A stretch of 64,000 bases of DNA from positions 113,975 to 177,974 of the IMG/VR virus record IMGVR_UViG_3300031669_000002; one strand, given 5' to 3'. Of the stretch, positions 1 through 64,000 are shown one piece after another; within the stretch, counting starts at the first letter, position 1; the number at the start of each line of letters is the position of its first letter. A program made the translations under genes and the position numbers. The notes beneath the pieces were generated by a model. That model searched no databases. It worked only from the letters and a program-made list of their open reading frames with translations, and had not been told where the DNA came from. Source of the stretch: a virus.

Positions 1-777
1 GATATTATTAAGAACATCTTTGTATTCTTGACTATCTACTAATGGACTAAGTTTTGCTCTCCATAAATGAGGATACCAAGTTGGGCTAAATCCTTCAGTT
101 GCCCAAGAACAATCTCCTACAACATAAAATCGTTTTAACGCTGTTTCGGCGTCTATCGCATAATCATCTTTAAGATGTAAAAATTCAAGCACGTCTCCGT
201 TCATAACACGACGAGACAAAATATCAACCATATCGTTATGGTGGAATGTCATTACTATTGTGCCGGTTTGTAAGAATAAGCCAAATTGTGTTAGGTCAAA
301 GTCGTTGTCTTGCCTTTGATATGATCCACGCATAACATATACATCTGGATCATATTTACGATCACGATTTTCTAAAAATAGTATATCTTGTATTGTTGTT
401 GGTGTAGGGTTTGGATTAGCTGGCTTGGTTGCATCGCTACTAAAACCGACCTGCGTATTTGCCGGTAATACTGCTGTAGTAGGAATAGACAACGTAACTG
501 ATGTGGGGCTAATACTTGACACAGTAGCACCAACAGGAATATTTGTGCCGTAAGCAAAATCTCCGATATTGATACCGGATGTAGATGGGAATGTCAGTGG
601 GCTGATAGTAGCTGCTTGAGTGACAGAAGTTACTACTTGCGTTCCTTGAGGAATCGGCCCAAGATACTTGTGGACAAGTATTTCTGTTGATCCCATTCTA
701 AACATTTCAGAGATAGTTTTGTCGAAGAACTTATAGTCCTTTCCCTTTTCCTGCTTCCATAAGCTTATTTTAGCCAC
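1..777 (-). CDS. probable T4 gp14-type neck protein, 3' part cut by window edge
   Basis: An open frame runs from a GTG at 775-777 (minus strand, preceded by an AGGAA ribosome site) off the left edge, at least 259 codons. The N-terminus (SLWKQEKGKDYKFFDK...EILVHKYLGP) and the segment FGLFLQTGTIVMTFHHNDMV followed by GDVLEFLHL resemble gp14-type neck proteins of marine T4-like phages, in which this part says the protein is loaded onto the portal-side neck. It is divergent from the rest of the left block, and a gp13-type neck gene lies 2.5 kb away. Residues about 60-110 are rich in Thr/Ser/Pro and look like an inserted beta domain. The family call is from memory of homologues and is moderate; that it is a virion protein is more certain. 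Confidence 0.5.
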   Translation of the reverse strand, partial: MAKISLWKQEKGKDYKFFDKTISEMFRMGSTEILVHKYLGPIPQGTQVVTSVTQAATISPLTFPSTSGINIGDFAYGTNIPVGATVSSISPTSVTLSIPTTAVLPANTQVGFSSDATKPANPNPTPTTIQDILFLENRDRKYDPDVYVMRGSYQRQDNDFDLTQFGLFLQTGTIVMTFHHNDMVDILSRRVMNGDVLEFLHLKDDYAIDAETALKRFYVVGDCSWATEGFSPTWYPHLWRAKLSPLVDSQEYKDVLNNI

Positions 778-822
778 GATTGCGTTCCTGTAAGTGTATG
801 ATGTATTTAGTGAAAATTTCGG

Positions 823-851
823 TTGACAAACGAGTTAAATGAGTGTATAAT
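823..851 (+). promoter_or_regulatory. sigma70-type promoter
   Basis: TTGACA at 823-828, 17-nt spacer, TATAAT at 846-851: a perfect host-type consensus 30 bases before the ATG at 881. It drives the 881-1638 small-gene cluster, i.e. early expression independent of the late promoter system. Confidence 0.85.
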
Positions 852-880
852 GTTTGTATTAAGTAATAAACTGAGAATAT

Positions 881-1084
881 ATGACTGAAATTAAACACTC
901 CGTTACTATTAACTCTACCCGAGATTATTGGGCAATGTTTCGTTGGTGCGAGGAATATGCAGGAAAAAAGAAGGTAGACTGGAAGATTCGCGTTAAGTAT
1001 CGTGGCGGTATTGTTCCCGCAGAAACTATATTTTTCTTTGCTGAAGAATCAATGGCAACATTGTTTACGCTAAAATGGATATGA
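881..1084 (+). CDS. small protein of the 'EExATxFxLKW' family, copy 1
   Basis: 67 residues, no recognised function. The C-terminus reads FFAEESMATLFTLKWI, the signature of a small-protein family found at ten places in this window (see the finding on the family): an acidic pair, then A-T/x-x-F/L-x-L-K-W. The N-terminal two thirds carry alternating beta-type residues with Trp and basic residues (WAMFRWCEEY). It follows a consensus sigma70 promoter and ends ATGA-coupled to the next gene, so it is an early gene in an operon. Function unknown. Confidence 0.7.
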   Translation: MTEIKHSVTINSTRDYWAMFRWCEEYAGKKKVDWKIRVKYRGGIVPAETIFFFAEESMATLFTLKWI

Positions 1085-1347
1085 TCATAAAAACTGCAAT
1101 GGACTGGGATAGTGTATCAGATGGCCTGCTTCGTCAGATATCAACCATCAAAAATGGCAGGAAAAGAATGGAGGCAAGCAAAGTTCTTGCCAACATCGAG
1201 GGAATGATAACAAAACTGAGCCAACTGGAGCTTCAAGCCCGTCGATCGTCCTCACACAGCCCGAGACTGGTTAACGAACAGCTTGACATTATCAATCAAT
1301 CTGTGCTAGAATTAGAACAATGGATTACTCTTCTCCTTCTCTTATGA
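1081..1347 (+). CDS. small helical protein, unknown
   Basis: 88 residues, starting at the ATG that overlaps the TGA of the upstream gene (ATGA at 1081-1084), which is why this start is preferred to the in-frame ATG at 1075. The protein is predicted mainly helical (IEGMITKLSQLELQARR, EQLDIINQSVLELEQWI) and ends in a run of leucines. No homologue recognised. Translational coupling to its neighbours suggests it belongs to the same early operon. Confidence 0.55.
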   Translation: MIIKTAMDWDSVSDGLLRQISTIKNGRKRMEASKVLANIEGMITKLSQLELQARRSSSHSPRLVNEQLDIINQSVLELEQWITLLLLL

Positions 1348-1353
1348 GGTGGT

Positions 1354-1638
1354 ATGATACAAGACAACGTAGTAAAATATTTAATCATGCCGCACAAGGT
1401 ATCTCTGACGGCATTAGCGTTTAATATGGAGTGGTTTACACAAGGACGAATATTTACAGAATATGAAAAATGGTGCCGACAAACTGTTGGCCCAGACAAC
1501 ATAGATTGGTGCAGGACTATTGGCCCAGACAAGGTAGATTGGTGCAGGACAAGGACAAGGCTTGGCAATACGGTGACAATGACCTTTCATTTCAAACGAG
1601 AAGAAGACGCAACAATGTTCGCGCTAAAATTTTTGTAA
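1354..1638 (+). CDS. small protein of the 'EExATxFxLKW' family with an internal tandem repeat, copy 2
   Basis: 94 residues with a GAGGTGG ribosome site. The C-terminus FKREEDATMFALKFL is the clearest example of the family signature. Residues about 46-66 hold a duplicated unit, GPDNIDWCRT followed by GPDKVDWCRT; at DNA level this is a 33-base direct duplication at about 1487-1552 with only a few differences, so it is a recent in-frame expansion. No function is known. Confidence 0.7.
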   Translation: MIQDNVVKYLIMPHKVSLTALAFNMEWFTQGRIFTEYEKWCRQTVGPDNIDWCRTIGPDKVDWCRTRTRLGNTVTMTFHFKREEDATMFALKFL

Positions 1639-1653
1639 TAACAGGAGAACAAA

Positions 1654-2823
1654 ATGGCAAAATTAGTGGGAATTAAACTTCCAAAACCAAAGAAAGAAAA
1701 GAAAATTTCTACAAGTGTGCTTGAAGAAAAGCATGTAGGTTCAGAACCAAAGTGGGACACTGAGCGAGCTAAAAAGTTTGAGAAAGATGTGTTTGAACAC
1801 AATCTTCGTGCAAGCTTCCGCTATTACAATTATTTCTACAGCCAAAAAGACTTGAAGAAGCATGTCGTAGCGTGGGCACAGAAGAATATGGATCTGGATG
1901 CAAAAACGCTATCGCTGTATATCGCATCGAGCGCAGAAGCCACACCAATGACCGTATGCAGCTTGGTTAAGGCAGAGGCAGTTGGTATGCCAATGCTTAA
2001 AAAATATAAAGAATACATCACAAAAAGCATTCTGAATGCAATTGAAGAAACAAAATCAGAGCCGGCAGTTGTAGAGAAGGTTGTTGCAAAGACTGTTGCT
2101 CCTACTATTCAGGACAGATTAGCAGAAAAGACATCGGAGATCATCGGCGATCTTGAAGTTGAAGTCGACAATGCGTTTCTTAAGAAGCCAACAGGAAGTC
2201 CATACGACATCATCACCGCTAAAAACTTGGCACACGCCCAAGTCGGCAAAGTTCGCGAGCATTTCCAAAAGCAGATTGATGAACTTAGCGAACTTGTTGC
2301 CGGTCAAGACGAACAGTTAAACGAATCATACGGCTTTCTGAAGAATTCGGACATCAAACGCATCGGAGCATTTTATGTCAAACTGCTCGCTGATCTTGAT
2401 AGCTACAGCACCGTCAAGAAAGCGACAAAGAAACTGAAAATCAAACGACCACAAAACAAAGACAAGCTCGTCGCTAAAGTTCAGTATCTCAAAGAAAGCA
2501 AAGTTCTAAAGCTTGTTAGTGTTCCGCCAGCAGATATTATTGGCGCACAAGAGCTTTGGGTGTATCATACGAAACACAAAAAGTTGGGAAAGTATGTTGC
2601 CGACGATCATAGTGTATTGGGAGTTAAGGGAACAACTCTTACAGGATTTAGCGAATCAAAGTCGATGCAGAAGACTTTGCGTAAGCCAGAAGAACAGCTC
2701 GCCGCATTTATGAAGGCGGGCAAAGTTCAGCTGAGAACATTTCTTAAAGATATTAAAGCAGTTGAGACAAAGCTGACCGGCAGGTTAAACGCAGACACGT
2801 TGCTATTAAAAATCGAGAAATGA
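1654..2823 (+). CDS. conserved T4-like phage protein, probably virion-associated
   Basis: 389 residues with an AGGAG site at 1643-1647. Lys/Glu-rich N-terminus (KLPKPKKEKK), a middle helical part (about 40-130), a coiled-coil-prone stretch (about 200-235), and a C-terminal segment ADIIGAQELWVYHTKHKKLG that I recognise from uncharacterised proteins of marine T4-like phages. The repeated pattern KAxKKLKIKRPQNKDK is strongly basic. Its 3' end overlaps the next gene by 4 bases (ATGA). No enzymatic motif is visible, and the role is unknown. Confidence 0.6.
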   Translation: MAKLVGIKLPKPKKEKKISTSVLEEKHVGSEPKWDTERAKKFEKDVFEHNLRASFRYYNYFYSQKDLKKHVVAWAQKNMDLDAKTLSLYIASSAEATPMTVCSLVKAEAVGMPMLKKYKEYITKSILNAIEETKSEPAVVEKVVAKTVAPTIQDRLAEKTSEIIGDLEVEVDNAFLKKPTGSPYDIITAKNLAHAQVGKVREHFQKQIDELSELVAGQDEQLNESYGFLKNSDIKRIGAFYVKLLADLDSYSTVKKATKKLKIKRPQNKDKLVAKVQYLKESKVLKLVSVPPADIIGAQELWVYHTKHKKLGKYVADDHSVLGVKGTTLTGFSESKSMQKTLRKPEEQLAAFMKAGKVQLRTFLKDIKAVETKLTGRLNADTLLLKIEK

Positions 2824-3059
2824 ACGAGTATTTAATTGTCGTGCCGATAAAAGAGGATACTGGTCCAGAACAGTTTCGCCACGACATATTTAAATACTAT
2901 GTTTCTGGAATACTTGATGACTTGGATATAGCGACGAGAAAGCTTTTTTGCTATACTTCTGATAGTCAGAGTTGGGTTATTTTCTGCTCTCCTGAACAAA
3001 TAACCATGCTTGTTCTTCAGCTGGGTGCAACGATTGTTAGAACTACAGTTAAAATATGA
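2820..3059 (+). CDS. small protein of the 'EExATxFxLKW' family, copy 3 (divergent)
   Basis: 79 residues, ATGA-coupled to both neighbours. The part SWVIFCSPEQITMLVLQLGA matches the family C-terminal signature in position and hydrophobic pattern but has lost the acidic pair and the final LKW. It sits in tandem with another divergent copy. Unknown function. Confidence 0.6.
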   Translation: MNEYLIVVPIKEDTGPEQFRHDIFKYYVSGILDDLDIATRKLFCYTSDSQSWVIFCSPEQITMLVLQLGATIVRTTVKI

Positions 3060-3262
3060 GATATCGCATTGCCTTCCCCACACTAACTTCTGCAGATGAG
3101 GAGGAGCAGATTCTCCTCGATTTAGGCATAAATCAATATATTAAGTGGTCTCTTTCATACTGGAATATCACTTGTTCTCCAGAGATATTAACGATGCTAA
3201 TATTAAAATATGATATTTCATATTATGATTTGTCAAGAGTAAGTCCGGAGAACTATCTCTAA
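3056..3262 (+). CDS. small protein of the 'EExATxFxLKW' family, copy 4 (divergent)
   Basis: 68 residues starting at the ATG that overlaps the previous stop. The segment ITCSPEILTMLILKYDI aligns with CSPEQITMLVLQLGA of the preceding gene, so the two are tandem duplicates. The protein continues about 15 residues past the signature (YYDLSRVSPENYL), unlike most copies. Unknown function. Confidence 0.6.
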   Translation: MRYRIAFPTLTSADEEEQILLDLGINQYIKWSLSYWNITCSPEILTMLILKYDISYYDLSRVSPENYL

Positions 3263-3263
3263 G

Positions 3264-3271
3264 CATAAATA
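3264..3271 (+). promoter_or_regulatory. T4-type late promoter, CATAAATA
   Basis: The octamer lies 26 bases before the gp13-type ATG at 3298, with an AAGGAA ribosome site between. It separates the early-type cluster on the left from the late gene. Confidence 0.75.
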
Positions 3272-3297
3272 GTAGTATTACACCAAGGAATACTACT

Positions 3298-4098
3298 ATG
3301 AGCGGACCAGGACTTACACCAGTTGACCCAAACCCAAGCCAACTAGAAACAATATCCAGAGCACATTCTGACATTATTGAATACACAAAAGCTCGCTTGG
3401 GCGATTCAATGATTGATGTTGACCTCGATAAAGGTGACTATGAAGTAGCCATCAAGCAGGCTCTACTTAGATATCGCCAAAGAGCAGAAAGGTCGGTTGA
3501 AGAATCATTTGCTTTCTTAGATTTGGTTCCCGACACGCAAGAATACTTCTTACCTAAAGAAGTTATGTCAGTAAAGCAAATATTCCGTCGTGGACTTGGT
3601 GGACTCGCCAATGCAACACAGTTTGAACCGTTTAGCTCGGGGTTCTTAAATACCTACATGTTGGTAGCTGGTCGTGTTGGCGGACTTACCAATTACGAAT
3701 TATTCGTAGACTATCAAAAGCTAACAATGACGATGTTTGGTGGCTATATCACATTTAACTACAACGATGCGACTAAAAAGCTGGTTATTCACCGTCGTAT
3801 GCCAGGTGAATATGAAGTAGAATCGGTTATGCTTTGGATCTATAACTACAAGCCAGATCAAGTTATTCTCAATGATTACAAGGCTTTTCCGTGGATTCAA
3901 GATTACGCTTATTCACTGTGCAAACACATGTTAGGCGAAGCGCGTGAAAAATATGCAACAATCAACGGCCCACAAGGCGGATCATCGTTAAACGGGACCG
4001 CAATGAAGACTGAAGCCAAAGCAGAGATGGATCAGTTGATTGTAGACTTAGGACAATATGTTGATGGATCGGCACCAATGTCATTTTTGATCGGGTAA
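3298..4098 (+). CDS. 13: T4 gp13-type neck / head-completion protein
   Basis: 266 residues. The N-terminal part VDLDKGDYEVAIKQALLRYR and EESFAFLDLV...EYFLPKEV, followed by RVGGLTNYELF and the C-terminal GPQGGSSLNGTAMKTEAKAE, match gp13-type neck proteins of marine T4-like phages. In T4, gp13 and gp14 form the neck that seals the packaged head and accepts the tail. Here the probable gp14 homologue lies on the opposite strand at the window start. Driven by a late promoter at 3264. Length is similar to the T4 protein (309 residues). The assignment is from recognised conserved segments. Confidence 0.8.
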   Translation: MSGPGLTPVDPNPSQLETISRAHSDIIEYTKARLGDSMIDVDLDKGDYEVAIKQALLRYRQRAERSVEESFAFLDLVPDTQEYFLPKEVMSVKQIFRRGLGGLANATQFEPFSSGFLNTYMLVAGRVGGLTNYELFVDYQKLTMTMFGGYITFNYNDATKKLVIHRRMPGEYEVESVMLWIYNYKPDQVILNDYKAFPWIQDYAYSLCKHMLGEAREKYATINGPQGGSSLNGTAMKTEAKAEMDQLIVDLGQYVDGSAPMSFLIG

Positions 4099-4120
4099 TC
4101 TTTCGTAGTAGGATAACCAG

Positions 4121-4128
4121 CATAAATA
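4121..4128 (+). promoter_or_regulatory. T4-type late promoter placed 5 bases before an ATG
   Basis: CATAAATA followed by AGAGT and the ATG at 4134. If transcription starts the usual 6-7 bases after the octamer, the message would be nearly leaderless; there is no ribosome site in between. Confidence 0.7.
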
Positions 4129-4133
4129 AGAGT

Positions 4134-4958
4134 ATGAAAACAATACTCTTAAATATAATTAACGCTGATACTTCTTATAACAAGAATGCTACTCGATATC
4201 TCTATAAAACCCACCCGGACTTATGGAAGCAGGTAGTAGAAACTACTTGCTTTTTGCCAGAATCGGCGTTAGCCAAACAGCGAGTTTGGCACATTCTCAA
4301 TGAGATATATGATATACCTAGATGTCCGATAACCGGAGAAGAAGTTAAGTGGTTTTGTAACAGATATTTGGGCACCGCAAATGTATCGGCCAGAACAACA
4401 CTATTAAACAAATCTGGAAAACTAAACAATCGATCAGAAGAAACTAATAAAAAACGATCAGACTCTAATAGAAAAACTGCTGAGGATGGATTAAGAAAGC
4501 CCTCTACTATTTCTGAAGAGACAATAAGACTTCGCACAGAAAAAGCCAAAGAGACTTGTTTAGAGAAGTATGGCGTAGATAACATAAGAAAGTTGCCTGC
4601 TATTATAAAGAAAATACAAAAGAAGAAATATGACTGGCATATTGCCAATGGTGGCACACCAAGAGAACAGAGACCGCTTAAAGATTTGTATTATGATGCA
4701 GTAAATAGATTCACCAAAGAAAGTTGGGTAAATTACTTCGACAAGATCAACCCTCAACGACTAAATCGTTCTGAGTTTCCGCTTGATCACATCTATAGCA
4801 TTCACCAAGGATTTATGAATAATATTCCTCCATATATTATTGGACATTGGACTAACTTGCGTATTATCACGCTAATAGAAAACTCATCAAAGGGAAAACG
4901 ATGCAGCAAGTCTCAAGAAGCATTGTTCAAAGATTTTTTTGCCAACATAGGTAAATAA
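4134..4958 (+). CDS. HNH-family putative homing endonuclease
   Basis: 274 residues. The C-terminal part has LDHIYSIHQGFMNNIPPYII followed by GHWTNLRIIT and SSKGKR, the form of a phage HNH nuclease (His/Asp of the first strand, His and Asn later) shared with the protein at 40475. The middle (EETIRLRTEKAKETCLEKYG) resembles the modular DNA-binding repeats of free-standing homing nucleases. It is inserted between the gp13 gene and a small gene and has its own late promoter directly upstream, typical of a mobile intron-less endonuclease gene. Target site unknown. Confidence 0.75.
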   Translation: MKTILLNIINADTSYNKNATRYLYKTHPDLWKQVVETTCFLPESALAKQRVWHILNEIYDIPRCPITGEEVKWFCNRYLGTANVSARTTLLNKSGKLNNRSEETNKKRSDSNRKTAEDGLRKPSTISEETIRLRTEKAKETCLEKYGVDNIRKLPAIIKKIQKKKYDWHIANGGTPREQRPLKDLYYDAVNRFTKESWVNYFDKINPQRLNRSEFPLDHIYSIHQGFMNNIPPYIIGHWTNLRIITLIENSSKGKRCSKSQEALFKDFFANIGK

Positions 4959-4962
4959 TTAT

Positions 4963-5346
4963 ATGAGAGCAAAAGAATTTATAACTGAAGGTGGAACAGG
5001 ATCGTTGGCACCAGGAGTTGCAGATGCTCTTCCCGCAACTTGGGTCCTACCTGACCTTAAGAGCCAAGACCCCTACTTACAGTATCGCTTTGGTTTAGCA
5101 CTTGCCGCAGCAAGAGCGCAAGCAGCCGGTGAAGTATCTTACGCAGACGAAAGCATGTTTGGTGAGAAAATGGTTGTGATGGCCTATACACCAGAAGAAG
5201 AAAAAACACTCAATATGGCATTAGCTATGTATGGTAAAAATAATGCAAGCCAACTCATATCTACTCGCAGTTCATCAGAGGCAAGCGATGTTCAAAAACA
5301 TTCACCGGTAGCAAATATCAATCCGAAACGCAAAATCACATATTAA
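4963..5346 (+). CDS. small probable internal-head protein with capsid-targeting N-terminus
   Basis: 127 residues beginning MRAKEFITEGG. In T4 the internal proteins and Alt carry a short N-terminal capsid-targeting sequence (for example MKTYQEFIAEA) that the prohead protease gp21 cuts after (I/L)xE. FITE/G fits that rule exactly. A paralogue at 19386 starts MRANEFITEG and shares the middle (YRFGxAxAxA) and the ending SPVANxxPKRK. I infer that both are packaged inside the prohead and trimmed after residue 9; what they do after injection is unknown. Confidence 0.55.
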   Translation: MRAKEFITEGGTGSLAPGVADALPATWVLPDLKSQDPYLQYRFGLALAAARAQAAGEVSYADESMFGEKMVVMAYTPEEEKTLNMALAMYGKNNASQLISTRSSSEASDVQKHSPVANINPKRKITY

Positions 5347-5355
5347 CCAAAAACC

Positions 5356-5384
5356 TTGCTTTATCCTATCTAATCCTGTATTAT
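5356..5384 (+). promoter_or_regulatory. sigma70-type promoter
   Basis: TTGCTT at 5356-5361, 17-nt spacer, TATTAT at 5379-5384, ending only 6 bases before the ATG at 5391. One mismatch in each hexamer from consensus in key positions; moderate strength expected. Confidence 0.6.
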
Positions 5385-5390
5385 GGATAT

Positions 5391-5900
5391 ATGAAAAATC
5401 AACGATGCCTTTATATAGATATGGACGACGTAGTTGCTGACTGGAATAAAGAAGCTCGCCGCTACTTAAAAAGAACTTGGGAATCCGGTGTATGGATACC
5501 AGAATCCGAATGGCAAAATTTAGAGGATCATAAAAGATTCTATCGAGACTTACCTCTTATGGAAGGCGCCGAAGAGCTAATTGCGTGGGCAAGAACATTT
5601 ACTGAGAAGAATAACATGCATTTGGCTTTCCTAACCGCATTGCCTAAAAACAACAAGATGCAATATGCAAGCTATGATAAGTTTCTTTGGGCACAAGAGC
5701 GTTTCCCAAATATTCCTGTATTCTTTGGCCCATACTCACACGACAAACACCATCACTGTCAACCGGGTGACATTCTAATCGACGACCGCACTTCAAACTG
5801 TGTAGAATGGCGACTTGTCGGAGGGATAGCTCATCAATACACAACATGGGAGAAATGTAAAGAATGGATCTTCCATAATTTGGACAATACAATAAAATGA
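5391..5900 (+). CDS. 5'-(deoxy)nucleotidase, HAD superfamily (NT5C type)
   Basis: 169 residues. HAD motif I is IDMDDVVADW (nucleophile Asp10, acid/base Asp12); later parts LAFLTALPKN (motif II) and GDILIDDRTSNCVEW (motif IV aspartates) fit 5'(3')-deoxyribonucleotidases that dephosphorylate dNMPs. Such enzymes occur in phages that adjust nucleotide pools. The next recognised enzyme downstream, at 6208, is a dNMP kinase, so a nucleotide-metabolism pair. It overlaps the following gene by 4 bases (ATGA). Confidence 0.8.
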   Translation: MKNQRCLYIDMDDVVADWNKEARRYLKRTWESGVWIPESEWQNLEDHKRFYRDLPLMEGAEELIAWARTFTEKNNMHLAFLTALPKNNKMQYASYDKFLWAQERFPNIPVFFGPYSHDKHHHCQPGDILIDDRTSNCVEWRLVGGIAHQYTTWEKCKEWIFHNLDNTIK

Positions 5901-6211
5901 GAATAACTTATATTGGTCCACCATTAGGAACTTCTGCTTGGGATAACACTATTATATTCGACGACGAGTTTGATAATGGGCTTGATATGGATAGTATGTG
6001 CTGTTGGGTTAGCAATACATTTAAGGAGAATTTTATTATCCTTGAGTATAGTGAGAAGAGCATCGCAGGAGGATGCTTAGATAATGCTAAAGCGTGGAAT
6101 GACGGATATGATAGCGATAGGTATATACTAATAGATAGATGGGAATTACGCTGCTCGTCAGAAGATGCAACCTTATTTCTACTAAAATACTCAAACAAGG
6201 AATCAGCATGA
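5897..6211 (+). CDS. small protein of the 'EExATxFxLKW' family, copy 5
   Basis: 104 residues, coupled to both neighbours by ATGA overlaps. The ending ELRCSSEDATLFLLKYSNK holds the family signature (S-E-D-A-T-x-F-x-L-K-Y). The N-terminal part is longer than in other copies, with acidic residues (IIFDDEFDNGLDMDSM). It sits between two nucleotide-metabolism genes but there is no sign it is an enzyme. Confidence 0.65.
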   Translation: MRITYIGPPLGTSAWDNTIIFDDEFDNGLDMDSMCCWVSNTFKENFIILEYSEKSIAGGCLDNAKAWNDGYDSDRYILIDRWELRCSSEDATLFLLKYSNKESA

Positions 6212-6822
6212 TTATCAGTCTAAGTGGTTTGATAGGAAGTGGCAAGGACACGGTGGCAGAAATGCTGGTAGAACAACACGGATTCACGCGAGACTCATTT
6301 GCAGGAACACTCAAAGATGCAGTATCCGCAATCTTCGGATGGAATAGAGAGATGCTTGAAGGTAAGACCAAGGAAGCAAGGGCACAACGAGAAATAGTTG
6401 ACCCGTGGTGGTCTGTTCGTCTTAATAACCCAGAATTATCGCCAAGATGGATTCTCCAACATTTTGGCACAGAGGTCTGCAGAACACATCTTCACACTGA
6501 TATCTGGGTTGCCAGTCTCGAAAACAAACTACGAAATCTAACTGAGGGAAATATTGTCATCAGTGATGCGCGGTTCACTAACGAACTCGATATGCTCAAA
6601 AATGCAGGAGCGCAGATGATATGTGTATCTCGAGGACCAAAGCCGTTTTGGTGGAATACGGCAATTCAAGCTCATACTACGCCCGAAGCAATGGCCAAAA
6701 TGATTGCACTTGATATACACAAAAGCGAGTGGGATTGGGCAGATTATAACTTTGACCTACATATCAATAATAACAAAAGCCTAGTTGAGTTAGAACAAAC
6801 CGTCGATCTTTTAGTAGATTAA
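6208..6822 (+). CDS. 1: deoxynucleoside monophosphate kinase (T4 gp1 type)
   Basis: 204 residues from the ATG at 6208, which overlaps the upstream stop; an in-frame ATG at 6139 lies inside the previous gene and is less likely. The P-loop is GLIGSGKDT at residues 7-15, followed by FAGTLKDAVSAIFGW and the segment WWSVRLNNPELSPRWILQHF/GTEVCR typical of T4 gp1-like dNMP kinases, which phosphorylate dTMP, dGMP and hydroxymethyl-dCMP. DARFTNELD is the later conserved acidic motif. Ends convergently with the HNH-type gene on the other strand (4-base overlap). Confidence 0.85.
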   Translation: MIISLSGLIGSGKDTVAEMLVEQHGFTRDSFAGTLKDAVSAIFGWNREMLEGKTKEARAQREIVDPWWSVRLNNPELSPRWILQHFGTEVCRTHLHTDIWVASLENKLRNLTEGNIVISDARFTNELDMLKNAGAQMICVSRGPKPFWWNTAIQAHTTPEAMAKMIALDIHKSEWDWADYNFDLHINNNKSLVELEQTVDLLVD

Positions 6823-7172
6823 AAATCAGGAGTTAACTTTTCTCTGCCGTCTGGCTTCCATCCTAAACTACTATACTGAATTTCAATCGCACAATTAGCA
6901 CAAATCGTCTTTAAGTTAAACCAATCATTATTAGCAGAATTGCCATCTAGGTGGTAGACTGCTGACTGTTCCGTGTGTTTAAATCTAAATCCACACTTCT
7001 CGCATTTATCCTTCTTCTTATATCCTGTTCTTAGCCATCCTGCCGGAAGAGGTTTCTTCTTCTTTCGATAACATTGGTCACACTTATTTCGGTAATATGT
7101 CTTACCGTATTTAATATAATTTACTGCTACGGGTTTAACGTGACAGCAGGGACATAGTTTACGCTCTAGCAT
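6819..7172 (-). CDS. zinc-binding HNH-like nuclease
   Basis: 117 residues with two CxxC pairs near the N-terminus (CPCC, CDQC), a further pair CEKCGF, and YHLDGNSANNDWFNLKTIC followed by CAN, the layout of a treble-clef HNH nuclease in which Cys pairs hold zinc and His/Asn bind the metal. It lies convergent to the dNMP kinase and is followed on the 5' side by a perfect palindrome. It could be a homing nuclease or a repair-type nuclease; the short length favours a stand-alone HNH domain. Confidence 0.65.
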   Translation of the reverse strand: MLERKLCPCCHVKPVAVNYIKYGKTYYRNKCDQCYRKKKKPLPAGWLRTGYKKKDKCEKCGFRFKHTEQSAVYHLDGNSANNDWFNLKTICANCAIEIQYSSLGWKPDGREKLTPDF

Positions 7173-7184
7173 ATAGTATTTAGT

Positions 7185-7208
7185 GAAGGCACTTTATAAA
7201 GTGCCTTC
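7185..7208. terminator. perfect 24-base palindrome, hairpin
   Basis: GAAGGCACTTTA followed at once by its reverse complement. It lies just upstream of the minus-strand gene start and before a late promoter. With no T-run on either side it may act as a processing or insulating hairpin rather than an intrinsic terminator. Confidence 0.5.
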
Positions 7209-7234
7209 TACGGCGCCTGTTTTTGCCATAATGG

Positions 7235-7242
7235 CATAAATA
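7235..7242 (+). promoter_or_regulatory. T4-type late promoter, CATAAATA
   Basis: 48 bases upstream of the nuclease gene at 7290; likely the late promoter for that gene and the coupled tail-sheath gene. Confidence 0.7.
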
Positions 7243-7289
7243 TTACTAACAAGTAATTTAACTATTACACACCAATTTTAGGAGAGACA

Positions 7290-7976
7290 ATGCTATATCA
7301 TTTTACATATAAGACAACAAACACAATTAATGATAAGTCTTATTATGGAAAACATTCAACCACTAATCTAGAGGATGGATATCTGGGATCAGGACTAAAT
7401 CTATCTCGTGCGATTAAAAAATATGGTAGAGAAGTATTTACAACTGAAATTCTCTTCTTTTATGAAAACACAGAAGAGTTAAACAATGCCGAAAAAGAAT
7501 TAATTACCGAAGAGATGATCAACTCTAATACGACATATAATATTGCAGTTGGCGGCCAAGGAGGAAATCTGGGATTGTTAGTTAATAAGAAAATATCTCA
7601 AAAAACTAAAGGAGTTAAAAAAGGGCCATGTTCAGACACACATAGAAAAAATATGAGACTTGCTAAACTTGGGTATGTCTTCTCAGACGAAAGTTTAAAG
7701 AGAAGATCTACCACAGTCAAAGAAAAAAATGCAAAATTGACTAGACGTGAAAAAGCAATCGGTTCAAGATCTTCAGGAGAAAAGAATGGATTTTATAATA
7801 AATCACACTCTGCTGAATTTAAAGAAAATCAAAGAAATCGTTTATTGACTCGTTCTATTCCAATAAGTGCTAAATCAGTCACTATTAACGGGATAACTTA
7901 TTCAATGATGATGACAGCAATGAAAGAACTTGGCGTCAATAGACGCACACTACTTAAATTAATAGGAGAAAAATAA
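7290..7976 (+). CDS. GIY-YIG homing endonuclease
   Basis: 228 residues. The N-terminus HFTYKTTNTINDKSYYGKHS is the GIY-YIG catalytic module (Y...YYG) followed by the YLGSG and N-E-L-A/E positions; the C-terminal half has NUMOD3-type basic repeats and ends in a helix-turn-helix segment ITYSMMMTAMKELGVNRRTL (NUMOD1-like). An AGGAG site precedes the ATG. Its TAA overlaps the ATG of the tail-sheath gene by one base, so it is inserted exactly in front of a gene conserved in all T4-like phages, a common homing location. Confidence 0.9.
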   Translation: MLYHFTYKTTNTINDKSYYGKHSTTNLEDGYLGSGLNLSRAIKKYGREVFTTEILFFYENTEELNNAEKELITEEMINSNTTYNIAVGGQGGNLGLLVNKKISQKTKGVKKGPCSDTHRKNMRLAKLGYVFSDESLKRRSTTVKEKNAKLTRREKAIGSRSSGEKNGFYNKSHSAEFKENQRNRLLTRSIPISAKSVTINGITYSMMMTAMKELGVNRRTLLKLIGEK

Positions 7977-10900
7977 TGCTAGTATCCCCAGGACAAGAAA
8001 TCACTATTATTGACGACAGTCAATATGTTTCATCAAGCGTAGGAACCGTTCCTTTTATCTTACTTGCAACAGCACAAGATAAGACATTCCAAGGACTTCC
8101 AGCAGCATATACATCTAAAGCAAATGCAGGACAACTATTGTCTTTTAGCAGTCAGCGTGATATGATTACTAATCTTGGTTATCCACTATTCAAACAAAGC
8201 TCGGCAGGAACACCGCTAAACGCATATGAAACAAACGAATATGGTTTAATGGCTGGTTACAGTGCAATGGGCGTAAGCAATAAGTCATACGTTATTCGTG
8301 CTGACATTGACCTAGCTCAACTAGAAGGAACAGCAGTTCGTCCAATAGGGTTACCATTGAATGGAACAATGTGGTTAGATACTGCTGATTCAACTTGGGG
8401 AATTTATGAATGGAATGCAACTACGCAAAGTTATGTAAATCGTATTCCGTTAGTTATAACTGATCCTACTGAAGTATCTGGTACACCGCCATTGCCACTG
8501 CCATCAATTGGGTCAATTGATTCTTATGCAGTTATTGCGTTATCAGCTACAGCAACAACATCAGCATATAATAACATTTGCTACAAAGGGTCTGATAATC
8601 AATGGACGCATGTTGGTAATCCAGCAGCGCCTGAATCACCATCTTGGCAAAATGAATGGCCAGCAGTTACTGGCAATGTTGCCGCTGTTGGTGGCAACTT
8701 TACCGGACTCACTACTCAAACTCTAGTATTAAATAATGTTATAATTACTGCTATCTCAACAAGTTTAACCAACACAGTACAACAAATTAATACTGCTGGA
8801 ATTACCGGAGTATCAGCAGCAGCAGTTAACAATCAACTTGCATTATATGCAACATCAGTTGCAACTAACGGAGAAGTTACTATTGCTGCAAACTCAACAG
8901 CACTGTCGACTTTGGGATTAACTTCCGGAACCTATGCAGCGCCAGCAATTCAATACGGTAGCTATGTTTCTGTACCAGACTGGAGGAGCACAGATGCAAC
9001 TCCTCGTCCTACTGGAAGCGTTTGGTTCAAAACCTCTACATTAGGAAGCGGCACAAACTTTGTTCTTAAAGAATTTAACGCAAACAATGATGCTTGGACA
9101 TCAATCGCTACACCAATTTACGCAGACGATGCAGATGCAATCTATAACTTAGATCCAACTGCTGGCGGAAGCAACATTCAAGCAGGAACAGTGTATGTTC
9201 AGCAAGATGCACTATTTGGTGGCAGTACTACTGTTGGCACAGGATCATTCCTTTTCTTAGATAGAACAACACAGGGCGCATTAACTATAACTGGCTCAAA
9301 CACTTCGCCGACATTTAATAACACAGTTGATAATATTACTGTGTCGGTAACACAGGTTGGAGTTGCTGGTTGGTTAACTGCAACAGCAAACATATCTGGC
9401 AATACTGCTCAGGCTTTTGTAAGCACAATATCGTCGCTTAATCTGCCATACTTAGTTGCTACTGTTACTGGAACTGGCGCAATTTCATTATCACATGCTG
9501 CGGGTGGTTCAATTAAGCTTTCACAAACAGGATTAAGTGACACATTAGCAAAAGCAGGATTTATTGGTGCAACTGGTGTTACATTAATACCAGGCACATC
9601 TGCCCCTCAATATCTGGCAAGTAACTTTACTAAGTTGTTATACACTGCTCAGTCACTGACTCCGTATACTGCACCTGCAGATGGAACGCTATGGTTCTTT
9701 AATAGTCCACTTGATGTAGATATTATGGTTAATGACTTAGGTGGATGGAAAGGATATAAGAATGTTACTCTTGATGCTAGAGGATATAATTTATCTAATA
9801 CAGACCCACTTGGACCAATTATGTCGCCTACTGCACCAATTACGCAAACAGACAATACTCCATTGGTTCCAGGAGATTTATGGGTTAACACAGGCGAATT
9901 AACTAATGCTCCTGTTATTTCAAGATATACAGGTACTTCGTGGTCTTTGATCAATAATGCAGACTCTGTTGATCAAAACGGTATTGTATTTGCTGATGCA
10001 CGTTGGGACACAACTGGAACAACTGATCCTGTAGCTGGAAACTATCCATCAATAGTAGCATTGCAGTCAAGCAACTACCTTGATATAGATGCACCGGATT
10101 ATCGCTTGTATCCACGAGGCACGTTATTGTTTAACCTACGTCGTTCAGGATATAACGTTAAACACTTTGTGGCAGACTATTTTAATACTACTGCATTTTC
10201 GGTAGCTGGTTGGACTGCAACTACCGCCTACACAGCTGGAACAAAGGTGGTGTATGAAGGCGTTATTTACGTTGCAGTAACAAGCTCGACTAACCAAACA
10301 CCGTTAGCAAATCCAACGTATTGGGCAACATTAGAATCAGCAACTTGGGTTACCTCAAGCGGCCTACAAAATAATGGCGCACCATATATGGGTGCAGGTG
10401 CTCAACGCGCAATGGTAGTTAAAGCTCTTAAAGCAGCAATTGATGGTAGCGACACATTACGTGAAGAAAGCTTCCAATTCAACTTAATTACTTGCCCAGG
10501 ATATCCAGAATTGATTCCTGATATGGTTAATTTGAATAATGATCGTAAGAACACTGCTTTCGTTATCGGCGACACCCCAATGCATTTGGCAGCAAACGGA
10601 ATAGATGTTACAAATTGGTCAACCGATGCAAACGGAGACGGACTAGCAACAGCAGATCCATACATGGGTGTTTACTATCCATCAGGTTTAACTACAGACT
10701 TGTCAGGCAACAACATTGTTGTGCCACCAAGCCACATGGTTCTTCGTGCTGCTATTAAGAGCGATAACGTATCGTATCCGTGGTTCGCTTTTGCAGGAAC
10801 ACGTCGTGGTTTAGTTGACAACTGTTCAGACATTGGATATGTTGATGCTAACTTAGGTGAGTTTGTACGCAACGGTATTAACCAAGGGATGCGTGATACT

Positions 10901-11320
10901 CTTTATCCATTAGCAATTAACCCAATTACGCTTTTAAGTGGTGTTGGTCTTACTATTTTTGGTAACAAGACTCGTGTTGGTGTAGCTAGTTCATTAGATC
11001 GAGTTAACGTAGCTCGCTTAGTTAATTACATTCGTACTATCCTTGCTTCGGTCGGTAATGCATACTTATTTGAACCAGACGATAAGACTACTTGGGATTC
11101 AATTGCACAGGTTATCTCAAGTGCAATGAATGACCTAGTAACAAAACGTGCAATTTATGACTATGCTGTTGTTTGTGATTCATCTAACAATACACCACAG
11201 CGTATTGCCAATAACGAGCTGTATGTGGATATAGCCATTGAGCCAGAAAAGGATGTTGAATTTATCTATATTCCAATTCGCTTAATGAATCCAGGCGCAA
11301 TTGCTTCTGGCGGCAAATAA
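7976..11320 (+). CDS. 18: tail sheath protein (T4 gp18 type), enlarged
   Basis: 1114 residues, against about 660 in T4. The N-terminus (SPGQEITIIDDSQYV...TVPFILLATAQ, then NEYGLMAGYSAMGVSN and YVIRADIDLAQLEG) and the C-terminus (GNKTRVGVASSLDRVNVARL, YLFEPDDKTTWDSI, RIANNELYVDIAIEP) are those of contractile sheath proteins. Residues about 130-640 are Thr/Ser/Gly-rich beta repeats, including short repeats such as GTMWLDTADSTWGIYEW and GSVWFKTSTLG, and account for the extra length; they probably decorate the outside of the tail. The start is fixed by the TAATG overlap with the nuclease gene. Confidence 0.92.
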   Translation: MLVSPGQEITIIDDSQYVSSSVGTVPFILLATAQDKTFQGLPAAYTSKANAGQLLSFSSQRDMITNLGYPLFKQSSAGTPLNAYETNEYGLMAGYSAMGVSNKSYVIRADIDLAQLEGTAVRPIGLPLNGTMWLDTADSTWGIYEWNATTQSYVNRIPLVITDPTEVSGTPPLPLPSIGSIDSYAVIALSATATTSAYNNICYKGSDNQWTHVGNPAAPESPSWQNEWPAVTGNVAAVGGNFTGLTTQTLVLNNVIITAISTSLTNTVQQINTAGITGVSAAAVNNQLALYATSVATNGEVTIAANSTALSTLGLTSGTYAAPAIQYGSYVSVPDWRSTDATPRPTGSVWFKTSTLGSGTNFVLKEFNANNDAWTSIATPIYADDADAIYNLDPTAGGSNIQAGTVYVQQDALFGGSTTVGTGSFLFLDRTTQGALTITGSNTSPTFNNTVDNITVSVTQVGVAGWLTATANISGNTAQAFVSTISSLNLPYLVATVTGTGAISLSHAAGGSIKLSQTGLSDTLAKAGFIGATGVTLIPGTSAPQYLASNFTKLLYTAQSLTPYTAPADGTLWFFNSPLDVDIMVNDLGGWKGYKNVTLDARGYNLSNTDPLGPIMSPTAPITQTDNTPLVPGDLWVNTGELTNAPVISRYTGTSWSLINNADSVDQNGIVFADARWDTTGTTDPVAGNYPSIVALQSSNYLDIDAPDYRLYPRGTLLFNLRRSGYNVKHFVADYFNTTAFSVAGWTATTAYTAGTKVVYEGVIYVAVTSSTNQTPLANPTYWATLESATWVTSSGLQNNGAPYMGAGAQRAMVVKALKAAIDGSDTLREESFQFNLITCPGYPELIPDMVNLNNDRKNTAFVIGDTPMHLAANGIDVTNWSTDANGDGLATADPYMGVYYPSGLTTDLSGNNIVVPPSHMVLRAAIKSDNVSYPWFAFAGTRRGLVDNCSDIGYVDANLGEFVRNGINQGMRDTLYPLAINPITLLSGVGLTIFGNKTRVGVASSLDRVNVARLVNYIRTILASVGNAYLFEPDDKTTWDSIAQVISSAMNDLVTKRAIYDYAVVCDSSNNTPQRIANNELYVDIAIEPEKDVEFIYIPIRLMNPGAIASGGK

Positions 11321-11417
11321 GTTTCCTTGGAATGGGAAGGGTAGGGCAGAAATGCCCTACTTAATTAACTACACAGATAATAGTTTTACCAAAAGTCGAA
11401 AGATTTTTGTTTCGATA

Positions 11418-11425
11418 GATAAATA
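11418..11425 (+). promoter_or_regulatory. T4-type late promoter, GATAAATA
   Basis: 33 bases before the GTG start at 11458; serves the nuclease gene and perhaps the tail-tube gene. Confidence 0.65.
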
Positions 11426-11457
11426 TTAGTATAGAAGTAAAGTTTAAGGAGAATTGG

Positions 11458-12147
11458 GTGAGGGAGTTTAGACCAACATACTTATATATCAAGAGGCATA
11501 AGATAACCGGTAAGCTGTATTTCGGTAAAACATCTAATGGCTACGAAGAAATGCTTGCATATTTAGGTTCAGGTACTGTTTGGAATCGGCATATTAACAA
11601 GCACGGAATAGAGCATGTAGAAACTATTTGGTTTTGTTTATATTATAATAGAGAAGATTGTAAAGAGTTTGCTGAGTGTTTTTCTGAACAAGAAAAGATA
11701 GTTGAATCAAAAATCTGGGCGAATTTACGTCCTGAGAATGGCATCAATGGTGGCGGGACAAAAGGCGAGGGATTCGGTAGAAAACAATCTGCTGAGACTA
11801 AGGCCAAACGGTCAGCGGCGATGTTAGGAAACACAAATTTTAAATTTAGAAAAAACTTTGATCGAGCACCAATTTCAGAAAATCATAAAGAAAGAATAGC
11901 AAAAGCACAAACAGGTAAGAAGCAGTCTGCAGAAACTATAGCAAAAAAGATAAAGAAGCAAACTGGTCAAAAAAGAACAGAAGAAACAAAGAAAAATATG
12001 AGGAAACCAAAGTATTCAAATAAAAATTATTTTGGTAAAAAAGAGAGGGTAAAATGTATATATTGCCCCAAAGTAGGCGGAGTAAACATTATGCCGAGGT
12101 ATCATTTTGATAACTGTAAGTATAAAATAATTAATATCATATCATAG
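11458..12147 (+). CDS. GIY-YIG homing endonuclease with C-terminal zinc finger
   Basis: 229 residues from a GTG with an AAGGAG site. N-terminal GIY-YIG module (TYLYIKRHKITGKLYFGKTS, YLGSG), then NUMOD3-like repeats (KRSAAMLGN, ERIAKAQTGKKQSAET, TGQKRTEETKKNM), and a C-terminal Cys2-His-Cys finger CIYCPKVGGVN...YHFDNC. The same finger type ends the protein at 44205. Located between the sheath and tail-tube genes, 10 bases upstream of the latter. Confidence 0.88.
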   Translation: MREFRPTYLYIKRHKITGKLYFGKTSNGYEEMLAYLGSGTVWNRHINKHGIEHVETIWFCLYYNREDCKEFAECFSEQEKIVESKIWANLRPENGINGGGTKGEGFGRKQSAETKAKRSAAMLGNTNFKFRKNFDRAPISENHKERIAKAQTGKKQSAETIAKKIKKQTGQKRTEETKKNMRKPKYSNKNYFGKKERVKCIYCPKVGGVNIMPRYHFDNCKYKIINIIS

Positions 12148-12157
12148 GAGAACTATA

Positions 12158-12772
12158 GTGGCAATCGCATCCTTAACAAAATTTACAGTACCATTGGCAA
12201 CATCAACTAGTGCTTCGGCACAGGGCTTGCTAATGCCTAAGATGAAGTATCGTTTTCGTGTTTCCTTTACTAGCTTCGGAGTAAGTTCAAACACAACAGA
12301 ACTAACAAAACAAGTTAAGACATTTGGTCGTCCAAAGCCAGATTTTGATATGGTAGTTCTTGATGTTTATAACAGCAGAGTCAACCTAATTGGAAAACCG
12401 AAGTGGTCTCCTATTACGTGTGTTATTCGCGACGATGCTGTTGGTAATGTATCAAAACTTGTTGGTGAGCAAATGCAGAAACAATTCGACTTTGCTGAAC
12501 AGTCGTCGGCAGCTTCTGGCGGAGATTACAAGTTTATGATCTTACTAGAAGAACTAGACGGCGGCAACGGAGCAAATACACCAACTGTTCTTGAAACATG
12601 GGAAATGTACGGTTGCTTGTTAACGGGAGTTGAGTACGGCGATAATGACTATGGTTCAAGTGATGCAATTGAGCTAACATTAAATATCCAGTTCGATAAT
12701 GCAATTCAATCACCGACAGGAACAGGAATCGGAACAAATGTTGGTCGTACATTGGGAACAGCAGCAACCTAA
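12158..12772 (+). CDS. 19: tail tube protein (T4 gp19 type)
   Basis: 204 residues with GTG start and AGGAG site. LMPKMKYRFRVSFTSFG, VKTFGRPKPDFDMVVLDVYNS and WSPITCVIRDDAVGNVSKLV are the conserved positions of gp19, whose rings form the rigid tube inside the sheath; about 40 residues longer than T4 gp19. Gene order sheath-tube is that of T4, interrupted only by the nuclease gene. Followed by a strong terminator at 12793. Confidence 0.9.
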   Translation: MAIASLTKFTVPLATSTSASAQGLLMPKMKYRFRVSFTSFGVSSNTTELTKQVKTFGRPKPDFDMVVLDVYNSRVNLIGKPKWSPITCVIRDDAVGNVSKLVGEQMQKQFDFAEQSSAASGGDYKFMILLEELDGGNGANTPTVLETWEMYGCLLTGVEYGDNDYGSSDAIELTLNIQFDNAIQSPTGTGIGTNVGRTLGTAAT

Positions 12773-12792
12773 TAAAAAAACACATCAATGTC

Positions 12793-12825
12793 AAATAAGA
12801 GGCTTCGGCCTCTTATTTTGTTTTA
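12793..12825 (+). terminator. intrinsic terminator after the tube gene
   Basis: AATAAGAGGC, TTCG tetraloop, GCCTCTTATT, followed by TTGTTTT. Its stability and position mark the end of the sheath-tube unit. Confidence 0.9.
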
Positions 12826-12843
12826 ATTGGCACTTTTTCGGAT

Positions 12844-12851
12844 GCTAAATA
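12844..12851 (+). promoter_or_regulatory. late promoter variant GCTAAATA, next to the ATG
   Basis: Six bases separate the octamer from the ATG at 12858 and no ribosome site is visible, so a leaderless or near-leaderless late transcript is expected. Confidence 0.6.
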
Positions 12852-12857
12852 CATTAT

Positions 12858-13898
12858 ATGGCAAATATACTCAACACATTCCTTAAAGAAATAGCACAAG
12901 GTGACTCAGTCCATGACTGGCAACACGCGTCGAAACTATTCGTTGCAAATAATTATGAATTAGCACCAAAGAGTGCGTATCTTTACTATGTTCATTTTAA
13001 CTTAAATCCGGCAGTAGTCTCCACGTCTCCATCAGTAACTGGGCCAAATGGTTCGTATGGAATGGATTTAGCTCAAAACAGAGCAGAGCTTGGTATGCTT
13101 GTTAAGCAAGTTGCATTGCCGAAATATAAAATCGAAACTAAAACACTGAATGCATATAACAGACCACATGTTGTCCAAACAAAAATAAACTATGAGCCAA
13201 TCAATATCACTTTCCATGATGATAGTGCAAACAAGGTTCGTAATTTTTGGTATGACTACTACTCATATTACTATAGAAATAGCGATAAAACAAATATTGA
13301 CTGGGAAACGGCTGCCCACTCAGAAATAAATAACCCAAGATTTAGAAAAGATTATGGATATACTGTTCGTAATACGAATGCTGATAATCAATATGCTCCA
13401 CCATATATTACAAGTATTAGCATCTATAGTTTATTCAATAAAAAGTTTAGCGAGTATATCATATACAATCCAATTATCTCAAGCTTTCAGCACGGCGAAC
13501 ACGAAGCATCGAATACAACAGGAGTAATGTCTCATCAGATGACAGTTGAGTTTGAGTCAGTGTCGTATGCTTACGGATCTGTAACACCGGATACCGTTAC
13601 AGGTTTCGGTAGCGCACATTACGATAAGTCACCTAGTCCAATTCTACCATTAGGTGGTGGAACACAGAGTATTCTTGGTCCAGGCGGTATAGTAAGCGAT
13701 GCAGCAAGCATCGTTGAAGATGTAGGAACAGGAAACTTTGGAGCGGCAGCCCTTTCGTTAGCTAGAGATAAAACAAATCTAGCAGGTGCAAGTTTAAGCA
13801 CAATGCTTCATCAAGATTCTCTTACCTCATTAAAGAATACTTTGGCAGGCAATAATCCATTTAGCTCAATTAGTATCCCTGGCCTAGGAGGATTTTAA
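12858..13898 (+). CDS. tail-tube-like / baseplate-proximal virion protein
   Basis: 346 residues. The segment RAELGMLVKQVALPKYKIET followed by KTLNAYNRPH and INYEPINITFHDD...FWYDYYSYYYR resembles the tube-fold proteins of T4-like phages (gp19/gp54 relatives), and I recognise this protein as a conserved structural protein of marine T4-like phages. The C-terminal 80 residues are Gly/Ser/Pro-rich. It could be the tube initiator or a tube-associated protein. It begins right after the terminator of the tube gene and is followed two bases later by the next late gene. Confidence 0.65.
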   Translation: MANILNTFLKEIAQGDSVHDWQHASKLFVANNYELAPKSAYLYYVHFNLNPAVVSTSPSVTGPNGSYGMDLAQNRAELGMLVKQVALPKYKIETKTLNAYNRPHVVQTKINYEPINITFHDDSANKVRNFWYDYYSYYYRNSDKTNIDWETAAHSEINNPRFRKDYGYTVRNTNADNQYAPPYITSISIYSLFNKKFSEYIIYNPIISSFQHGEHEASNTTGVMSHQMTVEFESVSYAYGSVTPDTVTGFGSAHYDKSPSPILPLGGGTQSILGPGGIVSDAASIVEDVGTGNFGAAALSLARDKTNLAGASLSTMLHQDSLTSLKNTLAGNNPFSSISIPGLGGF

Positions 13899-13900
13899 TA

Positions 13901-14272
13901 ATGGCAATTTTAACTAACAATCTAGTTAACAATACAGCATCACAGGACCTGACCACAACTTGGTTCAATAATTATTATGTTTCTCCGTTTTCGGTATCTC
14001 AGGGCCAAAACGATTCGTTTATAAGCTTCTTTGAAAAAGTGACAGGTAATAAAGAAACTGCGGCAGCATTAGCTGGGTGCGTTCTTTATACTGCTAAGGC
14101 ACAGGGAGTTGATCCAATGTCAGTTTTGCAGCAATTTAGTTCATTGCCGCCTGGACAACTTAATGCATATCTAGTCCTATATCTGAACACCAATAGAATA
14201 GCCACAAGCTTTCTTGGTATCTCAAATCAACCTAAGATCAACAAATATACTCAAAGGTGTATCTTACCATAA
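13901..14272 (+). CDS. conserved late protein, probably virion-associated
   Basis: 123 residues. The segment AAALAGCVLYTAKAQGVDPM and PGQLNAYLVLYLNTNRIATS is conserved in marine T4-like phages next to the gp4 gene; no function is established to my knowledge. Start two bases after the preceding stop, and its TAA overlaps the ATG of the gp4-like gene by one base, so the three genes are one late operon. Confidence 0.6.
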   Translation: MAILTNNLVNNTASQDLTTTWFNNYYVSPFSVSQGQNDSFISFFEKVTGNKETAAALAGCVLYTAKAQGVDPMSVLQQFSSLPPGQLNAYLVLYLNTNRIATSFLGISNQPKINKYTQRCILP

Positions 14273-14697
14273 TGGCTAAGTATGCTCGAGCACAATTTAT
14301 CCCTAAACATCCAGAAAAATATATAGGTAAAGGAATACCGCAGTATAGAAGTTCTTGGGAATTTGCATTCTTTACCTTCTGCGATAATCATCCAAGCGTT
14401 CTTCAGTGGGCAAGTGAGGCAATCCGCATACCATATAGGAATCCCCTAACTGGAAGGAAAACTACTTATGTGCCAGATGTATTCATTATCTATCAAGATG
14501 CAAACGGAGAAAATCACGCTGAGCTAATAGAAATAAAGCCATCCTCGCAGGCCAATATAGCTGAAGCAAAATCTCGCTACGAAAAAGCATCAGTTGCACT
14601 CAATTATGCTAAGTTTCACGCCGCACAAGCTTACTGCAAAAGCAAAGGAATAACCTTCAGGGTCGTTACAGAAAAAAATTTGTTTGCCGGTAAGTAA
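14272..14697 (+). CDS. 4: head completion protein (T4 gp4 type)
   Basis: 141 residues starting at the ATG that overlaps the upstream stop. IPQYRSSWEFAFFTFCDNHP, WASEAIRIPYRNPLTGRKTT and YVPDVFIIYQ...HAELIEIKPS are the conserved parts of T4 gp4, which completes filled heads and protects DNA ends; the motif PD...(E)IKP has the form of the PD-(D/E)XK nuclease fold. Length near the T4 value (150). Confidence 0.85.
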   Translation: MAKYARAQFIPKHPEKYIGKGIPQYRSSWEFAFFTFCDNHPSVLQWASEAIRIPYRNPLTGRKTTYVPDVFIIYQDANGENHAELIEIKPSSQANIAEAKSRYEKASVALNYAKFHAAQAYCKSKGITFRVVTEKNLFAGK

Positions 14698-14733
14698 AAA
14701 TGGTAAATATCATTATACTTTAAAGGTAATCAA

Positions 14734-15246
14734 ATGACAAGAAAATTAGAATCTCTCTTCGGCTTACCGCCTGCGCCAGTAATGGGAACACCGACCGAAG
14801 CAGAGAATTTAGCTGAAGCCAAGGAACATGTTGCAGACAATCAGTCTATATTAGCAGCAGCCGACGATGCAATGGATAAGATAGATGCAGCTCTACCGAC
14901 AGTGTCCGATCTCGACACAAGCGATAGAGATTTAGATGATCTGTCAGATTTGGCTAAAGAAACCTTTACATCACTGATTGATCTAAGCATGAATGTAGAA
15001 CCTCGATTTAGCGGACCAATTCTACAGTCAGCCTCTACCTTGCTAGGACACGCAATCACGGCCAAAGTAGCTAAGATGGACAAAAAACTAAAAATGATTG
15101 ACCTACAGCTTAAAAAAGCTAAACTTGACCAGACTAAAGACAATACCCCGTCATCAGAAAAAGCAGTAGACGGTGAGGGAATTGTCATCGACCGCAATGA
15201 TTTGTTGAAGCATATACTTGAAAATTCGCGCAAAAACGATAAATAA
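14734..15246 (+). CDS. 16: terminase small subunit (T4 gp16 type)
   Basis: 170 residues. DRDLDDLSDLAKETFTSLID...VEPRFSGPILQSASTLLGHA and KVAKMDKKLKMIDLQLKKAK are the helical core of gp16 homologues in marine T4-like phages, which form rings that recognise DNA for packaging and stimulate the large subunit ATPase. The large subunit lies 4.7 kb downstream rather than adjacent as in T4; the intervening genes encode probable internal-head proteins. Confidence 0.85.
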   Translation: MTRKLESLFGLPPAPVMGTPTEAENLAEAKEHVADNQSILAAADDAMDKIDAALPTVSDLDTSDRDLDDLSDLAKETFTSLIDLSMNVEPRFSGPILQSASTLLGHAITAKVAKMDKKLKMIDLQLKKAKLDQTKDNTPSSEKAVDGEGIVIDRNDLLKHILENSRKNDK

Positions 15247-15268
15247 ATTTAGAACCTAAGGAATACTC

Positions 15269-15862
15269 ATGAAAACTTTAATGGAATACATGTCGGAAGA
15301 CAAAGAAACATACGATTTTAAAATTAAGATTGCCGCAACTGAAATTACCAATGAAGTGTTAGATAAAATCGAACATGCATTGTCAACATTTGAGATTGCG
15401 AGCATGAGTAAGCCAAAGAATTTACCTATTGTCGAGAAGAATTTAGATTTCCCGTCATTTGGTAGCTGTGAGGTGTCATTGATTTTAGTTTCGTTAAACT
15501 ATCCATGCACAGACGCACAGATTCGTCAAGCATTAAATCATCAGGCAAGAATACCAGCCGCAAACATTGTTGTTATACCAAAAAACCAGCCAGAAGAACT
15601 TCTTCGCGATAAAGCAGAAGAAGACGAAAATTCCAATAAAAAATACGAGCCTATTCTTTTAAAGAAAGAGCTTGAAGATGTATCTGGTGGTCAAGAATTG
15701 GTAGGAACACAACGAGTTGAATCAATGCTCAAAGAGTTAGAAACTCGCCGTATGGAGTTTGCAGCAAAGGGAACTGATGAAAAAGCAAAAACAACAAATA
15801 GCTTACCAATGGACAATACTAGCCCAGTAGCTACAAAAGCTCACAAAGTAAAAGGACGATAA
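15269..15862 (+). CDS. conserved probable internal-head protein
   Basis: 197 residues beginning MKTLMEYMSEDKE, similar in spirit to T4 capsid-targeting leaders. YDFKIKIAATEITNEVLDKI, PSFGSCEVSLILVSLNYPCT and QIRQALNHQARIPAANIVVI are features I recognise from a structural protein family of marine T4-like phages located next to gp16. A C-terminal third rich in Glu/Lys is probably disordered. Operon partner of the following 1022-residue protein (1-base gap). Role unknown. Confidence 0.55.
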   Translation: MKTLMEYMSEDKETYDFKIKIAATEITNEVLDKIEHALSTFEIASMSKPKNLPIVEKNLDFPSFGSCEVSLILVSLNYPCTDAQIRQALNHQARIPAANIVVIPKNQPEELLRDKAEEDENSNKKYEPILLKKELEDVSGGQELVGTQRVESMLKELETRRMEFAAKGTDEKAKTTNSLPMDNTSPVATKAHKVKGR

Positions 15863-15863
15863 A

Positions 15864-18800
15864 ATGAAAGATATTCTTGCTAAACTTGCCGACATTGAAA
15901 ATAAAAAACCACTTAATGAAGCAAAAGAATTAAGCGAACTAAAAGCTGGCGACGAGTATGGCGATGATGCCACTGCAATTGGCAACGGCGAGATGAATGC
16001 AGCTATTTCTGAAGATGATGAAATCTGTTCTAATTGCAATGGTTCAGGTGAAGGGCAGTATGATGGCACTACTTGCTCATCGTGTGGTGGTTCAGGCACA
16101 AACCGATCAAACTCAGAGGAGCACGACGAAGATGAGCGTGAGTGGCAAAGAAAGTCAAAAGAAGATAGAGAATTAGATGAAGGTGCAAAATATAAACCAG
16201 AAACTCCGTATGGCGTTCAGTATAAAGTGTTTGCGGGAAAAGAACAGCGCCTAACAACAAAAGAAGCATGGTTCAAATCTGCAGAAGCAATGAAACGCGG
16301 TATTGCAAAGATTGAAAATCTCGATGGATTTTACGAAATCGTAGGACATCATTATCCAGAAGATATGATGAAGGAAGCAGCAGAAGAAGTAACAGAGTTT
16401 AATGATTTTGATGCACCAGACGATAGACAAAGTGCAGACAACGGAGCATTCAGCTCTACTGGCGCGCCTTGCCCTGAATCAGCAGTAGATGAACACATCG
16501 TTAAGACTGGTTCACAGTATGAACTAAAATCGCACAAAGGTAAAAACTTAGGCAAGTTTAAGTCACACAAAGCCGCCGCAAAACACGAGGGCGAAGTGGA
16601 GTGGTTCAAGTCTCATCCACACGAAAGTATCGACGAAGCAACAATCTCAGCGATAGAAACTGCTAGAAAGAAACTAGAGCATGTTAAAGAAGTTATTCGT
16701 GGTTTTGAAGAACGCGGAATGATTGCCCCTAGAAATTGGGAAGATAAACTCAAAGCAGCAGCAAAAGAATATAAATCAGCAAAGAAAAACACAATGACAA
16801 ACGAAGCAGAAGATGAGCCGCAAGCATGGAAAGTGCTTAAAGGAACAGACGATAAGATTTATCAAATTTATGTAATGCATAATTACTATAACGGTAAGTA
16901 TTACGATTACGGTGGAAGGGCATATCCAATTTTAGCTTCTTCTCCTGAAGAGGCATTAGAAATTGCTCGCAAATATAAAGGCGAGATTGAAGCTGACCTT
17001 AGAAGCAAATTCTTTAAGGTTGGTAGCAGACGAGTAAGAATGATTTCTAAAAACGATAATCATCACTTGAAAGACGAATCGTTCCACTCACCAAAATATC
17101 CAAATATGTGGACAAGTGGCGGTAACAGACATGTTATCAACAAAGATGGTGAGTTTGTAAGTTTTCCGTCGAAGGATGAAGAATCGTCGACTATAACCGA
17201 GTTAAGTAAAAATACACTTGGATCTTATGTTAAGAAGGCATCTAACAGTAGAGCTAGTTACGGTCATGACTGGGACAACGGTAGATTAGCAGAGCCAGGA
17301 AGTGGAAGAACAAGATCAGATGTAGTAAGAAAAAATAAAAATAGAAAAGCAGGCATCAATACAGCAGTTGATAAGCTGACAAGAGAATCAAAGGAAAATA
17401 TAATGAAATCACGCAAAATAGTAAAAGAGAGTTTAACTTTCTTAGAGCATATCACTGATCCCGCACTTGAAAAGGTATTGCGTCATTTTGGTAAGGAAGT
17501 AAAAGACTTTATACACGGTGGAGAATTAGACGATAGTCTATATAATGCACTTTATGATTATTATTTTGATGAGATGCCATATGGAACTAAGAAAGCCCGC
17601 ACAGGTGATCCGTTCGAATGGATTACTAATCGCTTAGATAAAGATCTTAAAGGTATTTCTGTAGGTCACCCAGCAGATGCAGCAGATTATGCGGGAATGA
17701 ATGAACCATCATTTGCCAAGACGCGCCCTATTGGGTTCCCTGGAGACGAAGCTGATTACGATATGGACGAAGGCGCAGCAGGAGATATTGGCGGTGACTC
17801 AGGTTCCGGTAATGATATTTCTCCACTAAGTCAAGTTGATGAAGAAGAAATTGATCTCGACGACTTAGATGACGACGAAGATCTTGATGAAGCACTTACA
17901 CCAGCACAGCAGGCAAAAATGGCTGAACTAAGAGCAAAAAATGCAAACTCGCCAATAACAATTGGGCGTAATGCAATTCCACCAAAAGCTGCTCCATATA
18001 ATCCATTTGCTGATGAAAAGAATGATCGTAGCGGCGACCTAGCATTCAATCAACAAGATTCATTTCAAGGTTATGGTGCTCAACGAGAAGGTTTAGGGGA
18101 AGAAGAATTAGATGAAACATTCTTAGTTGAAGATAACGAGGGATTGATTGCAGAAATATTAGAAGAGCATGGTTTAGACCATGGATTAGATTTCTTCTTT
18201 GATAATGGACTAGTTGCAATCGGTAAATCAACTGCTCGTGTTATTATCAATGCATTAAAGGCAGATCCTCGCATTACTGCAACCCCATCATTTGGAAGAA
18301 TTGATGGCGAAGAAGTGCAGATTGCATTTAACAAAGAGGCAGGACCATCAATCTCAAATGCAGAAATTAAAGACTTAGCTACAGAACCAGAACAAGATGC
18401 CTTAGGTGAGGGATTAGATCACAGTGAAGTGGCACAATTACTTGCAAAGGCAGCAAGAGTTATGTCCAGCGCAAAAACATTGGATCAACTTAGAGTTGCT
18501 GAAAAATATGCAAAGTTAGCATATAAAAAGATTAAAGGAAATGAAGGACTTGCGGGGTCAAACTTCGAAAGAAACTGGGCTATTTACTCCGCAATAGAAC
18601 ACGATTTGATTTCTAAAGAAGAAGAACTTAGGGGTGCGGGCGCAGTAACCGAAGAAGGTGATGATGCACTAAACGATATGCGTAGGTTAAGCGGCTTGCC
18701 CGGAAAAGAAGAAACTACTGATGGCGAAGTTGATGAAGCAGAAGGCGAGTATGTAAATGCTCCTGATCCAACTGTTCATACAAGCACAACAGATATGATC

Positions 18801-18932
18801 AACCGCGGAAATGACCTAAACCGTCCTAAGCGCCAAGACTTTACGATTCGTAACTTGGGAAACAACCCAATGGCCGAAACAAGAAATTTGTTCAAACAAT
18901 ATGAAGCAATAAAGGACACAGTTAAGAAATAA
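15864..18932 (+). CDS. very large acidic probable internal-head protein with DnaJ-type zinc motif
   Basis: 1022 residues, strongly acidic with many low-complexity stretches. Residues about 53-77 hold CSNCNGSGEGQYDGTTCSSC, the CxxCxGxG pairs of a DnaJ-type zinc-binding rubredoxin-like fold. Several E-A/E-G junctions preceded by I/L (for example LNEAKEL, LDEAL) would suit cleavage by a gp21-type prohead protease. Near the C-terminus DMRRLSGLPGKEE resembles the ending IRRLAGIK of the protein at 24364. I infer an internal virion or prohead-core protein; no enzyme motif is visible. Confidence 0.5.
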   Translation: MKDILAKLADIENKKPLNEAKELSELKAGDEYGDDATAIGNGEMNAAISEDDEICSNCNGSGEGQYDGTTCSSCGGSGTNRSNSEEHDEDEREWQRKSKEDRELDEGAKYKPETPYGVQYKVFAGKEQRLTTKEAWFKSAEAMKRGIAKIENLDGFYEIVGHHYPEDMMKEAAEEVTEFNDFDAPDDRQSADNGAFSSTGAPCPESAVDEHIVKTGSQYELKSHKGKNLGKFKSHKAAAKHEGEVEWFKSHPHESIDEATISAIETARKKLEHVKEVIRGFEERGMIAPRNWEDKLKAAAKEYKSAKKNTMTNEAEDEPQAWKVLKGTDDKIYQIYVMHNYYNGKYYDYGGRAYPILASSPEEALEIARKYKGEIEADLRSKFFKVGSRRVRMISKNDNHHLKDESFHSPKYPNMWTSGGNRHVINKDGEFVSFPSKDEESSTITELSKNTLGSYVKKASNSRASYGHDWDNGRLAEPGSGRTRSDVVRKNKNRKAGINTAVDKLTRESKENIMKSRKIVKESLTFLEHITDPALEKVLRHFGKEVKDFIHGGELDDSLYNALYDYYFDEMPYGTKKARTGDPFEWITNRLDKDLKGISVGHPADAADYAGMNEPSFAKTRPIGFPGDEADYDMDEGAAGDIGGDSGSGNDISPLSQVDEEEIDLDDLDDDEDLDEALTPAQQAKMAELRAKNANSPITIGRNAIPPKAAPYNPFADEKNDRSGDLAFNQQDSFQGYGAQREGLGEEELDETFLVEDNEGLIAEILEEHGLDHGLDFFFDNGLVAIGKSTARVIINALKADPRITATPSFGRIDGEEVQIAFNKEAGPSISNAEIKDLATEPEQDALGEGLDHSEVAQLLAKAARVMSSAKTLDQLRVAEKYAKLAYKKIKGNEGLAGSNFERNWAIYSAIEHDLISKEEELRGAGAVTEEGDDALNDMRRLSGLPGKEETTDGEVDEAEGEYVNAPDPTVHTSTTDMINRGNDLNRPKRQDFTIRNLGNNPMAETRNLFKQYEAIKDTVKK

Positions 18933-18933
18933 T

Positions 18934-19311
18934 ATGCCGAAATCACTTAGGGACTATTTGCCAGAATCATTTTTAGTAGAATTGGGCGAAGGGCCGTCCG
19001 ATTCAAATAGTCCTGTATCAGGAGCCACAGCAGACGGTCATCCTAACCCAGCGAAATCTGAATTTGGTAAAAGAGAACTAAAGGTTGGCGATCCAGTAAA
19101 AGTTACTGGTGATGTTCAATCACAGGGTCAAAAAGGTGTAGTAGATAACATCGAAGACGATGGTAATCTTATCGTAGTTGATCTAAAACATCAAGGCAAA
19201 AAAAGTTTTAAAAGAACCGATATTGACTTTGATGAATATGAAGGTAAAGACGACGAAGAAGATAGTTATCGCCGAGCACTGAATAACTATAAAAAAATGG
19301 CAGGTTACTAA
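18934..19311 (+). CDS. small KOW-like protein, probable virion component
   Basis: 125 residues. N-terminus SLRDYLPESFLVELGEGPSD contains LVELGEG, a possible (I/L)xE-type cleavage region. The middle LKVGDPVKVTGDVQSQGQKG followed by VVDNIEDDGNLIVVDL is a KOW/SH3-like beta barrel of the kind that binds nucleic acid or protein. Acidic tail. Lies in the gp16-gp17 interval with other probable internal proteins, directly adjoining both neighbours. Confidence 0.5.
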   Translation: MPKSLRDYLPESFLVELGEGPSDSNSPVSGATADGHPNPAKSEFGKRELKVGDPVKVTGDVQSQGQKGVVDNIEDDGNLIVVDLKHQGKKSFKRTDIDFDEYEGKDDEEDSYRRALNNYKKMAGY

Positions 19312-19389
19312 ATGTCAGAGGATCAATATCCAGTTTTCCCAAAAGATGATGGGTATGATTTACCTATCAATCCCTATAGCCCAACATGA
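19312..19389 (+). CDS. 25-residue micro-protein, unknown
   Basis: ATG immediately follows the TAA of the previous gene and the TGA overlaps the next ATG (ATGA), so it is exactly fitted into the operon and is likely translated. The peptide is acidic and Pro/Tyr-rich (YPVFPKDDGYDLPINPYSP). Too short for a fold; perhaps a small packaged or regulatory peptide. Confidence 0.5.
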   Translation: MSEDQYPVFPKDDGYDLPINPYSPT

Positions 19390-19742
19390 GAGCAAACGAA
19401 TTTATAACTGAAGGTGAAATGCACGATTGGCATCAACGCTGCATACCTGGTATGAAGTCATTGACTGGAGTAGGTCAATACTATGAGCTATATCGCTTTG
19501 GTATTGCAATGGCACAAGCTGGTAGAGAAAACGATCCAATGCTAGGGACACCAGACGGGGTGACTGAGGATAATCCAACGACTCTTAGTTATACGCAAGC
19601 AGACGAAGATATTATCAACAGCGCACTAAAAAGAACAGGATACGGTTCCAAGAATATTACAACTATGTCAAGCGAGGAGCCAATAGATACGCACAGAGTT
19701 AGTCCTGTAGCCAATCTTGGCCCAGTAAAAAGAAAGAGCTAA
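19386..19742 (+). CDS. probable internal-head protein with capsid-targeting N-terminus (paralogue)
   Basis: 118 residues starting MRANEFITEG, the twin of MRAKEFITEG at 4963; FITE/G fits the gp21-type cleavage rule. The remainder shares YRFGIAMAQAGR-like and VSPVANLGPVKRK elements with that protein, with a different centre. The duplication of a targeted small protein at two loci suggests a cargo family delivered into the host with the DNA. Confidence 0.55.
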   Translation: MRANEFITEGEMHDWHQRCIPGMKSLTGVGQYYELYRFGIAMAQAGRENDPMLGTPDGVTEDNPTTLSYTQADEDIINSALKRTGYGSKNITTMSSEEPIDTHRVSPVANLGPVKRKS

Positions 19743-19743
19743 T

Positions 19744-19956
19744 ATGAAACAATATAAACTTACATCGGCAGATTTTGTATTGCCGGGAGAATCACTAGAA
19801 CCAGATGCATATATGTCTGCAGAGGACTTAGCATCAATTAAAAAACAAAATGAGTTATCTGGTTTTTTACATCAACAGATTGCAGATAGGCTTGCTAATC
19901 CTGTTGATCTTCCAGAAGCAAATACTATAATTATTAGAGAGCAAAAATATGAGTAA
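19744..19956 (+). CDS. small protein upstream of terminase, unknown
   Basis: 70 residues, helical (SAEDLASIKKQNELSGFLHQ). It overlaps the first terminase gene by 8 bases, so the two are probably translationally coupled. No homologue recognised. Confidence 0.5.
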   Translation: MKQYKLTSADFVLPGESLEPDAYMSAEDLASIKKQNELSGFLHQQIADRLANPVDLPEANTIIIREQKYE

Positions 19957-20611
19957 GATGCCGACAGAATCAGTATTGGTTAAGACACCACATAAAACTG
20001 AGTTCTATTCTCATCAGCACGTAGAAGAATTTATGAAGTGTGCAGATCCAATAACTGGACCTAACTATTTTATGACTAACTTCTTCTACATTCAGCATCC
20101 AACTAAGGGTAGATTGAAGTATGCTCCGTTTCCTTATCAGGTTCATTTGGCGCAATCATTTCACGAATATAGATTTAGTGTTAATCTTCTTTCCCGTCAA
20201 TTAGGAAAAACAACTACAGCAGCAGGTTACTTGCTATGGTATGCAATGATGATTCCTGATAGCACGATCTTAATTGCAGCTCACAAATATACGGGCGCAC
20301 AAGAAATTATGCAACGTATTCGTTATGCGTATGAGTCAGTTCCCGATCATATTCGTGCTGGTGCAACAACCTACAACAAGGGAAGCATTGACTTTGATAA
20401 TGGTTCAAGAATTATTTCAGCTACAACTACAGAAAACACCGGTCGAGGATTATCAATATCATTATTATACTGCCTGGGTGGCGAAACAACTGTAAAAATT
20501 AGAGACAAAACTACATTGGTAGAAGAAGAAATATCTTTACAAGATTTGTATATCAGGCTATCTAATCCCGACAAAGTTCTAAATGACGAATTTGCATTCG
20601 TACATAAATAA
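19949..20611 (+). CDS. 17: terminase large subunit, N-terminal fragment fused to N-intein 1
   Basis: 220 residues. Residues 1-174 are the N-terminal part of a gp17-type packaging ATPase: Walker A SRQLGKTT at 82-89, then DSTILIAAHKYTGA and TTENTGRGLSISLLY, ending just before the Walker B aspartate. At Cys175 an intein N-half begins (CLGGETTVKIRDKTTLVEEE; block A), 46 residues long. The last residues, NDEFAFVHK, repeat the Walker B sequence DEFAFV that properly belongs to the next fragment. The stop codon is part of a late promoter octamer. Trans-splicing with the product of 21506 would join LLY to CDEFAFV. Motor of DNA packaging once assembled. Confidence 0.9.
   Translation: MSKMPTESVLVKTPHKTEFYSHQHVEEFMKCADPITGPNYFMTNFFYIQHPTKGRLKYAPFPYQVHLAQSFHEYRFSVNLLSRQLGKTTTAAGYLLWYAMMIPDSTILIAAHKYTGAQEIMQRIRYAYESVPDHIRAGATTYNKGSIDFDNGSRIISATTTENTGRGLSISLLYCLGGETTVKIRDKTTLVEEEISLQDLYIRLSNPDKVLNDEFAFVHK
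20603..20610 (+). promoter_or_regulatory. late promoter CATAAATA that also encodes the end of the N-intein gene
   Basis: The codons CAT AAA TAA end the upstream gene as His-Lys-stop and at the same time form the late promoter of the nuclease gene, whose ATG follows 5 bases later. Confidence 0.75.
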
Positions 20612-20615
20612 GTAT

Positions 20616-21524
20616 ATGAAAACTAAATTACAACAATTTAAAGAACGAAACAGAAAACGCAATGCCCATTTATACATTGATGGGCTAATAGAAGGGTACG
20701 ATTATGTAGTTTGCCCTATTAGCAAGGAACGAATGAGTATGATTAAGAAATCATATATAACAAATGTGTTGGGTATTACAGAAGATGAATACCCAAATAT
20801 ACAGCGAGTTTGTCTAAAGAGGAAAGAGAATATTAAATCTGGGTTAAAACAAATTGATCTGGAAACTGGATTGACTAAACATGAGCTTAGTGTAGAAAAA
20901 GCAAAAGAAGTATTATCGGAAATTGGTAAAGATGGTATGTCGGGCTATGACCGCAAAGGTAAAAAGACTCGTGCCACGCATATGGCCAATATTGATGAAC
21001 TAGGCAGGCATGGATATAGGCGGCAAGCAGATGCAAGGTTAACTACTCTTTTACCCAATGGACTTACAGTAGAAGAAAATGCACATCAGAAACAAAAAGA
21101 ATCAATGCTAAAAAATCACTCTACTGGGTCTGGCGGTGCAAGTAAAATTTCTAAAAAAGTTCTAGCGCCGGTGATTACATTGCTCGAAGCGAACAATCTA
21201 AAATATTACTTTGATAAACAAGAATATGGCATTAAGGACGCAGATACGGGCAATTATTATTTTTATGACCTAACTATTCCAGAATTACACATTGCAATTG
21301 AATATCAATCTGCCGCATGGCACTCTAACCCAGTATGGAAAGACAGTGTGTGGCAACAGTGGGCACCACCAAAAGGAAAAAGAAAAACTGCTAATGAATC
21401 GCTTGAATATGATTATAACAAAGCACGATCGCTGTATAAACATCGTAATATAGTTACGCATTATGTATGGGAAGATACCGTTGATGCAGACGTAGAGAGG
21501 ATATTATGTTTGCTGAAAATGTAA
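20616..21524 (+). CDS. Vsr/EDxHD-like free-standing homing endonuclease in split intein 1
   Basis: 302 residues from the ATG just after the late promoter; the longer in-frame start at 20583 lies inside the previous gene. The C-terminal domain YYFDKQEYGIKDADTGNYYF, YDLTIPELHIAIEYQSAAWH, SNPVW resembles the very-short-patch-repair endonuclease fold (E/D...IEYQS...WH), the family described for nuclease genes lying between split-intein halves. N-terminal half has the repeated modules seen in the protein at 62832 (for example IDELGRHGYRRQADARL). Presumably cuts intein-free or differently split terminase genes. Overlaps the intein C-half gene by 19 bases. Confidence 0.8.
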   Translation: MKTKLQQFKERNRKRNAHLYIDGLIEGYDYVVCPISKERMSMIKKSYITNVLGITEDEYPNIQRVCLKRKENIKSGLKQIDLETGLTKHELSVEKAKEVLSEIGKDGMSGYDRKGKKTRATHMANIDELGRHGYRRQADARLTTLLPNGLTVEENAHQKQKESMLKNHSTGSGGASKISKKVLAPVITLLEANNLKYYFDKQEYGIKDADTGNYYFYDLTIPELHIAIEYQSAAWHSNPVWKDSVWQQWAPPKGKRKTANESLEYDYNKARSLYKHRNIVTHYVWEDTVDADVERILCLLKM

Positions 21525-22234
21525 ACTACGAAATCTTAACTCCCGACGGATGGCGAGATTTCCGTGGGATTACCATGACAGAGAATAAGATAACCTCGAC
21601 GGTTATCTTAGACAATGGGATCTCAATTTCTGCAACTGATAATCACTATTTCTTTTTAGATGGACAAAAAATACAACTTAAAGATATTGTTGTAGGTAAT
21701 AAATTTGATACCGTTAATGGTAAGGCAACAGTTCTTTCAATTAATACCAACAAAGCAGAATGTGTATATGATATTGTTGAAGTAGATCAGCAAGAACATA
21801 AGTTTATAATTAATGATTCTATTATCACAAAGAATTGTGATGAATTTGCATTCGTAAGAAACACAATTGCGAAAGAATTTTGGACTTCAATTTCTCCAAC
21901 ATTATCAACAGGTGGTAAGGCAATTATTACATCAACTCCAAATAGTGATGAAGATCAATTTTGGGATATCTGGACAAACGCAAACAAGACGCTAGATGAA
22001 TTCGGGAATGAACAAGAGTTAGGAAAAAACGGATTTAAGGCATTCAAGGCACTGTGGCCCGAGCACCCAGATAGAGATGAAAAATGGGCAGCAGACGAAC
22101 GAGGTAGAATTGGAGACGAGCGTTTTCGTCGAGAACACGACTGTCTGAGCGCAAAATCAATCATAACATTGCAAGACACAACAGGCAAAATATTTGATAT
22201 AAATATTGGCGATTTCTTTGATCAGCATAAATAA
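21506..22234 (+). CDS. 17: C-intein 1 + terminase middle fragment + N-intein 2
   Basis: 242 residues. 1-110: intein C-half (YEILTPDGWRDFRG, block B ATDNHYF, block F VYDIVEVDQQEHKF, ending ITKN, with Lys instead of the usual His before the terminal Asn). 111-212: terminase middle part starting CDEFAFV (Walker B Asp-Glu), then ITSTPNSDEDQFWDIW (ATPase coupling motif) and ALWPEHPDRDEKW, ending RREHD. 213-242: N-half of a second intein (CLSAKSIITLQDTTGKIFDI), 30 residues, again ending His-Lys. A GAGAGGA ribosome site precedes the ATG. The protein must splice at both ends. Confidence 0.9.
   Translation: MFAENVNYEILTPDGWRDFRGITMTENKITSTVILDNGISISATDNHYFFLDGQKIQLKDIVVGNKFDTVNGKATVLSINTNKAECVYDIVEVDQQEHKFIINDSIITKNCDEFAFVRNTIAKEFWTSISPTLSTGGKAIITSTPNSDEDQFWDIWTNANKTLDEFGNEQELGKNGFKAFKALWPEHPDRDEKWAADERGRIGDERFRREHDCLSAKSIITLQDTTGKIFDINIGDFFDQHK
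22226..22233 (+). promoter_or_regulatory. late promoter CATAAATA at the end of the second N-intein
   Basis: Second case in which CAT AAA TAA closes an intein-half gene; the nuclease ATG is 37 bases downstream with an AGAGAGA ribosome site. Confidence 0.75.
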
Positions 22235-22270
22235 CTTTGCATAATAACGATTTTAGAGAGAACATTAAGT

Positions 22271-23275
22271 ATGGGCGCAGCTTATAGAGAATCAAAATTA
22301 GACAATAATCGATATTGTAAGTCAAACGGTCAATTTACTCGACATCTTCGGTTAAACAACTTAACATACCAAGAATATTTTGAAAAATATATAACCAAGA
22401 CCAGCCCAAAATGTCAATGCGGTAAGCCACTAACTTTTTATCAGAAAACCGAATCATATGCCAATAGTTGCGGTATCCCAAAATGTGTAGGCAAAACAAT
22501 AAGTATTGTTCGACAAAACACACCAATCGAAGCAAAACAAAAACAAGCAGAAAATTATAGACAAGCACAATTCAACAAGACTACAGAACAAAAGAAGAAA
22601 CAGAAAGAAAAGGCAGCAGCAACATATTTTAAGAATTTTGGGACTACCACGTCAAACTCTCCTGTACAGAAAAAGAAATCGGCGCAGACAAAACTACAAA
22701 AATATGGAGATGAAAAATATAACAACAGTCAAAAAAGTGCAGATAAGAATAGAAACAAATCAATTGAAGAACAAGATGCAATTAATGAATCTCGACGAAA
22801 AACTAATATTGAAAAATATGGTGTTTCTTGTGTATTTTTATTGCCTAACAATACCAGAAAATCAAATAAAGGTAATGCATCGATTAAAGATTATGTAATG
22901 CCAAGTGGTGTTAGGGTCGGGGTAAGAGGATACGAGCCAACAGTAATATCAATATTACTTAATCAAAGACACATAGATGATATAGTTATTCAAGACGCCT
23001 ATTCAGATTGTAAGATTGGACCATTTACTTATAGTATGATAAATAGACATACTGCAAACTATTATCCAGATATCTATATACCGTCAGAAAATAAAATCAT
23101 TGAAGTCAAAAGTAGATGGTGGTGGGACGGAAACGGAAAAGAAAAGTATAAATCGAGATTATTAAATAATCTAAGAAAAAGAAAAGCGGTATTAGATAAA
23201 GGATACATATACGAAGTCTGGCTATTTGAAGATAAGAAAAATTATAAGGTTTTAATAGATGACTCAGATTTTTAA
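22271..23275 (+). CDS. PD-(D/E)XK-type homing endonuclease in split intein 2
   Basis: 334 residues. Two Cys pairs near the N-terminus (CQCGK, CGIPKC) suggest a zinc ribbon, followed by very basic repeats with the NUMOD-like phrase TKLQKYGDEKYNNSQK / NIEKYGVSCVF. The C-terminal domain has YYPDIYIPSENKIIEVKSRW, the PD...(D/E)xK catalytic signature. Lies exactly between the two halves of intein 2 and overlaps the C-half gene by 17 bases. Different in sequence from the nuclease in intein 1, so the two breaks were invaded independently. Confidence 0.8.
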   Translation: MGAAYRESKLDNNRYCKSNGQFTRHLRLNNLTYQEYFEKYITKTSPKCQCGKPLTFYQKTESYANSCGIPKCVGKTISIVRQNTPIEAKQKQAENYRQAQFNKTTEQKKKQKEKAAATYFKNFGTTTSNSPVQKKKSAQTKLQKYGDEKYNNSQKSADKNRNKSIEEQDAINESRRKTNIEKYGVSCVFLLPNNTRKSNKGNASIKDYVMPSGVRVGVRGYEPTVISILLNQRHIDDIVIQDAYSDCKIGPFTYSMINRHTANYYPDIYIPSENKIIEVKSRWWWDGNGKEKYKSRLLNNLRKRKAVLDKGYIYEVWLFEDKKNYKVLIDDSDF

Positions 23276-24341
23276 ACCAAACACAGAACAATATAAAGTT
23301 CTTACTCCAACAGGATTTCAACATTTTTCGGGAGTATCATTGATGACTTATAAATCAATGATTAGACTCAATTTTGAAAACGATAAATTTATTGATTGCA
23401 CTGCTGATCACAGAATCTATGTGTCTGACATTAAATCTAAGCAGGCATGTAGATTGCGCCGTGGTGAAGAAGTGCTAACAATTGACGGAAGTGTCAAATT
23501 ACTGAATAAGGTAAAATTAAAGGATAAAGTTCCTGTATATGATCTGATTGGTGTCGAAAACGGAGCAAGATTTTACGCTAATTCTCTTCTTGTTTCCAAT
23601 TGCGAGCCAATCATATTTGAAGAGACTCTTATTAATGCAGTTAAATTATCAACGCTAGTAGAAAAAGATCCAGTTGAGAAACAGGGGCAAGTTAGATGGT
23701 ATAAAACTCCTAAGAAAGGCTGCACTTATCTAATTGGATTAGATCCAAGCTTAGGCACTGGTGGAGATTTTGCGGCAATGGAAATAATCGAACTCCCGTC
23801 GATGGAACAAGTAGGAGAATGGCAGAATAACAAGACTCCCATTCAAGCGCAGATTAGGCTATTACGTGACATCACTGATTATATATTTGATATAACAGGC
23901 AACACAAAGAATATCTATTACAGTGTAGAAAATAATACACTTGGTGAAGCAGCATTGGTGGCAATAAGCGAAATAGGGGAAGAGAACATTAAGGGATATT
24001 TCCTAACAGAGACTCTTAAAGCAGGTTCTTCTAGATCATATAGAAAAGGATTTACTACGACTGCTAAATCTAAGCTTACGGCCTGCTCCAAAATCAAACA
24101 GTTAATAGAGACAGACCGCATCACTATAAATAGTAAAAACCTAATTAGCGAACTTAAAACGTTTGTTGCAAGCGGAAACACATACAATGCTAGATCTGGA
24201 GACACAGACGACTTAGTTTCTGCACTACTTCTAACAACAAGAATGATGCAAACGATGCAATCTTACGATTTAGAGTTAGATACTCGTATGAGAGGCACAG
24301 ATGAGCCAATAGTTATGCCACTTCCATTCCTAATGGGATAA
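23259..24341 (+). CDS. 17: C-intein 2 + terminase C-terminal (nuclease) fragment
   Basis: 360 residues. 1-114: intein C-half (NTEQYKVLTPTGFQHFSG, block B CTADHRIYV, block F VPVYDLIGVENGARF, ending LVSN). From Cys115: terminase C-part CEPIIFEETLINAVKL, then the RNase H-like nuclease motifs IGLDPSLGTGGDFAAM, YYSVENNTLGEAAL and GDTDDLVSALLL (three acidic sites). The spliced terminase would be 174+102+246 = 522 residues, a normal size for gp17 relatives. The C-half resembles the AceL-TerL type of atypically split intein. Confidence 0.9.
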   Translation: MTQIFKPNTEQYKVLTPTGFQHFSGVSLMTYKSMIRLNFENDKFIDCTADHRIYVSDIKSKQACRLRRGEEVLTIDGSVKLLNKVKLKDKVPVYDLIGVENGARFYANSLLVSNCEPIIFEETLINAVKLSTLVEKDPVEKQGQVRWYKTPKKGCTYLIGLDPSLGTGGDFAAMEIIELPSMEQVGEWQNNKTPIQAQIRLLRDITDYIFDITGNTKNIYYSVENNTLGEAALVAISEIGEENIKGYFLTETLKAGSSRSYRKGFTTTAKSKLTACSKIKQLIETDRITINSKNLISELKTFVASGNTYNARSGDTDDLVSALLLTTRMMQTMQSYDLELDTRMRGTDEPIVMPLPFLMG

Positions 24342-24344
24342 ATA
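24337..24344 (+). promoter_or_regulatory. late promoter GATAAATA after the terminase
   Basis: Overlaps the terminase stop region and lies 19 bases before the ATG at 24364. Confidence 0.65.
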
Positions 24345-24363
24345 TTAAATACTAGGCAAATAT

Positions 24364-26001
24364 ATGACACAAGAACTGGATGGAGTTGCAACTCAATTAT
24401 TTGAAAAGATCAGAGCCCGATTTGACAAAGTAAGTGTCGGAGATGAAGGCGGCAAAGCCACGACTGACCCAGCACAGGCTAGGTTCTTTAACTTTGACTT
24501 CATTGACGAAGACGGAAATAATTTTGGCAACGTTACGATTAGTCTAATTGATGAAGAAAGTCTAAAAGTTTATTTTGGTAAGAATCTAAGTGCAGACTTA
24601 GACGATGCACAGAAAGCAGATTGGTATAACTTCTTACGCGACCTGCGTATGTTTGCAATGAGAAATCTACTTAAATTTGATACTAGAGATATCAGTCGTA
24701 GCAATCTTAACATTAAAGACATACAGCAGCAAGCAAAAGCTGCTCGCCCTGCAACCCTTGATGACAACCTAGTTGCTGAAACAGCCGAATTCGCCAGCGT
24801 AGAATATATTCAGACAGAGCTTGATCACGCAAAACACGTGTTATCTATTGCTCAAGAAAACTTAGAGAATATTAAGAAGCGCGGAGGCGCCAACGAGAAT
24901 TCGCAGCGAGTAGCAGTTAATAAATTAAAACGCCAAGTATCTGACCTTAGTGATGAGCTACGTCGTGCTAAGACACCGGTGTCTGAGGGAAAGCTTTACG
25001 GAACTACAAAAACAAGCTACGAATCAATAGCACCTGGCACACGATTAATCATACGACACTCGTCTCCCGTCGACGAAGCAGTGCATGGCGCAAGATCACG
25101 AAAAATACACGCAGTATATATTGAAGATGCTGAAGGGCAGAGATTTAAATCACCTTTTACTAATTTAACAGGCACAAGGGCACTTGCTCGTCACATATCA
25201 AATGGCGGTCAAATTAATGATGATTTTAGCAGTCATATCGTCGAAATGTGCGAGGAAATGAGCAAAATACGCAGCTTTATTCAAGGTTCTCGCAACAAAA
25301 CATTCGAGGACGCAGAAGCAAATGATATGGTTGATGCAGCTAAAGAACGCTATCAAACCTTGCATCAAATGCTAGGCAAGCTAAAAAATCCTCGCGGATA
25401 TAAATTTTACAAAGAGAGCTGGAAGCCAGCATCTACTCTACAAGATGATATCGATTTAGAAGAACTTAAAGGAAAGTTTGTTCTTAAAGACTTCGACGAT
25501 AGACTCGAAGCAGCCTTGCCGCACGTTTATAGAGCATATCACGCTCACAAAGGAGCAGAAATGCACAATACACCAGCTATCAATTCACACGTAGATGAGT
25601 TCGAAGAAAGTTTAGATCGTATTGCTGAAGGAACATGGGAAGTGCCTGACAATGATATGGCAATCAAAAGATTGCAAGATCTAATGTCAGATGTATTCCC
25701 AGCAGGTATTGACGGTGCCGATGCAACTGCCGCTCTACAAGATATTATTGGAGATGATGAGCTTTATGCTGATATCTATGCAGCATCAGAGGGATCACCC
25801 GACACAGATGTTCGCCCTATCGTATATGATTGGTTGCAAAATAATATGCCATCAGTATTTGAAAAAATTAAAGGTAACATAGAATCAGGCGATGAAGAAG
25901 AACAACCTCCTGCACCAGAACAAGAAGAACCAGCAGCAGAAGAACAGCCACGGGAATCAACTGATCTATCCGCAATACGCAGATTGGCAGGAATTAAATA
26001 A
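24364..26001 (+). CDS. conserved virion structural protein (internal-head type)
   Basis: 545 residues. I recognise GKLYGTTKTSYESIAPGTRL, IIRHSSPVDEAVHGARSRKI and FKSPFTNLTGTRALARHISN from a structural protein family of marine T4-like phages. Long helical coiled-coil segment (about 145-200), acidic Pro/Glu-rich C-terminal linker, and a final LSAIRRLAGIK that recurs in related internal proteins of such phages and, in similar form, in the 15864 protein. Role probably inside the head; not established. Confidence 0.65.
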   Translation: MTQELDGVATQLFEKIRARFDKVSVGDEGGKATTDPAQARFFNFDFIDEDGNNFGNVTISLIDEESLKVYFGKNLSADLDDAQKADWYNFLRDLRMFAMRNLLKFDTRDISRSNLNIKDIQQQAKAARPATLDDNLVAETAEFASVEYIQTELDHAKHVLSIAQENLENIKKRGGANENSQRVAVNKLKRQVSDLSDELRRAKTPVSEGKLYGTTKTSYESIAPGTRLIIRHSSPVDEAVHGARSRKIHAVYIEDAEGQRFKSPFTNLTGTRALARHISNGGQINDDFSSHIVEMCEEMSKIRSFIQGSRNKTFEDAEANDMVDAAKERYQTLHQMLGKLKNPRGYKFYKESWKPASTLQDDIDLEELKGKFVLKDFDDRLEAALPHVYRAYHAHKGAEMHNTPAINSHVDEFEESLDRIAEGTWEVPDNDMAIKRLQDLMSDVFPAGIDGADATAALQDIIGDDELYADIYAASEGSPDTDVRPIVYDWLQNNMPSVFEKIKGNIESGDEEEQPPAPEQEEPAAEEQPRESTDLSAIRRLAGIK

Positions 26002-26012
26002 AAGGAAATAAA

Positions 26013-26204
26013 ATGTTCAAATATTTAGGTATAGTCGCATCGTCAGTTGTTAATAAAATTTTTAGTTTTACTACACCAGCATTGATGAATAACTCATCTG
26101 TTATTGCAAATATGTTCTCAGTAACGGTAAATTCTTCTACGGGCGAATTCGTCGCAGTTGGATATAATGGTTCCGTCTATCCAGTATATGCAGTATCTAA
26201 CTAG
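26013..26204 (+). CDS. small hydrophobic protein, unknown
   Basis: 63 residues with an AAAGGAAAT ribosome site, hydrophobic beta-type composition (FKYLGIVASSVVNKIFSFTT, MFSVTVNSSTGEFVAVGYNG). No clear membrane helix. Situated between two late genes; unknown. Confidence 0.45.
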   Translation: MFKYLGIVASSVVNKIFSFTTPALMNNSSVIANMFSVTVNSSTGEFVAVGYNGSVYPVYAVSN

Positions 26205-26248
26205 TAAATTAACAAGAATCAACTAAATAATAATAACCGGAGAATAAA

Positions 26249-26803
26249 ATGGGTAATGCATCAGATTTTTTTAGAAAGTTTCAACCGCTTTTCGAAGCCA
26301 AAGAGTTAGTAGAGGCAATCAACGTTAAATTAGTGATGGGTAACTATCAAGTTATGGTTGACGGCGTATGTAAGGGCAAATATACTGCAAAGTACGAAGC
26401 AGACGAACATGCTTCTCAATTAAAAGATAAAGCCAAAAAAGAAGCAACAAAGAAGAAAAACAAGAAACCCGAAAACGTCAAAGAAACCGCAGCTGACTTC
26501 TTCCGTAAGTATTCTGATATCATTTCTGAGGCTGAGGAGAAAGAAGAAGTATGCCCAAAGTGTTGCAAAGAAGTTTGTGTCTGCGACGAATCTAAAGATA
26601 AGAAAAAATCCGCAAAGAAAGTATCTGAGTCTTGGGACGAAGATGAGGAAGACCCAGACGTCAAAATAGCCGACAAAGAAAAAGGCAAGGACAAGAAGAC
26701 ACAAAAAGATACCGAAAAAGGTAAAAAGTGGAACTTCGAAAAAGCTGACAAGAAAGACCAAGACAAGGCAGCTAAAAAGGTAGCTAAGGGCGAAGACGAG
26801 TAA
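26249..26803 (+). CDS. highly charged probable internal-head protein
   Basis: 184 residues, more than half Lys/Glu/Asp. Two related modules, ASDFFRKFQPLFEAKE and AADFFRKYSDIISEAEE, each contain an (I/L)xE/A junction of the gp21 prohead-protease type, suggesting that the protein is cut into pieces in the head, as T4 internal proteins are. CPKCCKEVCVC in the middle may bind zinc. Ends with a strong terminator. Confidence 0.5.
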   Translation: MGNASDFFRKFQPLFEAKELVEAINVKLVMGNYQVMVDGVCKGKYTAKYEADEHASQLKDKAKKEATKKKNKKPENVKETAADFFRKYSDIISEAEEKEEVCPKCCKEVCVCDESKDKKKSAKKVSESWDEDEEDPDVKIADKEKGKDKKTQKDTEKGKKWNFEKADKKDQDKAAKKVAKGEDE

Positions 26804-26827
26804 TCGAACAAACCCACGTAATACAAT

Positions 26828-26855
26828 AAGAGACACTTCGGTGTCTTTTATTTTA
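26828..26855 (+). terminator. intrinsic terminator
   Basis: AGACAC, TTCG, GTGTCT followed by TTTATTTTA; closes the structural block before the gp32 gene. Confidence 0.85.
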
Positions 26856-26921
26856 TCTTTAAGAACGGTTAAAATAGTTTGCTAAAACCGGCTAAAATAC
26901 ATACCATTAGCATTGCAATTG

Positions 26922-26929
26922 CATAAATA
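26922..26929 (+). promoter_or_regulatory. late promoter CATAAATA upstream of gp32
   Basis: About 97 bases before the ATG at 27026, leaving a long leader of the kind used by T4 gene 32 for autoregulation, though no pseudoknot was identified here. Confidence 0.55.
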
Positions 26930-27025
26930 GATATGTTAGAGTAGTTGCAGTAAGGATAACTACTTTATCAAATAGCGAAACATCATGGAAGTACTAACAG
27001 AGACCAACTCAAGGAGAAACACAAA

Positions 27026-28009
27026 ATGGCAATGACATTAGCAGAAATTAGAGCAAAGCTCTTATCGCAAGAAAACAAAGGTTCCGGCAACACAGGCAGT
27101 TTTGGAGACGGCACCGTATATCCCCACTGGAATATCAAAGAAGGCGAAACAGCTCGTATTCGTTTCCTGCCTGACTCCGATCCAAAGAATAACTTTTTCT
27201 GGGTCGAACGCGCAATGATCAAGCTGCCTTTCGCAGGCATCAAAGGTCAAGCAGATAGCAAACCAGTTATTGTTCAAGTACCATGCATTGAAATGTGGCC
27301 AGATATGGGTATGTGCCCAATCTTGACAGAAGTTCGTACTTGGTTCAAAGACAAAGACATGGAAGAAATGGGTCGTAAGTATTGGAAAAAGAAATCATAC
27401 TTGTTCCAAGGCTTCGTTCGTGAAAATCCAATGTCGGATGACAAAGCACCAGAAAATCCAATTCGTCGTTTCATTATCAGCCCACAGATTTTTAATCTTG
27501 TGAAGTCTGCTTTAATGGATTCAGAACTTGAGAATCTGCCAACAGATTACCAAAACGGGTTAGACTTTACTGTTGTTAAATCAGCAAAAGGCGGATACGC
27601 AGACTACAGCACCAGCAAATGGTCACGTAAAGAATCGGCAATTACTGCCGACGAAGCAGACGCAATTGAGAAGTTTGGTTTATTTAACCTTTCAGACTTT
27701 TTGCCGAAGCGTCCTACAGCAGAAGACTTAGTTATCATGAAGGAAATGTTTGAAGCATCTGTAAATGGAGAAGCATACGACACTGACAAGTGGAGCAAGC
27801 ACTTCAAACCAGCAGGTATGCAAACAGCATCCGACGACGTTCCAGCTGACTCAACGACTACATCAGCTCCTGCCGCAAAGGTAGAAACAGTAGTTGAAAA
27901 GACAGCAACTACAGTGGAAACACCAGTTGCTGAAAAAGCTGCACCAGCAGGCGGAAGTAGAGCTGAAGAAATCTTAGCTCAGATTCGCAATCGTCAAAAA
28001 GCCTCGTAA
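27026..28009 (+). CDS. 32: single-stranded DNA-binding protein gp32
   Basis: 327 residues with an AAGGAG site. N-terminal cooperativity region (MAMTLAEIRAKLLSQENKGS), then WNIKEGETARIRFLPDSDPK and FFWVERAMIKLPFAGI of the OB-fold core; CIEMWPDMGMCPI at residues 87-99 supplies zinc-ligand cysteines; KYWKKKSYLFQGFVREN is the next conserved strand. The C-terminus is Ala/Thr-rich and acidic in parts, ending with a basic helix, where T4 gp32 binds other replication proteins. Precedes UvsX and UvsY as in recombination modules. Confidence 0.92.
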   Translation: MAMTLAEIRAKLLSQENKGSGNTGSFGDGTVYPHWNIKEGETARIRFLPDSDPKNNFFWVERAMIKLPFAGIKGQADSKPVIVQVPCIEMWPDMGMCPILTEVRTWFKDKDMEEMGRKYWKKKSYLFQGFVRENPMSDDKAPENPIRRFIISPQIFNLVKSALMDSELENLPTDYQNGLDFTVVKSAKGGYADYSTSKWSRKESAITADEADAIEKFGLFNLSDFLPKRPTAEDLVIMKEMFEASVNGEAYDTDKWSKHFKPAGMQTASDDVPADSTTTSAPAAKVETVVEKTATTVETPVAEKAAPAGGSRAEEILAQIRNRQKAS

Positions 28010-28016
28010 CAGCATC

Positions 28017-28055
28017 AAAAACACTAGACAGAGAAATTCTGTCTAGTGTTTCTTC
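28017..28055 (+). terminator. intrinsic terminator after gp32
   Basis: A 14-bp stem (AACACTAGACAGA and complement) with a short GAAAT loop and trailing TTTCTTCTTT. Confidence 0.88.
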
Positions 28056-28072
28056 TTTAAGGACATTGAAAA

Positions 28073-28693
28073 GTGTATCTACCATATGTATATCTTGTTA
28101 AAAATAAAATAACAGGTGAGTTTTATTATGGTTCTCGCACAAACAATGTTAAAGAGAAAAGAACACCTGACGAAGACTTATGGGTTTATTATTTTACATC
28201 TTCAGCAAACGTGAAAAATCGAATAAAGGAGTACGGCAAAGAGTCTTTTGAAACTTCGGTAATATTTTGTTATGAGGATTATGATGTCTGCTATTGGTAT
28301 GAACAAGTATTGATTCGTGAACATAAAGATAGTATACTTTGTTTAAATGGAACATATCTTGACCCAGATTCAGGAACACGGAAATTTTCAGGACACGGAA
28401 GAACACCAGAAGATGAAGCCAAACGCGGCGCGGCCATAAGTGCAGCAAAACAAGGCAAGGGTAATGGACATGTAGGATTTATTCATTCTGACAAAACAAA
28501 ACGAAAGCAGGCAGCACAAAAAGGTTGGAAGCATTCTGAAGAAGCAAAGATGAAGATGAGAGGTCGAATAAGATCGGGCAAACACAACAAAAATATCGGC
28601 AACGGACTAAGGAATAAACCATGGTCTGAAGCAAGAAGAGAAGCATATTTAAAAGGAAAGAAAAATGACCAAAGCATTAAACAAGAAGATTGA
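28073..28693 (+). CDS. GIY-YIG homing endonuclease
   Basis: 206 residues, GTG start after a TTAAGGA site. GIY-YIG module PYVYLVKNKITGEFYYGSRT, catalytic Glu in FCYEDYDVCYWYEQVLIREH, then NUMOD3-like repeats (KRGAAISAAKQGKGN, KRKQAAQKGWKHSEEAKMKM). Located between the gp32 and UvsX genes; its 3' end overlaps a 53-residue gene. Confidence 0.88.
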   Translation: MYLPYVYLVKNKITGEFYYGSRTNNVKEKRTPDEDLWVYYFTSSANVKNRIKEYGKESFETSVIFCYEDYDVCYWYEQVLIREHKDSILCLNGTYLDPDSGTRKFSGHGRTPEDEAKRGAAISAAKQGKGNGHVGFIHSDKTKRKQAAQKGWKHSEEAKMKMRGRIRSGKHNKNIGNGLRNKPWSEARREAYLKGKKNDQSIKQED

Positions 28694-28826
28694 CAAAATT
28701 CGAAATAGTAGAGCAAAATCATTTAGTGATAAAGTTACTTCTACAATGATTGACGACTGCAGAGAACATCAAAAAGAAACAAATAGGTTGATTCAAGAAG
28801 CACAAAATTCTACAGGAGTAAAATAA
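28665..28826 (+). CDS. small helical protein upstream of uvsX
   Basis: 53 residues with an AAAGGAAAG ribosome site, starting inside the end of the nuclease gene and ending 2 bases before uvsX, so probably coupled to it. Very basic N-terminal half (KALNKKIDKIRNSRAKSF). Not recognised; could be a small recombination accessory factor by position only. Confidence 0.55.
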   Translation: MTKALNKKIDKIRNSRAKSFSDKVTSTMIDDCREHQKETNRLIQEAQNSTGVK

Positions 28827-28828
28827 TT

Positions 28829-29902
28829 ATGGCCGGACGCCCATTTGATATCTCAAAATTTAGTAAATCTATCACTAAGTCCATCGACGGGCTAGGCGTA
28901 GGTTTCAATGATCCAACAGATTGGATCAGCACAGGAAATTACACTCTCAATTATTTAATCAGCGGCGACTTCCATAAAGGAATACCGTTAGGAAAAGTTA
29001 CCGTATTTGCCGGAGAATCCGGTGCAGGAAAATCATACATCTGTTCAGGCAATGTAATCAAATACGCGCAAGAGCAAGGAATTTTTGTAATCTTAATTGA
29101 CACAGAAAATGCACTTGACGAATCCTGGTTGCAAGCACTAGGCGTAGATACATCAGAAGAAAAACTACTCAAGCTCAGTCTATGTATGATTGATGACGTA
29201 GCAAAAACTATTTCGGAGTTTATGAAAGAGTATAAGATGATGGAACCAGAAGCACGACCAAAAATCTTATTTGTTATTGACAGCTTGGGAATGTTATTAA
29301 CACCAACAGACGTAAATCAGTTTGAAGCAGGTGATATGAAGGGTGATATGGGACGTAAACCAAAGGCTCTTACGGCACTTGTTCGTAATTGCGTGAATAT
29401 GTTTGGCAACTACAATGTTGGTTTGGTTGCAACGAACCACACATACGCATCACAAGACCCGTATAATCCAGATCCAAATATCTCAGGCGGACAAGGTTTC
29501 GTTTATGCATCATCAATTGTAGTAGCAATGAAAAAGCTAAAACTAAAAGAAGATGAAGACGGAAACAAAACAAAAGAAGTAAATGGTATTCGTGCAGGCT
29601 GCAAGATTATGAAAACACGCTATGCAAAGCCTTTCGAAGATATCCAAGTTCAGATTCCGTATGACACTGGGATGAGCGAATATAGTGGATTATTTGATTT
29701 ATTAGAGACTAAAAAATTAATTACCAAAGAAGGCAATAGATATGTTTACACTGACCTTGCAGGAACTGAACACAAATACTTCCGCAAGCAATGGAACAAG
29801 AATGAAAATGGTATTTTTGATTTAGTATTAGGCGAATTTTACAAAAAAATTATTACTGTTTCTTCTATAGAACTCGACGGCGAGGTAGAGACAGAAGAAT
29901 AA
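28829..29902 (+). CDS. uvsX: UvsX RecA-like recombinase
   Basis: 357 residues. Walker A GESGAGKS at 62-69, Walker B ILFVIDSLGML with Asp151, then VATNHTYASQDPYNPDPNIS (L2-type region) and GIRAGCKIMKTRYAKPFEDI. These are UvsX features; the protein forms filaments on ssDNA and drives strand invasion, loaded by UvsY and gp32, both encoded nearby. Slightly shorter than T4 UvsX (391). Confidence 0.93.
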   Translation: MAGRPFDISKFSKSITKSIDGLGVGFNDPTDWISTGNYTLNYLISGDFHKGIPLGKVTVFAGESGAGKSYICSGNVIKYAQEQGIFVILIDTENALDESWLQALGVDTSEEKLLKLSLCMIDDVAKTISEFMKEYKMMEPEARPKILFVIDSLGMLLTPTDVNQFEAGDMKGDMGRKPKALTALVRNCVNMFGNYNVGLVATNHTYASQDPYNPDPNISGGQGFVYASSIVVAMKKLKLKEDEDGNKTKEVNGIRAGCKIMKTRYAKPFEDIQVQIPYDTGMSEYSGLFDLLETKKLITKEGNRYVYTDLAGTEHKYFRKQWNKNENGIFDLVLGEFYKKIITVSSIELDGEVETEE

Positions 29903-29909
29903 TACGGAT

Positions 29910-29950
29910 ACATAGCAATTGCATAAATAGAATTAAGGAGATTGCTATGT
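29910..29950 (+). promoter_or_regulatory. start-codon hairpin with late promoter in its loop
   Basis: ACATAGCAAT (29910-29919) pairs perfectly with ATTGCTATGT (29941-29950), which contains the ATG of the nuclease gene. The loop holds the late promoter CATAAATA (29922-29929) and the ribosome site AAGGAG. Read-through transcripts would hide the start codon; late transcripts start inside the loop and cannot form the hairpin. Confidence 0.7.
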
Positions 29951-30672
29951 ATTACGTTTATGCACTAATTGATCTAAGAACTAAGTTGCCTTTTTATGTT
30001 GGAAAGGGTAAAAAAGAAAATATTAGGCACTTAGATCATTTTAAGGAATCGGTCGATCATAATAGTAATAGGCATAAGATCTTTAAGATGAATCATCTTC
30101 GATCTCTTGGTTTAGATATTCCAGTTGAGATTCTTAATGATAATATAGAAGATGAAGATAATGCGTATGATATTGAATCTTCTTATATTAGAAAATATGG
30201 TCGAGAAAATATTGACCCAGGCGGAATTTTAGTTAATATACTTCTGGATAGTAGAAAACCTCCTAGTGCCAAGGGAAAAAAGCAATCAGCTACACATAAA
30301 GCAAAAAGGGCAGCAAGCAGAAAAAAAACAGTAGCCGAACGAGGTCTTCCGCCACAGAGTTTATTGCAAAGAAATCTGGCATCAGAAAGAATGAAAGGAG
30401 AAAAGAATCATTTTTATGGTAAGTCGCATTCAATTGAATTTAGTAGGGCACAATCAGAAATGATGCAAGGCAACCAATTTAATGCTAAAGACTATGAGTT
30501 TATTTCGCCTTCAGGAGAAAAATTCCAGGTTAGTGGTTTTGCAAAATTCTGTCGAGAGAATAATTTAAGTATTGCTACAATGGAAAAAGGGATGTATAAA
30601 AATAAATGGCCCATTACAGGGAAATGTGTTGGGTGGAAAGTAAAACAACAGGATAAAAACAATGAATATTGA
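29947..30672 (+). CDS. GIY-YIG homing endonuclease
   Basis: 241 residues. Module YYVYALIDLRTKLPFYVGKG, then HKIFKMNHLRSLGLDIPVEI and ESSYIRKYGRENIDPGGILV, close to the I-TevI/segE style of GIY-YIG domain, NUMOD3 (KGKKQSATHKAKRAASRKK) and a C-terminal HTH-like part (SGFAKFCRENNLSIATMEKG). Inserted between uvsX and a small gene; its 3' end overlaps that gene by 11 bases. Expression is probably restricted to late infection by the hairpin at its start. Confidence 0.9.
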   Translation: MYYVYALIDLRTKLPFYVGKGKKENIRHLDHFKESVDHNSNRHKIFKMNHLRSLGLDIPVEILNDNIEDEDNAYDIESSYIRKYGRENIDPGGILVNILLDSRKPPSAKGKKQSATHKAKRAASRKKTVAERGLPPQSLLQRNLASERMKGEKNHFYGKSHSIEFSRAQSEMMQGNQFNAKDYEFISPSGEKFQVSGFAKFCRENNLSIATMEKGMYKNKWPITGKCVGWKVKQQDKNNEY

Positions 30673-30877
30673 TACATTAATTGAAGCCTACTCAATCTTA
30701 AAGCAGTATATACCTGCAAAAGATCGACAAGAAGCGGCAGATAATTTGATGACTGCAATGACAGATATGTTGGGAGACCAAGACTTGAAAGAGTTAAGCG
30801 GAGTAGATGCGCCTCTTGGACGAGCATATAAAGAATATGCAGTTATTGAAGATGACCTCGATTTTGACAACGATTAA
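30662..30877 (+). CDS. small acidic protein between uvsX and uvsY
   Basis: 71 residues, acidic C-terminus (YKEYAVIEDDLDFDND). Helical N-terminal part (DTLIEAYSILKQYIPAKDRQ). It immediately precedes the UvsY-like gene with no gap. I recall similar small proteins in T4-like phages but not a function. Confidence 0.6.
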   Translation: MNIDTLIEAYSILKQYIPAKDRQEAADNLMTAMTDMLGDQDLKELSGVDAPLGRAYKEYAVIEDDLDFDND

Positions 30878-31333
30878 ATGACTTGGTATAGCAAGATAAC
30901 GGCAGACATATCAAACCTTCCTGAATTTATTCAATTCTATGAAGCAGAATTGGCAGAGTCAAGAAGCGAGATAATAATACACGGCAATGTAGAGCGGAAT
31001 CTCGCAGCATTGCCTGGTATTACAGAGCATCGTTTTAACCAGCTTCAAGAAATCGAGGCTGTGCTAAGATATATGGAACTAAACCTACGCAAGATCAGAC
31101 GCAAACACTTTCAGAAGTATCTTGAGGGTTATAATAGAGTATTGACTTCCCGAGATGCAGAGAAATATACGGAAGGCGAGGGAGAGGTAATTGATTACGA
31201 ATATCTCATGAATGAGGTTTCTCTAATCAGAAATAAGTATCTTGGCACAATGAAAGCATTGGAACAAAAATCATTTATGTTAGGTCACATCACACGACTA
31301 CGCGCAGCAGGAATGGAAGACATCACCCTCTAA
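30878..31333 (+). CDS. uvsY: UvsY-like recombination mediator
   Basis: 151 residues, largely helical. The segment RRKHFQKYLEGYNRVLTSRD, VIDYEYLMNEVSLIRNKYLG and EQKSFMLGHITRLRAAGMED matches UvsY-type mediators of T4-like phages, which replace gp32 on ssDNA with UvsX. T4 UvsY is 137 residues. Position next to gp32 and UvsX supports the call. Confidence 0.7.
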   Translation: MTWYSKITADISNLPEFIQFYEAELAESRSEIIIHGNVERNLAALPGITEHRFNQLQEIEAVLRYMELNLRKIRRKHFQKYLEGYNRVLTSRDAEKYTEGEGEVIDYEYLMNEVSLIRNKYLGTMKALEQKSFMLGHITRLRAAGMEDITL

Positions 31334-31336
31334 TTT

Positions 31337-31344
31337 GCTAAATA
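31337..31344 (+). promoter_or_regulatory. late promoter variant GCTAAATA
   Basis: 12-21 bases before the candidate ATGs of the 541-residue gene. Confidence 0.5.
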
Positions 31345-31356
31345 TTACTAATATGG

Positions 31357-32982
31357 ATGCGAATTATGACAAAACCAACAGATATTAGAAATATACTAAA
31401 CACTCTATCCGAGCTCAATGAACAGACCTTACTAGAAGTATCTCGAGGACTGTTATATAGAGCACCCGGAGACAGATTTATTCAGGGCGACCCCAAAAAC
31501 CCAACCGCCACCCTAACTTTTGTGGGAGTTGATTATTTCCCCTCTAATCCAGGAGAATATGAAACATATGAAGAGATGGTCGAAGCAGGGAAACAGGCAA
31601 TGCTCGACTATCCCGGCTTGGAGTTTTGCAATACGCCACAGCCAGGCTCAACCAGAGCATTCGCAATAATCACACTTGATGGACCACAACCAGGACAGCA
31701 TACATATATTTGTCGATTCTTCAGAGCAATCGCAAATGATATGACAGGAGCTTGGAAGAATAACGGCATTCCAGGCGGGTGGCAATTAGCGAAAGCAAAT
31801 GCACTTAAATCAAGTTATGGGTTAAAACCAGCAGACTTGTTTGCACCCAATACAACTTTCCCTAATTCGTTGGCAGTTCTAACAGCACTAAACAAGAATG
31901 CAAAAGTAAAGGCATTGCTTCCTGGACTACAGATGCTTCTCGGTGCTAAGATGCCAATCTTCAAAGATCAGAAAGATATGCTAGGCGCAATACAAGATGA
32001 CTTAGGTGAAATAATGGCACCTGTTGCTCTGGCCCAAGGAATGATCACTGACTCAGGGGCAGAAGCAGCTAAGAAAGGATTACTAAACGGCGCAGATTGG
32101 TCAGGCGCAGAGATAAGTTTCCCTACAGCTAAAAATGCTGGACTAGTTGATAGTTATGTTGTGGTTGATGGCATTGAAGTCGGCATTAGCAGTAAAGGAA
32201 AAAACGGCGCGAAGGCAAGTATCAAGAATGTCCAAGACGGCTTTGAGTTAGCAAGAGCAGAGCCATCAGCAGACCACGCAAGAGCACTTAAAAAATATGC
32301 TACACAAATCAAAGTAGTTGAAAAAATTGGCGAACTTACTGCAAAGCAATTCCCGATAGAATATGGAATAGAGCTTGGTTTGATAACAGAAAAAGTCGGA
32401 AATAAGATTAACGAGTTGATCACTACTGGTGCTAAGACATTAAATCAAATAACGATTAGTGCAGCAGAGAGAAAAGTTATTGAAGACTTGCTTGACAGAA
32501 CAGATGCATCAACTACAAGTCTAAACTATAATGTTGGATATCACGCACTGATGGTATTGGCAAGAGATGTAGCAACACAAATTAACGCAGACCCAAAGTT
32601 TGGCGAAGCATGTTTATATTTTGTGAATATAAATCCAATCATTCAGATTTATCTGACGGCAGCCGCAGTCGGCAACGATGTGCATGTAACTAAATTGACA
32701 TCGTTATATCCTCCAAATTTCCAAGGAACAGTTCTATTGGATGCAGGAAAAGGATATTATTCAAGCGGCGTTGGTGGAAAGATGGCATTTGCGTATGAAC
32801 CAGATAAGAATGCAGCAGACAAAAATGCACAGAGTCAGAAGGCACTTGCAAAGACAAATAAAATAGCAACAGCAAAAATTGATAAGATAACAAAGGGACA
32901 CGTAGATATTCGTCCGCCAGGCACCGTAGCAAAAGAGCCGCGTGGAAAACGAGAAGTATCAGCACCAAGAGCGAGACGATAA
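31357..32982 (+). CDS. large protein of unknown function
   Basis: 541 residues (532 if the ATG at 31366 is used; neither has a strong ribosome site). N-terminal MTKPTDIRNILNTLSELNEQ; centre contains VDSYVVVDGIEVGISSKGKN followed by GAKAS, a D...(E/S)xK-like arrangement that could be a PD-(D/E)XK nuclease core, as in some restriction-type enzymes, but this is speculative. C-terminal tail is basic (KEPRGKREVSAPRARR). Coupled to the next gene by a TAATG overlap. I have the impression of having seen it in other large T4-like phages, without a function. Confidence 0.6.
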   Translation: MRIMTKPTDIRNILNTLSELNEQTLLEVSRGLLYRAPGDRFIQGDPKNPTATLTFVGVDYFPSNPGEYETYEEMVEAGKQAMLDYPGLEFCNTPQPGSTRAFAIITLDGPQPGQHTYICRFFRAIANDMTGAWKNNGIPGGWQLAKANALKSSYGLKPADLFAPNTTFPNSLAVLTALNKNAKVKALLPGLQMLLGAKMPIFKDQKDMLGAIQDDLGEIMAPVALAQGMITDSGAEAAKKGLLNGADWSGAEISFPTAKNAGLVDSYVVVDGIEVGISSKGKNGAKASIKNVQDGFELARAEPSADHARALKKYATQIKVVEKIGELTAKQFPIEYGIELGLITEKVGNKINELITTGAKTLNQITISAAERKVIEDLLDRTDASTTSLNYNVGYHALMVLARDVATQINADPKFGEACLYFVNINPIIQIYLTAAAVGNDVHVTKLTSLYPPNFQGTVLLDAGKGYYSSGVGGKMAFAYEPDKNAADKNAQSQKALAKTNKIATAKIDKITKGHVDIRPPGTVAKEPRGKREVSAPRARR

Positions 32983-33275
32983 TGGACGCCCGACAAAAAG
33001 GTCTTGAGTTACTTGAGGACTGGTCTCAATATAAATCTGTGCAGTATAGCGAGAAAACATTATTTGATCGCGCAGTAAATATTGAAATTGAAAAGGATGC
33101 AGTAACACGGCTTGCTGGACTCGTTCAGCAAGCATTGATGGATGACAACTTTCCTACAGTTGAGTTAGATTATCGCAATAGAATGATGGAAACGCACCTA
33201 CGCACTTTCAAAGATCAGATCACATTCGAGTTGCTCAGAAACGGATTCAAGGATCAACCCTCTCAAGCACTGTAG
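32982..33275 (+). CDS. small protein, unknown
   Basis: 97 residues, helical, acidic N-terminal half; overlaps the preceding stop by one base and is the last coding gene before the stable-RNA region. Unrecognised. Confidence 0.6.
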   Translation: MDARQKGLELLEDWSQYKSVQYSEKTLFDRAVNIEIEKDAVTRLAGLVQQALMDDNFPTVELDYRNRMMETHLRTFKDQITFELLRNGFKDQPSQAL

Positions 33276-33284
33276 AGAAAGTCC

Positions 33285-33313
33285 TTGACATAGCACCTTA
33301 ATGATGCTATTAT
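33285..33313 (+). promoter_or_regulatory. sigma70-type promoter of the first tRNA
   Basis: TTGACA at 33285-33290, 17-nt spacer, TATTAT at 33308-33313, 14 bases before the tRNA-Leu. Confidence 0.85.
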
Positions 33314-33327
33314 GTTGTTTAAGTTAA

Positions 33328-33446
33328 GCCTCGGTGGTGAAATTGGTAAACATAAGGGACTTCTTCGAGGGCTTGCGTAAAGCGAGTTCTCCTGAAAATC
33401 CCTCGGCCGCAAGGCCTTCCCGGTTCGAGTCCGGGTCGGGGCACCA
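33328..33446 (+). tRNA. tRNA-Leu with about 31-nt insertion in the anticodon loop (probably CAA)
   Basis: Acceptor GCCTCGG/TCGGGGC (7 bp), Leu-type D-loop GTGAAATTGGTAAACAT, variable arm GGCC-GCAA-GGCC, T arm CCCGG-TTCGAGT-CCGGG, CCA encoded. Anticodon stem AGGGA/TCCCT encloses 39 nt instead of 7; the extra part folds as CTTGC-GTAAA-GCGAG. Removing about 31 nt would leave a CTTCAAAA-type loop (anticodon CAA). Confidence 0.7.
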
Positions 33447-33488
33447 AATAAGTAGTTGATTGTTAAGACGAAAAGAAAGTTGAAAAAG

Positions 33489-33520
33489 TTCTTGACAAAG
33501 TATCAAAAGACTGTATAATA
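33489..33520 (+). promoter_or_regulatory. sigma70 promoter, copy A of a repeated promoter
   Basis: TTGACA 33492-33497, 16-nt spacer, TATAAT 33514-33519. The surrounding 32 or more bases recur exactly at 33607. Confidence 0.85.
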
Positions 33521-33542
33521 TAACACTTAATGCAGTAAAGAT

Positions 33543-33595
33543 AAGTTACGTGAGGTTGGCGGTGCATAACGTAACTTCGTTAGACAAAACCGCCA
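33543..33595 (+). ncRNA. small RNA predicted to fold as an H-type pseudoknot
   Basis: AAGTTACG (33543-33550) pairs with CGTAACTT (33570-33577); TGGCGGT (33557-33563), inside that loop, pairs with ACCGCCA (33589-33595) outside it. It lies between the two identical promoters, so it is transcribed from copy A. Function unknown. Confidence 0.55.
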
Positions 33596-33606
33596 CTATG
33601 AAATAG

Positions 33607-33638
33607 TTCTTGACAAAGTATCAAAAGACTGTATAATA
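33607..33638 (+). promoter_or_regulatory. sigma70 promoter, copy B of the repeated promoter
   Basis: TTGACA 33610-33615, TATAAT 33632-33637; identical to copy A through the whole core. Confidence 0.85.
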
Positions 33639-33651
33639 GAGTTATAGTAAT

Positions 33652-33757
33652 AAATAGTTAAGTGTTATTTGTTTGAACCGCTCCACTGGTAATCAGCTCG
33701 GGGTCAGTATTGCAGATAATGCTTAACTATTTAGATGCTAAGAAGCACTTTTTTTCG
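33652..33757 (+). ncRNA. small structured RNA with 11-bp closing stem and T-run end
   Basis: AAATAGTTAAG (33652-33662) pairs with CTTAACTATTT (33722-33732), closing a 59-nt interior. TGCT-AAGA-AGCA followed by seven T at 33736-33757 looks like a weak terminator. Starts about 15 bases after promoter copy B. No match to a known RNA recognised. Confidence 0.4.
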
Positions 33758-33795
33758 TTTCGGTATAAATAGTTATAAGAAAAAGAAAATAGTGC

Positions 33796-33824
33796 TTGAC
33801 ACGAAGCATAAATAAATATATAAT
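33796..33824 (+). promoter_or_regulatory. sigma70-type promoter
   Basis: TTGACA 33796-33801, 17 nt, TATAAT 33819-33824; a late-type CATAAATA is embedded in the spacer. Confidence 0.8.
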
Positions 33825-33873
33825 GTAACACAAATGCAGCACTAATCTAAAGAAAGATAAACGAAAGCAGAAA

Positions 33874-34029
33874 ATGAACTCACTACTAAGAAACTTACAA
33901 CCAACACATATTTGCCCGATAGCCGGGTTTAGTATACCTGTGTGGTCGCAAATTTCAGCAGTAGAGTCAGATTCACGCAATACACAGAATTATGAAGGCA
34001 AAGCAGCAAGGAGTCGTCCAGGGATTTAA
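33874..34029 (+). CDS. possible 51-residue protein in the stable-RNA region
   Basis: Open frame 50 bases downstream of a consensus promoter, start without a clear ribosome site. The peptide includes THICPIAGFSIPVWSQ and a basic tail. It may instead be part of a structured RNA ending at the T-run at 34079; CCAGGG (34018) and CCCTGG (34058) can pair. Low confidence as a gene. Confidence 0.3.
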   Translation: MNSLLRNLQPTHICPIAGFSIPVWSQISAVESDSRNTQNYEGKAARSRPGI

Positions 34030-34125
34030 CGCAAAGAAAATGCGAAGAATTTAGAACCCTGGATCGAAAGAGACTGGGGTTTTTTGTTTTGTAGCCAAGC
34101 AGTTGTTAAAAAGTTTAAAAAGTGC

Positions 34126-34154
34126 TTGACAATAGAATAAAAAGATAGTATAAT
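34126..34154 (+). promoter_or_regulatory. sigma70-type promoter
   Basis: TTGACA 34126-34131, 17 nt, TATAAT 34149-34154; drives the 34160-34700 RNA region. Confidence 0.8.
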
Positions 34155-34159
34155 AGTTT

Positions 34160-34679
34160 ATCGCAGTATTGAGAACTTAGCAGCAGACGCCGAAAGGCAA
34201 CGGAGCGTAAGAGGACTAAGGAAGATATTGCAAAGTAGCAAACTGTTACAGAACACCGTGCAGTATAAAAAATGGCACAGACCATCGTGTTAGCAAACTG
34301 AGAAAACGAAAAATATCCCACTCAGTATAATAAAGAATAACGGAAACCGAGGAATGAAATTGGCCTGTGATGAACAGGGTGCCCTTAAAAAGGCTTAGTA
34401 AAAATCGGTTATAATTAAAGTGCCTTTACGGAGACATTTTAATTATACACATTCAATTGGAAGGATACACTAGTTGACGACAGCGATTGAGTGTGTTACA
34501 AATTTTGAAACTATGAGATAGCGTCGCTAAACGATGTCGAGTAGGTTGCTAGTGTAGTGGTTGCACACTGCTGGCGAGTAAGGTAAGATGAGGTGTTAGC
34601 GCACTGATGAGATCCTGAAAAACTGGCGGAGGCGAAGGTTCGAATCTCTTTACATTCGTTCAATTAAATTAGTTCGACT
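34160..34679 (+). other. transcribed region with tRNA-like and hairpin structures, no canonical tRNA
   Basis: About 34344-34410 carries a Leu-type D-loop (GAAATTGG) and a hairpin GCC-CTTAAAA-GGC (anticodon-like TAA) closed by AACCGA/TCGGTT but has no T arm. It is followed by a 9-bp hairpin (ATAATTAAA...TTTTAATTAT). About 34545-34660 has a D-arm-like GTGTAGTGGTTGCACAC and a T-loop-like GGTTCGAATC without matching acceptor strands. These could be decayed or rearranged tRNAs. Confidence 0.35.
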
Positions 34680-34710
34680 CCTATGTACTTGTGATAAATA
34701 AGTACATAGG
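34680..34710 (+). promoter_or_regulatory. hairpin over a ribosome site with late promoter in the loop
   Basis: CCTATGTACTT (34680-34690) pairs perfectly with AAGTACATAGG (34700-34710), whose end is part of the ribosome site AGGAG. GATAAATA (34693-34700) lies in the loop. Long transcripts would mask the site; transcripts from the late promoter would not. Same design as at 29910. Confidence 0.7.
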
Positions 34711-34718
34711 AGAAATAA

Positions 34719-35333
34719 ATGTTTTATTTTTTGTATCAAACAACTAATCTTTTAAACGGTAAGATCTATGTAGGTGTTCATAAGACCAATAATTTAGATG
34801 ATGATTACTTAGGAACCGGCACTCTTATTAAGCAGGCTATTAAAAAATACGGTAAACAGAATTTCAAGAGAGTTATTTTAGAAATGTTTGATACTGCCGA
34901 TAGTATGTACTTGCGAGAATCACAGGTCGTGACAAAAGCTTTTACTGATAGAGAAGATGTGTATAATATCCGTGTTGGAGGTAAGGCAGGAGTTGAGGAA
35001 TTTCACGATAGGTTAAGATCAGATTCAACATTTAAGAAAGAATATTCTGCTAAACTAAGTGCAGCAGCACACAGAAGAATATTACGCGGTGACAGCAGTT
35101 TACACAGGTATACAAAAGAAGATGGACTTAACGGTTCTGCCGCTGCTCTATCAGAAGATGCTAGAAAAAAGCGCAAGAATACATTTAACGAAATAGGTCA
35201 TCAACAAGGTGAAAAGAATGCCCAGTATGGCACGAGATGGATTACAAATGAATTACAAAGTATTAAAATAAAAAAAGATGCTCTAATTCCAAAAGGATGG
35301 AGAGCAGGTCGTGTTAATGGAAATAAGAAGTAG
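34719..35333 (+). CDS. GIY-YIG homing endonuclease, tRNA-array subfamily
   Basis: 204 residues. LYQTTNLLNGKIYVGVHKTN, YLGTGTLIKQAIKKYG and DREDVYNIRVGG form the GIY-YIG module; the ending GEKNAQYGTRWITNELQSIK is the DNA-binding tail shared with the nucleases at 36764, 37546, 44205 and 47687, so these are one recently multiplied subfamily. Ends 6 bases before a tRNA-like element. Confidence 0.9.
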   Translation: MFYFLYQTTNLLNGKIYVGVHKTNNLDDDYLGTGTLIKQAIKKYGKQNFKRVILEMFDTADSMYLRESQVVTKAFTDREDVYNIRVGGKAGVEEFHDRLRSDSTFKKEYSAKLSAAAHRRILRGDSSLHRYTKEDGLNGSAAALSEDARKKRKNTFNEIGHQQGEKNAQYGTRWITNELQSIKIKKDALIPKGWRAGRVNGNKK

Positions 35334-35339
35334 ATTCAA

Positions 35340-35392
35340 AGACACTGCACCGTCATTAAATGACAGCGCCTGGGCCGCGAAAGTGTCCACCA
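35340..35392 (+). ncRNA. 53-nt tRNA-like element ending ACCA
   Basis: AGACACT/AGTGTCC can form an acceptor stem (first pair A-C), followed by ACCA. The interior has a hairpin GTCA-TTAAA-TGAC and a second GCG-CCTGGGC-CGC, with no canonical D or T arm. One of several short CCA-ended elements in the array. Confidence 0.35.
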
Positions 35393-35740
35393 ATTTTCTT
35401 TACTACAATGTTCTGAGCCGACACTTTGAATGAAGGCCACTTCAGTAGTAATCGTGATATGAGTCAATAGAGTTACACAAGAGTAATCCAGGGTAATTAC
35501 TATATTTCCAATCACAGAATTCTGTTATCCATGAGTTGTACTAGTGAAGTTTCTTCCACGGATAATGTAATACTTGAAGGCTGGCAAGTTATGTCCAGCA
35601 GACAGTGGAGACTGGAACCGAGATAAACGGAACGTGTATGAGCTATTTTGACCGACGTTTATAGCATAGAACTCCGATTAACAGTGCGGTAGGGTAATAA
35701 ATTTTGCATCCCGACTGTCAGTGATTGACAGAGACAAAGC
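35393..35740 (+). other. non-coding, structured, unassigned
   Basis: No gene or canonical tRNA seen. Contains several local inverted repeats, for example ATAAACG/CGTTTAT (about 35623-35662) and AAAGTGTC near 35380 with GACACTTT near 35420. Probably transcribed with the array. Confidence 0.3.
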
Positions 35741-35751
35741 AAATACGATAG

Positions 35752-35936
35752 AAGCACATTCAATTAACTGTGCGGTAATGGATGTTGGGATAAGTGAGTA
35801 GGCCACTCATGTAATACAATTGAAGTTATCCAATACGGTGACAGTTCGACAGGCGAATAGCCCCTACGAGGGGAAGAAGTAGGTTAATACAAAAGGGCAA
35901 CTCCTACTCACTTTGTTCAGTTAATTGAATGTGCTT
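35752..35936 (+). ncRNA. 185-nt RNA closed by a perfect 19-bp terminal stem
   Basis: 35752-35770 is the exact reverse complement of 35918-35936. Inside, AAGTGAGTAGG pairs with CCTACTCACTT and CCCC-TACGA-GGGG forms a hairpin. No tRNA arms identified. The long perfect stem suggests an RNase III-type processing helix. Confidence 0.45.
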
Positions 35937-35937
35937 A

Positions 35938-36125
35938 GAAATACATTTACTGGGACGCTCAGTTGGTGAACGATTCCAACTAGACGAGAACGGACCGCAG
36001 CGTGTTATCCTCGGTCAAATGCGGAAAATAGGGTGGTTCCTAGAGTACTGCAATATCTCGTGACAGCATAGCGATTGACCATCGTTTACTAGTGCGAACC
36101 TAGTGCATCCCAGTAAATGTATTTC
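35938..36125 (+). ncRNA. 188-nt RNA closed by a perfect 18-bp terminal stem, possibly an insertion-bearing tRNA
   Basis: 35938-35955 is the exact reverse complement of 36108-36125. Near the 3' side ACTAG-TGCGAAC-CTAGT looks like a T arm (T-x-C-R-A loop) followed by GCATCCC, which pairs with GGGACGC on the 5' side (6 of 7). If so it is a tRNA with about 100 nt of extra sequence and a 12-bp outward extension of the acceptor stem. Confidence 0.4.
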
Positions 36126-36437
36126 AATAATTAGATTTGGGTTACTTGCTCCATTAGGCATTGCTAGGCGCTAAAGTTTAGCAATGTATGAAACCAGGTC
36201 CGAGTTACAAGATACGGGTAGACACCATAGTCCCCAGATGTAGTAACAACAAAAGATGAGGCGATGGATTTAAACAGCAAGAAGTAATGAGAAAGGCTGT
36301 GAAGATATGGTGTTGACACAATCGGTTCTTCCTAAAGTTTCCTGCAGAAAGAAAACACTGCGACCTTAGCTTGAGCGGGCGGTATGTCAGTTACGAAACA
36401 GTAGGGTAGAAGCCCTTACGCTTAGGCACAAATTTAT
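36126..36437 (+). other. non-coding, unassigned
   Basis: No coding gene or canonical tRNA. ATTGCTA/TAGCAAT hairpin near 36160-36185. Otherwise nothing recognised. Confidence 0.3.
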
Positions 36438-36527
36438 GGAGAACGGGCTGGACGGCAAGGCAGAAGTTTGCTAAACTTTAGGACACATAATATGGTCCAC
36501 AGGGTTCGACTCCCTGGTTCTCCGCCA
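36438..36527 (+). tRNA. tRNA-Ser(GCU)
   Basis: GGAGAAC/GTTCTCC acceptor, anticodon loop TTGCTAA, variable arm GGAC...GTCC, T arm CAGGG-TTCGACT-CCCTG, CCA encoded. Class II. Confidence 0.9.
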
Positions 36528-36537
36528 AACAAATTAT

Positions 36538-36612
36538 GCGTGGTAAGTGTTGGTGATTGCACGATTGGCTTCCACCCAATAAGATAGGGTTTGACTCCCT
36601 AACCCCGCGCCA
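36538..36612 (+). tRNA. tRNA-Gly(UCC)
   Basis: GCGTGGT/ACCCCGC with a T-C mismatch at the fourth pair (same mismatch in the Gly tRNA at 51564), anticodon arm ATTGG-CTTCCAC-CCAAT, T arm with TTTGACT loop. Confidence 0.85.
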
Positions 36613-36664
36613 AACAATGGCACCTGCAAGTTGGTGTCTATATAAATGAACTTGCAAGAACAAT

Positions 36665-36737
36665 AGGTTGTTCGTCTAGTGGTAAGACCAGGCACTCCAA
36701 ACGCCTTAACGAGGGTTCGATTCCTTCACTTCCTGCA
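36665..36737 (+). tRNA. tRNA-Trp(CCA), degenerate acceptor
   Basis: Anticodon arm AGGCA-CTCCAAA-CGCCT identical to the Trp tRNA at 47205. Acceptor AGGTTGT/ACTTCCT has two T-T mismatches; 3' end G-CA leads straight into the upstream sequence of the 36764 nuclease gene. May be damaged by the insertion. Confidence 0.6.
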
Positions 36738-36751
36738 TGTAGTAAATTTTG

Positions 36752-36759
36752 CATAAATA
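36752..36759 (+). promoter_or_regulatory. late promoter CATAAATA, 4 bases before ATG
   Basis: Part of the shared element TAGTAAATTTTGCATAAATA (36740-36759); no ribosome site before the ATG at 36764. Confidence 0.7.
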
Positions 36760-36763
36760 AGTT

Positions 36764-37441
36764 ATGTTCTATTACTTATATGAGGTCAAAAACAACCTCA
36801 ATGGCAAAATTTACGTTGGAGTTCATAAAACGAAGTCACTTGATGACGGATATATGGGCTCTGGAAAAGTTATTCGACATGCTATTAAAAAGCACGGAGT
36901 TGAAAACTTTACAAAAGTCATACTTGAGCAGTTTGATAATTCAGTTGCTATGTATGCAAGAGAAAAAGAAGTGGTCACCGATGAATTTTTACTACGCGAA
37001 GATGTGTATAATCTTCGACGTGGTGGCTTCGGTGGATTTGAATATATCAATAAGACCGGGTTAAACTTTAAGGGATATGCATCGCCTGCCGAACGTAGCA
37101 GACATATAAACCCATTCTTAAATAAAGATCGTTACTCAGCGGAATGGCATAGGATAGCCAAAAAAAATAAAACATCTGCTGCAAGTAAAGCAAGAAAATT
37201 AGGAAAAGGTCATAATTTTTCTGCCATTGATTCAAAAAAAGGATGTATGTTGGCAGCAACACCGAAGGCAATAGAAAAAAGAAAAGAAACATTTGCTAAA
37301 ATTGGTCACCAACAAGGCGAAAAGAATTCACAAGCAGGAACAATGTGGATTACCAATGGCAAAGAAAACAAAAAGATTAAGAAGAATACATTTATTCCAT
37401 GTGGATGGAATAAAGGTAGAATACAAGTTACGCCCTTTTAG
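36764..37441 (+). CDS. GIY-YIG homing endonuclease inserted between two tRNAs
   Basis: 225 residues of the array subfamily: YLYEVKNNLNGKIYVGVHKT, YMGSGKVIRHAIKKHG, REDVYNLRRGGFGGFE, and tail GEKNSQAGTMWITNGKENKK. Its last three codons and stop lie inside the 5' end of the tRNA-Thr at 37432 (10-base overlap), and its promoter begins at the 3' end of the Trp tRNA, so it fills the space between two tRNAs exactly. Confidence 0.9.
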   Translation: MFYYLYEVKNNLNGKIYVGVHKTKSLDDGYMGSGKVIRHAIKKHGVENFTKVILEQFDNSVAMYAREKEVVTDEFLLREDVYNLRRGGFGGFEYINKTGLNFKGYASPAERSRHINPFLNKDRYSAEWHRIAKKNKTSAASKARKLGKGHNFSAIDSKKGCMLAATPKAIEKRKETFAKIGHQQGEKNSQAGTMWITNGKENKKIKKNTFIPCGWNKGRIQVTPF

Positions 37442-37504
37442 TATAACGGTCCATTATGCTTGTTTTGTAATCAAGTGATGGCGGTTCGATTCCGTCAAGG
37501 GGCA
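37432..37504 (+). tRNA. tRNA-Thr(UGU)
   Basis: GCCCTTT/AAGGGGC acceptor, loop TTTGTAA, T arm with TTCGATT. No CCA encoded (ACACA follows). 5' end overlaps the nuclease gene. Confidence 0.85.
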
Positions 37505-37508
37505 CACA

Positions 37509-37528
37509 TAGTAGATTTTGTATAAATA
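37509..37528 (+). promoter_or_regulatory. conserved 20-base nuclease-cassette leader with late promoter
   Basis: TAGTAGATTTTGTATAAATA begins directly behind the tRNA 3' end; identical at 44167-44186 and close at 36740. TATAAATA at its end is the exact T4 late consensus. Confidence 0.75.
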
Positions 37529-37545
37529 AGTAATGGAGACAAAAT

Positions 37546-38199
37546 ATGTTCTATTACTTATACGAAGTTAAAAATAATCTTAACGGTAAAATCTACGTAG
37601 GAGTTCATAAGACTAACGACTTAAATGACGGGTATATGGGCTCTGGAAAGTATATTCGAAGTGTAATTACAAAACACGGAATTTCGAGTTTTACTAAAGT
37701 CATACTTGAGACTTTTGAGAATGCGGAAGCTATGTATGCAAGAGAAAAAGAGATAGTCACCGATGAATTTTTGTTACGCGACGATGTGTATAATTTACGT
37801 CGTGGAGGTTTTGGTGGATTTGATCAGATCAACAAAAAACTTACAAGTTCTGATTTTTCACGTAGAGGGAAAGTCGGCAGAAAGAAGCAGTTAATGTTTG
37901 CTGATGCGCCAACTTGGGGAAATAATCCCAACTTTAATGAAATGCATAATAAGGGAATTATCACAAGAAAAAACCGAGGCGATAACTTTACAAAAGAAGC
38001 ATGTAAATCGGCAGCTAGTATTGCATCGATAGAAAAAAGAAAAAAGACATATAAAGAAACTTGTCATCAACACGGTGAAAAGAATTCGCAATATGGATCT
38101 ATGTGGATTACTAATGGTTTAGAAAATAAAAAGATTAAAAAGACCGATTCACTTCCGAGAGGATTTAGAAAAGGACGCTCTTCCAAGAAACAAAATTAA
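37546..38199 (+). CDS. GIY-YIG homing endonuclease, tRNA-array subfamily
   Basis: 217 residues with GGAGAC ribosome site. Near-identical N-terminal module to 36764 (YLYEVKNNLNGKIYVGVHKT, YMGSGKYIRSVITKHG) and tail GEKNSQYGSMWITNGLENKK. The tail is nearly identical to that of 47687 (TDSLPRGFRKGR), while the linkers differ, showing module exchange. Ends 1 base before a tRNA-Leu. Confidence 0.9.
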   Translation: MFYYLYEVKNNLNGKIYVGVHKTNDLNDGYMGSGKYIRSVITKHGISSFTKVILETFENAEAMYAREKEIVTDEFLLRDDVYNLRRGGFGGFDQINKKLTSSDFSRRGKVGRKKQLMFADAPTWGNNPNFNEMHNKGIITRKNRGDNFTKEACKSAASIASIEKRKKTYKETCHQHGEKNSQYGSMWITNGLENKKIKKTDSLPRGFRKGRSSKKQN

Positions 38200-38200
38200 T

Positions 38201-38277
38201 GCCCTTGTGATGGAATTGGGATACATACTAGATTTAGAATCTAGGTTCTGCAGGTTCGAAGCCTGTCAAGGGTACCA
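38201..38277 (+). tRNA. tRNA-Leu(UAG) with short variable loop
   Basis: GCCCTTG/CAAGGGT, anticodon CTAGA-TTTAGAA-TCTAG, T arm GCAGG-TTCGAAG-CCTGT, CCA. Only about 5 nt of variable region, unlike bacterial Leu tRNAs, which are class II. Confidence 0.85.
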
Positions 38278-38283
38278 AACAAT

Positions 38284-38357
38284 GGAGATATAGCCAAGCG
38301 GCCAGGCGATGGATTGCAAACCCATTTAGATAAGTTCGACTCTTATTATCTCCTCCA
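38284..38357 (+). tRNA. tRNA-Cys(GCA)
   Basis: GGAGATA/TATCTCC, loop TTGCAAA, T loop TTCGACT, CCA encoded. Confidence 0.88.
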
Positions 38358-38537
38358 AAATCGCAAGTGATGACAACTGGTGATGGTGTAATAGGCACAC
38401 CGCTATTGACGCGGAGGTTAATGGGATGTGAGGCCCTTAGAATCCAAGACAACCAGAGGACACGATCGGCCTTTTCGCTTCTGTACTAGTCGGAGGTTTG
38501 AACAAGCGACCAATTTTAATATTGAAATGCACGAATG
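38358..38537 (+). other. tRNA-like but unassigned RNA region
   Basis: Leu-type D-arm GTGATGGTGTAATAGGCACAC, hairpin CCGC-TATTGAC-GCGG, CTGGT/ACCAG closing pairs, and further on GGAGG-TTTGAAC. Pieces look tRNA-derived but no consistent cloverleaf was found. Confidence 0.3.
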
Positions 38538-38608
38538 ACCCATGAGATGTAATGGTTTACATGTCGGCTTAAAACCGAGATAAGGTGGTTCGATTCCACC
38601 CATGGCGA
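38538..38608 (+). tRNA. tRNA-Leu(UAA), short, imperfect acceptor
   Basis: Anticodon arm TCGG-CTTAAAA-CCGA, T arm GGTGG-TTCGATT-CCACC; acceptor pairs only CCATG/CATGG with mismatches at the end; no CCA. Confidence 0.6.
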
Positions 38609-38623
38609 GACTTGCATTAGATA

Positions 38624-38698
38624 TGCTGGTATCGTATAATGGTATTACGGTTGTTTCGTAAGCAACTTATGAGGGCTCGAATCCTTCTACCAGCACCA
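38624..38698 (+). tRNA. tRNA-Thr(CGU)
   Basis: TGCTGGT/ACCAGCA, loop TTCGTAA, T loop CTCGAAT, CCA. Confidence 0.9.
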
Positions 38699-38703
38699 AA
38701 TTA

Positions 38704-38779
38704 TGCAACATTGAAGAGAGTGGCTGTCGTCCGCACCTACACTGCGGGTAGGTTGGTTCGATTCCAACATGTTGCACCA
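38704..38779 (+). tRNA. tRNA-Val(UAC)
   Basis: TGCAACA/TGTTGCA, anticodon CCGCA-CCTACAC-TGCGG (C at position 33), CCA. Confidence 0.88.
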
Positions 38780-38890
38780 AGTTTTTTGCAAAAAGAAAGG
38801 TGACGCGGTAAGCATAAATGTGTGGTGCTTATAAAATCCGACAAAACGTCAGGGGTAAAACTCCATACGCACAGCCAAATTTAATAACAA

Positions 38891-38975
38891 TGCGTCGTAC
38901 GCCTTATGGAGGGCACGTGGCTGTAACCCACAGGTCGGCTAGTCCGAGTTGGTTCGATTCCAGCATGACGCACCA
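38891..38975 (+). tRNA. tRNA-Tyr(GUA)
   Basis: TGCGTCG/TGACGCA, GTGG-CTGTAAC-CCAC, class II variable arm TCGG-CTAG-TCCGA, T arm GTTGG-TTCGATT-CCAGC, CCA. Confidence 0.9.
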
Positions 38976-38989
38976 AATTTAAAGATACG

Positions 38990-39098
38990 CCGTTGGTCAT
39001 AGGCGCATACGATTACCTAAAATTGAGACCCATTAAACCGGGCCACTTGAGTAGGGCAAGGTAGCAATTCCTGATAGTAATTGCATTGACCAAGAACA
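38990..39098 (+). ncRNA. structured RNA with TTGGTCA/TGACCAA closing pair
   Basis: TTGGTCA near 38995 pairs with TGACCAA near 39088; inner AGCAATT/AATTGC hairpin. Lies between two tRNA-Tyr genes; not a cloverleaf. Confidence 0.35.
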
Positions 39099-39100
39099 AT

Positions 39101-39185
39101 GGGTGGGGACTGGCGCTGGCGACTAGAGCGGACTGTAACTCCGTGGCCTCACGGCCGATAGGTTCGACTCCTATACCACCCACCA
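39101..39185 (+). tRNA. tRNA-Tyr(GUA), second copy
   Basis: GGGTGGG/ACCACCC (last pair mismatched), CGGA-CTGTAAC-TCCG, variable arm GGCC-TCAC-GGCC, T arm GATAGG-type with TTCGACT loop, CCA. Confidence 0.88.
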
Positions 39186-39248
39186 AGTTTTGTTAGTGAA
39201 CTAAAGATAAACGCTCGCACATATCAATACAGAGTTTATACAAACATT

Positions 39249-39341
39249 GGTCCCGTAGTTTAAGGAAAACAAACGGCTTTATATACCGTCAAGGCTCTAG
39301 ATGAGGGCAAGTCGTGGGATCGTTACCCACCGGGACTACCA
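39249..39341 (+). tRNA. tRNA-Ile(UAU)-like with long variable region
   Basis: GGTCCCG/CGGGACT, ACGG-CTTTATATA-CCGT (anticodon probably TAT), about 20 nt between anticodon and T arms, T arm GTGGG-ATCGTTA-CCCAC, CCA. The isotype depends on the unusual loop. Confidence 0.6.
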
Positions 39342-39415
39342 GATGGGCTGGAACGACACGGATCGTAACCGTAGGAGTACCATATTTTAGTAACAAAGCA
39401 GAGAGTATTCTTTGC

Positions 39416-39494
39416 TCCGTAAAATCCGAGCATGGCGCATGGACGTGACTGTTAATCACTGGTTAGGCTGGTTCGATTCCAGCATACGGAGCAA
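39416..39494 (+). tRNA. tRNA-Asn(GUU) with extended acceptor stem
   Basis: TCCGTAA/ATACGGA, GTGA-CTGTTAA-TCAC, T arm GCTGG-TTCGATT-CCAGC. Flanks TATTCTTTGC (39406-39415) and GCAAAGAATA (39491-39500) are perfectly complementary, adding 10 bp to the stem. No CCA. Confidence 0.85.
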
Positions 39495-39521
39495 AGAATA
39501 TTTAGGTAACGCGATAGACTG

Positions 39522-39529
39522 CATAAATA
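39522..39529 (+). promoter_or_regulatory. late promoter CATAAATA
   Basis: 16 bases before the ATG at 39546 with a TAGGAG ribosome site in between. Confidence 0.7.
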
Positions 39530-39545
39530 CAATATAGGAGTAATT

Positions 39546-40175
39546 ATGTTGAATTGTAAATTTTGTGCTAAGGACTGTAAAAATGCAAACTCATTAAGAA
39601 ATCATGAAAGGTTATGCAAAGAAAACCCAGAGCATCAAACTACATATTTCTCAACACCAGAACGTAAACTTGATATGCGGTGTAGAACAAATCAATTCAT
39701 AAAAGCAGAAAGAGAAGGATTACCAAAGCCAATTGTATCTGCTATTACAAGAAAGAAAAGTTCTGATGCAGTTTTATCTAGAACCAACGAATGGAATAAA
39801 GAAAATGGAAAACGAATTGCCAAAACTATTGCCGAGAAAGTTGCTAACGGCACATGGCATACTTCATTAGCTAAGAACATGCATTACGATTATAACGGTG
39901 TTGATTTACATGGCTCGTGGGAATTATCGTATGCAATGTATCTCGACGAAAACAAAATAAAGTGGGTGCGCAATAAAGACTCATTTGCGTATGTATTTGA
40001 AGGCAAGACCCGAAAATATACTCCGGACTTTTTCTTAGTAGATACTAAAGAGTATGTAGAAGTCAAAGGATATAACACAGAAAAAGATGATGCTAAGTGG
40101 ACACAGTTTCCGCTCGCATTAAAAGTGTTGATGAAAAAAGATTTATTGGAGCTAGGTATTAAAATAAAGTTATAA
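39546..40175 (+). CDS. PD-(D/E)XK-type homing endonuclease with N-terminal zinc finger
   Basis: 209 residues. N-terminal C2HC finger CKFCAKDCKNANSLRNHERL followed by Cys; basic linker; C-terminal nuclease core HGSWELSYAMYLDENKIKWV, KYTPDFFLVDTKEYVEVKGY with the PD...E-x-K signature. The same layout occurs at 45681 and 49809. Ends 19 bases before a tRNA-Ala, so again placed at a tRNA. Confidence 0.82.
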   Translation: MLNCKFCAKDCKNANSLRNHERLCKENPEHQTTYFSTPERKLDMRCRTNQFIKAEREGLPKPIVSAITRKKSSDAVLSRTNEWNKENGKRIAKTIAEKVANGTWHTSLAKNMHYDYNGVDLHGSWELSYAMYLDENKIKWVRNKDSFAYVFEGKTRKYTPDFFLVDTKEYVEVKGYNTEKDDAKWTQFPLALKVLMKKDLLELGIKIKL

Positions 40176-40194
40176 AGTATTTTACAAAGTTTAT

Positions 40195-40269
40195 GGGCTG
40201 ATAGTGATAGTGATAGCACATCGCGCTTGCACCGCGAGAGCCGGGGTTTGATTCCCCGTCGGTCCACCA
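40195..40269 (+). tRNA. tRNA-Ala(UGC)
   Basis: GGGCTGA/TCGGTCC, TCGCG-CTTGCAC-CGCGA, T loop TTTGATT, CCA. Confidence 0.92.
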
Positions 40270-40275
40270 AGTTAT

Positions 40276-40349
40276 AGTCCTGTCCTCTAACGGTAAGAGG
40301 GTCGCCCGATTAGCGACTAATTTCAGTTCGACTCTGAATGGGACCACCA
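40276..40349 (+). tRNA. tRNA-Ile(GAU), A1-C72 mismatch
   Basis: AGTCCTG/TGGGACC with first pair A-C, GTCGC-CCGATTA-GCGAC (C33), CCA. Confidence 0.82.
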
Positions 40350-40461
40350 AACAAATAAAGACCTTAGTAAAAGAGTGCCGCATGTCACTGAACCATGCTA
40401 CAAGGTTTTTAGAACAACGGGGGATTAGGCTAGTTGAAATGTTAAGCTACTGCTTTCCCAA

Positions 40462-40469
40462 CATAAATA
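40462..40469 (+). promoter_or_regulatory. late promoter CATAAATA, 5 bases before ATG
   Basis: Octamer followed by ATAGT then the ATG at 40475; no ribosome site. Confidence 0.7.
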
Positions 40470-40474
40470 ATAGT

Positions 40475-41029
40475 ATGAAACGAATATTAATCAATGACAT
40501 GCCCTGGACAGTAATACAAGCCGAGTATGATTCGGGATTATCAATAAGAGACATAGGTAAAAAACGAAGCATGAGTGGAAAAACGTTTGCTAACGCACGG
40601 CGATTGGGACTATTTACTTCCAGAACTGCATCAGAATCATTAAAGATAAAGCATCAAATTAGTCCAAGAGATTATTCAGCGGTTCGTAGTCAGAGGTCAG
40701 CATTAACTAACTATAGAGCAGACTGTGCTTTTAAGTTTAATCTTAACAGTTATCCCGATGAGTTTGAATTTACATTAGTCGAAAGATATGGATGGTATAA
40801 AGCTAAAAATAGGGGCGACAACCAGACTGGGATCAGCAGAGACCACTCAGTAAGTGTTAGGTATGGGTTTGATAACAAGTTATCAGCAGAACATTTATCA
40901 CATCCAGCAAACTGTGCATTAATGCAACATGGAAAAAACGTATCAAAAGGTAAAAAGAATACAATGTCTTATGAAGAATTGCTTACTCGCATTGAATCAT
41001 GGGATAAGAAATATGGGCTGTTAGTATAG
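40475..41029 (+). CDS. HNH homing endonuclease overlapping a tRNA
   Basis: 184 residues from the ATG after the late promoter; an in-frame upstream ATG at 40382 precedes the promoter and is not used in this reading. N-terminal HTH (MPWTVIQAEYDSGLSIRDIG), C-terminal HNH core SRDHSVSVRYGFDN, LSAEHLSHPANCALM. Its last five codons, including the stop, are the first 15 bases of tRNA-Ala at 41015. Related to the HNH protein at 4134. Confidence 0.85.
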   Translation: MKRILINDMPWTVIQAEYDSGLSIRDIGKKRSMSGKTFANARRLGLFTSRTASESLKIKHQISPRDYSAVRSQRSALTNYRADCAFKFNLNSYPDEFEFTLVERYGWYKAKNRGDNQTGISRDHSVSVRYGFDNKLSAEHLSHPANCALMQHGKNVSKGKKNTMSYEELLTRIESWDKKYGLLV

Positions 41030-41088
41030 CGGGATTACGTCGCCCTTGCACGGCGAATACCGGGGTTCGACTCCCCGACGGTCCACCA
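41015..41088 (+). tRNA. tRNA-Ala(UGC), second copy
   Basis: GGGCTGT/ACGGTCC, TCGCC-CTTGCAC-GGCGA, T loop TTCGACT, CCA. First 15 bases are also coding for the nuclease. Confidence 0.92.
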
Positions 41089-41094
41089 AACAAC

Positions 41095-41169
41095 ACTGCT
41101 GTCGTCTACTGGATAGGACGCTAGGCTTTCAACCTGGAGAAGACGGATCGTAACCGTTCAGCAGTACCA
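41095..41169 (+). tRNA. tRNA-Glu(UUC)
   Basis: ACTGCTG/CAGCAGT, TAGG-CTTTCAA-CCTG, unusual T loop ATCGTAA, CCA. Confidence 0.88.
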
Positions 41170-41185
41170 GATTTAAAAGAACAAT

Positions 41186-41264
41186 TGGGGAATAGCCAAG
41201 ACAGGCCTAAGGCAACGGGTTTTGAACCCGTCATTCGTTGGTTCGAATCCAACTTCCCTAGCCA
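41186..41264 (+). tRNA. tRNA-Gln(UUG)
   Basis: TGGGGAA/TTCCCTA, ACGGG-TTTTGAA-CCCGT, T arm GTTGG-TTCGAAT-CCAAC, CCA. Confidence 0.9.
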
Positions 41265-41268
41265 AATT

Positions 41269-41326
41269 AGGATGCCTACTGCAAATTAAAAATTTCACTT
41301 TCAATGAAACCCAATGTGCATCCTGT
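41269..41326 (+). ncRNA. 58-nt hairpin-closed RNA between tRNAs
   Basis: AGGATGC pairs with GCATCCT; inner TTTCA/TGAAA. No tRNA arms. Confidence 0.3.
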
Positions 41327-41351
41327 AAAATATTTGAGTAGTACGCATTGT

Positions 41352-41425
41352 CGGAGATTGGGAAAGCTTGGTAATCCGTCTGTTTTGGGAACAGAAGACC
41401 GTTGGTTCGAATCCAACATTTCCGA
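41352..41425 (+). tRNA. tRNA-Pro(UGG) with extended acceptor stem
   Basis: CGGAGAT/ATTTCCG, TCTGT-TTTGGGA-ACAGA, T arm GTTGG-TTCGAAT-CCAAC. Flanks TACGCATTGT (41342-41351) and ACAATGCGTA (41425-41434) are perfectly complementary. CAA instead of CCA. Confidence 0.9.
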
Positions 41426-41466
41426 CAATGCGTATTAATAGACAGATTTAGTTTTGTGTATATCGT

Positions 41467-41540
41467 CTGTGCGTGGTGACAAGTGGACGTCGACTCGGTT
41501 TGGAACCGAGAATATGCCGGTTCGAGGCCGGCCGCACCGA
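41467..41540 (+). tRNA. tRNA-Pro(UGG), second copy
   Basis: CTGTGCG/CGCACCG with one mismatch, CTCGG-TTTGGAA-CCGAG, T arm GCCGG-TTCGAGG-CCGGC. Outer flanks TGTATAT/ATATACA also pair. CAA, no CCA. Confidence 0.88.
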
Positions 41541-41562
41541 CAATATACATAAAAAGAACAAT

Positions 41563-41636
41563 TGCGACTTATCATGGCGATACGCTGGTCTCATAAGCCA
41601 GGTCGGAAGGTAGTTCGATTCTACCGGTCGCAACCA
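41563..41636 (+). tRNA. tRNA-Met/Ile2(CAU)
   Basis: TGCGACT/GGTCGCA, CTGGT-CTCATAA-GCCAG, T loop TTCGATT, CCA. Elongator Met or lysidine-modified Ile cannot be told apart. Confidence 0.9.
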
Positions 41637-41642
41637 ATTAAT

Positions 41643-41720
41643 GGCGAGGTTGATAGGTAGAAATCATTGAGCCCTCATAAGGCCAATATAGGCCAGTGCA
41701 AGTCTGAGCCCTCGCAACCA
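41643..41720 (+). tRNA. tRNA-Met(CAU), possible initiator
   Basis: GGCGAGG/CCTCGCA with G1-A72 mismatch, GCC-CTCATAA-GGC, T loop TGCAAGT, CCA. Mismatched first pair and T loop are shared with 41966. Confidence 0.75.
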
Positions 41721-41729
41721 ATTTTAAAT

Positions 41730-41799
41730 CCCGCGTCCAGTGGAAGGACAGGAGTCTTCGAAACTCCCAGGAACGGCTCGACTCCGTTACGTGGGTCCA
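41730..41799 (+). tRNA. tRNA-Arg(UCG)
   Basis: CCCGCGT/ACGTGGG, GGAGT-CTTCGAA-ACTCC, T loop CTCGACT, CCA. Confidence 0.88.
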
Positions 41800-41801
41800 A
41801 A

Positions 41802-41880
41802 TTTTGTTAGTCGTACAGCTGAACGCCTTTGTTGTCATAGCAATGAACAACACTGAACCGCCGTAAGCCTTCTAACAAAA
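41802..41880 (+). ncRNA. 79-nt RNA closed by TTTTGTTAG/CTAACAAAA
   Basis: Nine-base closing stem; inner GTTGT/ACAAC hairpin. tRNA-sized but without D, anticodon or T motifs. Confidence 0.35.
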
Positions 41881-41943
41881 CTAATGCACTGCCAACGTGA
41901 TATAAGGTTCCGCTAGTATCCTTTATATACGACATTGCATTAG
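41881..41943 (+). ncRNA. 63-nt RNA closed by CTAATGCA/TGCATTAG
   Basis: Eight-base closing stem directly abutting the previous element; inner TATAAGG/CCTTTATA hairpin. Confidence 0.35.
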
Positions 41944-41965
41944 ATAGGGACTAGCAAAGAACAAT

Positions 41966-42041
41966 CGCAGGGTAGAGGAGATAGTTCATCATTGGTCTCA
42001 TAAGCCAAACCAGGGCAGTGCAAGTCTGCCACCTGCAACCA
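41966..42041 (+). tRNA. tRNA-fMet-like (CAU)
   Basis: Starts CGCAGGGTAGAGGAG as bacterial initiators do; C1-A72 mismatch; TTGGT-CTCATAA-GCCAA; T arm GGCAG-TGCAAGT-CTGCC; CCA. The three G-C pairs usual in the initiator anticodon stem are absent. Confidence 0.8.
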
Positions 42042-42049
42042 TTTTCAAA

Positions 42050-42120
42050 CGTCTGATAGTTTAATTAAAACGTTCTCCAGATAGGGGAATCATGTGGTGT
42101 AGAATCCACGAGGACGACCA
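42050..42120 (+). tRNA. tRNA-like, possibly Ile(GAU)
   Basis: CGTCTGA/GAGGACG partly paired, TTCTC-CAGATAG-GGGAA, T-arm-like GTGG-TGTAGAAT-CCAC with 8-nt loop, CCA. Degenerate. Confidence 0.45.
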
Positions 42121-42123
42121 GTT

Positions 42124-42184
42124 AAGGATAGGTACAGCAAATCACAACCGCTAACCTTTTATGTCTAGCGACAAAAACTATCCT
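42124..42184 (+). ncRNA. RNA closed by AGGATAG/CTATCCT
   Basis: Seven-base closing stem with inner CGCTA/TAGCG hairpin; same style as 41802 and 41881. Confidence 0.35.
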
Positions 42185-42194
42185 GTTAAATTAT

Positions 42195-42268
42195 GCCTCT
42201 ATCATTTAATGGTAGGATGCCGGCCTGTCTAGTCGGATGCAGGGGTTCGATTCCCCTTGGAGGCGCCA
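42195..42268 (+). tRNA. tRNA-Asp(GUC)
   Basis: GCCTCTA/TGGAGGC, CCGGC-CTGTCTA-GTCGG, CCA. Confidence 0.92.
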
Positions 42269-42274
42269 AACATT

Positions 42275-42349
42275 GCCCTTATCGTATAGCGGAGAATACA
42301 CGAGTCTTCTAAACTTGGAACAGAGGTTCGATTCCTCTTGAGGGCACCA
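42275..42349 (+). tRNA. tRNA-Arg(UCU)
   Basis: GCCCTTA/TGAGGGC, CGAGT-CTTCTAA-ACTTG, T loop TTCGATT, CCA. Confidence 0.9.
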
Positions 42350-42362
42350 ATAGGAGTAACAA

Positions 42363-42542
42363 ATGAATGCCAGTGAAATTGCTTTATTAAAAGAAGAAAT
42401 AAAAGAAGAAATTCTTAACGAACTAAGATCAAGATTGGCCATAACCACAAGCAGTGGATATGAACGCGGAGTAAAAGAAATTGAGTTGAGATTAGATGGA
42501 GAATTAATTTCTTCAGATACAATTTATTTTTCAATAAACTAA
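42363..42542 (+). CDS. 59-residue protein in the tRNA array, unknown
   Basis: TAGGAG ribosome site, ATG, Glu/Lys-rich helix ALLKEEIKEEILNELRSRLA, then a beta-like ending. Clear coding character (no repeats, strong start). Not recognised. Confidence 0.6.
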   Translation: MNASEIALLKEEIKEEILNELRSRLAITTSSGYERGVKEIELRLDGELISSDTIYFSIN

Positions 42543-42619
42543 AAAGGAAAAAGAAATGAAACGAGGTAAACGATAGTGTCAGCTTAGTCCCATGTATGGT
42601 CTAAGTCTAGTGTTATCAG

Positions 42620-42627
42620 CATAAATA
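42620..42627 (+). promoter_or_regulatory. late promoter CATAAATA, 5 bases before ATG
   Basis: Octamer, CTAT, A then ATG at 42633; no ribosome site. Confidence 0.7.
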
Positions 42628-42632
42628 ACTAT

Positions 42633-43205
42633 ATGATAACAAAACATTATCCAACTGACTATTATGTTTATGCCTATTTACGAGAAGATGGTAGTCCGTA
42701 TTATATTGGCAAAGGCAAGGGTGACAGAGCATGGCATAAACGCCAGCATGAGACAAAACCGCCAAAAGATAGAAGCAGAGTAGTTGTTGTTGAGCAAGAA
42801 TTAACTCAAGTGGGTGCGCTTGCAATAGAACGGAGATTGATTTGTTGGTATGGTCGTAAGGATTTAGGGACAGGAATTCTCAGAAATAAAACTGACGGCG
42901 GCGATGGTAATCCTGGATTAAAACACTCTGATAAATCTAAAGCATTGATGAGTAAGAAGGCCCGTGCGTCGGCTGCTAAATTGTCAGATGATGGCAAAAG
43001 TATTAAAGCAGAAAAATATAGAGCAACAATTCTTGCCAAAACAGATAAAGACCGCAAAACAAGATTAGAGAAATTGTCTGACATTTCAAGTGGCACAGTA
43101 TGGATAAATGATGGTGTTACTAGTCGAAGAGTTAAACTACTCGAATCTGTTCCGTCTGGGTGGCAACGCGGTAGAATTAAATTAAATAATGGGATGCAAG
43201 TGTAA
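42633..43205 (+). CDS. GIY-YIG homing endonuclease overlapping tRNA-Lys
   Basis: 190 residues. [20 protein letters not shown] with catalytic Glu in [25 protein letters not shown]3 repeats ([15 protein letters not shown]) and the tail [20 protein letters not shown] like other phage GIY-YIG proteins. The final codons and TAA lie in the first 14 bases of tRNA-Lys at 43192. Confidence 0.9.
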
Positions 43206-43266
43206 ATGGTGACACAGGAGACTTTTAATCTTCAGAATCGGGTTCGATTCTCTGCGGTCCCACCAA
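43192..43266 (+). tRNA. tRNA-Lys(UUU)
   Basis: GGAGA-CTTTTAA-TCTTC anticodon arm, T loop TTCGATT, CCA. Acceptor pairs well only in the outer part (GGGAT with GTCCC). Confidence 0.8.
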
Positions 43267-43279
43267 ACAAAATTTTATG

Positions 43280-43364
43280 GGATCGTAGCCTAGAGGCCAG
43301 GCACCGGACTTTTAATCCGGCAATCGCAAGATAAACGTGAGTTCGATTCTCACCGGTCCTACCA
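43280..43364 (+). tRNA. tRNA-Lys(UUU), second copy, long variable region
   Basis: GGGATCG/CGGTCCT, CCGGA-CTTTTAA-TCCGG, about 16-nt variable region, T arm GTGAG-TTCGATT-CTCAC, CCA. Confidence 0.85.
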
Positions 43365-43368
43365 CTCT

Positions 43369-43443
43369 CTTCCGCAAACTTTAGTGGTGAAGTGCAAGAC
43401 TCTTAATCTTGAAAACTCAGTTCGACTCTGAGGCGGAGGACCA
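43369..43443 (+). tRNA. tRNA-Lys(CUU)
   Basis: CTTCCGC/GCGGAGG, CAAGA-CTCTTAA-TCTTG, CCA. Confidence 0.9.
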
Positions 43444-43450
43444 AATTTTT

Positions 43451-43498
43451 GGGCTATGCAGGCGCTTGTGGCGGGTTCGATTACCGTAAGGTCCACCA
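43451..43498 (+). ncRNA. 48-nt mini-tRNA-like element ending ACCA
   Basis: GGGCTAT/AAGGTCC acceptor like the Ala tRNAs, T arm around GGG-TTCGATT-ACC, but only about 13 nt where D and anticodon arms should be. Possibly a deletion derivative of tRNA-Ala. Confidence 0.45.
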
Positions 43499-43561
43499 CA
43501 AAATATTTTAGATAGTGTCGACGCTATTGCTCTATGGGAAAGCCATAGTAAAATATTTTGT
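43498..43561 (+). ncRNA. 64-nt three-way-junction RNA with 12-bp closing stem
   Basis: 43498-43509 is the reverse complement of 43550-43561. Inside are ATAG...CTAT and CTATGG-GAAA-CCATAG (GNRA tetraloop) hairpins. Neatly folded but unlike any known class I recognise. Confidence 0.4.
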
Positions 43562-43564
43562 AAT

Positions 43565-43624
43565 GGGCCTAGCTGGGTCTTTCTCCCGGGAGAAAAAGGG
43601 GTTCGAGTCCCCTATAGTCCACCA
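43565..43624 (+). ncRNA. 60-nt tRNA-like element without D arm, ending ACCA
   Basis: T arm AGGGG-TTCGAGT-CCCCT and hairpin TTTCT-CCCGGG-AGAAA in the anticodon-arm position; acceptor only partly paired. Confidence 0.4.
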
Positions 43625-43630
43625 AACAAC

Positions 43631-43704
43631 GGTGATTTAGTTCAATGGCAGAACGGAGCTCTCATAAGGCTTAGACGAAGGATCGTAACCTTCACTCACC
43701 ACCA
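43631..43704 (+). tRNA. tRNA-Met/Ile2(CAU)
   Basis: GGTGATT/ACTCACC (one mismatch), GAGCT-CTCATAA-GGCTT, T arm GAAGG-ATCGTAA-CCTTC, CCA. Confidence 0.85.
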
Positions 43705-43827
43705 AGTAGTGCAATCGTAGCCGTAAGGCGGTTAAGTCGTTGACGATTTAAAATAAAGCAACGGTGAGTGCAGCTGGTCACTTTCACTAGGACATTAGTA
43801 TTAGGTTACTAACCAGCAACAAATTAC
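43705..43827 (+). other. unassigned structured spacer
   Basis: Contains hairpins AAGTCG-TTGA-CGATTT and GCTGGT...ACCAGC; no cloverleaf. Confidence 0.3.
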
Positions 43828-43903
43828 GCAACTTTAGCTGATGTGGTCATAGCAGGTGCCTGAAGAGCACATGAAACAGGTCCGATTCCTGTAGGTTGCA
43901 CCA
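43828..43903 (+). tRNA. tRNA-Phe(GAA)
   Basis: GCAACTT/AGGTTGC, GTGC-CTGAAGA-GCAC, T arm ACAGG-TCCGATT-CCTGT, CCA. Confidence 0.9.
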
Positions 43904-43911
43904 AATAAAAC

Positions 43912-43987
43912 GCCTAGTTGAAGTGAGAGGTTAGCTACTTGCTCGACAAGCAAGGATATACTGGTTCGAGTCCAGTACTAGGCACCA
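43912..43987 (+). tRNA. tRNA-Val(GAC)
   Basis: GCCTAGT/ACTAGGC, CTTGC-TCGACAA-GCAAG (C33), T loop TTCGAGT, CCA. Confidence 0.88.
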
Positions 43988-43989
43988 AT

Positions 43990-44081
43990 ATTTCTTGAGT
44001 TATATTCGTCTAAAGGTAAAGACACTTCCTCGCTCAGAGGTAGAAATGTTATATTCGAACTATTCCATATTTCCAAGAAAC
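43990..44081 (+). ncRNA. degenerate tRNA-like element
   Basis: D arm GTCT-AAAGGTAA-AGAC and T-loop-like TTCGAAC are present, closed by TTTCTTG/CAAGAAA outside an imperfect acceptor; anticodon arm unclear (perhaps CTC or CGC). Confidence 0.35.
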
Positions 44082-44087
44082 AAATAT

Positions 44088-44164
44088 GTCTCTGTAGATT
44101 ACGGCAGGCTAGATCGACACCCTTTCAAGGTGTAGAACCGGGTTCGACCCCCGGTAGGGACTCA
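44088..44164 (+). tRNA. tRNA-Glu(UUC), second copy
   Basis: GTCTCTG/TAGGGAC, ACACC-CTTTCAA-GGTGT, T arm CCGGG-TTCGACC-CCCGG. 3' end TCACA runs into a nuclease-cassette leader; CCA not encoded. Confidence 0.88.
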
Positions 44165-44166
44165 CA

Positions 44167-44186
44167 TAGTAGATTTTGTATAAATA
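44167..44186 (+). promoter_or_regulatory. conserved nuclease-cassette leader with late promoter
   Basis: Same 20 bases as 37509-37528, again directly behind a tRNA 3' end. Confidence 0.75.
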
Positions 44187-44204
44187 CAATTAAGGAGAAC
44201 AGAA

Positions 44205-44951
44205 ATGTTTTATTACTTGTATGAAATAACAAATACCATTAATGGTAAAATCTACGTAGGAGTTCATAAGACCAACAACTTAAATGATGGGTATATGGGC
44301 TCTGGAAAAGTTATTCGACGTGCTATGGAAAAGTATGGTGCCGAAAACTTTACAAAAGTCATACTTGAGCAATTCGACGATTCAGTTGCTATGTATGCAA
44401 GAGAAAAAGAAGTAGTTTCCGCCTCATTTCTTCTACGAGAAGATGTATATAACTTACGCCGAGGAGGAACTGGAGGATTTGATTATATCAATAAACATAA
44501 GTTAAATTCAACATGGAATAATGTTGGCAAACAGCCCGGAACAAAGGCGGTATATTTTACTGCCGAAGATGGGAGGCGCCAACAAATTCTTAATAAGAAA
44601 AATAAAACTGGCGCTTATTCTGCCAATTTTAAAAATGCATTCAAAGATAAATTACGCCAAGCAGATTTTCAATCACGATCACAGAGTGTAGCCGCAATGG
44701 TAAAGAGAAAGAATACTTTTGCAGAATCTAGACATCAACAAGGCGAAAAGAATTCACAGTTTGGTATGATGTGGATTACTAATGATATAAAAGATAAGAA
44801 GATTAGAAAGACAGATTCTATTCCAGATGGATTCAGGAAGGGCAAGAAATATAACCCCCAACAAGTAGAATTTTGTCCGCACTGCCATAAAGAAGGTGCA
44901 GGCTCTAACATGAAAAGATATCACTTTAATAACTGTAAACAAAACGGTTAA
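44205..44951 (+). CDS. GIY-YIG homing endonuclease with C-terminal zinc finger
   Basis: 248 residues, array subfamily: YLYEITNTINGKIYVGVHKT, YMGSGKVIRRAMEKYG, REDVYNLRRGGTGGFD, tail GEKNSQFGMMWITND, plus an added CPHCHKEGAGSN...YHFNNC finger like that of 11458. AAGGAG ribosome site. The tRNA-like unit expected downstream is absent; a sigma70 promoter follows instead. Confidence 0.9.
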   Translation: MFYYLYEITNTINGKIYVGVHKTNNLNDGYMGSGKVIRRAMEKYGAENFTKVILEQFDDSVAMYAREKEVVSASFLLREDVYNLRRGGTGGFDYINKHKLNSTWNNVGKQPGTKAVYFTAEDGRRQQILNKKNKTGAYSANFKNAFKDKLRQADFQSRSQSVAAMVKRKNTFAESRHQQGEKNSQFGMMWITNDIKDKKIRKTDSIPDGFRKGKKYNPQQVEFCPHCHKEGAGSNMKRYHFNNCKQNG

Positions 44952-44968
44952 GAAACTTACAAAAAGTT

Positions 44969-44997
44969 CTTGACTAAAGCACAGCATTATGCAATAA
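44969..44997 (+). promoter_or_regulatory. sigma70-type promoter
   Basis: TTGACT 44969-44974, 17-nt spacer, AATAAT 44992-44997. Restarts transcription of the array after the nuclease gene. Confidence 0.7.
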
Positions 44998-44999
44998 TA

Positions 45000-45389
45000 G
45001 ATAATAAGTTTTGCAACCAAGTTGCAGAAAACGATCTTTAAGAATTTAAGAATTTGGGGAAGTATAATTTCCCGTTAGTTGGCCTCGGCCGATTAACATA
45101 AAGGATAAGTGCAGCGATGCACCCAATGCGGCGAAGATTACATAACCGCTCCGTAAGGCCATTTATACAAGCCTGCTCACCGTGGTGACACGGCGTTCAC
45201 TGATAAGACCGGTGGATGTAAAGATGAAGCATGTAGTTGTGGAAAGAACGTTTGCTCAAGCGCCTGGCGTCCTCGCAAGGGACTTAATAATGTCTGAAGG
45301 TATTCGATGTGTGATTGTATTCCCAATCTACTACTTTAACCCAATAACATTTACAAAAGTGTTATTCAGTTAATGATAAATAAATTTAC
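45000..45389 (+). other. transcribed non-coding region, perhaps with a small gene
   Basis: GGCC-TC-GGCC and GTTA...TAAC hairpins at 45076-45100. A possible 49-residue frame at 45224-45373 (start MKHVVVERTFAQAPGVLARD, ribosome site GTGGATG) lies in it but may be fortuitous. No tRNA before 45390. Confidence 0.3.
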
Positions 45390-45463
45390 GCGGGATTCGT
45401 ATATGGGTATTACCTGAGTTTTCCAAACTCATGAAGGGAGTTCGACTCTCCCATCCCGCTCCA
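45390..45463 (+). tRNA. tRNA-Gly(UCC), second copy
   Basis: GCGGGAT/ATCCCGC, TGAGT-TTTCCAA-ACTCA, T arm GGGAG-TTCGACT-CTCCC, CCA. Confidence 0.92.
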
Positions 45464-45483
45464 AACACATAAAGGAGAAAATC

Positions 45484-45633
45484 ATGCATGACTTCGCAGA
45501 TAAAATAATGGTTTCCGCCCTAGTGGTAATGCTTATTCCCTTAGTTACATATCTTTGCTACATAATCATAACTGGAAAAGAAGTTATTGATGATGGCAAC
45601 GATATGGAGGGCGATAGTATATACGCAATATAA
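45484..45633 (+). CDS. 49-residue single-span membrane protein
   Basis: AAAGGAG ribosome site. Residues 9-30 form one hydrophobic helix (VSALVVMLIPLVTYLCYIII), followed by an acidic tail (EVIDDGNDMEGD). Unknown role. Confidence 0.6.
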   Translation: MHDFADKIMVSALVVMLIPLVTYLCYIIITGKEVIDDGNDMEGDSIYAI

Positions 45634-45645
45634 AAATTATGGAGC

Positions 45646-45674
45646 TTGACTTTTGATCGTCGATGTGCTAATAT
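45646..45674 (+). promoter_or_regulatory. sigma70-type promoter
   Basis: TTGACT, 17 nt, TAATAT; only 6 bases before the nuclease ATG at 45681. This nuclease lacks a late octamer. Confidence 0.65.
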
Positions 45675-45680
45675 TTAATA

Positions 45681-46319
45681 ATGTATAAGTGTTTATATTG
45701 TCAAAAAGAATTCAGAAATGCTGGAGGATTAGGTTCTCATCATCCTTACTGTAAGCAAAATCCTGTTCGTGTGAAAAGAGTAAAGTCTCCAAATGCACAT
45801 AAGAGAAAAGGTTCAGCAGCCTGGAATAAAGGGCTAACAACTCCTCAAGAAGTCAGAGACAAAATATCCCAGTCGTTGATAGGAGTATCAACCGGCAAAG
45901 GTTCTACTCCGGAAATAGAAGCAGAACGAATTAGAAAAGTTACAGAAAAAGCAAAATTGCACAACGGCGGCCACAGACAGGGGTCTGGTCGAGGGAAGAA
46001 GGGCTGGTATAAAGGATTTTTCTGCGATAGTTCATATGAACTTGCTTATGTCATTTACTGTTTAGAGCATAATATTATGCTCCATCGTAACAACGAATTA
46101 CGCCCATATGAATGGGAAGGAAAAATTAGAAATTATATACCCGATTTCATAGTAAATGGTGTTGAAGTAGTAGAGATTAAAGGGTATAAGACAAAGCAAT
46201 GGGAAGCAAAAATGAAGGCTCACCCAGATATAAAAGTCTTATATGAAAAAGATTTACAAGAAGTATTTGCTTATGTAAAAGAAAAATACGGCAAAGACTT
46301 TATTAGATTATACGAATAA
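45681..46319 (+). CDS. PD-(D/E)XK-type homing endonuclease with zinc finger
   Basis: 212 residues. CLYCQKEFRNAGGLGSHHPY then Cys (C2HC finger), NUMOD3-like KRKGSAAWNKGLTTPQEVRD, and nuclease core CDSSYELAYVIYCLEHNIML, NYIPDFIVNGVEVVEIKGYK. Ends 1 base before tRNA-Ser(UGA). Confidence 0.82.
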   Translation: MYKCLYCQKEFRNAGGLGSHHPYCKQNPVRVKRVKSPNAHKRKGSAAWNKGLTTPQEVRDKISQSLIGVSTGKGSTPEIEAERIRKVTEKAKLHNGGHRQGSGRGKKGWYKGFFCDSSYELAYVIYCLEHNIMLHRNNELRPYEWEGKIRNYIPDFIVNGVEVVEIKGYKTKQWEAKMKAHPDIKVLYEKDLQEVFAYVKEKYGKDFIRLYE

Positions 46320-46320
46320 T

Positions 46321-46410
46321 GGAAGTGTGCCAGAGAGGCTGATCGGCACTGTCTTGAAAACAGATGGACTCGAAAGAGTCACGTGGGTTCGAATCCTACC
46401 ACTTCCGCCA
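46321..46410 (+). tRNA. tRNA-Ser(UGA)
   Basis: GGAAGTG/CACTTCC, CTGT-CTTGAAA-ACAG, variable arm GACTC-GAAA-GAGTC, T loop TTCGAAT, CCA. Confidence 0.93.
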
Positions 46411-46413
46411 GTT

Positions 46414-46475
46414 ATGTTGTGAGATTGATGAGAGTAAAAATTCGTGTATGTGGGTTCGAATCCCTATTACATTGT
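46414..46475 (+). ncRNA. 62-nt tRNA-like element without CCA
   Basis: ATGTTGT/ATTACAT (6 of 7) and TGGG-TTCGAAT-CCC T arm; no D arm or clear anticodon. Confidence 0.35.
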
Positions 46476-46495
46476 TCCGGAAGGAAACGACCGCC

Positions 46496-46544
46496 GGCGG
46501 TTGGTGCCCCTTATCCGTGAGTTCGAATCTCACACTCGCCGCCA
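46496..46544 (+). ncRNA. 49-nt mini-tRNA-like element ending GCCA
   Basis: GGCGGTT/ACTCGCC acceptor and perfect T arm GTGAG-TTCGAAT-CTCAC with only 14 nt in between. Same architecture as 43451. Confidence 0.5.
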
Positions 46545-46618
46545 AATTGCACGAAAACGTACCGTACCCACGCAAACAGAGGTGGTAATACCGTGTTAAA
46601 AACTTGCAAATAACTTAT
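46545..46618 (+). other. unassigned spacer
   Basis: TTGCA/TGCAA near its ends can pair; no tRNA features. Confidence 0.25.
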
Positions 46619-46706
46619 GGAGAGGTGTCAGAGAGGCCTAATGACTCTGATTGGAAATCAGATGGACTAACAAGTCACGCAAGTTCGAATCTTGTCTTCT
46701 CCACCA
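46619..46706 (+). tRNA. tRNA-Ser(GGA)
   Basis: GGAGAGG/CTTCTCC, TCTGA-TTGGAAA-TCAGA, class II variable arm, T arm GCAAG-TTCGAAT-CTTGT, CCA. Confidence 0.92.
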
Positions 46707-46728
46707 AAACAAGCAGTAAAGAATTTAT

Positions 46729-46820
46729 GGCGAGTACCTGGGTTGGCTCCCTAATCTCTTTCGAAAGGAGTGGTGACACCTAAGCAGGGTCAAGTGTTCG
46801 ATGCATCTTACTCGCCGCCA
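46729..46820 (+). tRNA. class II tRNA, probably Ser(CGA)
   Basis: GGCGAGT/ACTCGCC, CTCT-TTCGAAA-GGAG, GGTG...CACC variable arm, T loop TTCGATG, CCA. The loop could also be read as Arg(TCG). Confidence 0.65.
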
Positions 46821-46840
46821 GTTTTTAAAAAGGACACACA

Positions 46841-47197
46841 ATGTTTTTCGGATATCACTCATTATTTGATTGTAGTAAATGCAACATAGAAAAAATTAGC
46901 AGCAGAGAAAACATTTATAATTTCGTTAAGACATTGGTCGAACGAATTGATATGGTTGCAGTCGGAGAACCAATTATTGAAATGCTGTGTGAAGGAGATC
47001 CCAAAGTTGGGTATAGCCTAATGCAGTTGATATCAACAAGCAACATTACTGGCCACTTCTTAGAAGAAACCGGTGCGGTATATATTGACATTTTTAGTTG
47101 TAAGCCGTATAATATAGATGTTGCTGAAAAATGTGTTAGAGAATTTTTCATTCCTGAAAAAGTTAGAGTAAATTTTTTAACTCGCAACGCAGATTAA
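46841..47197 (+). CDS. speD: SpeD-like S-adenosylmethionine decarboxylase family proenzyme
   Basis: 118 residues, the size of the short prokaryotic-type enzyme. LMQLISTSNITGHFLEETGA and VYIDIFSCKPYN correspond to the self-cleavage and catalytic region (usual form ESHIS...H...DVFTC). Here Ser67 is preceded by Thr, not Glu, and the His after it is Asn; Thr70, His72 and Cys87 are kept. Normal enzymes form a pyruvoyl group at that Ser and make the aminopropyl donor for spermidine. Phage relatives may use another amino-acid substrate. Ribosome site AAAGGAC. Surrounded by tRNAs. Confidence 0.72.
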   Translation: MFFGYHSLFDCSKCNIEKISSRENIYNFVKTLVERIDMVAVGEPIIEMLCEGDPKVGYSLMQLISTSNITGHFLEETGAVYIDIFSCKPYNIDVAEKCVREFFIPEKVRVNFLTRNAD

Positions 47198-47204
47198 AGA
47201 TTAT

Positions 47205-47278
47205 GTCTCGCAAGTGTTCCGGTAGCACAAGGCACTCCAAACGCCTTGGATGGGGTTCGATTCCCTAGCGAGGCGCCA
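47205..47278 (+). tRNA. tRNA-Trp(CCA)
   Basis: GTCTCGC/GCGAGGC, AGGCA-CTCCAAA-CGCCT (31-39 mismatch), T loop TTCGATT, CCA. Confidence 0.9.
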
Positions 47279-47292
47279 GTAAAGAGAAGAGT

Positions 47293-47553
47293 ATGAAAGT
47301 TAAGTTACCAGTTACAAGAATTGAAGACATTGATATACCTGATGAAGTAATTTTTCACTGCGTCAAAGAAAAATTTCAAAAGAAATATCCAAAGTTTCGA
47401 TTTGAAAGTTACATAAATGATAAGGGTGAACTTAGATGCCCATCATCATTTGATGGTTATAGTTATGATTACAGATCTGAAAAAGCCACTCTTGAAGATA
47501 TTACTCTTGACAATTTGTGGCAACAGATAAGTGAAATTTACAGACCTGAGTAG
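47293..47553 (+). CDS. small protein in the tRNA array, unknown
   Basis: 86 residues. VKLPVTRIEDIDIPDEVIFH, KKYPKFRFESYINDKGELRC. Preceded by a weak AGAGAAGAG ribosome site. No family recognised. Confidence 0.6.
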   Translation: MKVKLPVTRIEDIDIPDEVIFHCVKEKFQKKYPKFRFESYINDKGELRCPSSFDGYSYDYRSEKATLEDITLDNLWQQISEIYRPE

Positions 47554-47565
47554 TTGAAAAGATAT

Positions 47566-47648
47566 GCCCCGTTGGCTAAGACAAATTGGCACAGTCGCTT
47601 GTTTCAAACACAAGGCTTTTAAGGGTTCGAGTCCCTTATGGGGTACCA
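47566..47648 (+). tRNA. tRNA-Leu(CAA), short variable region
   Basis: GCCCCGT/ATGGGGT, CTTGT-TTCAAAC-ACAAG, T arm AAGGG-TTCGAGT-CCCTT, CCA. Variable region about 7 nt. Confidence 0.85.
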
Positions 47649-47674
47649 GATTAAATTAGTGAGGAGGAAGTTCG

Positions 47675-47682
47675 ACTAAATA
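47675..47682 (+). promoter_or_regulatory. late promoter variant ACTAAATA, 4 bases before ATG
   Basis: No ribosome site after it; ATAGT-ATGA-ACTAT would place the start codon in a hairpin loop. Confidence 0.5.
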
Positions 47683-47686
47683 TAGT

Positions 47687-48256
47687 ATGAACTATCTTTT
47701 ATACAAAATTACAAATACTCTAAACGGCTATATCTATATAGGTGTTCATGCGACCGATAATATCAATGATAGATATATGGGATCAGGTAAGAAACTACTC
47801 AATGCCATAAAGAAACACGGCATCGAGAATTTTCAAAAAGAGATATTAGAATATCTTGATTCAATTGAACAAATGTATTATAGAGAAAATGAAATTGTTA
47901 CTCCTGAATTTGTTGCGCGACACGATACATATAACTTAATGGAAGGTGGTTGGGGCGGCAAAATTACAGAAGAATCAAATCAGAAGAAAAAGAAAACTAT
48001 GGCCGAGAGAAAAGTAAGTCAGGGTAAAAAGAATTCGCAGTATGGATCTATGTGGATTACAAATGGGATAGAGAACAAAAAGATTAAGAAGACCGATTCA
48101 CTTCCGAGAGGATTTAGAAAAGGACGTATGGTTCCAGATGACTGGGGCGATAATATCAGACAAAAACTTAAAGGCAGGACATTAGAAGATATTTTGGGTC
48201 CTGAAAAAGCAGCGATTGGTAAGCTCAACAGAAGTAAACCAAGAGTAAAGATTTAA
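47687..48256 (+). CDS. GIY-YIG homing endonuclease, tRNA-array subfamily
   Basis: 189 residues. YLLYKITNTLNGYIYIGVHA-type start (LLYKITNTLNGYIYIGVHAT), YMGSGKKLLNAIKKHG, tail GKKNSQYGSMWITNGIENKK, with an extra 40-residue C-terminus (EDILGPEKAAIGKLNRSKPR). Shorter linker than its sisters. Confidence 0.9.
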   Translation: MNYLLYKITNTLNGYIYIGVHATDNINDRYMGSGKKLLNAIKKHGIENFQKEILEYLDSIEQMYYRENEIVTPEFVARHDTYNLMEGGWGGKITEESNQKKKKTMAERKVSQGKKNSQYGSMWITNGIENKKIKKTDSLPRGFRKGRMVPDDWGDNIRQKLKGRTLEDILGPEKAAIGKLNRSKPRVKI

Positions 48257-48575
48257 CATCCGGCCTGTCGCGCATAGGTAGTTAGACTATGTGAGGTAAG
48301 CTCGGGACTGCCGTGAGAAGCGTGTAGGAGATAAGTTATAACTAAGTTGGTACACCCGCTTTCTGAGATCGAGAGACCCTAACCGACGAGGAAAGATGGA
48401 TAAGCTGATCGTAGGGCTCAGTGATGCATCAATGCCAACTTAGTTATAACTTATCGTTAAACTACCGTGATAAAGGCAGCAAGCCAAACAGTTCGTGGGA
48501 ACTTCTCACTTGTACGGACGGGTTGGTGCATCGATGATCCAGATTGAAACCTGGGGAGAACAGTAATTATTTGAT
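48257..48575 (+). ncRNA. large structured RNA with a perfect 21-bp internal stem
   Basis: 48330-48350 is the exact reverse complement of 48435-48455, closing an 84-nt loop that contains CCCT...AGGG and GAGGAAAG. GGTAGTT (48288) and AACTACC (48465) pair around it. No tRNA. The GAGGAAAG phrase recalls RNase P RNA but the rest of that consensus was not found. Confidence 0.45.
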
Positions 48576-48708
48576 GGGGCATGGTGTAGGTCGGCTTCAA
48601 AGTTTACCAGAACGTTGTAAACAGCCAGCAGAGATTTATCATCAAGCTAGACTCGCAAGAGTGACAAACGGTGCCTGAAGACGGGTTCAACTCCCGAATG
48701 CTCCACCA
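48576..48708 (+). tRNA. tRNA-Leu(CAA)-like with insertions (133 nt)
   Basis: GGGGCAT/ATGCTCC acceptor (7 bp), T arm CGGG-TTCAACT-CCCG, CCA. Anticodon loop reads GGC-TTCAAA, then a 21-nt hairpin (GTTTAC...GTAAAC), then A-GCC; removing the hairpin gives a normal TTCAAAA loop. A second excess of about 40 nt lies in the variable region. Confidence 0.55.
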
Positions 48709-48775
48709 AATAATTACTGTAGTCGAATGATAGGATTAGAACAGAATCCCGGCTATGAGATGTTAAAAAGAATTT

Positions 48776-48851
48776 GGGTTTATCGTATAACGGTTTATTA
48801 CCTGCGGCTCTTACCCGCATGATCAGAGTTCGACTCTCTGTGAACCCACCA
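48776..48851 (+). tRNA. tRNA-Lys(CUU), second copy
   Basis: GGGTTTA/TGAACCC, TGCGG-CTCTTAC-CCGCA, T arm CAGAG-TTCGACT-CTCTG, CCA. Confidence 0.92.
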
Positions 48852-48854
48852 AGT

Positions 48855-48925
48855 TTGTGTGATGTGATTAGCTGAGGGAGGAAGACCGATGCCCTTTATA
48901 GCGTGGTCCAGACATTGCACAATTA
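48855..48925 (+). ncRNA. tRNA-sized RNA closed by TTGTGTGATG/CATTGCACAA
   Basis: Ten closing pairs with two G-T wobbles; inner GACC/GGTC. No tRNA arms. Confidence 0.3.
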
Positions 48926-48930
48926 AATAT

Positions 48931-49014
48931 GCCCAAGTGGTGGAATGGAATACACTCTGGTTTTAGAAGCCAGCGCCGAGAGGATTGTGAGTTCGAGTCT
49001 CACCTTGGGCACCA
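48931..49014 (+). tRNA. tRNA-Leu(UAG), second copy, class II
   Basis: GCCCAAG/CTTGGGC, CTGGT-TTTAGAA-GCCAG, T arm GTGAG-TTCGAGT-CTCAC, CCA. Confidence 0.92.
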
Positions 49015-49102
49015 AATTTATCTAACTGAATAGTACAAAAACTACAGAGAACACGTAGATATTGCTCACAGCTCGTGAGAGGGCTATCACTAGATATAAA
49101 TC

Positions 49103-49255
49103 TTGTAAGTGGAGGAATCGGAATACTCAGCAGACTAACCTGGACTCTTAAACCGGGCGCATGGAGTAATTCATGTTCAAACTGCCGAAACAATATATTT
49201 GCCATTGAGTTGAATAGATATATTACTGTGGGTTCGAAGCCCACCTTGCAAACCA
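49103..49255 (+). tRNA. tRNA-Leu-like with large insertions (153 nt)
   Basis: TTGTAAG/CTTGCAA acceptor, Leu-type D region (GTGGAGGAATCGG), T arm GTGGG-TTCGAAG-CCCAC, CCA. GCAG...CTGC can form the anticodon stem around a loop with about 45 extra nt; exon 2 side reads TTCAAA, suggesting anticodon CAA. The variable arm is also enlarged (AATATAT...ATATATT). Confidence 0.55.
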
Positions 49256-49263
49256 AACACAAC

Positions 49264-49338
49264 AGAGATATCGTATAGTGGCTATTACGTGGCTCTCATA
49301 AGGCTAAAAGCTGAGTTCAATTCTCAGTATCTCTACCA
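49264..49338 (+). tRNA. tRNA-Met/Ile2(CAU)
   Basis: AGAGATA/TATCTCT, TGGCT-CTCATAA-GGCTA, T loop TTCAATT, CCA. Confidence 0.9.
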
Positions 49339-49440
49339 AACAAAAAACTGCTAGGTGCAGGGAAATATGGGAATGGGGTTCGACTCCCCTATGGCGGCGG
49401 ATCGTTACCGAGCTAGAAGGTCCAAATGTTTCCAACAAAT
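49339..49440 (+). other. spacer with two T-arm-like hairpins
   Basis: TGGGG-TTCGACT-CCCCT and CGG-ATCGTTA-CCG occur within 40 bases without matching acceptor or anticodon arms; ends GGTCCA. Looks like tRNA debris. Confidence 0.3.
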
Positions 49441-49444
49441 TTAT

Positions 49445-49528
49445 GCCCTCATGACTAAGGTAAATTGGTAAAGCCACTGAATTTAAAATTCAGCGTTTGT
49501 GTCGGTTCGACTCCGACTGAGGGTACCA
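49445..49528 (+). tRNA. tRNA-Leu(UAA)
   Basis: GCCCTCA/TGAGGGT, CTGAA-TTTAAAA-TTCAG, T arm GTCGG-TTCGACT-CCGAC, CCA. Confidence 0.9.
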
Positions 49529-49536
49529 AAATTCAT

Positions 49537-49610
49537 GCCTCTGTAATTCAATGATAGAATATTCGACTGATAATCGAAATACCCAAGTTTGATTCTTGGC
49601 AGAGGCACCA
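49537..49610 (+). tRNA. tRNA-Ile(GAU), second copy
   Basis: GCCTCTG/CAGAGGC, TTCGA-CTGATAA-TCGAA, T arm CCAAG-TTTGATT-CTTGG, CCA. Confidence 0.93.
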
Positions 49611-49780
49611 GTTGAAATGTGTTTGCTCGTGGAGAGCAAAAGCGGTTGCAAACGGTCACGCCCACTCGTGATTAAATGTTTGCTCGGCAAATACATTCAT
49701 TAGATTCAGGCTCGAAGCTTAAATCCGGTATAAGCATACGACTTAGTTTTAAGAACAGAAATTATTAAAGTCGAGTGCTT
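49611..49780 (+). other. unassigned structured spacer
   Basis: Several inverted repeats (CACGCCCACTCGTG; CGACTT/AAAGTCG) and a T-arm-like TCAGG-CTCGAAG-CTTAA. No complete tRNA. Confidence 0.3.
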
Positions 49781-49783
49781 TAG

Positions 49784-49791
49784 CATAAATA
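49784..49791 (+). promoter_or_regulatory. late promoter CATAAATA
   Basis: 17 bases before the ATG at 49809, with TAGGAG between. Confidence 0.7.
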
Positions 49792-49808
49792 ATAATATAG
49801 GAGAACTT

Positions 49809-50369
49809 ATGTCGTTATGTATGTACTGCCACGCAGAAAGAAAAGAAACAGGACTTAAAAACCACGAAATTAGATGTAAAGACAACCCTAATAGAAAAAT
49901 TGAAGGCAAGTCCGAACAAGGACTACAAAAAATAAAAGAGTCAGCAAAAAAGCAGAATGCTACTCAATGGACGCCCGAAAAAAGAAAACTACATTCTATA
50001 GCAATGAAAGTTGCAGTTGAAAAGAATCCTGATTCATATACTTCCCGTAATGTATGTGGAAGAGTTAAAATTTATGAGTATAAGGAAGAAAGGTTCCACG
50101 GAAACTGGGAAGTTGAAGTGGCTAAGTGGCTAGATAGACAGAATATTAGATGGGAAAGAAAAGTTAAACCATTTACATATTTTTGGAAGGATAACTGGCA
50201 CTTATATTTTCCAGATTTTTATTTACCCGACTTTAATAAATTTATTGAAGTAAAGGGGTTTGAAACAGAAAGAGATAGATGTAAATGGTCGGTCGTGGAC
50301 AATTTATATCTTATTAAGAAAAAAGAAATAGATCTAATTAAATCAGATAATTTTACATTGGGTCTTTAG
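49809..50369 (+). CDS. PD-(D/E)XK-type homing endonuclease overlapping tRNA-Met
   Basis: 186 residues. C2HC finger CMYCHAERKETGLKNHEIRC, linker, nuclease core HGNWEVEVAKWLDRQNIRWE, LYFPDFYLPDFNKFIEVKGF. Last codons and stop (LGL, TAG) are the first 10 bases of the tRNA at 50360. Closest in layout to 39546 and 45681. Confidence 0.83.
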   Translation: MSLCMYCHAERKETGLKNHEIRCKDNPNRKIEGKSEQGLQKIKESAKKQNATQWTPEKRKLHSIAMKVAVEKNPDSYTSRNVCGRVKIYEYKEERFHGNWEVEVAKWLDRQNIRWERKVKPFTYFWKDNWHLYFPDFYLPDFNKFIEVKGFETERDRCKWSVVDNLYLIKKKEIDLIKSDNFTLGL

Positions 50370-50434
50370 CTCAGTGGTAGAGCAGCGAACTCATAATTCG
50401 TTGGTCGCTGGATCGTTCCCAGCAAGACCCACCA
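50360..50434 (+). tRNA. tRNA-Met/Ile2(CAU)
   Basis: GGGTCTT/AAGACCC, GCGAA-CTCATAA-TTCGT, T arm GCTGG-ATCGTTC-CCAGC, CCA. Confidence 0.9.
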
Positions 50435-50439
50435 AATTA

Positions 50440-50562
50440 GATACGACCTATTGCACTCAGGTATGTGACTTGAGTATGCGATAGACAATTAATAGAAGAT
50501 GAAACAGTGACTAGATTAGGAATCTAGTTTTAGTTCTTTAAGTAGAACAACTTCTAATCTAA
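50440..50562 (+). ncRNA. structured RNA of about 123 nt
   Basis: TTAGAT/ATCTAA closes it; CTATTGC/GCGATAG, ACTAGATT-AGG-AATCTAGT and GTTCT-TTAAGT-AGAAC are inner hairpins. Highly folded, no family recognised. Confidence 0.4.
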
Positions 50563-50576
50563 CAGTAACAAACAAC

Positions 50577-50651
50577 GCCCTCTTCGTTCAATGGATAGGA
50601 CATAACGCTACGAACGTTAAGACAGTGGTTCGACTCCACTAGAGGGTACCA
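50577..50651 (+). tRNA. tRNA-Arg(ACG)
   Basis: GCCCTCT/AGAGGGT, TAACG-CTACGAA-CGTTA, T loop TTCGACT, CCA. Needs A34-to-I editing as in bacteria. Confidence 0.92.
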
Positions 50652-50681
50652 AATTTATGTAAGACCGAAGTGTACTTCGGT

Positions 50682-50755
50682 GTGACGGTATTGTAGTGGT
50701 AGCAACTTTCCCTGTGAAGGAAATAGTGCGGGTTCGATTCCCGTCCGTCACCCCA
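50682..50755 (+). tRNA. tRNA-His(GUG)
   Basis: GTGACGG/CCGTCAC with discriminator C (typical of His), TTTCC-CTGTGAA-GGAAA, CCA. Directly preceded by an ACCGAAG/CTTCGGT hairpin. Confidence 0.92.
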
Positions 50756-50778
50756 AAGTACATTTTAAAAAGAACAGA

Positions 50779-50850
50779 TGCCTGGTGTATCGGATACGCA
50801 CTTGATTTTGAGTCAGGTTGCAGAGGGTTCGACTCCTTCCTGGGCCGCCA
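50779..50850 (+). tRNA. tRNA-Gln(UUG), second copy
   Basis: TGCCTGG/CTGGGCC (first pair mismatched), CTTGA-TTTTGAG-TCAGG, T arm GAGGG-TTCGACT-CCTTC, CCA. Confidence 0.82.
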
Positions 50851-50854
50851 ATAA

Positions 50855-50892
50855 GGAGTTAGTATTGAGCTAACGCTACTCTAACTCCACCA
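50855..50892 (+). ncRNA. 38-nt acceptor-minihelix-like element ending ACCA
   Basis: GGAGTTAG/CTAACTCC stem of 8 bp followed by ACCA, with a 18-nt loop and no T-loop motif. Shortest of the CCA-ended elements. Confidence 0.45.
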
Positions 50893-50898
50893 ATTTAT

Positions 50899-50972
50899 AG
50901 CTTCCTCGTCTAATGGTAAGATATGTGATTCTGAGTCATGTGATGTTGGTTCGATTCCAACGGGAGCCGCCA
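50899..50972 (+). tRNA. tRNA-Gln(CUG)
   Basis: AGCTTCC/GGGAGCC with A1-C72 mismatch, TGTGA-TTCTGAG-TCATG, T arm GTTGG-TTCGATT-CCAAC, CCA. Confidence 0.82.
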
Positions 50973-50978
50973 AACAAT

Positions 50979-51048
50979 GAGTACAGCCAGCAGTGGCGCC
51001 GTATCCGGCATACGGAAGTGCAGGTTAAAATCCTGTGGGTGCTCGCCA
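50979..51048 (+). tRNA. tRNA-Pro(CGG)
   Basis: GAGTACA/GGTGCTC, CCGTA-TCCGGCA-TACGG (C33), T arm GCAGG-TTAAAAT-CCTGT, CCA. Confidence 0.75.
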
Positions 51049-51049
51049 T

Positions 51050-51126
51050 ACCATCATCGACTAACTGGTTTAGGTCGCTTGCCCCTCAAGCAGGAAATAC
51101 GAGTTCGAATCTCGTTGGTGGTTCCA
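51050..51126 (+). tRNA. tRNA-Glu(CUC)
   Basis: ACCATCA/TGGTGGT, CTTGC-CCCTCAA-GCAGG (C33), T loop TTCGAAT, CCA. Confidence 0.82.
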
Positions 51127-51144
51127 AATAGAGGTAAATACAGT

Positions 51145-51477
51145 ATGTCAAATGATATAACGATTACTGAAGCCGCAGCAACAAGAATAAAGGCATTACT
51201 CGTCAATGAGAATGAACCCAACCTTAACTTGCGTTTGTTTATTCAAGGTGGTGGATGTTCGGGATTTTCGTATGGATTTACGTTTGACGAAAAAATAAAC
51301 GAAGATGATTTTGTGATAACAAAAGATGATGTTAAGTTATTGGTCGATGCTGCAAGCTCCCAATATTTAACTGGCGCAGAACTTGATTATCAAGAAAGTT
51401 TAGCAGGCTCTCAGTTTGTTATTAAAAATCCGAACAAAACATCATCTTGTGGTTGTGGAAAATCCTTTAGTATTTAA
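51145..51477 (+). CDS. erpA: ErpA/IscA-type iron-sulfur cluster carrier
   Basis: 110 residues from the ATG after GAGGTAAATACAGT. A-type carrier: [15 protein letters not shown] with Cys38, and SSCGCGKSF with Cys102 and Cys104 as cluster ligands. [20 protein letters not shown] matches ErpA more than IscA. Such proteins deliver Fe-S clusters to apo-enzymes; phage copies are known as auxiliary metabolic genes. Full length, all three ligands present. It lies in the tRNA array with no late promoter of its own recognised. Confidence 0.85.
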
Positions 51478-51486
51478 CAAGATAAA

Positions 51487-51561
51487 TGGAGATTAGCTCA
51501 GAGGCAGAGCACAGCTCTTACAAAGCTGGGGTCAAGATTTCGAAATTCTTATCTCCAACCA
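51487..51561 (+). tRNA. tRNA-Val(UAC), second copy
   Basis: TGGAGAT/ATCTCCA, CAGCT-CTTACAA-AGCTG, T loop TTCGAAA, CCA. Confidence 0.88.
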
Positions 51562-51563
51562 AT

Positions 51564-51637
51564 GCGTGGTTAGTTTAATGGTAAAATATATCGTTGCCAA
51601 CGATTTGTTAGGAGTTCGATTCTCCTACCCCGCACCA
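51564..51637 (+). tRNA. tRNA-Gly(GCC)
   Basis: GCGTGGT/ACCCCGC with the same T-C mismatch as 36538, TATCG-TTGCCAA-CGATT, CCA. Confidence 0.88.
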
Positions 51638-51640
51638 GAA

Positions 51641-51714
51641 TTACCGTGAGCCAGTCGGATGGGCAGCAGTCTGCAAAACTGATTAAATGGGTTCAACTCC
51701 CATACGGTAATCCA
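51641..51714 (+). tRNA. tRNA-Cys(GCA), second copy
   Basis: TTACCGT/ACGGTAA, CAGT-CTGCAAA-ACTG, T loop TTCAACT, CCA. Confidence 0.92.
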
Positions 51715-51720
51715 AAATAT

Positions 51721-51790
51721 ATCCCGGCCAGTGGATGGCACAGAATTTCCTAAATTTTGGACGACGGTTCGAATCCGTCCCGGGGTACCA
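51721..51790 (+). tRNA. tRNA-Arg(CCU)
   Basis: ATCCCGG/CCGGGGT, AGAAT-TTCCTAA-ATTTT, T arm GACGG-TTCGAAT-CCGTC, CCA. Confidence 0.85.
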
Positions 51791-51792
51791 AT

Positions 51793-51867
51793 TGTTGGTG
51801 AACTCGTAAAGCCTCCACTCAAGGTCACGGATATCGATGTGATACAAGCGATAAGGAAGGTCACTAA
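51793..51867 (+). ncRNA. tRNA-sized RNA closed by TTGGTGA/TCACTAA
   Basis: Seven closing pairs (one G-T) and inner TCAC...GTGA hairpin; no tRNA arms. Confidence 0.3.
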
Positions 51868-51878
51868 CATCATATACG

Positions 51879-51953
51879 CTCTTATAGTTCAGTTGGTAGA
51901 ATACTTCTTTGGTAAAGAAGAGGTCACTGGTTCGATCCCAGTTAAGAGCACCA
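51879..51953 (+). tRNA. tRNA-Thr(GGU)
   Basis: GCTCTTA/TAAGAGC, CTTCT-TTGGTAA-AGAAG, T arm ACTGG-TTCGATC-CCAGT, CCA. Last member of the main array. Confidence 0.93.
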
Positions 51954-51977
51954 TAAATCGTAGCATTAAAATCATTA

Positions 51978-51985
51978 GATAAATA
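51978..51985 (+). promoter_or_regulatory. late promoter GATAAATA
   Basis: 21 bases before the HNH gene ATG at 52007, with GAGAGGAG between. Confidence 0.65.
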
Positions 51986-52006
51986 CTTTAAAGAGAGGAG
52001 CAGCAA

Positions 52007-52564
52007 ATGCAAATACTTACACTTGATTCAGGCGGACTTCCACACCACTGGACAACCTGGGAAGACGCGATAACTCTGAAAGTTAAGGGTTGCATAGCCT
52101 GGGAGTATGGTCAGGAAGATGCAGAAACATTCCATGGAGGAACCTCTCGCGTATCAGGACTTCGCACAGTGGTTGACGTAGCACCAATCATCGCTGTTAA
52201 AGGAAAGTTCAAATACGATCGACGTACACCAGCATTAACCAACCAGAACTTATTTCGTCGAGACAAGATGACTTGTGCTTACTGCGGTCATGTTCATGCA
52301 GATAACAAGCTGAACCGTGATCACATACACCCAACATCCAAAGGTGGTCCAGATACTTGGATGAACGTTGTTACATCGTGTCTTAGGTGTAACTGGCTGA
52401 AGGCAGACAAGACATTAGAACAAGCAGGTATGGAATTGCTTTACGCTCCATACGTTCCATCGCACGAAGAAAAGTTGATTTTGCAGAATCGCAAGATTCT
52501 TACATGTCAGATGGACTTCTTAGTAGCGATGTTGCCAAAGCATAGTCGTGTATTAACATCTTAA
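52007..52564 (+). CDS. HNH endonuclease of the cellular (proteobacterial) type
   Basis: 185 residues. LTLDSGGLPHHWTTWEDAIT and VKGCIAWEYG at the N-terminus, HNH core FRRDKMTCAYCGHVHADNKL, NRDHIHPTSKGGPDTWMNVV, TSCLRCNWLKADKTLEQAGM, and the ending SHEEKLILQNRKILTCQMDF. This full-length layout is that of chromosomal HNH proteins of proteobacteria, unlike the modular homing nucleases in this window. Catalytic His-Asn-His all present. Followed by a strong terminator. Confidence 0.82.
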   Translation: MQILTLDSGGLPHHWTTWEDAITLKVKGCIAWEYGQEDAETFHGGTSRVSGLRTVVDVAPIIAVKGKFKYDRRTPALTNQNLFRRDKMTCAYCGHVHADNKLNRDHIHPTSKGGPDTWMNVVTSCLRCNWLKADKTLEQAGMELLYAPYVPSHEEKLILQNRKILTCQMDFLVAMLPKHSRVLTS

Positions 52565-52590
52565 ATACGGGCTTCGGCCCGTATTTTTTT
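52564..52590 (+). terminator. intrinsic terminator
   Basis: AATACGGGC, TTCG, GCCCGTATT, then TTTTT; end of the tRNA/HNH unit. Confidence 0.92.
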
Positions 52591-52610
52591 GACTAAACTA
52601 ACCGATTGTC

Positions 52611-52639
52611 TTGCTCTTTCCTCTAATAGACAGTATAAT
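52611..52639 (+). promoter_or_regulatory. sigma70-type promoter of the omega-like gene
   Basis: TTGCTC, 17-nt spacer, TATAAT 52634-52639. Confidence 0.75.
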
Positions 52640-52670
52640 AGACACACTAACTAAAACTATTGGAGTAAAG

Positions 52671-52979
52671 ATGCGTAAGAACAACAAGATTGAAAAGCCT
52701 GCAAAAGTGGGATTACCATACAAGCGTTCGATCGATACGAGGACAGCTATCGCAGAAAATATCGAGAAAGCAGCAGCTCAATTTAAAAGCACGGCTCCAG
52801 TAAATACTAATAAATACAGTATGATCCTGGTGGCAGCGGCAAGAAGTCGTGATTTATTCCATGGCGCAGAACCAATGATAGAAACGAATAGTCGACAAAC
52901 GGTCACTGCCTTGCTTGAAATAGAGGCAGGAAAAGTGCAATGGGACTACACTAGCATACAGGCAACAAAGAAGAAGTAG
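52671..52979 (+). CDS. rpoZ: RNA polymerase omega-subunit-like protein
   Basis: 102 residues from the ATG after TTGGAGTAAAG; an upstream in-frame start overlaps the promoter. NKYSMILVAAARSRDLFHGA followed by EPMIETNSRQTVTALLEIEAGKV is the omega fold core (N-x-y-x-L-V-xx-A-x-RAR-x-L...G...PTV-ALxEI-xGKV). Omega binds the beta' subunit C-terminus and aids assembly. A phage copy could alter host polymerase. Basic N-terminal extension (MRKNNKIEKPAKVG). Confidence 0.72.
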   Translation: MRKNNKIEKPAKVGLPYKRSIDTRTAIAENIEKAAAQFKSTAPVNTNKYSMILVAAARSRDLFHGAEPMIETNSRQTVTALLEIEAGKVQWDYTSIQATKKK

Positions 52980-53004
52980 CACAGAATTCCACTAACCGTG
53001 GAAG

Positions 53005-53039
53005 ACGGTTGACTAGGTTGTCAACCGTAACAATTTTTA
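53005..53039 (+). terminator. intrinsic terminator
   Basis: ACGGTTGAC-TAGGTT-GTCAACCGT (9 bp) followed by AACAATTTTT, between the omega-like and cold-shock genes. Confidence 0.75.
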
Positions 53040-53079
53040 ACAATAGAGTTAAGAATTTTTTATAAAAGGAAGTAAAGTA

Positions 53080-53289
53080 ATGGCAACAGTAACAGGAACC
53101 GTAAAGTGGTTCAACGATTCAAAAGGTTTTGGATTTATTACCCCTGACACAGGAAGTGAAGATTTATTCGCACACTTCTCGGCAATCAACATGAGCGGCT
53201 TCAAGTCTCTCAAAGAAGGTCAGAAGGTAAGTTTTGAAGTGACACAAGGCCCAAAAGGCAAGCAAGCTTCAAATATCCAATCAGCCTAA
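53080..53289 (+). CDS. cspA: CspA-family cold-shock protein
   Basis: 69 residues. RNP1 KGFGFI and RNP2-type DLFAHFSA motifs, [20 protein letters not shown] and [17 protein letters not shown]; close to cold-shock proteins of betaproteobacteria. Binds RNA/ssDNA and melts secondary structure, which would suit an RNA-rich phage. AAAAGGAAGT ribosome site and an AT-rich 5' leader; followed by a terminator. Very likely acquired from a host. Confidence 0.93.
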
Positions 53290-53306
53290 GCAGTCCAAGC
53301 AAACTA

Positions 53307-53335
53307 AAAACGCCACATTACGTGGCGTTTTTTAT
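53307..53335 (+). terminator. intrinsic terminator after cspA
   Basis: AACGCCAC-ATTAC-GTGGCGTT followed by TTTTATT; the A-run on the 5' side makes it bidirectional, also serving the minus-strand gene at 53354. Confidence 0.9.
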
Positions 53336-53353
53336 TGACTATAATATCAGATA

Positions 53354-53548
53354 TTAAGCGTAAGTATCGTCGTGATCTTTAGGCTTACCAACTTCTATTA
53401 ACTTTCCCTCTTCGTCATAGATTTTGACATCGTGACAAATAAGATTCTCAATAAAAGCCAGGGCGTGTTCAAGAGACTCAAGAAAATGCTCTGCGAATCT
53501 CAGTCTACCCTCTACCCAATTATATACAACTACTCTATGTTTTTTCAT
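53354..53548 (-). CDS. small conserved phage protein
   Basis: 64 residues. VVVYNWVEGRLRFAEHFLES, LEHALAFIENLICHDVKIYD; a type seen in many phages (signature YNW...H...S...A), function not known to me. TAGGAGA ribosome site. Downstream of the glycosyltransferase on the same strand. Confidence 0.65.
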   Translation of the reverse strand: MKKHRVVVYNWVEGRLRFAEHFLESLEHALAFIENLICHDVKIYDEEGKLIEVGKPKDHDDTYA

Positions 53549-53565
53549 ATAAAATCTCCTATCTT

Positions 53566-54618
53566 TTATTTATCAAAATATGAGACCCAGATATGTTTAG
53601 TTAGCTCAGAATACTCAGTTAGCGCCTTCTGATTCTTTGATACATTCCTCTTAGGATCAATGCACGTTTCTATTAGTGCCTTACATATTTCGTCGCTGCT
53701 AGTAGGATCTGCCCTGAACTTCTTATTAATCCATGGTATCTCATCGCTACAGATAAGAGGAACACCTTGACTGATAAAGTCAGCACCAACGATATTGAAT
53801 GTCTCAGAGAACGATACCTGCATCCCAATGTCCATCGTTGCACACAATTTCAAGAATTCTTCCCGAGGAGTCCAAGTATGAAAGATTAATTCGTGTCCCT
53901 GTTCTGCTAAATGCTGAAACATACATCTAAGATTTCTAACAATTGAATCACCTTTTAGCTCAACTCGCGCGTTGATGTGAAATTTAAGTTTCTTGTCAAG
54001 AGCTTTGGCAAACTGCAATGCTGCCATTGCTTGCACCATATGATTCTTGAGTGGTCTAACTGCGCCAAAACATCCTACGTCAACGTGGTCTTTTTCAAGA
54101 TGAAAATGCTTTGTTTCATATGTTGTTGGATAATAGTTAGGTAGATATATAATGCGATTATGCAGTGTTTTATCCTCTGGTAAGATCGCAGTTAGGTATG
54201 TTCTAACTTCTGTTAGCATTCTTGGAGAATTTGCTGCTATCAAAATGTTTGGATGACGAATATAGTCACCCATCCAATCCCACGAATTTCCTTCCTGTGC
54301 AAGAAACGGTGTCTCTGAATGTAGTCTGACGATCCATTGTACATCAGGATGTAATTTTCCAAGAACTGTAAACTTTTGAGGAACCACCCAGAGTGCTTCG
54401 ATGATTACGTGAGTAGGCCTAAATGCAGTAACGGCTCTATCAATATCGTTATTATCTCTAGCAATAAAGAGCTGTGACTCAACGCCACTATCATTTAGCA
54501 TATCTTTTACGAAGGTCGCTGAGTTAAATAACCCAGTTTGCATACCTTCTTTAGTGTGTTTTGCCGGATCGAAATCCTCTCGACGTTTTAGAACAAATAG
54601 AATTCTGGCTGTTGACAT
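53566..54618 (-). CDS. glycosyltransferase, GT-B fold (GT4-like)
   Basis: 350 residues from the ATG at 54616-54618 (GGGAAATT before it). A longer in-frame start at 54639 would lie upstream of the expected late transcript start and is rejected. GCFGAVRPLKNHMVQAMAAL, RVELKGDSIVRNLRCMF, FHTWTPREEFLKLCATMDIG and FSETFNIVGADFISQGVPLI are the nucleotide-sugar half of a GT4-type enzyme (E-T-F-x-x-x-x-x-E/D region). Similar enzymes are frequent in marine T4-like phages, perhaps modifying DNA or virion proteins. Confidence 0.8.
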   Translation of the reverse strand: MSTARILFVLKRREDFDPAKHTKEGMQTGLFNSATFVKDMLNDSGVESQLFIARDNNDIDRAVTAFRPTHVIIEALWVVPQKFTVLGKLHPDVQWIVRLHSETPFLAQEGNSWDWMGDYIRHPNILIAANSPRMLTEVRTYLTAILPEDKTLHNRIIYLPNYYPTTYETKHFHLEKDHVDVGCFGAVRPLKNHMVQAMAALQFAKALDKKLKFHINARVELKGDSIVRNLRCMFQHLAEQGHELIFHTWTPREEFLKLCATMDIGMQVSFSETFNIVGADFISQGVPLICSDEIPWINKKFRADPTSSDEICKALIETCIDPKRNVSKNQKALTEYSELTKHIWVSYFDK

Positions 54619-54640
54619 AAATTTCCCATAGTATGACAAT

Positions 54641-54648
54641 ATTTATGT
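54641..54648 (-). promoter_or_regulatory. late promoter CATAAATA on the minus strand
   Basis: 22 bases upstream of the preferred glycosyltransferase ATG. Confidence 0.7.
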
Positions 54649-54755
54649 CATTGATTCGACATGGACAATAGTATCTAACCGAAATACTTGCGTTTATTGA
54701 TTAAAGCTGTATAATGGATGCTGTAACACTTTTATTAACTTTCCACGAGGATATC

Positions 54756-55235
54756 ATGATTGAATTTATTATAGGGTATGCGGTAAGCTTGCCGTTTTTG
54801 GTTATTTTGCTTTTTGCGGGTATTTTGTTTGAACACAACGAATCGCGCGGGCTGGCAATCGTTTCCGGTATTATTGCAACGGTGGTCGCATATTTCTACT
54901 TCAAGTTTCCGATTGTTTATGCATTATACGGCGCCGGTGTTTATGCAGTAGTTGGTGTGGTGTGGAGTTTTTACCGATACAAACGCTATGTCGTTAAACA
55001 GGTAGAAAAAACTCGTAACCCAGGAATGACAGCTAGTCAAAAGCAGACGTTGATTGAAAGAATGCATCCAACAGCGATGCTTGGCACGATCACAGCGTGG
55101 ATTTTGATCTGGCCGTTTAGCGTCCTTGACAATTTGATCGGCGACATCATCAACAGCGTCGAACACTTAGTCAAAACAGTATTCCGCGGCGTGTATCACA
55201 AGATTTATACGTCGGCAGTTTCACAAATTAAGTAA
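54756..55235 (+). CDS. membrane protein, unknown
   Basis: 159 residues from the ATG after CGAGGATATC. Three or four hydrophobic segments: FIIGYAVSLPFLVILLFAGI, GLAIVSGIIATVVAYFYF, IVYALYGAGVYAVVGVVWSF, and AMLGTITAWILIWPFSVLDN. Basic loop YRYKRYVVKQVEKTR. A TTGCGT...TATAAT promoter lies upstream (about 54690-54717). Role unknown. Confidence 0.65.
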   Translation: MIEFIIGYAVSLPFLVILLFAGILFEHNESRGLAIVSGIIATVVAYFYFKFPIVYALYGAGVYAVVGVVWSFYRYKRYVVKQVEKTRNPGMTASQKQTLIERMHPTAMLGTITAWILIWPFSVLDNLIGDIINSVEHLVKTVFRGVYHKIYTSAVSQIK

Positions 55236-55243
55236 TACCAGGA

Positions 55244-55373
55244 TTGGGATAGTTACAGCATTAAATTATAAGCCAAACCGCCTACCTGGGTTCGACTCCC
55301 AGAGTCCGAGTTTACTTGGATTTAGATCAACGGCAGATCAGTGGTCATAAACCCGTAAGGGACTATCCCGTTT
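55244..55373 (+). tRNA. circularly permuted tRNA gene
   Basis: The 3' half comes first: anticodon-stem strand ACCGC, CTAC, T arm CTGGG-TTCGACT-CCCAG, acceptor strand AGTCCGA and G (55277-55310). After TTTAC comes the 5' half: acceptor TTGGATT, TA (U8, A9), D arm GATC-AACGGCA-GATC (A14, G18-G19, A21), A26, anticodon-stem strand GTGGT (55316-55344). All four helices pair (7, 4, 5, 5). The precursor ends GGGATAGT (55246) and ACTATCCC (55362) also pair. Anticodon not certain; no CCA. Confidence 0.8.
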
Positions 55374-55384
55374 AAAGAGAAAAC

Positions 55385-55792
55385 ATGAAAAGAATAGTGG
55401 TTGATGTAGCAGGTCGAGAATCGTCGGAGATATTTGATGAACTGCGAAACCTCTTCAATGAGGAAGACTATACGGCAGCAACCACTAACTTTGATTCAAG
55501 CAACAAACCAAGATCAGTTGTTATTCTGACGCACAATGACGCAGTAGAAACATATTTAAACCTAAAGTATGTTGGCATTTCAGGCACAGAATTCTTGTCG
55601 TTAGTGACAGAAGAAGAAAAACTAAAACTTGCTTTTATTGCTGGATTTACAGCCGCCAGACAAATAGATAGAACTAAGTTCGACGAAGACCTAAAAACGA
55701 TGCTTGGCATCGATTTAGAAGCAGATATAATAAGTAAGAAGTTTGAGGAATTCAAAACTAACTTCCCTGACTTAAATATGCTGTATTTCTAA
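55385..55792 (+). CDS. protein of unknown function
   Basis: 135 residues. RIVVDVAGRESSEIFDELRN, then SVVILTHNDAVETYLNLKYV, AFIAGFTAARQIDRTKFDED; mixed alpha/beta, acidic. AAGAGAAAAC precedes the ATG. It sits between the permuted tRNA and the permuted tmRNA. No homologue recognised. Confidence 0.6.
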   Translation: MKRIVVDVAGRESSEIFDELRNLFNEEDYTAATTNFDSSNKPRSVVILTHNDAVETYLNLKYVGISGTEFLSLVTEEEKLKLAFIAGFTAARQIDRTKFDEDLKTMLGIDLEADIISKKFEEFKTNFPDLNMLYF

Positions 55793-55819
55793 TATGGAAT
55801 AAATACATTATTAGCAGCT

Positions 55820-56245
55820 AAAAGAATTGTTGTAAGTGCGGGTATCAGACGCACAGGAGTTGAAAGTAAGGCATTTGAGACGGCGGTTCAATTCCGCCCT
55901 GCTCCACCAAAAACGCTCTAGCCCTCCAAAGTGCTAAGACGACGGAACGATAAGTGATAACTTAGAAAATCCGCTAGAGTGTTATTGATGGGGCAGACCA
56001 GGACTCGATCAAGTGAGATAGGATAGATGACAGCACGATAAGAAGAATCGTAAAAATCAAACAAAACAAATGCAAACGCAGATGTTAATACCGTTAAAGC
56101 AACAATGAGCAAAGGTTTCCGTTTCCGTTTCGGCGGTACTGTAGCTCGTGAAGCATTCGCAGCCTAAAAACTGCACGGCGTCGGAGCTATCCGATGTTAC
56201 CAAAATAGTAGGTTTCACAAACTGCACCTAAAGCAGTTTGTACTA
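55820..56245 (+). ncRNA. ssrA: circularly permuted (two-piece) tmRNA
   Basis: The 3' piece is first: P2 strand CATTTGA, T arm GGCGG-TTCAATT-CCGCC, CTGCTCC-ACCA ending 55909. An intervening part with a 10-bp hairpin (CGCTCTAG...CTAGAGTG) follows. The 5' piece starts at 55990: GGGGCAG pairs 7/7 with CTGCTCC, then GGACTCGAT (D-loop analogue), and TCAAGTG pairs with CATTTGA. A tag frame from GCA at 56072 to TAA at 56167 (31 codons) ends ...REAFAA. Hairpins TCGGA-GCTA-TCCGA and a 7-bp terminator stem end the gene. Releases stalled ribosomes. Confidence 0.72.
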
Positions 56246-56261
56246 ATTTTAGGATGTTAGT

Positions 56262-56639
56262 ATGATGTCTACTGATCTACATATAATCGATAAAGAACAC
56301 GCAGCATTACTGGCAGAAATGTCAGATCTTCTTTTTGACGACAAAAGAAATAAAGAAGAACTGTGCGTAAAGTTTAGAAAGATACTCGACGATTTGCGTA
56401 CTCATTTCGACGACGAAGAAGAGATTATGAATGACATTGAGTATTTCCGTATCTCTAACCACAAAGAAGTTCACAGAACATTTCTCGAAACAGCAGAAAA
56501 ACTATACTCTCAAGCTATAACCTCAGATTGCCGCAGTGACATAATTGATTTAATCTCTATTCTTGACAAATATTCTTCTGCACACTTTGAGATAGCAGAT
56601 ATGGCTGTAAAGTTTCATCTTATGACACTTCCTCAATGA
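56262..56639 (+). CDS. hemerythrin-like metal-binding protein
   Basis: 125 residues. The di-iron ligands are in place: His13 (DKEHAALL), His48 with Glu52/53 (HFDDEEEIM), His67 and His71 (NHKEVH), His108 and Asp113 (HFEIAD). Bacteriohemerythrins bind O2 or other small ligands, or sense iron/oxygen. AGGATG ribosome site. ATGA overlap with the Nudix gene puts both in one operon. Confidence 0.8.
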   Translation: MMSTDLHIIDKEHAALLAEMSDLLFDDKRNKEELCVKFRKILDDLRTHFDDEEEIMNDIEYFRISNHKEVHRTFLETAEKLYSQAITSDCRSDIIDLISILDKYSSAHFEIADMAVKFHLMTLPQ

Positions 56640-57085
56640 ACATAGCTGAAATAAAGATGCTTCAAAAAGCAGGAATCATACCTTACTACGTTGACGATAA
56701 AGACATTCCCAGAATGATGTTTATGACACCGTCAGATCCAACTTATGGTGGTCCAGAATTTCAAATAGCAAAAGGATTTGTTGATGGAAAAGAGTCAATA
56801 AAAAATGCTGCTGTTAGAGAAGGGTCAGAGGAACTTGGACTAATTACTTCAAACATCGTATCAATAGATAAAATTTCATCAAAAACAATAACTGGTGATT
56901 TGGATACTTATCAAATGACTGTTTATGTGGCCGAAATAGTTGATCCAAGTAATTTTGGAGAAACAGATTATGAGACAGGCGATAGAGCGTGGCTCAGTAT
57001 GGAAGAATATGTAGCAATAGGCAAAAAGAGTCATCTTCCCTTCGTGAGAGAAGCTTACAGTTTCATTATACGCACAAAAGAATAA
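56636..57085 (+). CDS. Nudix hydrolase
   Basis: 149 residues. Complete Nudix box at residues 47-69: G-x5-E-x7-R-E-G-S-E-E-L-G-L. Substrate cannot be read from sequence; Nudix enzymes cut nucleoside diphosphates linked to another group. T4 NudE acts on ADP-ribose and related compounds. Overlaps the upstream gene by 4 bases. Confidence 0.87.
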   Translation: MNIAEIKMLQKAGIIPYYVDDKDIPRMMFMTPSDPTYGGPEFQIAKGFVDGKESIKNAAVREGSEELGLITSNIVSIDKISSKTITGDLDTYQMTVYVAEIVDPSNFGETDYETGDRAWLSMEEYVAIGKKSHLPFVREAYSFIIRTKE

Positions 57086-57086
57086 A

Positions 57087-57272
57087 ATGTCAGACTATAC
57101 GTTAGACAACACAGAGAAACAAAAAGCAAAAAAATTCAACAAAAAACACTATAAGAAATGCAATAGTGGCATGTCTGTTATCTTCACTCCGGCCGGTATT
57201 GGGCTAAAAGTCGAAGTCCGCTGTAATAAATGCAATAAAATCAAAGATATATCAAACTACGATACCTGGTAA
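57087..57272 (+). CDS. small zinc-ribbon-like protein
   Basis: 61 residues, basic N-terminal half (KQKAKKFNKKHYKKC), and CNKCNKIKDIS near the end; a Cys at 25 plus C46/C49 could bind a metal. One-base gap after the Nudix gene. Confidence 0.55.
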   Translation: MSDYTLDNTEKQKAKKFNKKHYKKCNSGMSVIFTPAGIGLKVEVRCNKCNKIKDISNYDTW

Positions 57273-57278
57273 TTTCTC

Positions 57279-57306
57279 TTGACTTTTCGGTAATAGAGCG
57301 TATAAT
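57279..57306 (+). promoter_or_regulatory. sigma70-type promoter
   Basis: TTGACT, 16-nt spacer, TATAAT 57301-57306, for the operon beginning at 57339. Confidence 0.8.
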
Positions 57307-57338
57307 AGCGTTATAAATTACTAAAGAGGAAAGAAGAA

Positions 57339-57545
57339 ATGTCAGACCATTGGAAAGTACCAAACGAATCATCGTGTGTTGGTGTTGTTGATAATGACAC
57401 CAAGGGTGAAAACGGCGGAACAAAGTATTTTGTGACACAGACTATTCACTTTCGTACAACTGATTCGCGCGAAAGTTTTATCAAGAAAGCATGTGCCGCA
57501 TTTGATCAGGCTCAAGCTAATCTAATTAAATCAAACAACGATTAA
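57339..57545 (+). CDS. small protein, unknown
   Basis: 68 residues with AGAGGAAAG ribosome site. GGTKYFVTQTIHFRTTDSRE suggests a beta sheet followed by a helix (SFIKKACAAFDQAQANLI). First gene of an early operon. Confidence 0.6.
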   Translation: MSDHWKVPNESSCVGVVDNDTKGENGGTKYFVTQTIHFRTTDSRESFIKKACAAFDQAQANLIKSNND

Positions 57546-57559
57546 CCAAGGAGAAAAAA

Positions 57560-57733
57560 ATGAACGCAGATAAAGTTTTCAATGACACAGTTTCTTACTT
57601 ATCCAAGTATAACCTAGCTGATCTGATCGAGATCGCGTATGCTGAGTTCGACATCAAAGTCGCACCTGGTGCAACAAAAGAAGAAGTGATCAACGAGTGT
57701 GCTCTGGCTGAGGTCAATTGCTTCACTCACTAA
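57560..57733 (+). CDS. 57-residue acidic protein, unknown
   Basis: CAAGGAG ribosome site. Helical (VSYLSKYNLADLIEIAYAEF), ends CFTH one base before the next ATG. Not recognised. Confidence 0.6.
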   Translation: MNADKVFNDTVSYLSKYNLADLIEIAYAEFDIKVAPGATKEEVINECALAEVNCFTH

Positions 57734-57734
57734 G

Positions 57735-57911
57735 ATGAAAGTTTACGTTTGCTATCAGTGTTTCCATGATTTCTGCAATAACTGGGAAATCATGGAACAT
57801 ATTTTTGCAGACGAGCTTAAAGCAATGGAGTGGGTAAGTGAATTCGAGGAAGTAAAATATCAGGGATCTGCTGTTGAGTGGCGAAGCTATGAGGAGGTTG
57901 AAGTAGAATGA
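57735..57911 (+). CDS. small protein, unknown
   Basis: 58 residues from the ATG directly after the previous stop; the longer frame upstream overlaps that gene. KVYVCYQCFHDFCNNWEIME with CYQC and Cys may bind zinc; acidic C-terminus. ATGATG overlap with the next gene. Confidence 0.6.
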   Translation: MKVYVCYQCFHDFCNNWEIMEHIFADELKAMEWVSEFEEVKYQGSAVEWRSYEEVEVE

Positions 57912-58192
57912 TGAAAATAGTAAAGCTTAATCGACGTCACAAGGCTCTATCGGAGGGCTTTACTCACGCACTTCGTTTTGAGTATTACGATCACGCAGTA
58001 GTTCAAAAGATTGAGACCTCCCTTAGTGACAAGTACGGCTACAGTGGCTGGAAACGTGAAGATGCTGGAGATTGGTACAGTATGTTTGGCAACGTAGCAA
58101 AAGCCAAAAATGGCAGTAAATACAAAACATATTGGGTTTACCTTCGAAACGAAGCAGATGTCACATTGCTTCTTTTACTTGGATTAGTATAA
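57908..58192 (+). CDS. small protein, possible member of the 'EExATxFxLKW' family (copy 6)
   Basis: 94 residues. The ending YLRNEADVTLLLLLGLV keeps the acidic-x-T-x-L-x-L pattern but loses LKW. The body is basic with aromatic residues (DKYGYSGWKREDAGDWYSMF). Coupled on both sides. Confidence 0.5.
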   Translation: MMKIVKLNRRHKALSEGFTHALRFEYYDHAVVQKIETSLSDKYGYSGWKREDAGDWYSMFGNVAKAKNGSKYKTYWVYLRNEADVTLLLLLGLV

Positions 58193-58335
58193 TGGCAAAT
58201 GTAAAACAAGGCAACATTACTAAATCGCCACAGTGGTGGAAGCATCTAAAAGACTGGAAACGAATTTTCTGGCACAAAGAACGCAAAGCTCAAAATAGGG
58301 AGATAAAGAAAAATGTCAACAGAACCGACGATTAG
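58192..58335 (+). CDS. small basic protein, unknown
   Basis: 47 residues from the ATG overlapping the previous TAA (TAATG); Trp/Lys-rich (SPQWWKHLKDWKRIFWHKER). Its 3' part overlaps the next gene by 23 bases. Might bind nucleic acid; unknown. Confidence 0.55.
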   Translation: MANVKQGNITKSPQWWKHLKDWKRIFWHKERKAQNREIKKNVNRTDD

Positions 58336-58564
58336 CGATTATCAAACAGACTTCGACGGTCTCAAGCGTCTCGCAAAAGAATTTCTTGATGCACTGCCTA
58401 CTGCTACCATTGAGGAAGCAGTTGCAGGACTCAACTGCTTCCAACTTGCTTATCTCAATGGGGAGTTTACTGAATCAGAGCAGGACCAATCAGAAATACT
58501 CTTGCAAATAATATCGAAGAAATTTCTTCATCGAGAAGCAGAACTTGTCGGCGATAACTACTAA
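58313..58564 (+). CDS. small acidic protein, unknown
   Basis: 83 residues, helical and acidic (TIEEAVAGLNCFQLAYLNGE, FTESEQDQSEILLQIISKKF). GGGAG ribosome site lies in the upstream gene. TAATG-coupled to the next. Confidence 0.6.
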   Translation: MSTEPTISDYQTDFDGLKRLAKEFLDALPTATIEEAVAGLNCFQLAYLNGEFTESEQDQSEILLQIISKKFLHREAELVGDNY

Positions 58565-58773
58565 TGGATGCATTGCAAAGTTGGCATAAAGGTCAAGACA
58601 AGTGGCGATTTAATACTGGTAACAGTGTTCGTATTATTTCAACAGGCGAGATAGGCATTGTTAAGTGTGGCGGAACCGATAATGACGTTCCTGTATATTG
58701 TTTAGCGGTTCCATCAAGTAAAGTTTGGATAACAGTCAAAGAACACGAAGTAGAAAGCGCGTTGAAAAAATAA
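58564..58773 (+). CDS. small SH3/KOW-like protein
   Basis: 69 residues. FNTGNSVRIISTGEIGIVKC, VPVYCLAVPSSKVWITVKEH is the pattern of a small beta barrel such as KOW or Hfq-like modules in phage proteins; unproven. Confidence 0.5.
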   Translation: MDALQSWHKGQDKWRFNTGNSVRIISTGEIGIVKCGGTDNDVPVYCLAVPSSKVWITVKEHEVESALKK

Positions 58774-58774
58774 G

Positions 58775-59116
58775 ATGGTAAAAATAGAAATTGTTCAATT
58801 TGACGGCGGGTTATATGCAGCCCGCCGCACTATTACGAGTGCAGTTCATAGAACAGAGATATCTTACCTAAACCTAACGTATAGAAACTGGGAGACATAT
58901 GACTCCAAACCATCATCTAACTGCTTCAAATATAGCTTACCAGAGGTCAAAGAAGCACTTGCATTAAGTGGTCACGCTACGGGCACTCCAATTAGTGAAA
59001 AAATGGTCATAAGTCCAGCCGAATTCATCGAAATGTGTGAAATGGCCGAAAACGATGAGGGATTAAGAGATATGTTGCTGAAAGCAAAGGAGTTTTATAT
59101 TCTCAAAAAGAAATAA
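58775..59116 (+). CDS. protein of unknown function
   Basis: 113 residues. VKIEIVQFDGGLYAARRTIT, beta N-terminal part, helical C-terminal (SPAEFIEMCEMAENDEGLRD). Ends 14 bases inside the convergent HNH gene. Confidence 0.6.
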   Translation: MVKIEIVQFDGGLYAARRTITSAVHRTEISYLNLTYRNWETYDSKPSSNCFKYSLPEVKEALALSGHATGTPISEKMVISPAEFIEMCEMAENDEGLRDMLLKAKEFYILKKK

Positions 59117-59822
59117 GTTCTTTCCAGGGAAGTCTTCCTCGAATCCAAGAATTATCTGGTGCAACAGAACAAAACTTTGACGTGACGCCGTTGTTAAACC
59201 ACTTGCGGTCTAATGCTAAAATAGATTTAGAAATATTTTCTCCTGTTCCTTCTTTGTATTTCCCTCTTTTCTGTCCAGTGCGAGTTTTAACCATTTTTGC
59301 TCGTGCTTTGTCTGATGCTTTCTTTCCTGTATTCTTATCTCGAAGTTTCTCTCGAGTTGCAGTAGTTACTTCGTGCCCCAATAATTTAGCAATATGAGCA
59401 GCAGATTTCGGAACACCAGACAAGGCATCTGATATTTTCTTGTTTCTTTTTGGATCTTGAGTCATTTTGATTACTGCTTCTATATGCACGTCTCTGGCTT
59501 CCTGATATGCTCTTGAATTTTTCTTACCGGTAATGTTCGACATATTAAAGAAAGCAATAGATTGTGATGAACCAGGAAATGCCTTGTGCAACATTCTGTG
59601 AGCAATGAGATGTTCTCTTGCCGTCAAATGTATGCCATTCCATGGATTCTCTTTTAAGTTCTTGAATTGTGGGAAGAAAGTTTTAGATTTTGGTAAAATA
59701 TGATGGAAATGTGTCTTATATTTGATTTTTTCGCCCTTTCTTGAAGAAATAAATGAGATATATCGTTGAATATAAAAGGGATTTTGCTTCAATGGCAGTG
59801 CTAATAAGTGCTTGACAAACAT
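59103..59822 (-). CDS. HNH homing endonuclease
   Basis: 239 residues from the ATG at 59820-59822 after CAGGAGAAAACT; the longer frame start overlaps the late promoter. HFHHILPKSKTFFPQF...WNGIHLTAREHLIAHRMLHK is the HNH core (His-His...Asn...His). The C-terminal part has NUMOD3-like repeats and a tail RKWFNNGVTSKFCSV like the GIY-YIG proteins' WITNG tail, i.e. exchange of DNA-binding modules between nuclease families. Confidence 0.87.
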   Translation of the reverse strand: MFVKHLLALPLKQNPFYIQRYISFISSRKGEKIKYKTHFHHILPKSKTFFPQFKNLKENPWNGIHLTAREHLIAHRMLHKAFPGSSQSIAFFNMSNITGKKNSRAYQEARDVHIEAVIKMTQDPKRNKKISDALSGVPKSAAHIAKLLGHEVTTATREKLRDKNTGKKASDKARAKMVKTRTGQKRGKYKEGTGENISKSILALDRKWFNNGVTSKFCSVAPDNSWIRGRLPWKELISF

Positions 59823-59840
59823 AGTTTTCTCCTGTATAAT
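59812..59840 (+). promoter_or_regulatory. sigma70-type promoter (plus strand)
   Basis: TTGACA 59812-59817, 17 nt, TATAAT 59835-59840, for the HD hydrolase gene. Confidence 0.82.
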
Positions 59841-59847
59841 ATTTATA
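59840..59847 (-). promoter_or_regulatory. late promoter TATAAATA (minus strand)
   Basis: Exact T4 late consensus read leftward into the HNH gene; it abuts and overlaps the end of the plus-strand -10 box. Confidence 0.75.
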
Positions 59848-59882
59848 CAAAGTCGTGTTATAGCCAATGAAAGTGATACATT

Positions 59883-60329
59883 ATGAAAACTGAAAATGCT
59901 GTGATGTTAGCAAAAGCAATCGCTCTTTGTGCAACAAAACACGTAAATCAATTCGACAAAGGTGGTATTCCTTACGCGATGCATCCTTTGAAAGTGATGC
60001 ATTATTTGAAATCAGACGACATGGAACTGATGGCAATGGCCGTGTTACATGATGTCGTTGAAGACACTGATGTTACCTTTGCAGATTTGCGTGAACTGGG
60101 AATGTCGGAAAGAGTTATTGTCGGAGTAAAAGCATTAACCAAAATGCCAGGACAAACTCCATCAGAATATTTGGCAGGAATCAAGGCCAACCCAGATGCA
60201 GTAAAAGTCAAGTTGGCAGATTTGCGGCACAACATGGACGCTCGTCGTTTGAAGGGAGTCACTGAAAAAGACCGCGCACGTTTGGACAAGTATGCAAAAA
60301 TGTATTGGGAATTAAAGGACTTGGCATAA
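59883..60329 (+). CDS. HD-domain hydrolase, (p)ppGpp-hydrolase (MESH1/SpoT)-like
   Basis: 148 residues. QFDKGGIPYAMHPLKV with His34, LHDVVEDTDVTFADL with His56-Asp57 and Glu60-Asp61, and VKLADLRHN with Asp113 are the metal- and substrate-binding sites of the SpoT hydrolase domain family. A phage enzyme of this kind could remove alarmone during infection. Starts right after a consensus early promoter. Confidence 0.82.
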   Translation: MKTENAVMLAKAIALCATKHVNQFDKGGIPYAMHPLKVMHYLKSDDMELMAMAVLHDVVEDTDVTFADLRELGMSERVIVGVKALTKMPGQTPSEYLAGIKANPDAVKVKLADLRHNMDARRLKGVTEKDRARLDKYAKMYWELKDLA

Positions 60330-60530
60330 ATGGCTAAAAAATATCCAATGATGGTCACGCTGAAAGAGGCGAGCAAGATTTACGAAGCCCGTGTTAGAAA
60401 ACAGCGTGAAAAAGAGGGCTGGGCACAAGTTCAAATGCCAGCAGTAAAATCAAAGAATGCTAAAAAGATTAATCGCGCAATAACACTAACAATTCTGGCA
60501 AAAGAAGTAATAACAAATGAGCAAAGTTAG
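60330..60530 (+). CDS. small basic protein, unknown
   Basis: 66 residues, begins at the base after the HD gene stop. Basic helix (EARVRKQREKEGWAQV), probably nucleic-acid or membrane surface binding; unknown. Confidence 0.55.
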   Translation: MAKKYPMMVTLKEASKIYEARVRKQREKEGWAQVQMPAVKSKNAKKINRAITLTILAKEVITNEQS

Positions 60531-60554
60531 GTCGACGATAGGCGGTAACCAATA

Positions 60555-60782
60555 ATGTCATATAAAATTGAGATTTATCATTATGGCGGAAAAGACAAGC
60601 ACAAGTTCTATGACAGCGAAGAGACATATAACAAGTGGTGGAAAAAGCGATCAGACGAAGCAGGCTGGTACAAAAGAATCAATGTAGAATACGGTCTTGT
60701 TGGATACATTGACGGCAAAGTTGATAAAGTATTTGGGGAAGTCCCTAATAAATTTAAGGTGGAAAACAATGATAACAGTTAA
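60555..60782 (+). CDS. small protein, unknown
   Basis: 75 residues. YKIEIYHYGGKDKHKFYDSE, WWKKRSDEAGWYKRINVEYG. The start is an ATG with GGCGGTAACC upstream. Overlaps the next gene by 14 bases. Confidence 0.6.
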   Translation: MSYKIEIYHYGGKDKHKFYDSEETYNKWWKKRSDEAGWYKRINVEYGLVGYIDGKVDKVFGEVPNKFKVENNDNS

Positions 60783-61119
60783 GCCAATTACTCCCGATGA
60801 AGTCGGAGCAAAACAAGCAACGCAGATTCCGAGTTTCGTTGTTGAAGCATTCAACATTGAAATAGCAAAACACTACGACAACATATCAAGAGTGGCAAAG
60901 GTGCCGCAGAGCTCGGTCTTGGAACAAATTGTAAAACAGCAGACGGCAGATTACGAAGAAGAAACAGTTGATGCAACGCAAAGGTTAAAGAAGCAAGCTT
61001 TTGAAAATAAGTGGCTCAACGTAGAAGCAATGTATGAAGATGCCGGCTGGAAAGTTTCTTATGAAAAACCTGGCTACAACGAATCTGGAGATGCATACTT
61101 CACATTTAAGAAAAAATGA
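60769..61119 (+). CDS. conserved phage protein, unknown function
   Basis: 116 residues from the ATG after GGTGGAAAACA. ITVKPITPDEVGAKQATQIP, SFVVEAFNIEIAKHYD and the ending DAGWKVSYEKPGYNESGDAY-FTFKKK are shared with many T4-like and other phages, where the protein is uncharacterised. ATGA-coupled to the following array. Confidence 0.7.
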   Translation: MITVKPITPDEVGAKQATQIPSFVVEAFNIEIAKHYDNISRVAKVPQSSVLEQIVKQQTADYEEETVDATQRLKKQAFENKWLNVEAMYEDAGWKVSYEKPGYNESGDAYFTFKKK

Positions 61120-61388
61120 AAATACGAATCCAATTTCCAGAAGAAGTTAGCGGTAACGAAGAAAAAGCAAAACGCTATGTCGACGATATCTTGCTCTGGG
61201 GAATGGAGGTTGACATGGATATTGAGTTTTATGGGTTTTATCGAGAAGTTAGCAGCGAGCCAGGTTATAGTTGGCGCAATCGTTGGAGGAGCGGAGTCTT
61301 CATCGTAGAGAAAGATTCTGCTTTTATGTTCTCTTTGAAATGGGGAGCAATGCAGCACAAGAAAAACAGGAAGGCAATAAAAGAATGA
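61116..61388 (+). CDS. small protein of the 'EExATxFxLKW' family, copy 7
   Basis: 90 residues. IVEKDSAFMFSLKWGAMQ carries the family signature near the end; a KKNRKAIKE tail follows. First of four consecutive genes, all joined by ATGA overlaps. Confidence 0.65.
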   Translation: MKIRIQFPEEVSGNEEKAKRYVDDILLWGMEVDMDIEFYGFYREVSSEPGYSWRNRWRSGVFIVEKDSAFMFSLKWGAMQHKKNRKAIKE

Positions 61389-61654
61389 TCTACCATATCT
61401 CTTTTCCGTATCGAGATGTTACTACTGACCATTGGACATCTCAGCTAGAGCAGAGATTGATGTTAGTAGAGATGGGAGCAAAAACAATTGCCTGGAAGTC
61501 AGGCAGACTTACTCCAGCAAATTGGAACGGATACAACGAAAATAACCCAAGTCCAGGAGTTGATTTAAGCTGGCATTTCTGGGAAATAGAGGCAGAACCA
61601 GAATGTATGACGATGCTTGCGTTAAAAGCAGGGGTAGAGATAACAAAGCAATGA
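61385..61654 (+). CDS. small protein of the 'EExATxFxLKW' family, copy 8
   Basis: 89 residues from the overlapping ATG. Ending WEIEAEPECMTMLALKAGVE: M-T-M-L-A-L-K. N-terminal YHISFPYRDVTTDHWTSQLE. Confidence 0.65.
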   Translation: MIYHISFPYRDVTTDHWTSQLEQRLMLVEMGAKTIAWKSGRLTPANWNGYNENNPSPGVDLSWHFWEIEAEPECMTMLALKAGVEITKQ

Positions 61655-61860
61655 ATGCAAATTTAAAATTTTTTGTTGTCGTGCCTGCATTGGGAATAGA
61701 TGTTCCTGGAAATATAAGAATGAACTGGTGTGAAGAAAATTTTGGAGAACTATTTGATAAATGGGCCTGCACTGAACAAACTAAGCCTGGCTCTGTTTGT
61801 TTTATGTTTGAAAAAGAAGAAGACGCAGTGCTTTTCGCATTAAAGTGGGCAGGACAATGA
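61651..61860 (+). CDS. small protein of the 'EExATxFxLKW' family, copy 9
   Basis: 69 residues. Starts NANLKFFVVVPALGIDVPGN and ends MFEKEEDAVLFALKWAGQ; strongly similar over its length to the next gene, a recent tandem duplicate. Confidence 0.7.
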   Translation: MNANLKFFVVVPALGIDVPGNIRMNWCEENFGELFDKWACTEQTKPGSVCFMFEKEEDAVLFALKWAGQ

Positions 61861-62063
61861 ATGCAAATTTAAAATTTTCCGTTATTGTTCCTCGATTGCA
61901 GGAGGGGGTTCCCGGAAATATGAGAATAGAATGGTGTTTCGCCAATATAGGTGAGCATCTTGAAAGATGGGAATGTAATGGAATGACTTTTGATTCTATT
62001 TGTTACTCGTTTGAAAAAGAAGAGGATGCAATATTTTTTGTATTAAAGTGGGGAAGTAAATAA
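61857..62063 (+). CDS. small protein of the 'EExATxFxLKW' family, copy 10
   Basis: 68 residues. Starts NANLKFSVIVPRLQEGVPGN and ends FEKEEDAIFFVLKWGSK. Together with copy 9 it defines a conserved N-terminus (NANLKFxVxVP) in addition to the C-terminal signature. Confidence 0.7.
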   Translation: MNANLKFSVIVPRLQEGVPGNMRIEWCFANIGEHLERWECNGMTFDSICYSFEKEEDAIFFVLKWGSK

Positions 62064-62085
62064 ATATAACTAAAGGAGAAGTAAA

Positions 62086-62760
62086 ATGAAACGTATTTTA
62101 GAAATTAGGGCCGCAGAAGGCGGAGAAGATTCCGCACTGTTTACGAAAGACCTATCAGCAGCATATCAAAAACTGTTCACCCGCCTGGGCTGAACTCACC
62201 GTCTAACTTCTTCAAGGTTAGGCGAAATCCTCATTGAAGTAACAGCAGAAGATTTATCCCAATTAGACAGAAACGAACCTGGTGGCCAAAGAACGCAGAG
62301 AATATCTCCAACTGAGAAACGCGGAAGAGTTCATTCTTCTACAGTTACAGTGGCCATCATTGATCCGGAAATAACAATCAATAACATTGATAAAATTGAT
62401 TTACGGATAGAGTGGTATAGCGGAACTGGTGCTGGTGGGCAGTTCCGCAATAAACATCAAAATAGTTGTAGAATAACGCATATCCCATCAGGGACGGTCG
62501 TTACATCACAAACTAGAAGTAGAAAAAATAGTTTAAAACTAGCAATGGATGAAATAACTATCCGGGTTAATCAAACTACAATAAACAAATCTTCGTCCGA
62601 AACTGCGGCTGTCAGAAAAGAACAAGTAGGATCAGGTATGCGTGGAGATAAAAAAAGAACAATACAATTCCAAAACAATAGAGTTACTGATCACGTAACT
62701 GGTAAAAAAATGTCGGCCGATAGGTATATGAAAGGATTTATTGACGATCTATGGAAATAA
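62086..62760 (+). CDS. short peptide-chain release factor with in-frame UGA
   Basis: 224 residues if the TGA at 62191-62193 (codon 36) is read through. Both sides are homologous to release factors in the same frame: before it ILEIRAAEGGEDSALFTKDL; after it EPGGQRTQRISPTEKRGRVH (specificity tripeptide region, SPT at 74-76) and SGTGAGGQFRNKHQNSCRIT with GGQ at 117-119. Relatives have Trp after Gly at the UGA position. The N-terminal domain 1 of RF1/RF2 is missing, as in PrfH-like proteins. Strong AAAGGAGAAG ribosome site. Either a readthrough-controlled gene or a mutation. Confidence 0.8.
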
Positions 62761-62805
62761 TAGTAGGTTATGCCCTACAGCGAATTCTACTAATTCTAAA
62801 ACTTT

Positions 62806-62813
62806 GCTAAATA
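62806..62813 (+). promoter_or_regulatory. late promoter variant GCTAAATA
   Basis: 18 bases before the nuclease ATG at 62832, with CGGAGAG between. Confidence 0.55.
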
Positions 62814-62831
62814 CATTAACGGAGAGTTAAA

Positions 62832-63869
62832 ATGGAATTAGTAAATTCAACTAAGTTATGTGATTGGGGATGCGGCAAAGTTGCTACTCACTATTTTACA
62901 TATTCAAAGAAATATTGTTGTGGCAGTAACGTAAGTAAATGTCCCGAAAAAAAGCGCAAGCAAGATGAAAAAATGAAAGAGTCCGGTGCGTATAAAAAGC
63001 GAGCAGAAAAAAGCCATAATACAATGAAAAATATTATTTCGTCTAATGGAAAAACCATACAAGAAAATGCTACCAATAAGATGAAGAAAACAGTTACCGC
63101 AGTAGACGGGAACGGAGAAACAATTGCTAAAAAAAGATCAACTGTCATGGTAGATACAAGAAGGAAAACCATTGATCCGACTACAGGATTAGATCAATGT
63201 AAATTGTCTGGACTAAAGCAAAAAGAAACAAAAAATCGTATCGACGAGGAAAGCGGATTTACTATTCATAAGATTTCTGGTATGAAAGGGGCAGCAACAA
63301 AGAAAATAAAAGACAAAAATGGTCAAGACTGGTATGATCGAGTTCGTCCGGGATTAGTTATTAAGGCGACCAAAAACAGTAGACTACTTCACGAGAAAAG
63401 ACTAGCAGATATAGATGAACATGGATTAGATCATTACGCTAGGAGAACCCAAAGAATGTTAGAGGATATAGACGAAACTGGTCTAAATGGTATTGAGCGA
63501 GCCCATATTCATCGAAGAAGAAGCGGAATTAAGAAAAATTTTAAGGATACGCATTTATATTATCAATGCTCCTATGAATTAGCGTGGCTTGAAAAACTAG
63601 AGCAGAACTTTGGGTTATTGTGGGTAATAGCTAATGTAAAGAATGGTAAAAATCTAAAGTATTATAATCCGGTTAAGAAAGCAATTAGGTTTTATATGCC
63701 TGATTTTACAATAGGTAATACATTGTATGAAATTAAAAGTTCATATACTTGGAATAATCACGGCATTGATTCAGATACACAGAGTATAAACGAATCTAAA
63801 TTGTCGGCAGCAAAGAAATTGGGTTATGCAGTAATTCTAGTATTGGATGGAATAGAAATTCCAATCTAA
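62832..63869 (+). CDS. PD-(D/E)XK-type homing endonuclease with zinc ribbon and repeats
   Basis: 345 residues. CDWGCGKVATHYFTYSKKYC, then Cys-x5-Cys (zinc ribbon); repeated modules such as KRLADIDEHGLDHYARRTQR / MLEDIDETGLNGIERAHIHR, like those in the nuclease inside intein 1; C-terminal core SYELAWLEKLEQ and FYMPDFTIGNTLYEIKSSYT (PD...E-x-K). Placed directly after the release factor gene. Confidence 0.8.
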   Translation: MELVNSTKLCDWGCGKVATHYFTYSKKYCCGSNVSKCPEKKRKQDEKMKESGAYKKRAEKSHNTMKNIISSNGKTIQENATNKMKKTVTAVDGNGETIAKKRSTVMVDTRRKTIDPTTGLDQCKLSGLKQKETKNRIDEESGFTIHKISGMKGAATKKIKDKNGQDWYDRVRPGLVIKATKNSRLLHEKRLADIDEHGLDHYARRTQRMLEDIDETGLNGIERAHIHRRRSGIKKNFKDTHLYYQCSYELAWLEKLEQNFGLLWVIANVKNGKNLKYYNPVKKAIRFYMPDFTIGNTLYEIKSSYTWNNHGIDSDTQSINESKLSAAKKLGYAVILVLDGIEIPI

Positions 63870-63878
63870 CCGATTACC

Positions 63879-63907
63879 TTGCTTTTTAAAGATAGATGTT
63901 GTATTAT
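63879..63907 (+). promoter_or_regulatory. sigma70-type promoter
   Basis: TTGCTT, 17-nt spacer, TATTAT; same form as the promoter at 5356. Confidence 0.65.
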
Positions 63908-63949
63908 TATTCAGTAGCGTTAATTATAACTTAGATAAGAAAGAAAACT

Positions 63950-64000
63950 ATGGCAGAAGAAGTGGTAGGAAAAGTTTCAAAGCCGGAGCAACCTCGCCGT
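63950..64000 (+). CDS. start of a gene cut by the window end
   Basis: 17 codons (MAEEVVGKVSKPEQPRR) after GAAAGAAAACT, downstream of a promoter. Too short to identify. Confidence 0.55.
   Translation, partial: MAEEVVGKVSKPEQPRR

Follow-up and report, generated by a model that had tools for sequence, protein, structure and literature searches.

How does a phage obtain a working packaging motor when its large terminase (TerL) is spread over three genes? The question is raised by the window analyzed here, a stretch of 64,000 nucleotides (positions 113,975 to 177,974 of IMG/VR virus record IMGVR_UViG_3300031669_000002, a contig of 177,974 bases), in which five plus-strand ORFs, all intact and overlapping or adjacent, fill positions 19949-24341 (19949-20611, 20583-21524, 21506-22234, 22271-23275, and 23259-24341). 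In order, they encode extein 1 with an intein N-half; a first nuclease; a C-half, extein 2 and a second N-half; a second nuclease; and a C-half with extein 3. Extein 1 (19949-20470, plus strand, as are all window features below; 174 aa) is the N-terminal part of the ATPase with Walker A, ends at the Walker B strand (..LSISLLY), matches PF03237 and the TerL PHROG, and is 82-84% identical to its counterparts in the environmental relatives L003 and L005. Extein 2 (21836-22141; 102 aa) begins with CDEFAFV, and its whole ORF matches phrog_36964 at 4e-23. Extein 3 (23601-24338; 246 aa) begins with CEPIIF and constitutes the nuclease domain (PF17289, 1e-6).

Joined, the exteins give exactly 174 + 102 + 246 = 522 aa, which match both PF03237 (Terminase_6N ATPase, 5e-19) and PF17289 (Terminase_6C RNaseH-like nuclease, 2e-6), the two domains that together mark a gp17-type TerL, as well as the TerL PHROG phrog_36964 (4e-111). 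An earlier note on this DNA had described a gp17-type TerL in pieces of 174, 102, and 246 residues, broken in the Walker B strand (LLY/CDEFAFV) and ahead of the nuclease domain (CEPIIF); coordinates, lengths, and Pfam and PHROG matches bear this out, and homology agrees with both break positions. As the note proposed, the joined exteins were aligned to TerL proteins: Pseudomonas phages PA5oct and MIJ3 have an uninterrupted TerL that is 57.6% identical and colinear over joined-extein residues 4-521, with no residue missing. A PF03237 search of the contig, which is possibly incomplete, found no second TerL besides the pieces of this locus. Judging from sequence comparison, it is highly likely that TerL is divided here among three genes and that two short-N split inteins, which house putative homing nucleases, unite their products into a 522-residue gp17-type motor; joining after translation would very probably be required to package DNA.

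Intein halves at the two breaks

At the first break (site 1, Walker B), the intein N-half (20471-20608) has Cys at position 1 and a core of ~38 aa (46 aa in the ORF), and aligns with more than 45 site-1 N-halves and with the contiguous inteins L118 and L181. The first ORF ends in a non-intein tail, NDEFAFVHK, that overlaps the extein-copy DNA and the CATAAATA promoter described below. The 110-aa C-half (21506-21835), whose start codon falls within the 3′ end of nuclease 1, carries TxxH, the block F His and a terminal Asn (KN end), and matches at 1e-41 a profile of relatives' inteins in which contiguous inteins were included. At the second break (site 2, the linker to the nuclease domain), the N-half (22142-22231; 30 aa) is 70% identical to that of L003, and the 114-aa C-half (23259-23600) starts within the 3′ end of nuclease 2, contains TxxH and matches the relatives' profile at 4e-18. 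In the window and L003, intein 2 has a penultimate Ser (Ser-Asn end) and Ala for the block F His, which the other ten aligned site-2 C-halves retain; in both (window positions 23402-23600), the Ala is accompanied by an altered extein start, CEPII. Of these two histidines, block F and penultimate, several published inteins lack one. Site 2 is presumably the position of the AceL intein (extein context CEFLG).

The earlier note's reading would have fallen had the flanking segments proved not to be intein blocks. Both C-halves match CatC (PDB 6dsl), a consensus atypical intein and their best PDB match, at 5e-7 (intein 1) and 4e-8 (intein 2). Each intein pairs a short N-half with a C-half that includes block B TxxH, the layout of atypical split inteins, and C1, TxxH, terminal N/Q, and +1 Cys are invariant across 49 site-1 and 23 site-2 split inteins, those of the window included. 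The window halves align end to end with contiguous inteins at both TerL positions (L096, L118, and L181 at site 1; L139 at site 2), from which it follows that the two halves of each pair are one intein. An AlphaFold model of the contiguous L118 intein (pLDDT 92) retrieves with Foldseek a list headed by PDB inteins at ~1e-7, including VidaL and gp41-1; the modeled fold is HINT for this contiguous homologue, as distinct from the window halves themselves. A Pfam Intein_splicing search of the contig found neither intein, and another Pfam search gave this family only weakly, below cut-off, so that library alone would miss both.

The three pieces might instead act unspliced as a non-covalent complex, as do the split Aeh1 NrdA and phage 25 gp43, phage enzymes that are functional without ligation (PMC2988022). 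Such a complex could accommodate break 2, which is located at a domain linker, and an intein 2 lacking its block F His, but break 1 interrupts the Walker B strand and the splicing residues with their +1 Cys are invariant. The +1 Cys is moreover strongly linked to site-1 occupancy, being present in 52 of 53 occupied alleles vs. 22 of 64 empty ones (p = 3e-14), where Ala or Leu mostly takes its place. Purifying selection also acts on intein halves whose nuclease has been lost: between the window and the nuclease-less L003, dN/dS for intein 2 is 0.12 (N-half) and 0.086 (C-half). We consider an unspliced complex very improbable, and infer for the window phage two protein trans-splicing reactions that would join the three products into one 522-residue motor.

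Split terminases in relatives and cultured phages

Four scans of viral contigs yielded 127 distinct environmental TerL genes with mappable architecture, with inteins at three positions: site 0 at Walker A (RQ.GK/), site 1 at Walker B (LLY/CDEF), and site 2 at the nuclease-domain junction (/CEF). All three sites are empty in 51 of these genes, 22 are split at site 1 alone, and about a dozen are double-split; L204 is split at all three sites and thus comprises four gene pieces, as does its contig pair L087/L088. Two more triple splits came from a fifth scan: L237, and L240 on a 235-kb contig (L240:3546-8322), whose TerL also holds a contiguous intein, several hundred residues long and located ahead of TPNG. 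In another gene, a further C-half-like match ending SHN/SGKSYIC.. sits at the P-loop (L022:12079, L123:8933, L190, and L006:8366). Occurrence of the same architecture in independent metagenomes indicates that the locus is no assembly artefact.

Split TerL genes are also found in cultured phages. In Salicola phage SCTP-2 (MF360958, 440 kb; L302, L303, L304), TerL consists of three genes on both strands, more than 35 kb apart: extein 1a with an N-half at 429.5 kb (minus strand), a C-half with extein 1b and an N-half at 256.7 kb (plus strand), and a C-half with the remaining TerL, which includes a contiguous intein, at 216-218 kb (minus strand). These pieces, of which only one is annotated as terminase, join gap-free at the site-0 and site-1 positions through two split inteins. 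Campylobacter phage CPX (JN132397; L306:4339-5055, L308:1501-2829) has a singly split TerL, with intein halves at FIDE/C, in two genes ~22 kb apart on opposite strands. Since the pieces are scattered in propagated phages, RNA cis-splicing is ruled out for SCTP-2 and CPX, and protein trans-splicing is nearly unavoidable. It is scarcely credible that an assembly artefact, or an intron of group I or II, lies behind the window's own interruptions. The TerL of a Campylobacter phage related to CPX is described with an intein plus an intron (PMC3322345), but intein blocks flank each interruption, many independent metagenomes hold the same architecture, and SCTP-2 has its pieces on opposite strands, separated by tens of kb. 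An Rfam search of the region for group I/II introns matched no family. Support for the earlier note's three-gene TerL with two split inteins, each enclosing a nuclease gene, thus comes from homology, from the conserved splicing residues, from the fold modeled for a contiguous sister intein, from selection on the halves, and from the dispersed pieces in one cultured relative.

The relatives also suggest how such loci may change. In L003, a 9-residue remnant, KVLSDDSDL, resembling the nuclease 2 C-terminus is fused to the N-half; shorter nuclease pieces are retained in L011, L035, and L072, and a piece of nuclease 1 in L010 and L174. These remnants show that the nuclease can decay while the TerL split persists. 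The split inteins L172 and L133 have near-identical contiguous counterparts in L118 and L181, respectively, which read through the former start Met, as if re-fused from halves. Splitting as an irreversible ratchet was considered and dropped, as contiguous sister inteins retain the internal start Met. Synonymous divergence shows inteins to have moved horizontally between diverged terminases: L133 and L181 have identical intein DNA with an extein 2 dS of 0.76, and in L172 and L118 dS is 0 for the N-half, 0.03 for the C-half, and 2.0 for extein 2. L090 and L124 are near-identical loci save for a swapped block comprising the nuclease C-domain and the C-half, a natural module exchange. In the cycle that we propose, the nuclease in each split intein would cut intein-free TerL alleles, and recombination would then spread the intein-nuclease unit; splits accumulate independently at the three TerL sites, the nuclease can decay while the split stays, and halves can re-fuse into a contiguous intein.

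Nuclease genes and an extein copy at a probable late promoter

The nuclease families differ between the two sites of the window TerL. Nuclease 1 (20616-21524; 302 aa; weak PvuRts1I-like_N match, 0.039) starts at 20616 rather than 20583, according to homologue alignment, and shares its N-domain with HNH-type relatives. Nucleases of this type (n1-type) have a common N-domain and a C-terminal domain that is either Vsr-like or HNH; that of nuclease 1 is probably Vsr-like, with a conserved motif E..D..EYQS.AWH and weak Foldseek matches to AbaSI/PvuRts1I from a poor structure model (pLDDT 73). Vsr-like (EDxHD) nucleases reportedly occur in about half of published fractured-gene loci. Nuclease 2 (22271-23275; 334 aa) belongs to DUF7487 (PF24308, 5e-27), is PD-(D/E)XK-like by motif, and has homologues in the site-2 splits L093, L163, L179, L186, L219, and L220. 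In most loci, 36 of 49 for site 1, the nuclease ORF runs into the beginning of the following TerL piece, which may couple the translation of that motor piece to that of the nuclease.

Immediately upstream of nuclease 1, positions 20582-20602 are identical at 18 of 21 nt to the first 21 nt of extein 2 (p = 0.003, dinucleotide shuffles), making this extein copy a mimic of the homing site and a putative operator. It is followed by a late-promoter-like CATAAATA (20603-20610), 5 nt ahead of the nuclease 1 start; another CATAAATA motif lies upstream of nuclease 2 (22226-22233), and TATAAATA/CATAAATA is found at the same offset in relatives. The motif [TC]ATAAATA, a probable late promoter, is strongly strand-biased in the window (18 plus, 2 minus) and frequently precedes ORF starts by 4-5 or 16-18 nt. 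A promoter-ATG spacing of 4-5 nt was initially taken as peculiar to these nucleases and was dropped because other ORFs in the window share it.

An 18-nt extein copy is present in 37 of 51 site-1 split loci; ATAAATA follows it at offset 0 in 27 of the 37, and the ATG of the nuclease usually comes 4-5 nt later. The copy occurs in all three frames relative to the intein (26/8/3), and at most positions its wobble nucleotides are at least as conserved as the extein's own, which together indicate that the copy is kept as DNA and not as protein. No copy precedes the n1-type nuclease of L173, and none was clear at site 2 of the window's clade or at the MIJ3 PolB. In AceL-type site-2 loci, L160 has a weaker copy (17/21, p = 0.01), the only significant one, and L156 and L162 are suggestive; junction-like DNA encoding FECEFIG (L156 and L160, more degenerate in L162) is followed by TATAAATA-like DNA and then the nuclease ATG.

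A precedent is the operator of I-TevI in phage T4, where a homing-site-like sequence (15/20 identity) overlaps the late promoter upstream of the nuclease ORF (PMC2988022). The layout is the same in the window, with 18/21 identity at a late promoter, although I-TevI is an intron nuclease and the window copy precedes a split-intein nuclease for which binding and repression are predictions from sequence. By this analogy, we infer that the extein copy and late promoter may form an operator limiting nuclease 1's own expression. It is quite possible, and we propose it tentatively, that split-intein nucleases of jumbo phages would repress themselves through a copy of half the homing site at a late promoter. 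Given that each such gene runs into the following TerL piece, they would also tune the supply of a motor built by two or three successive trans-splicing events. The operator idea has exceptions in L173, site 2 and the MIJ3 PolB, where the copy is lacking, and the 4-5 nt spacing between promoter and ATG, which implies a nearly leaderless transcript, also counts against it. The copy could also be a mere fossil of the nuclease gene's entry into the intein, as its location exactly at the nuclease gene boundary and the persistence of a degenerate copy in the nuclease-less L010 and L174 would suggest. A drifting fossil would not be expected to stay conserved from one diverged locus to another, at synonymous sites too and whichever of the three frames it is in, nor to adjoin the late promoter at offset 0 in most loci that have it, and we regard this origin as less likely than not.

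Known systems and implications for phage biology

To our knowledge, published fractured-gene loci have one break each, unlike the window TerL, which is broken twice (three times in relatives) and has a different nuclease family at each site. Each break otherwise has the composition outlined for fractured genes by Dassa et al. (2009), namely a conserved phage enzyme, a split intein, and a free-standing endonuclease gene between the halves. The atypical split inteins AceL-TerL, GOS-TerL, and Cat, with N-halves of 25-37 aa and C-halves of ~104-115 aa (PMC11766414), have the same short-N, long-C design as those of the window; the TerL cases described are single split inteins, to which the window adds a distinct site-1 split intein at Walker B. 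Mycobacteriophage TerL is an intein hotspot where inteins cluster by ATPase motifs, and in the available portion of that study the inteins assayed were cloned contiguous and no double split is reported (PMC5050341). In the related Pseudomonas phage MIJ3, a split PolB intein has an HNH nuclease gene between its halves (PMC6892783), differing from the window TerL in the gene affected, in its single split, and in having no extein copy ahead of the nuclease.

Fractured genes, split inteins in TerL, and inteins in TerL generally are thus already known (PMC11766414; PMC5050341; PMC6892783). In the literature searched, whose scope did not extend to Dassa et al. (2009), no description was found of a natural gene with two or three trans-splicing events, or of an extein copy at the promoter of a split-intein nuclease. 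The earlier note had called the double-split TerL unusual and, to its knowledge, undescribed; the second part stands within that literature, and the first must yield to the double and triple splits that recur among relatives.

An essential packaging motor that would come into being only through two or three successive protein ligations takes the idea of genes in pieces to an extreme. The locus set provides many natural split-intein pairs, necessarily orthogonal within one protein, and identifies cultured phages in which trans-splicing is directly testable. Intein nucleases, like intron nucleases, may have evolved autorepression, as the extein copy beside the nuclease promoter suggests. A single gene may reveal both the homing cycle of inteins and how split ones originated, since the relatives preserve intermediates: empty sites, splits with a nuclease, splits without one, and contiguous inteins that retain an internal start codon.
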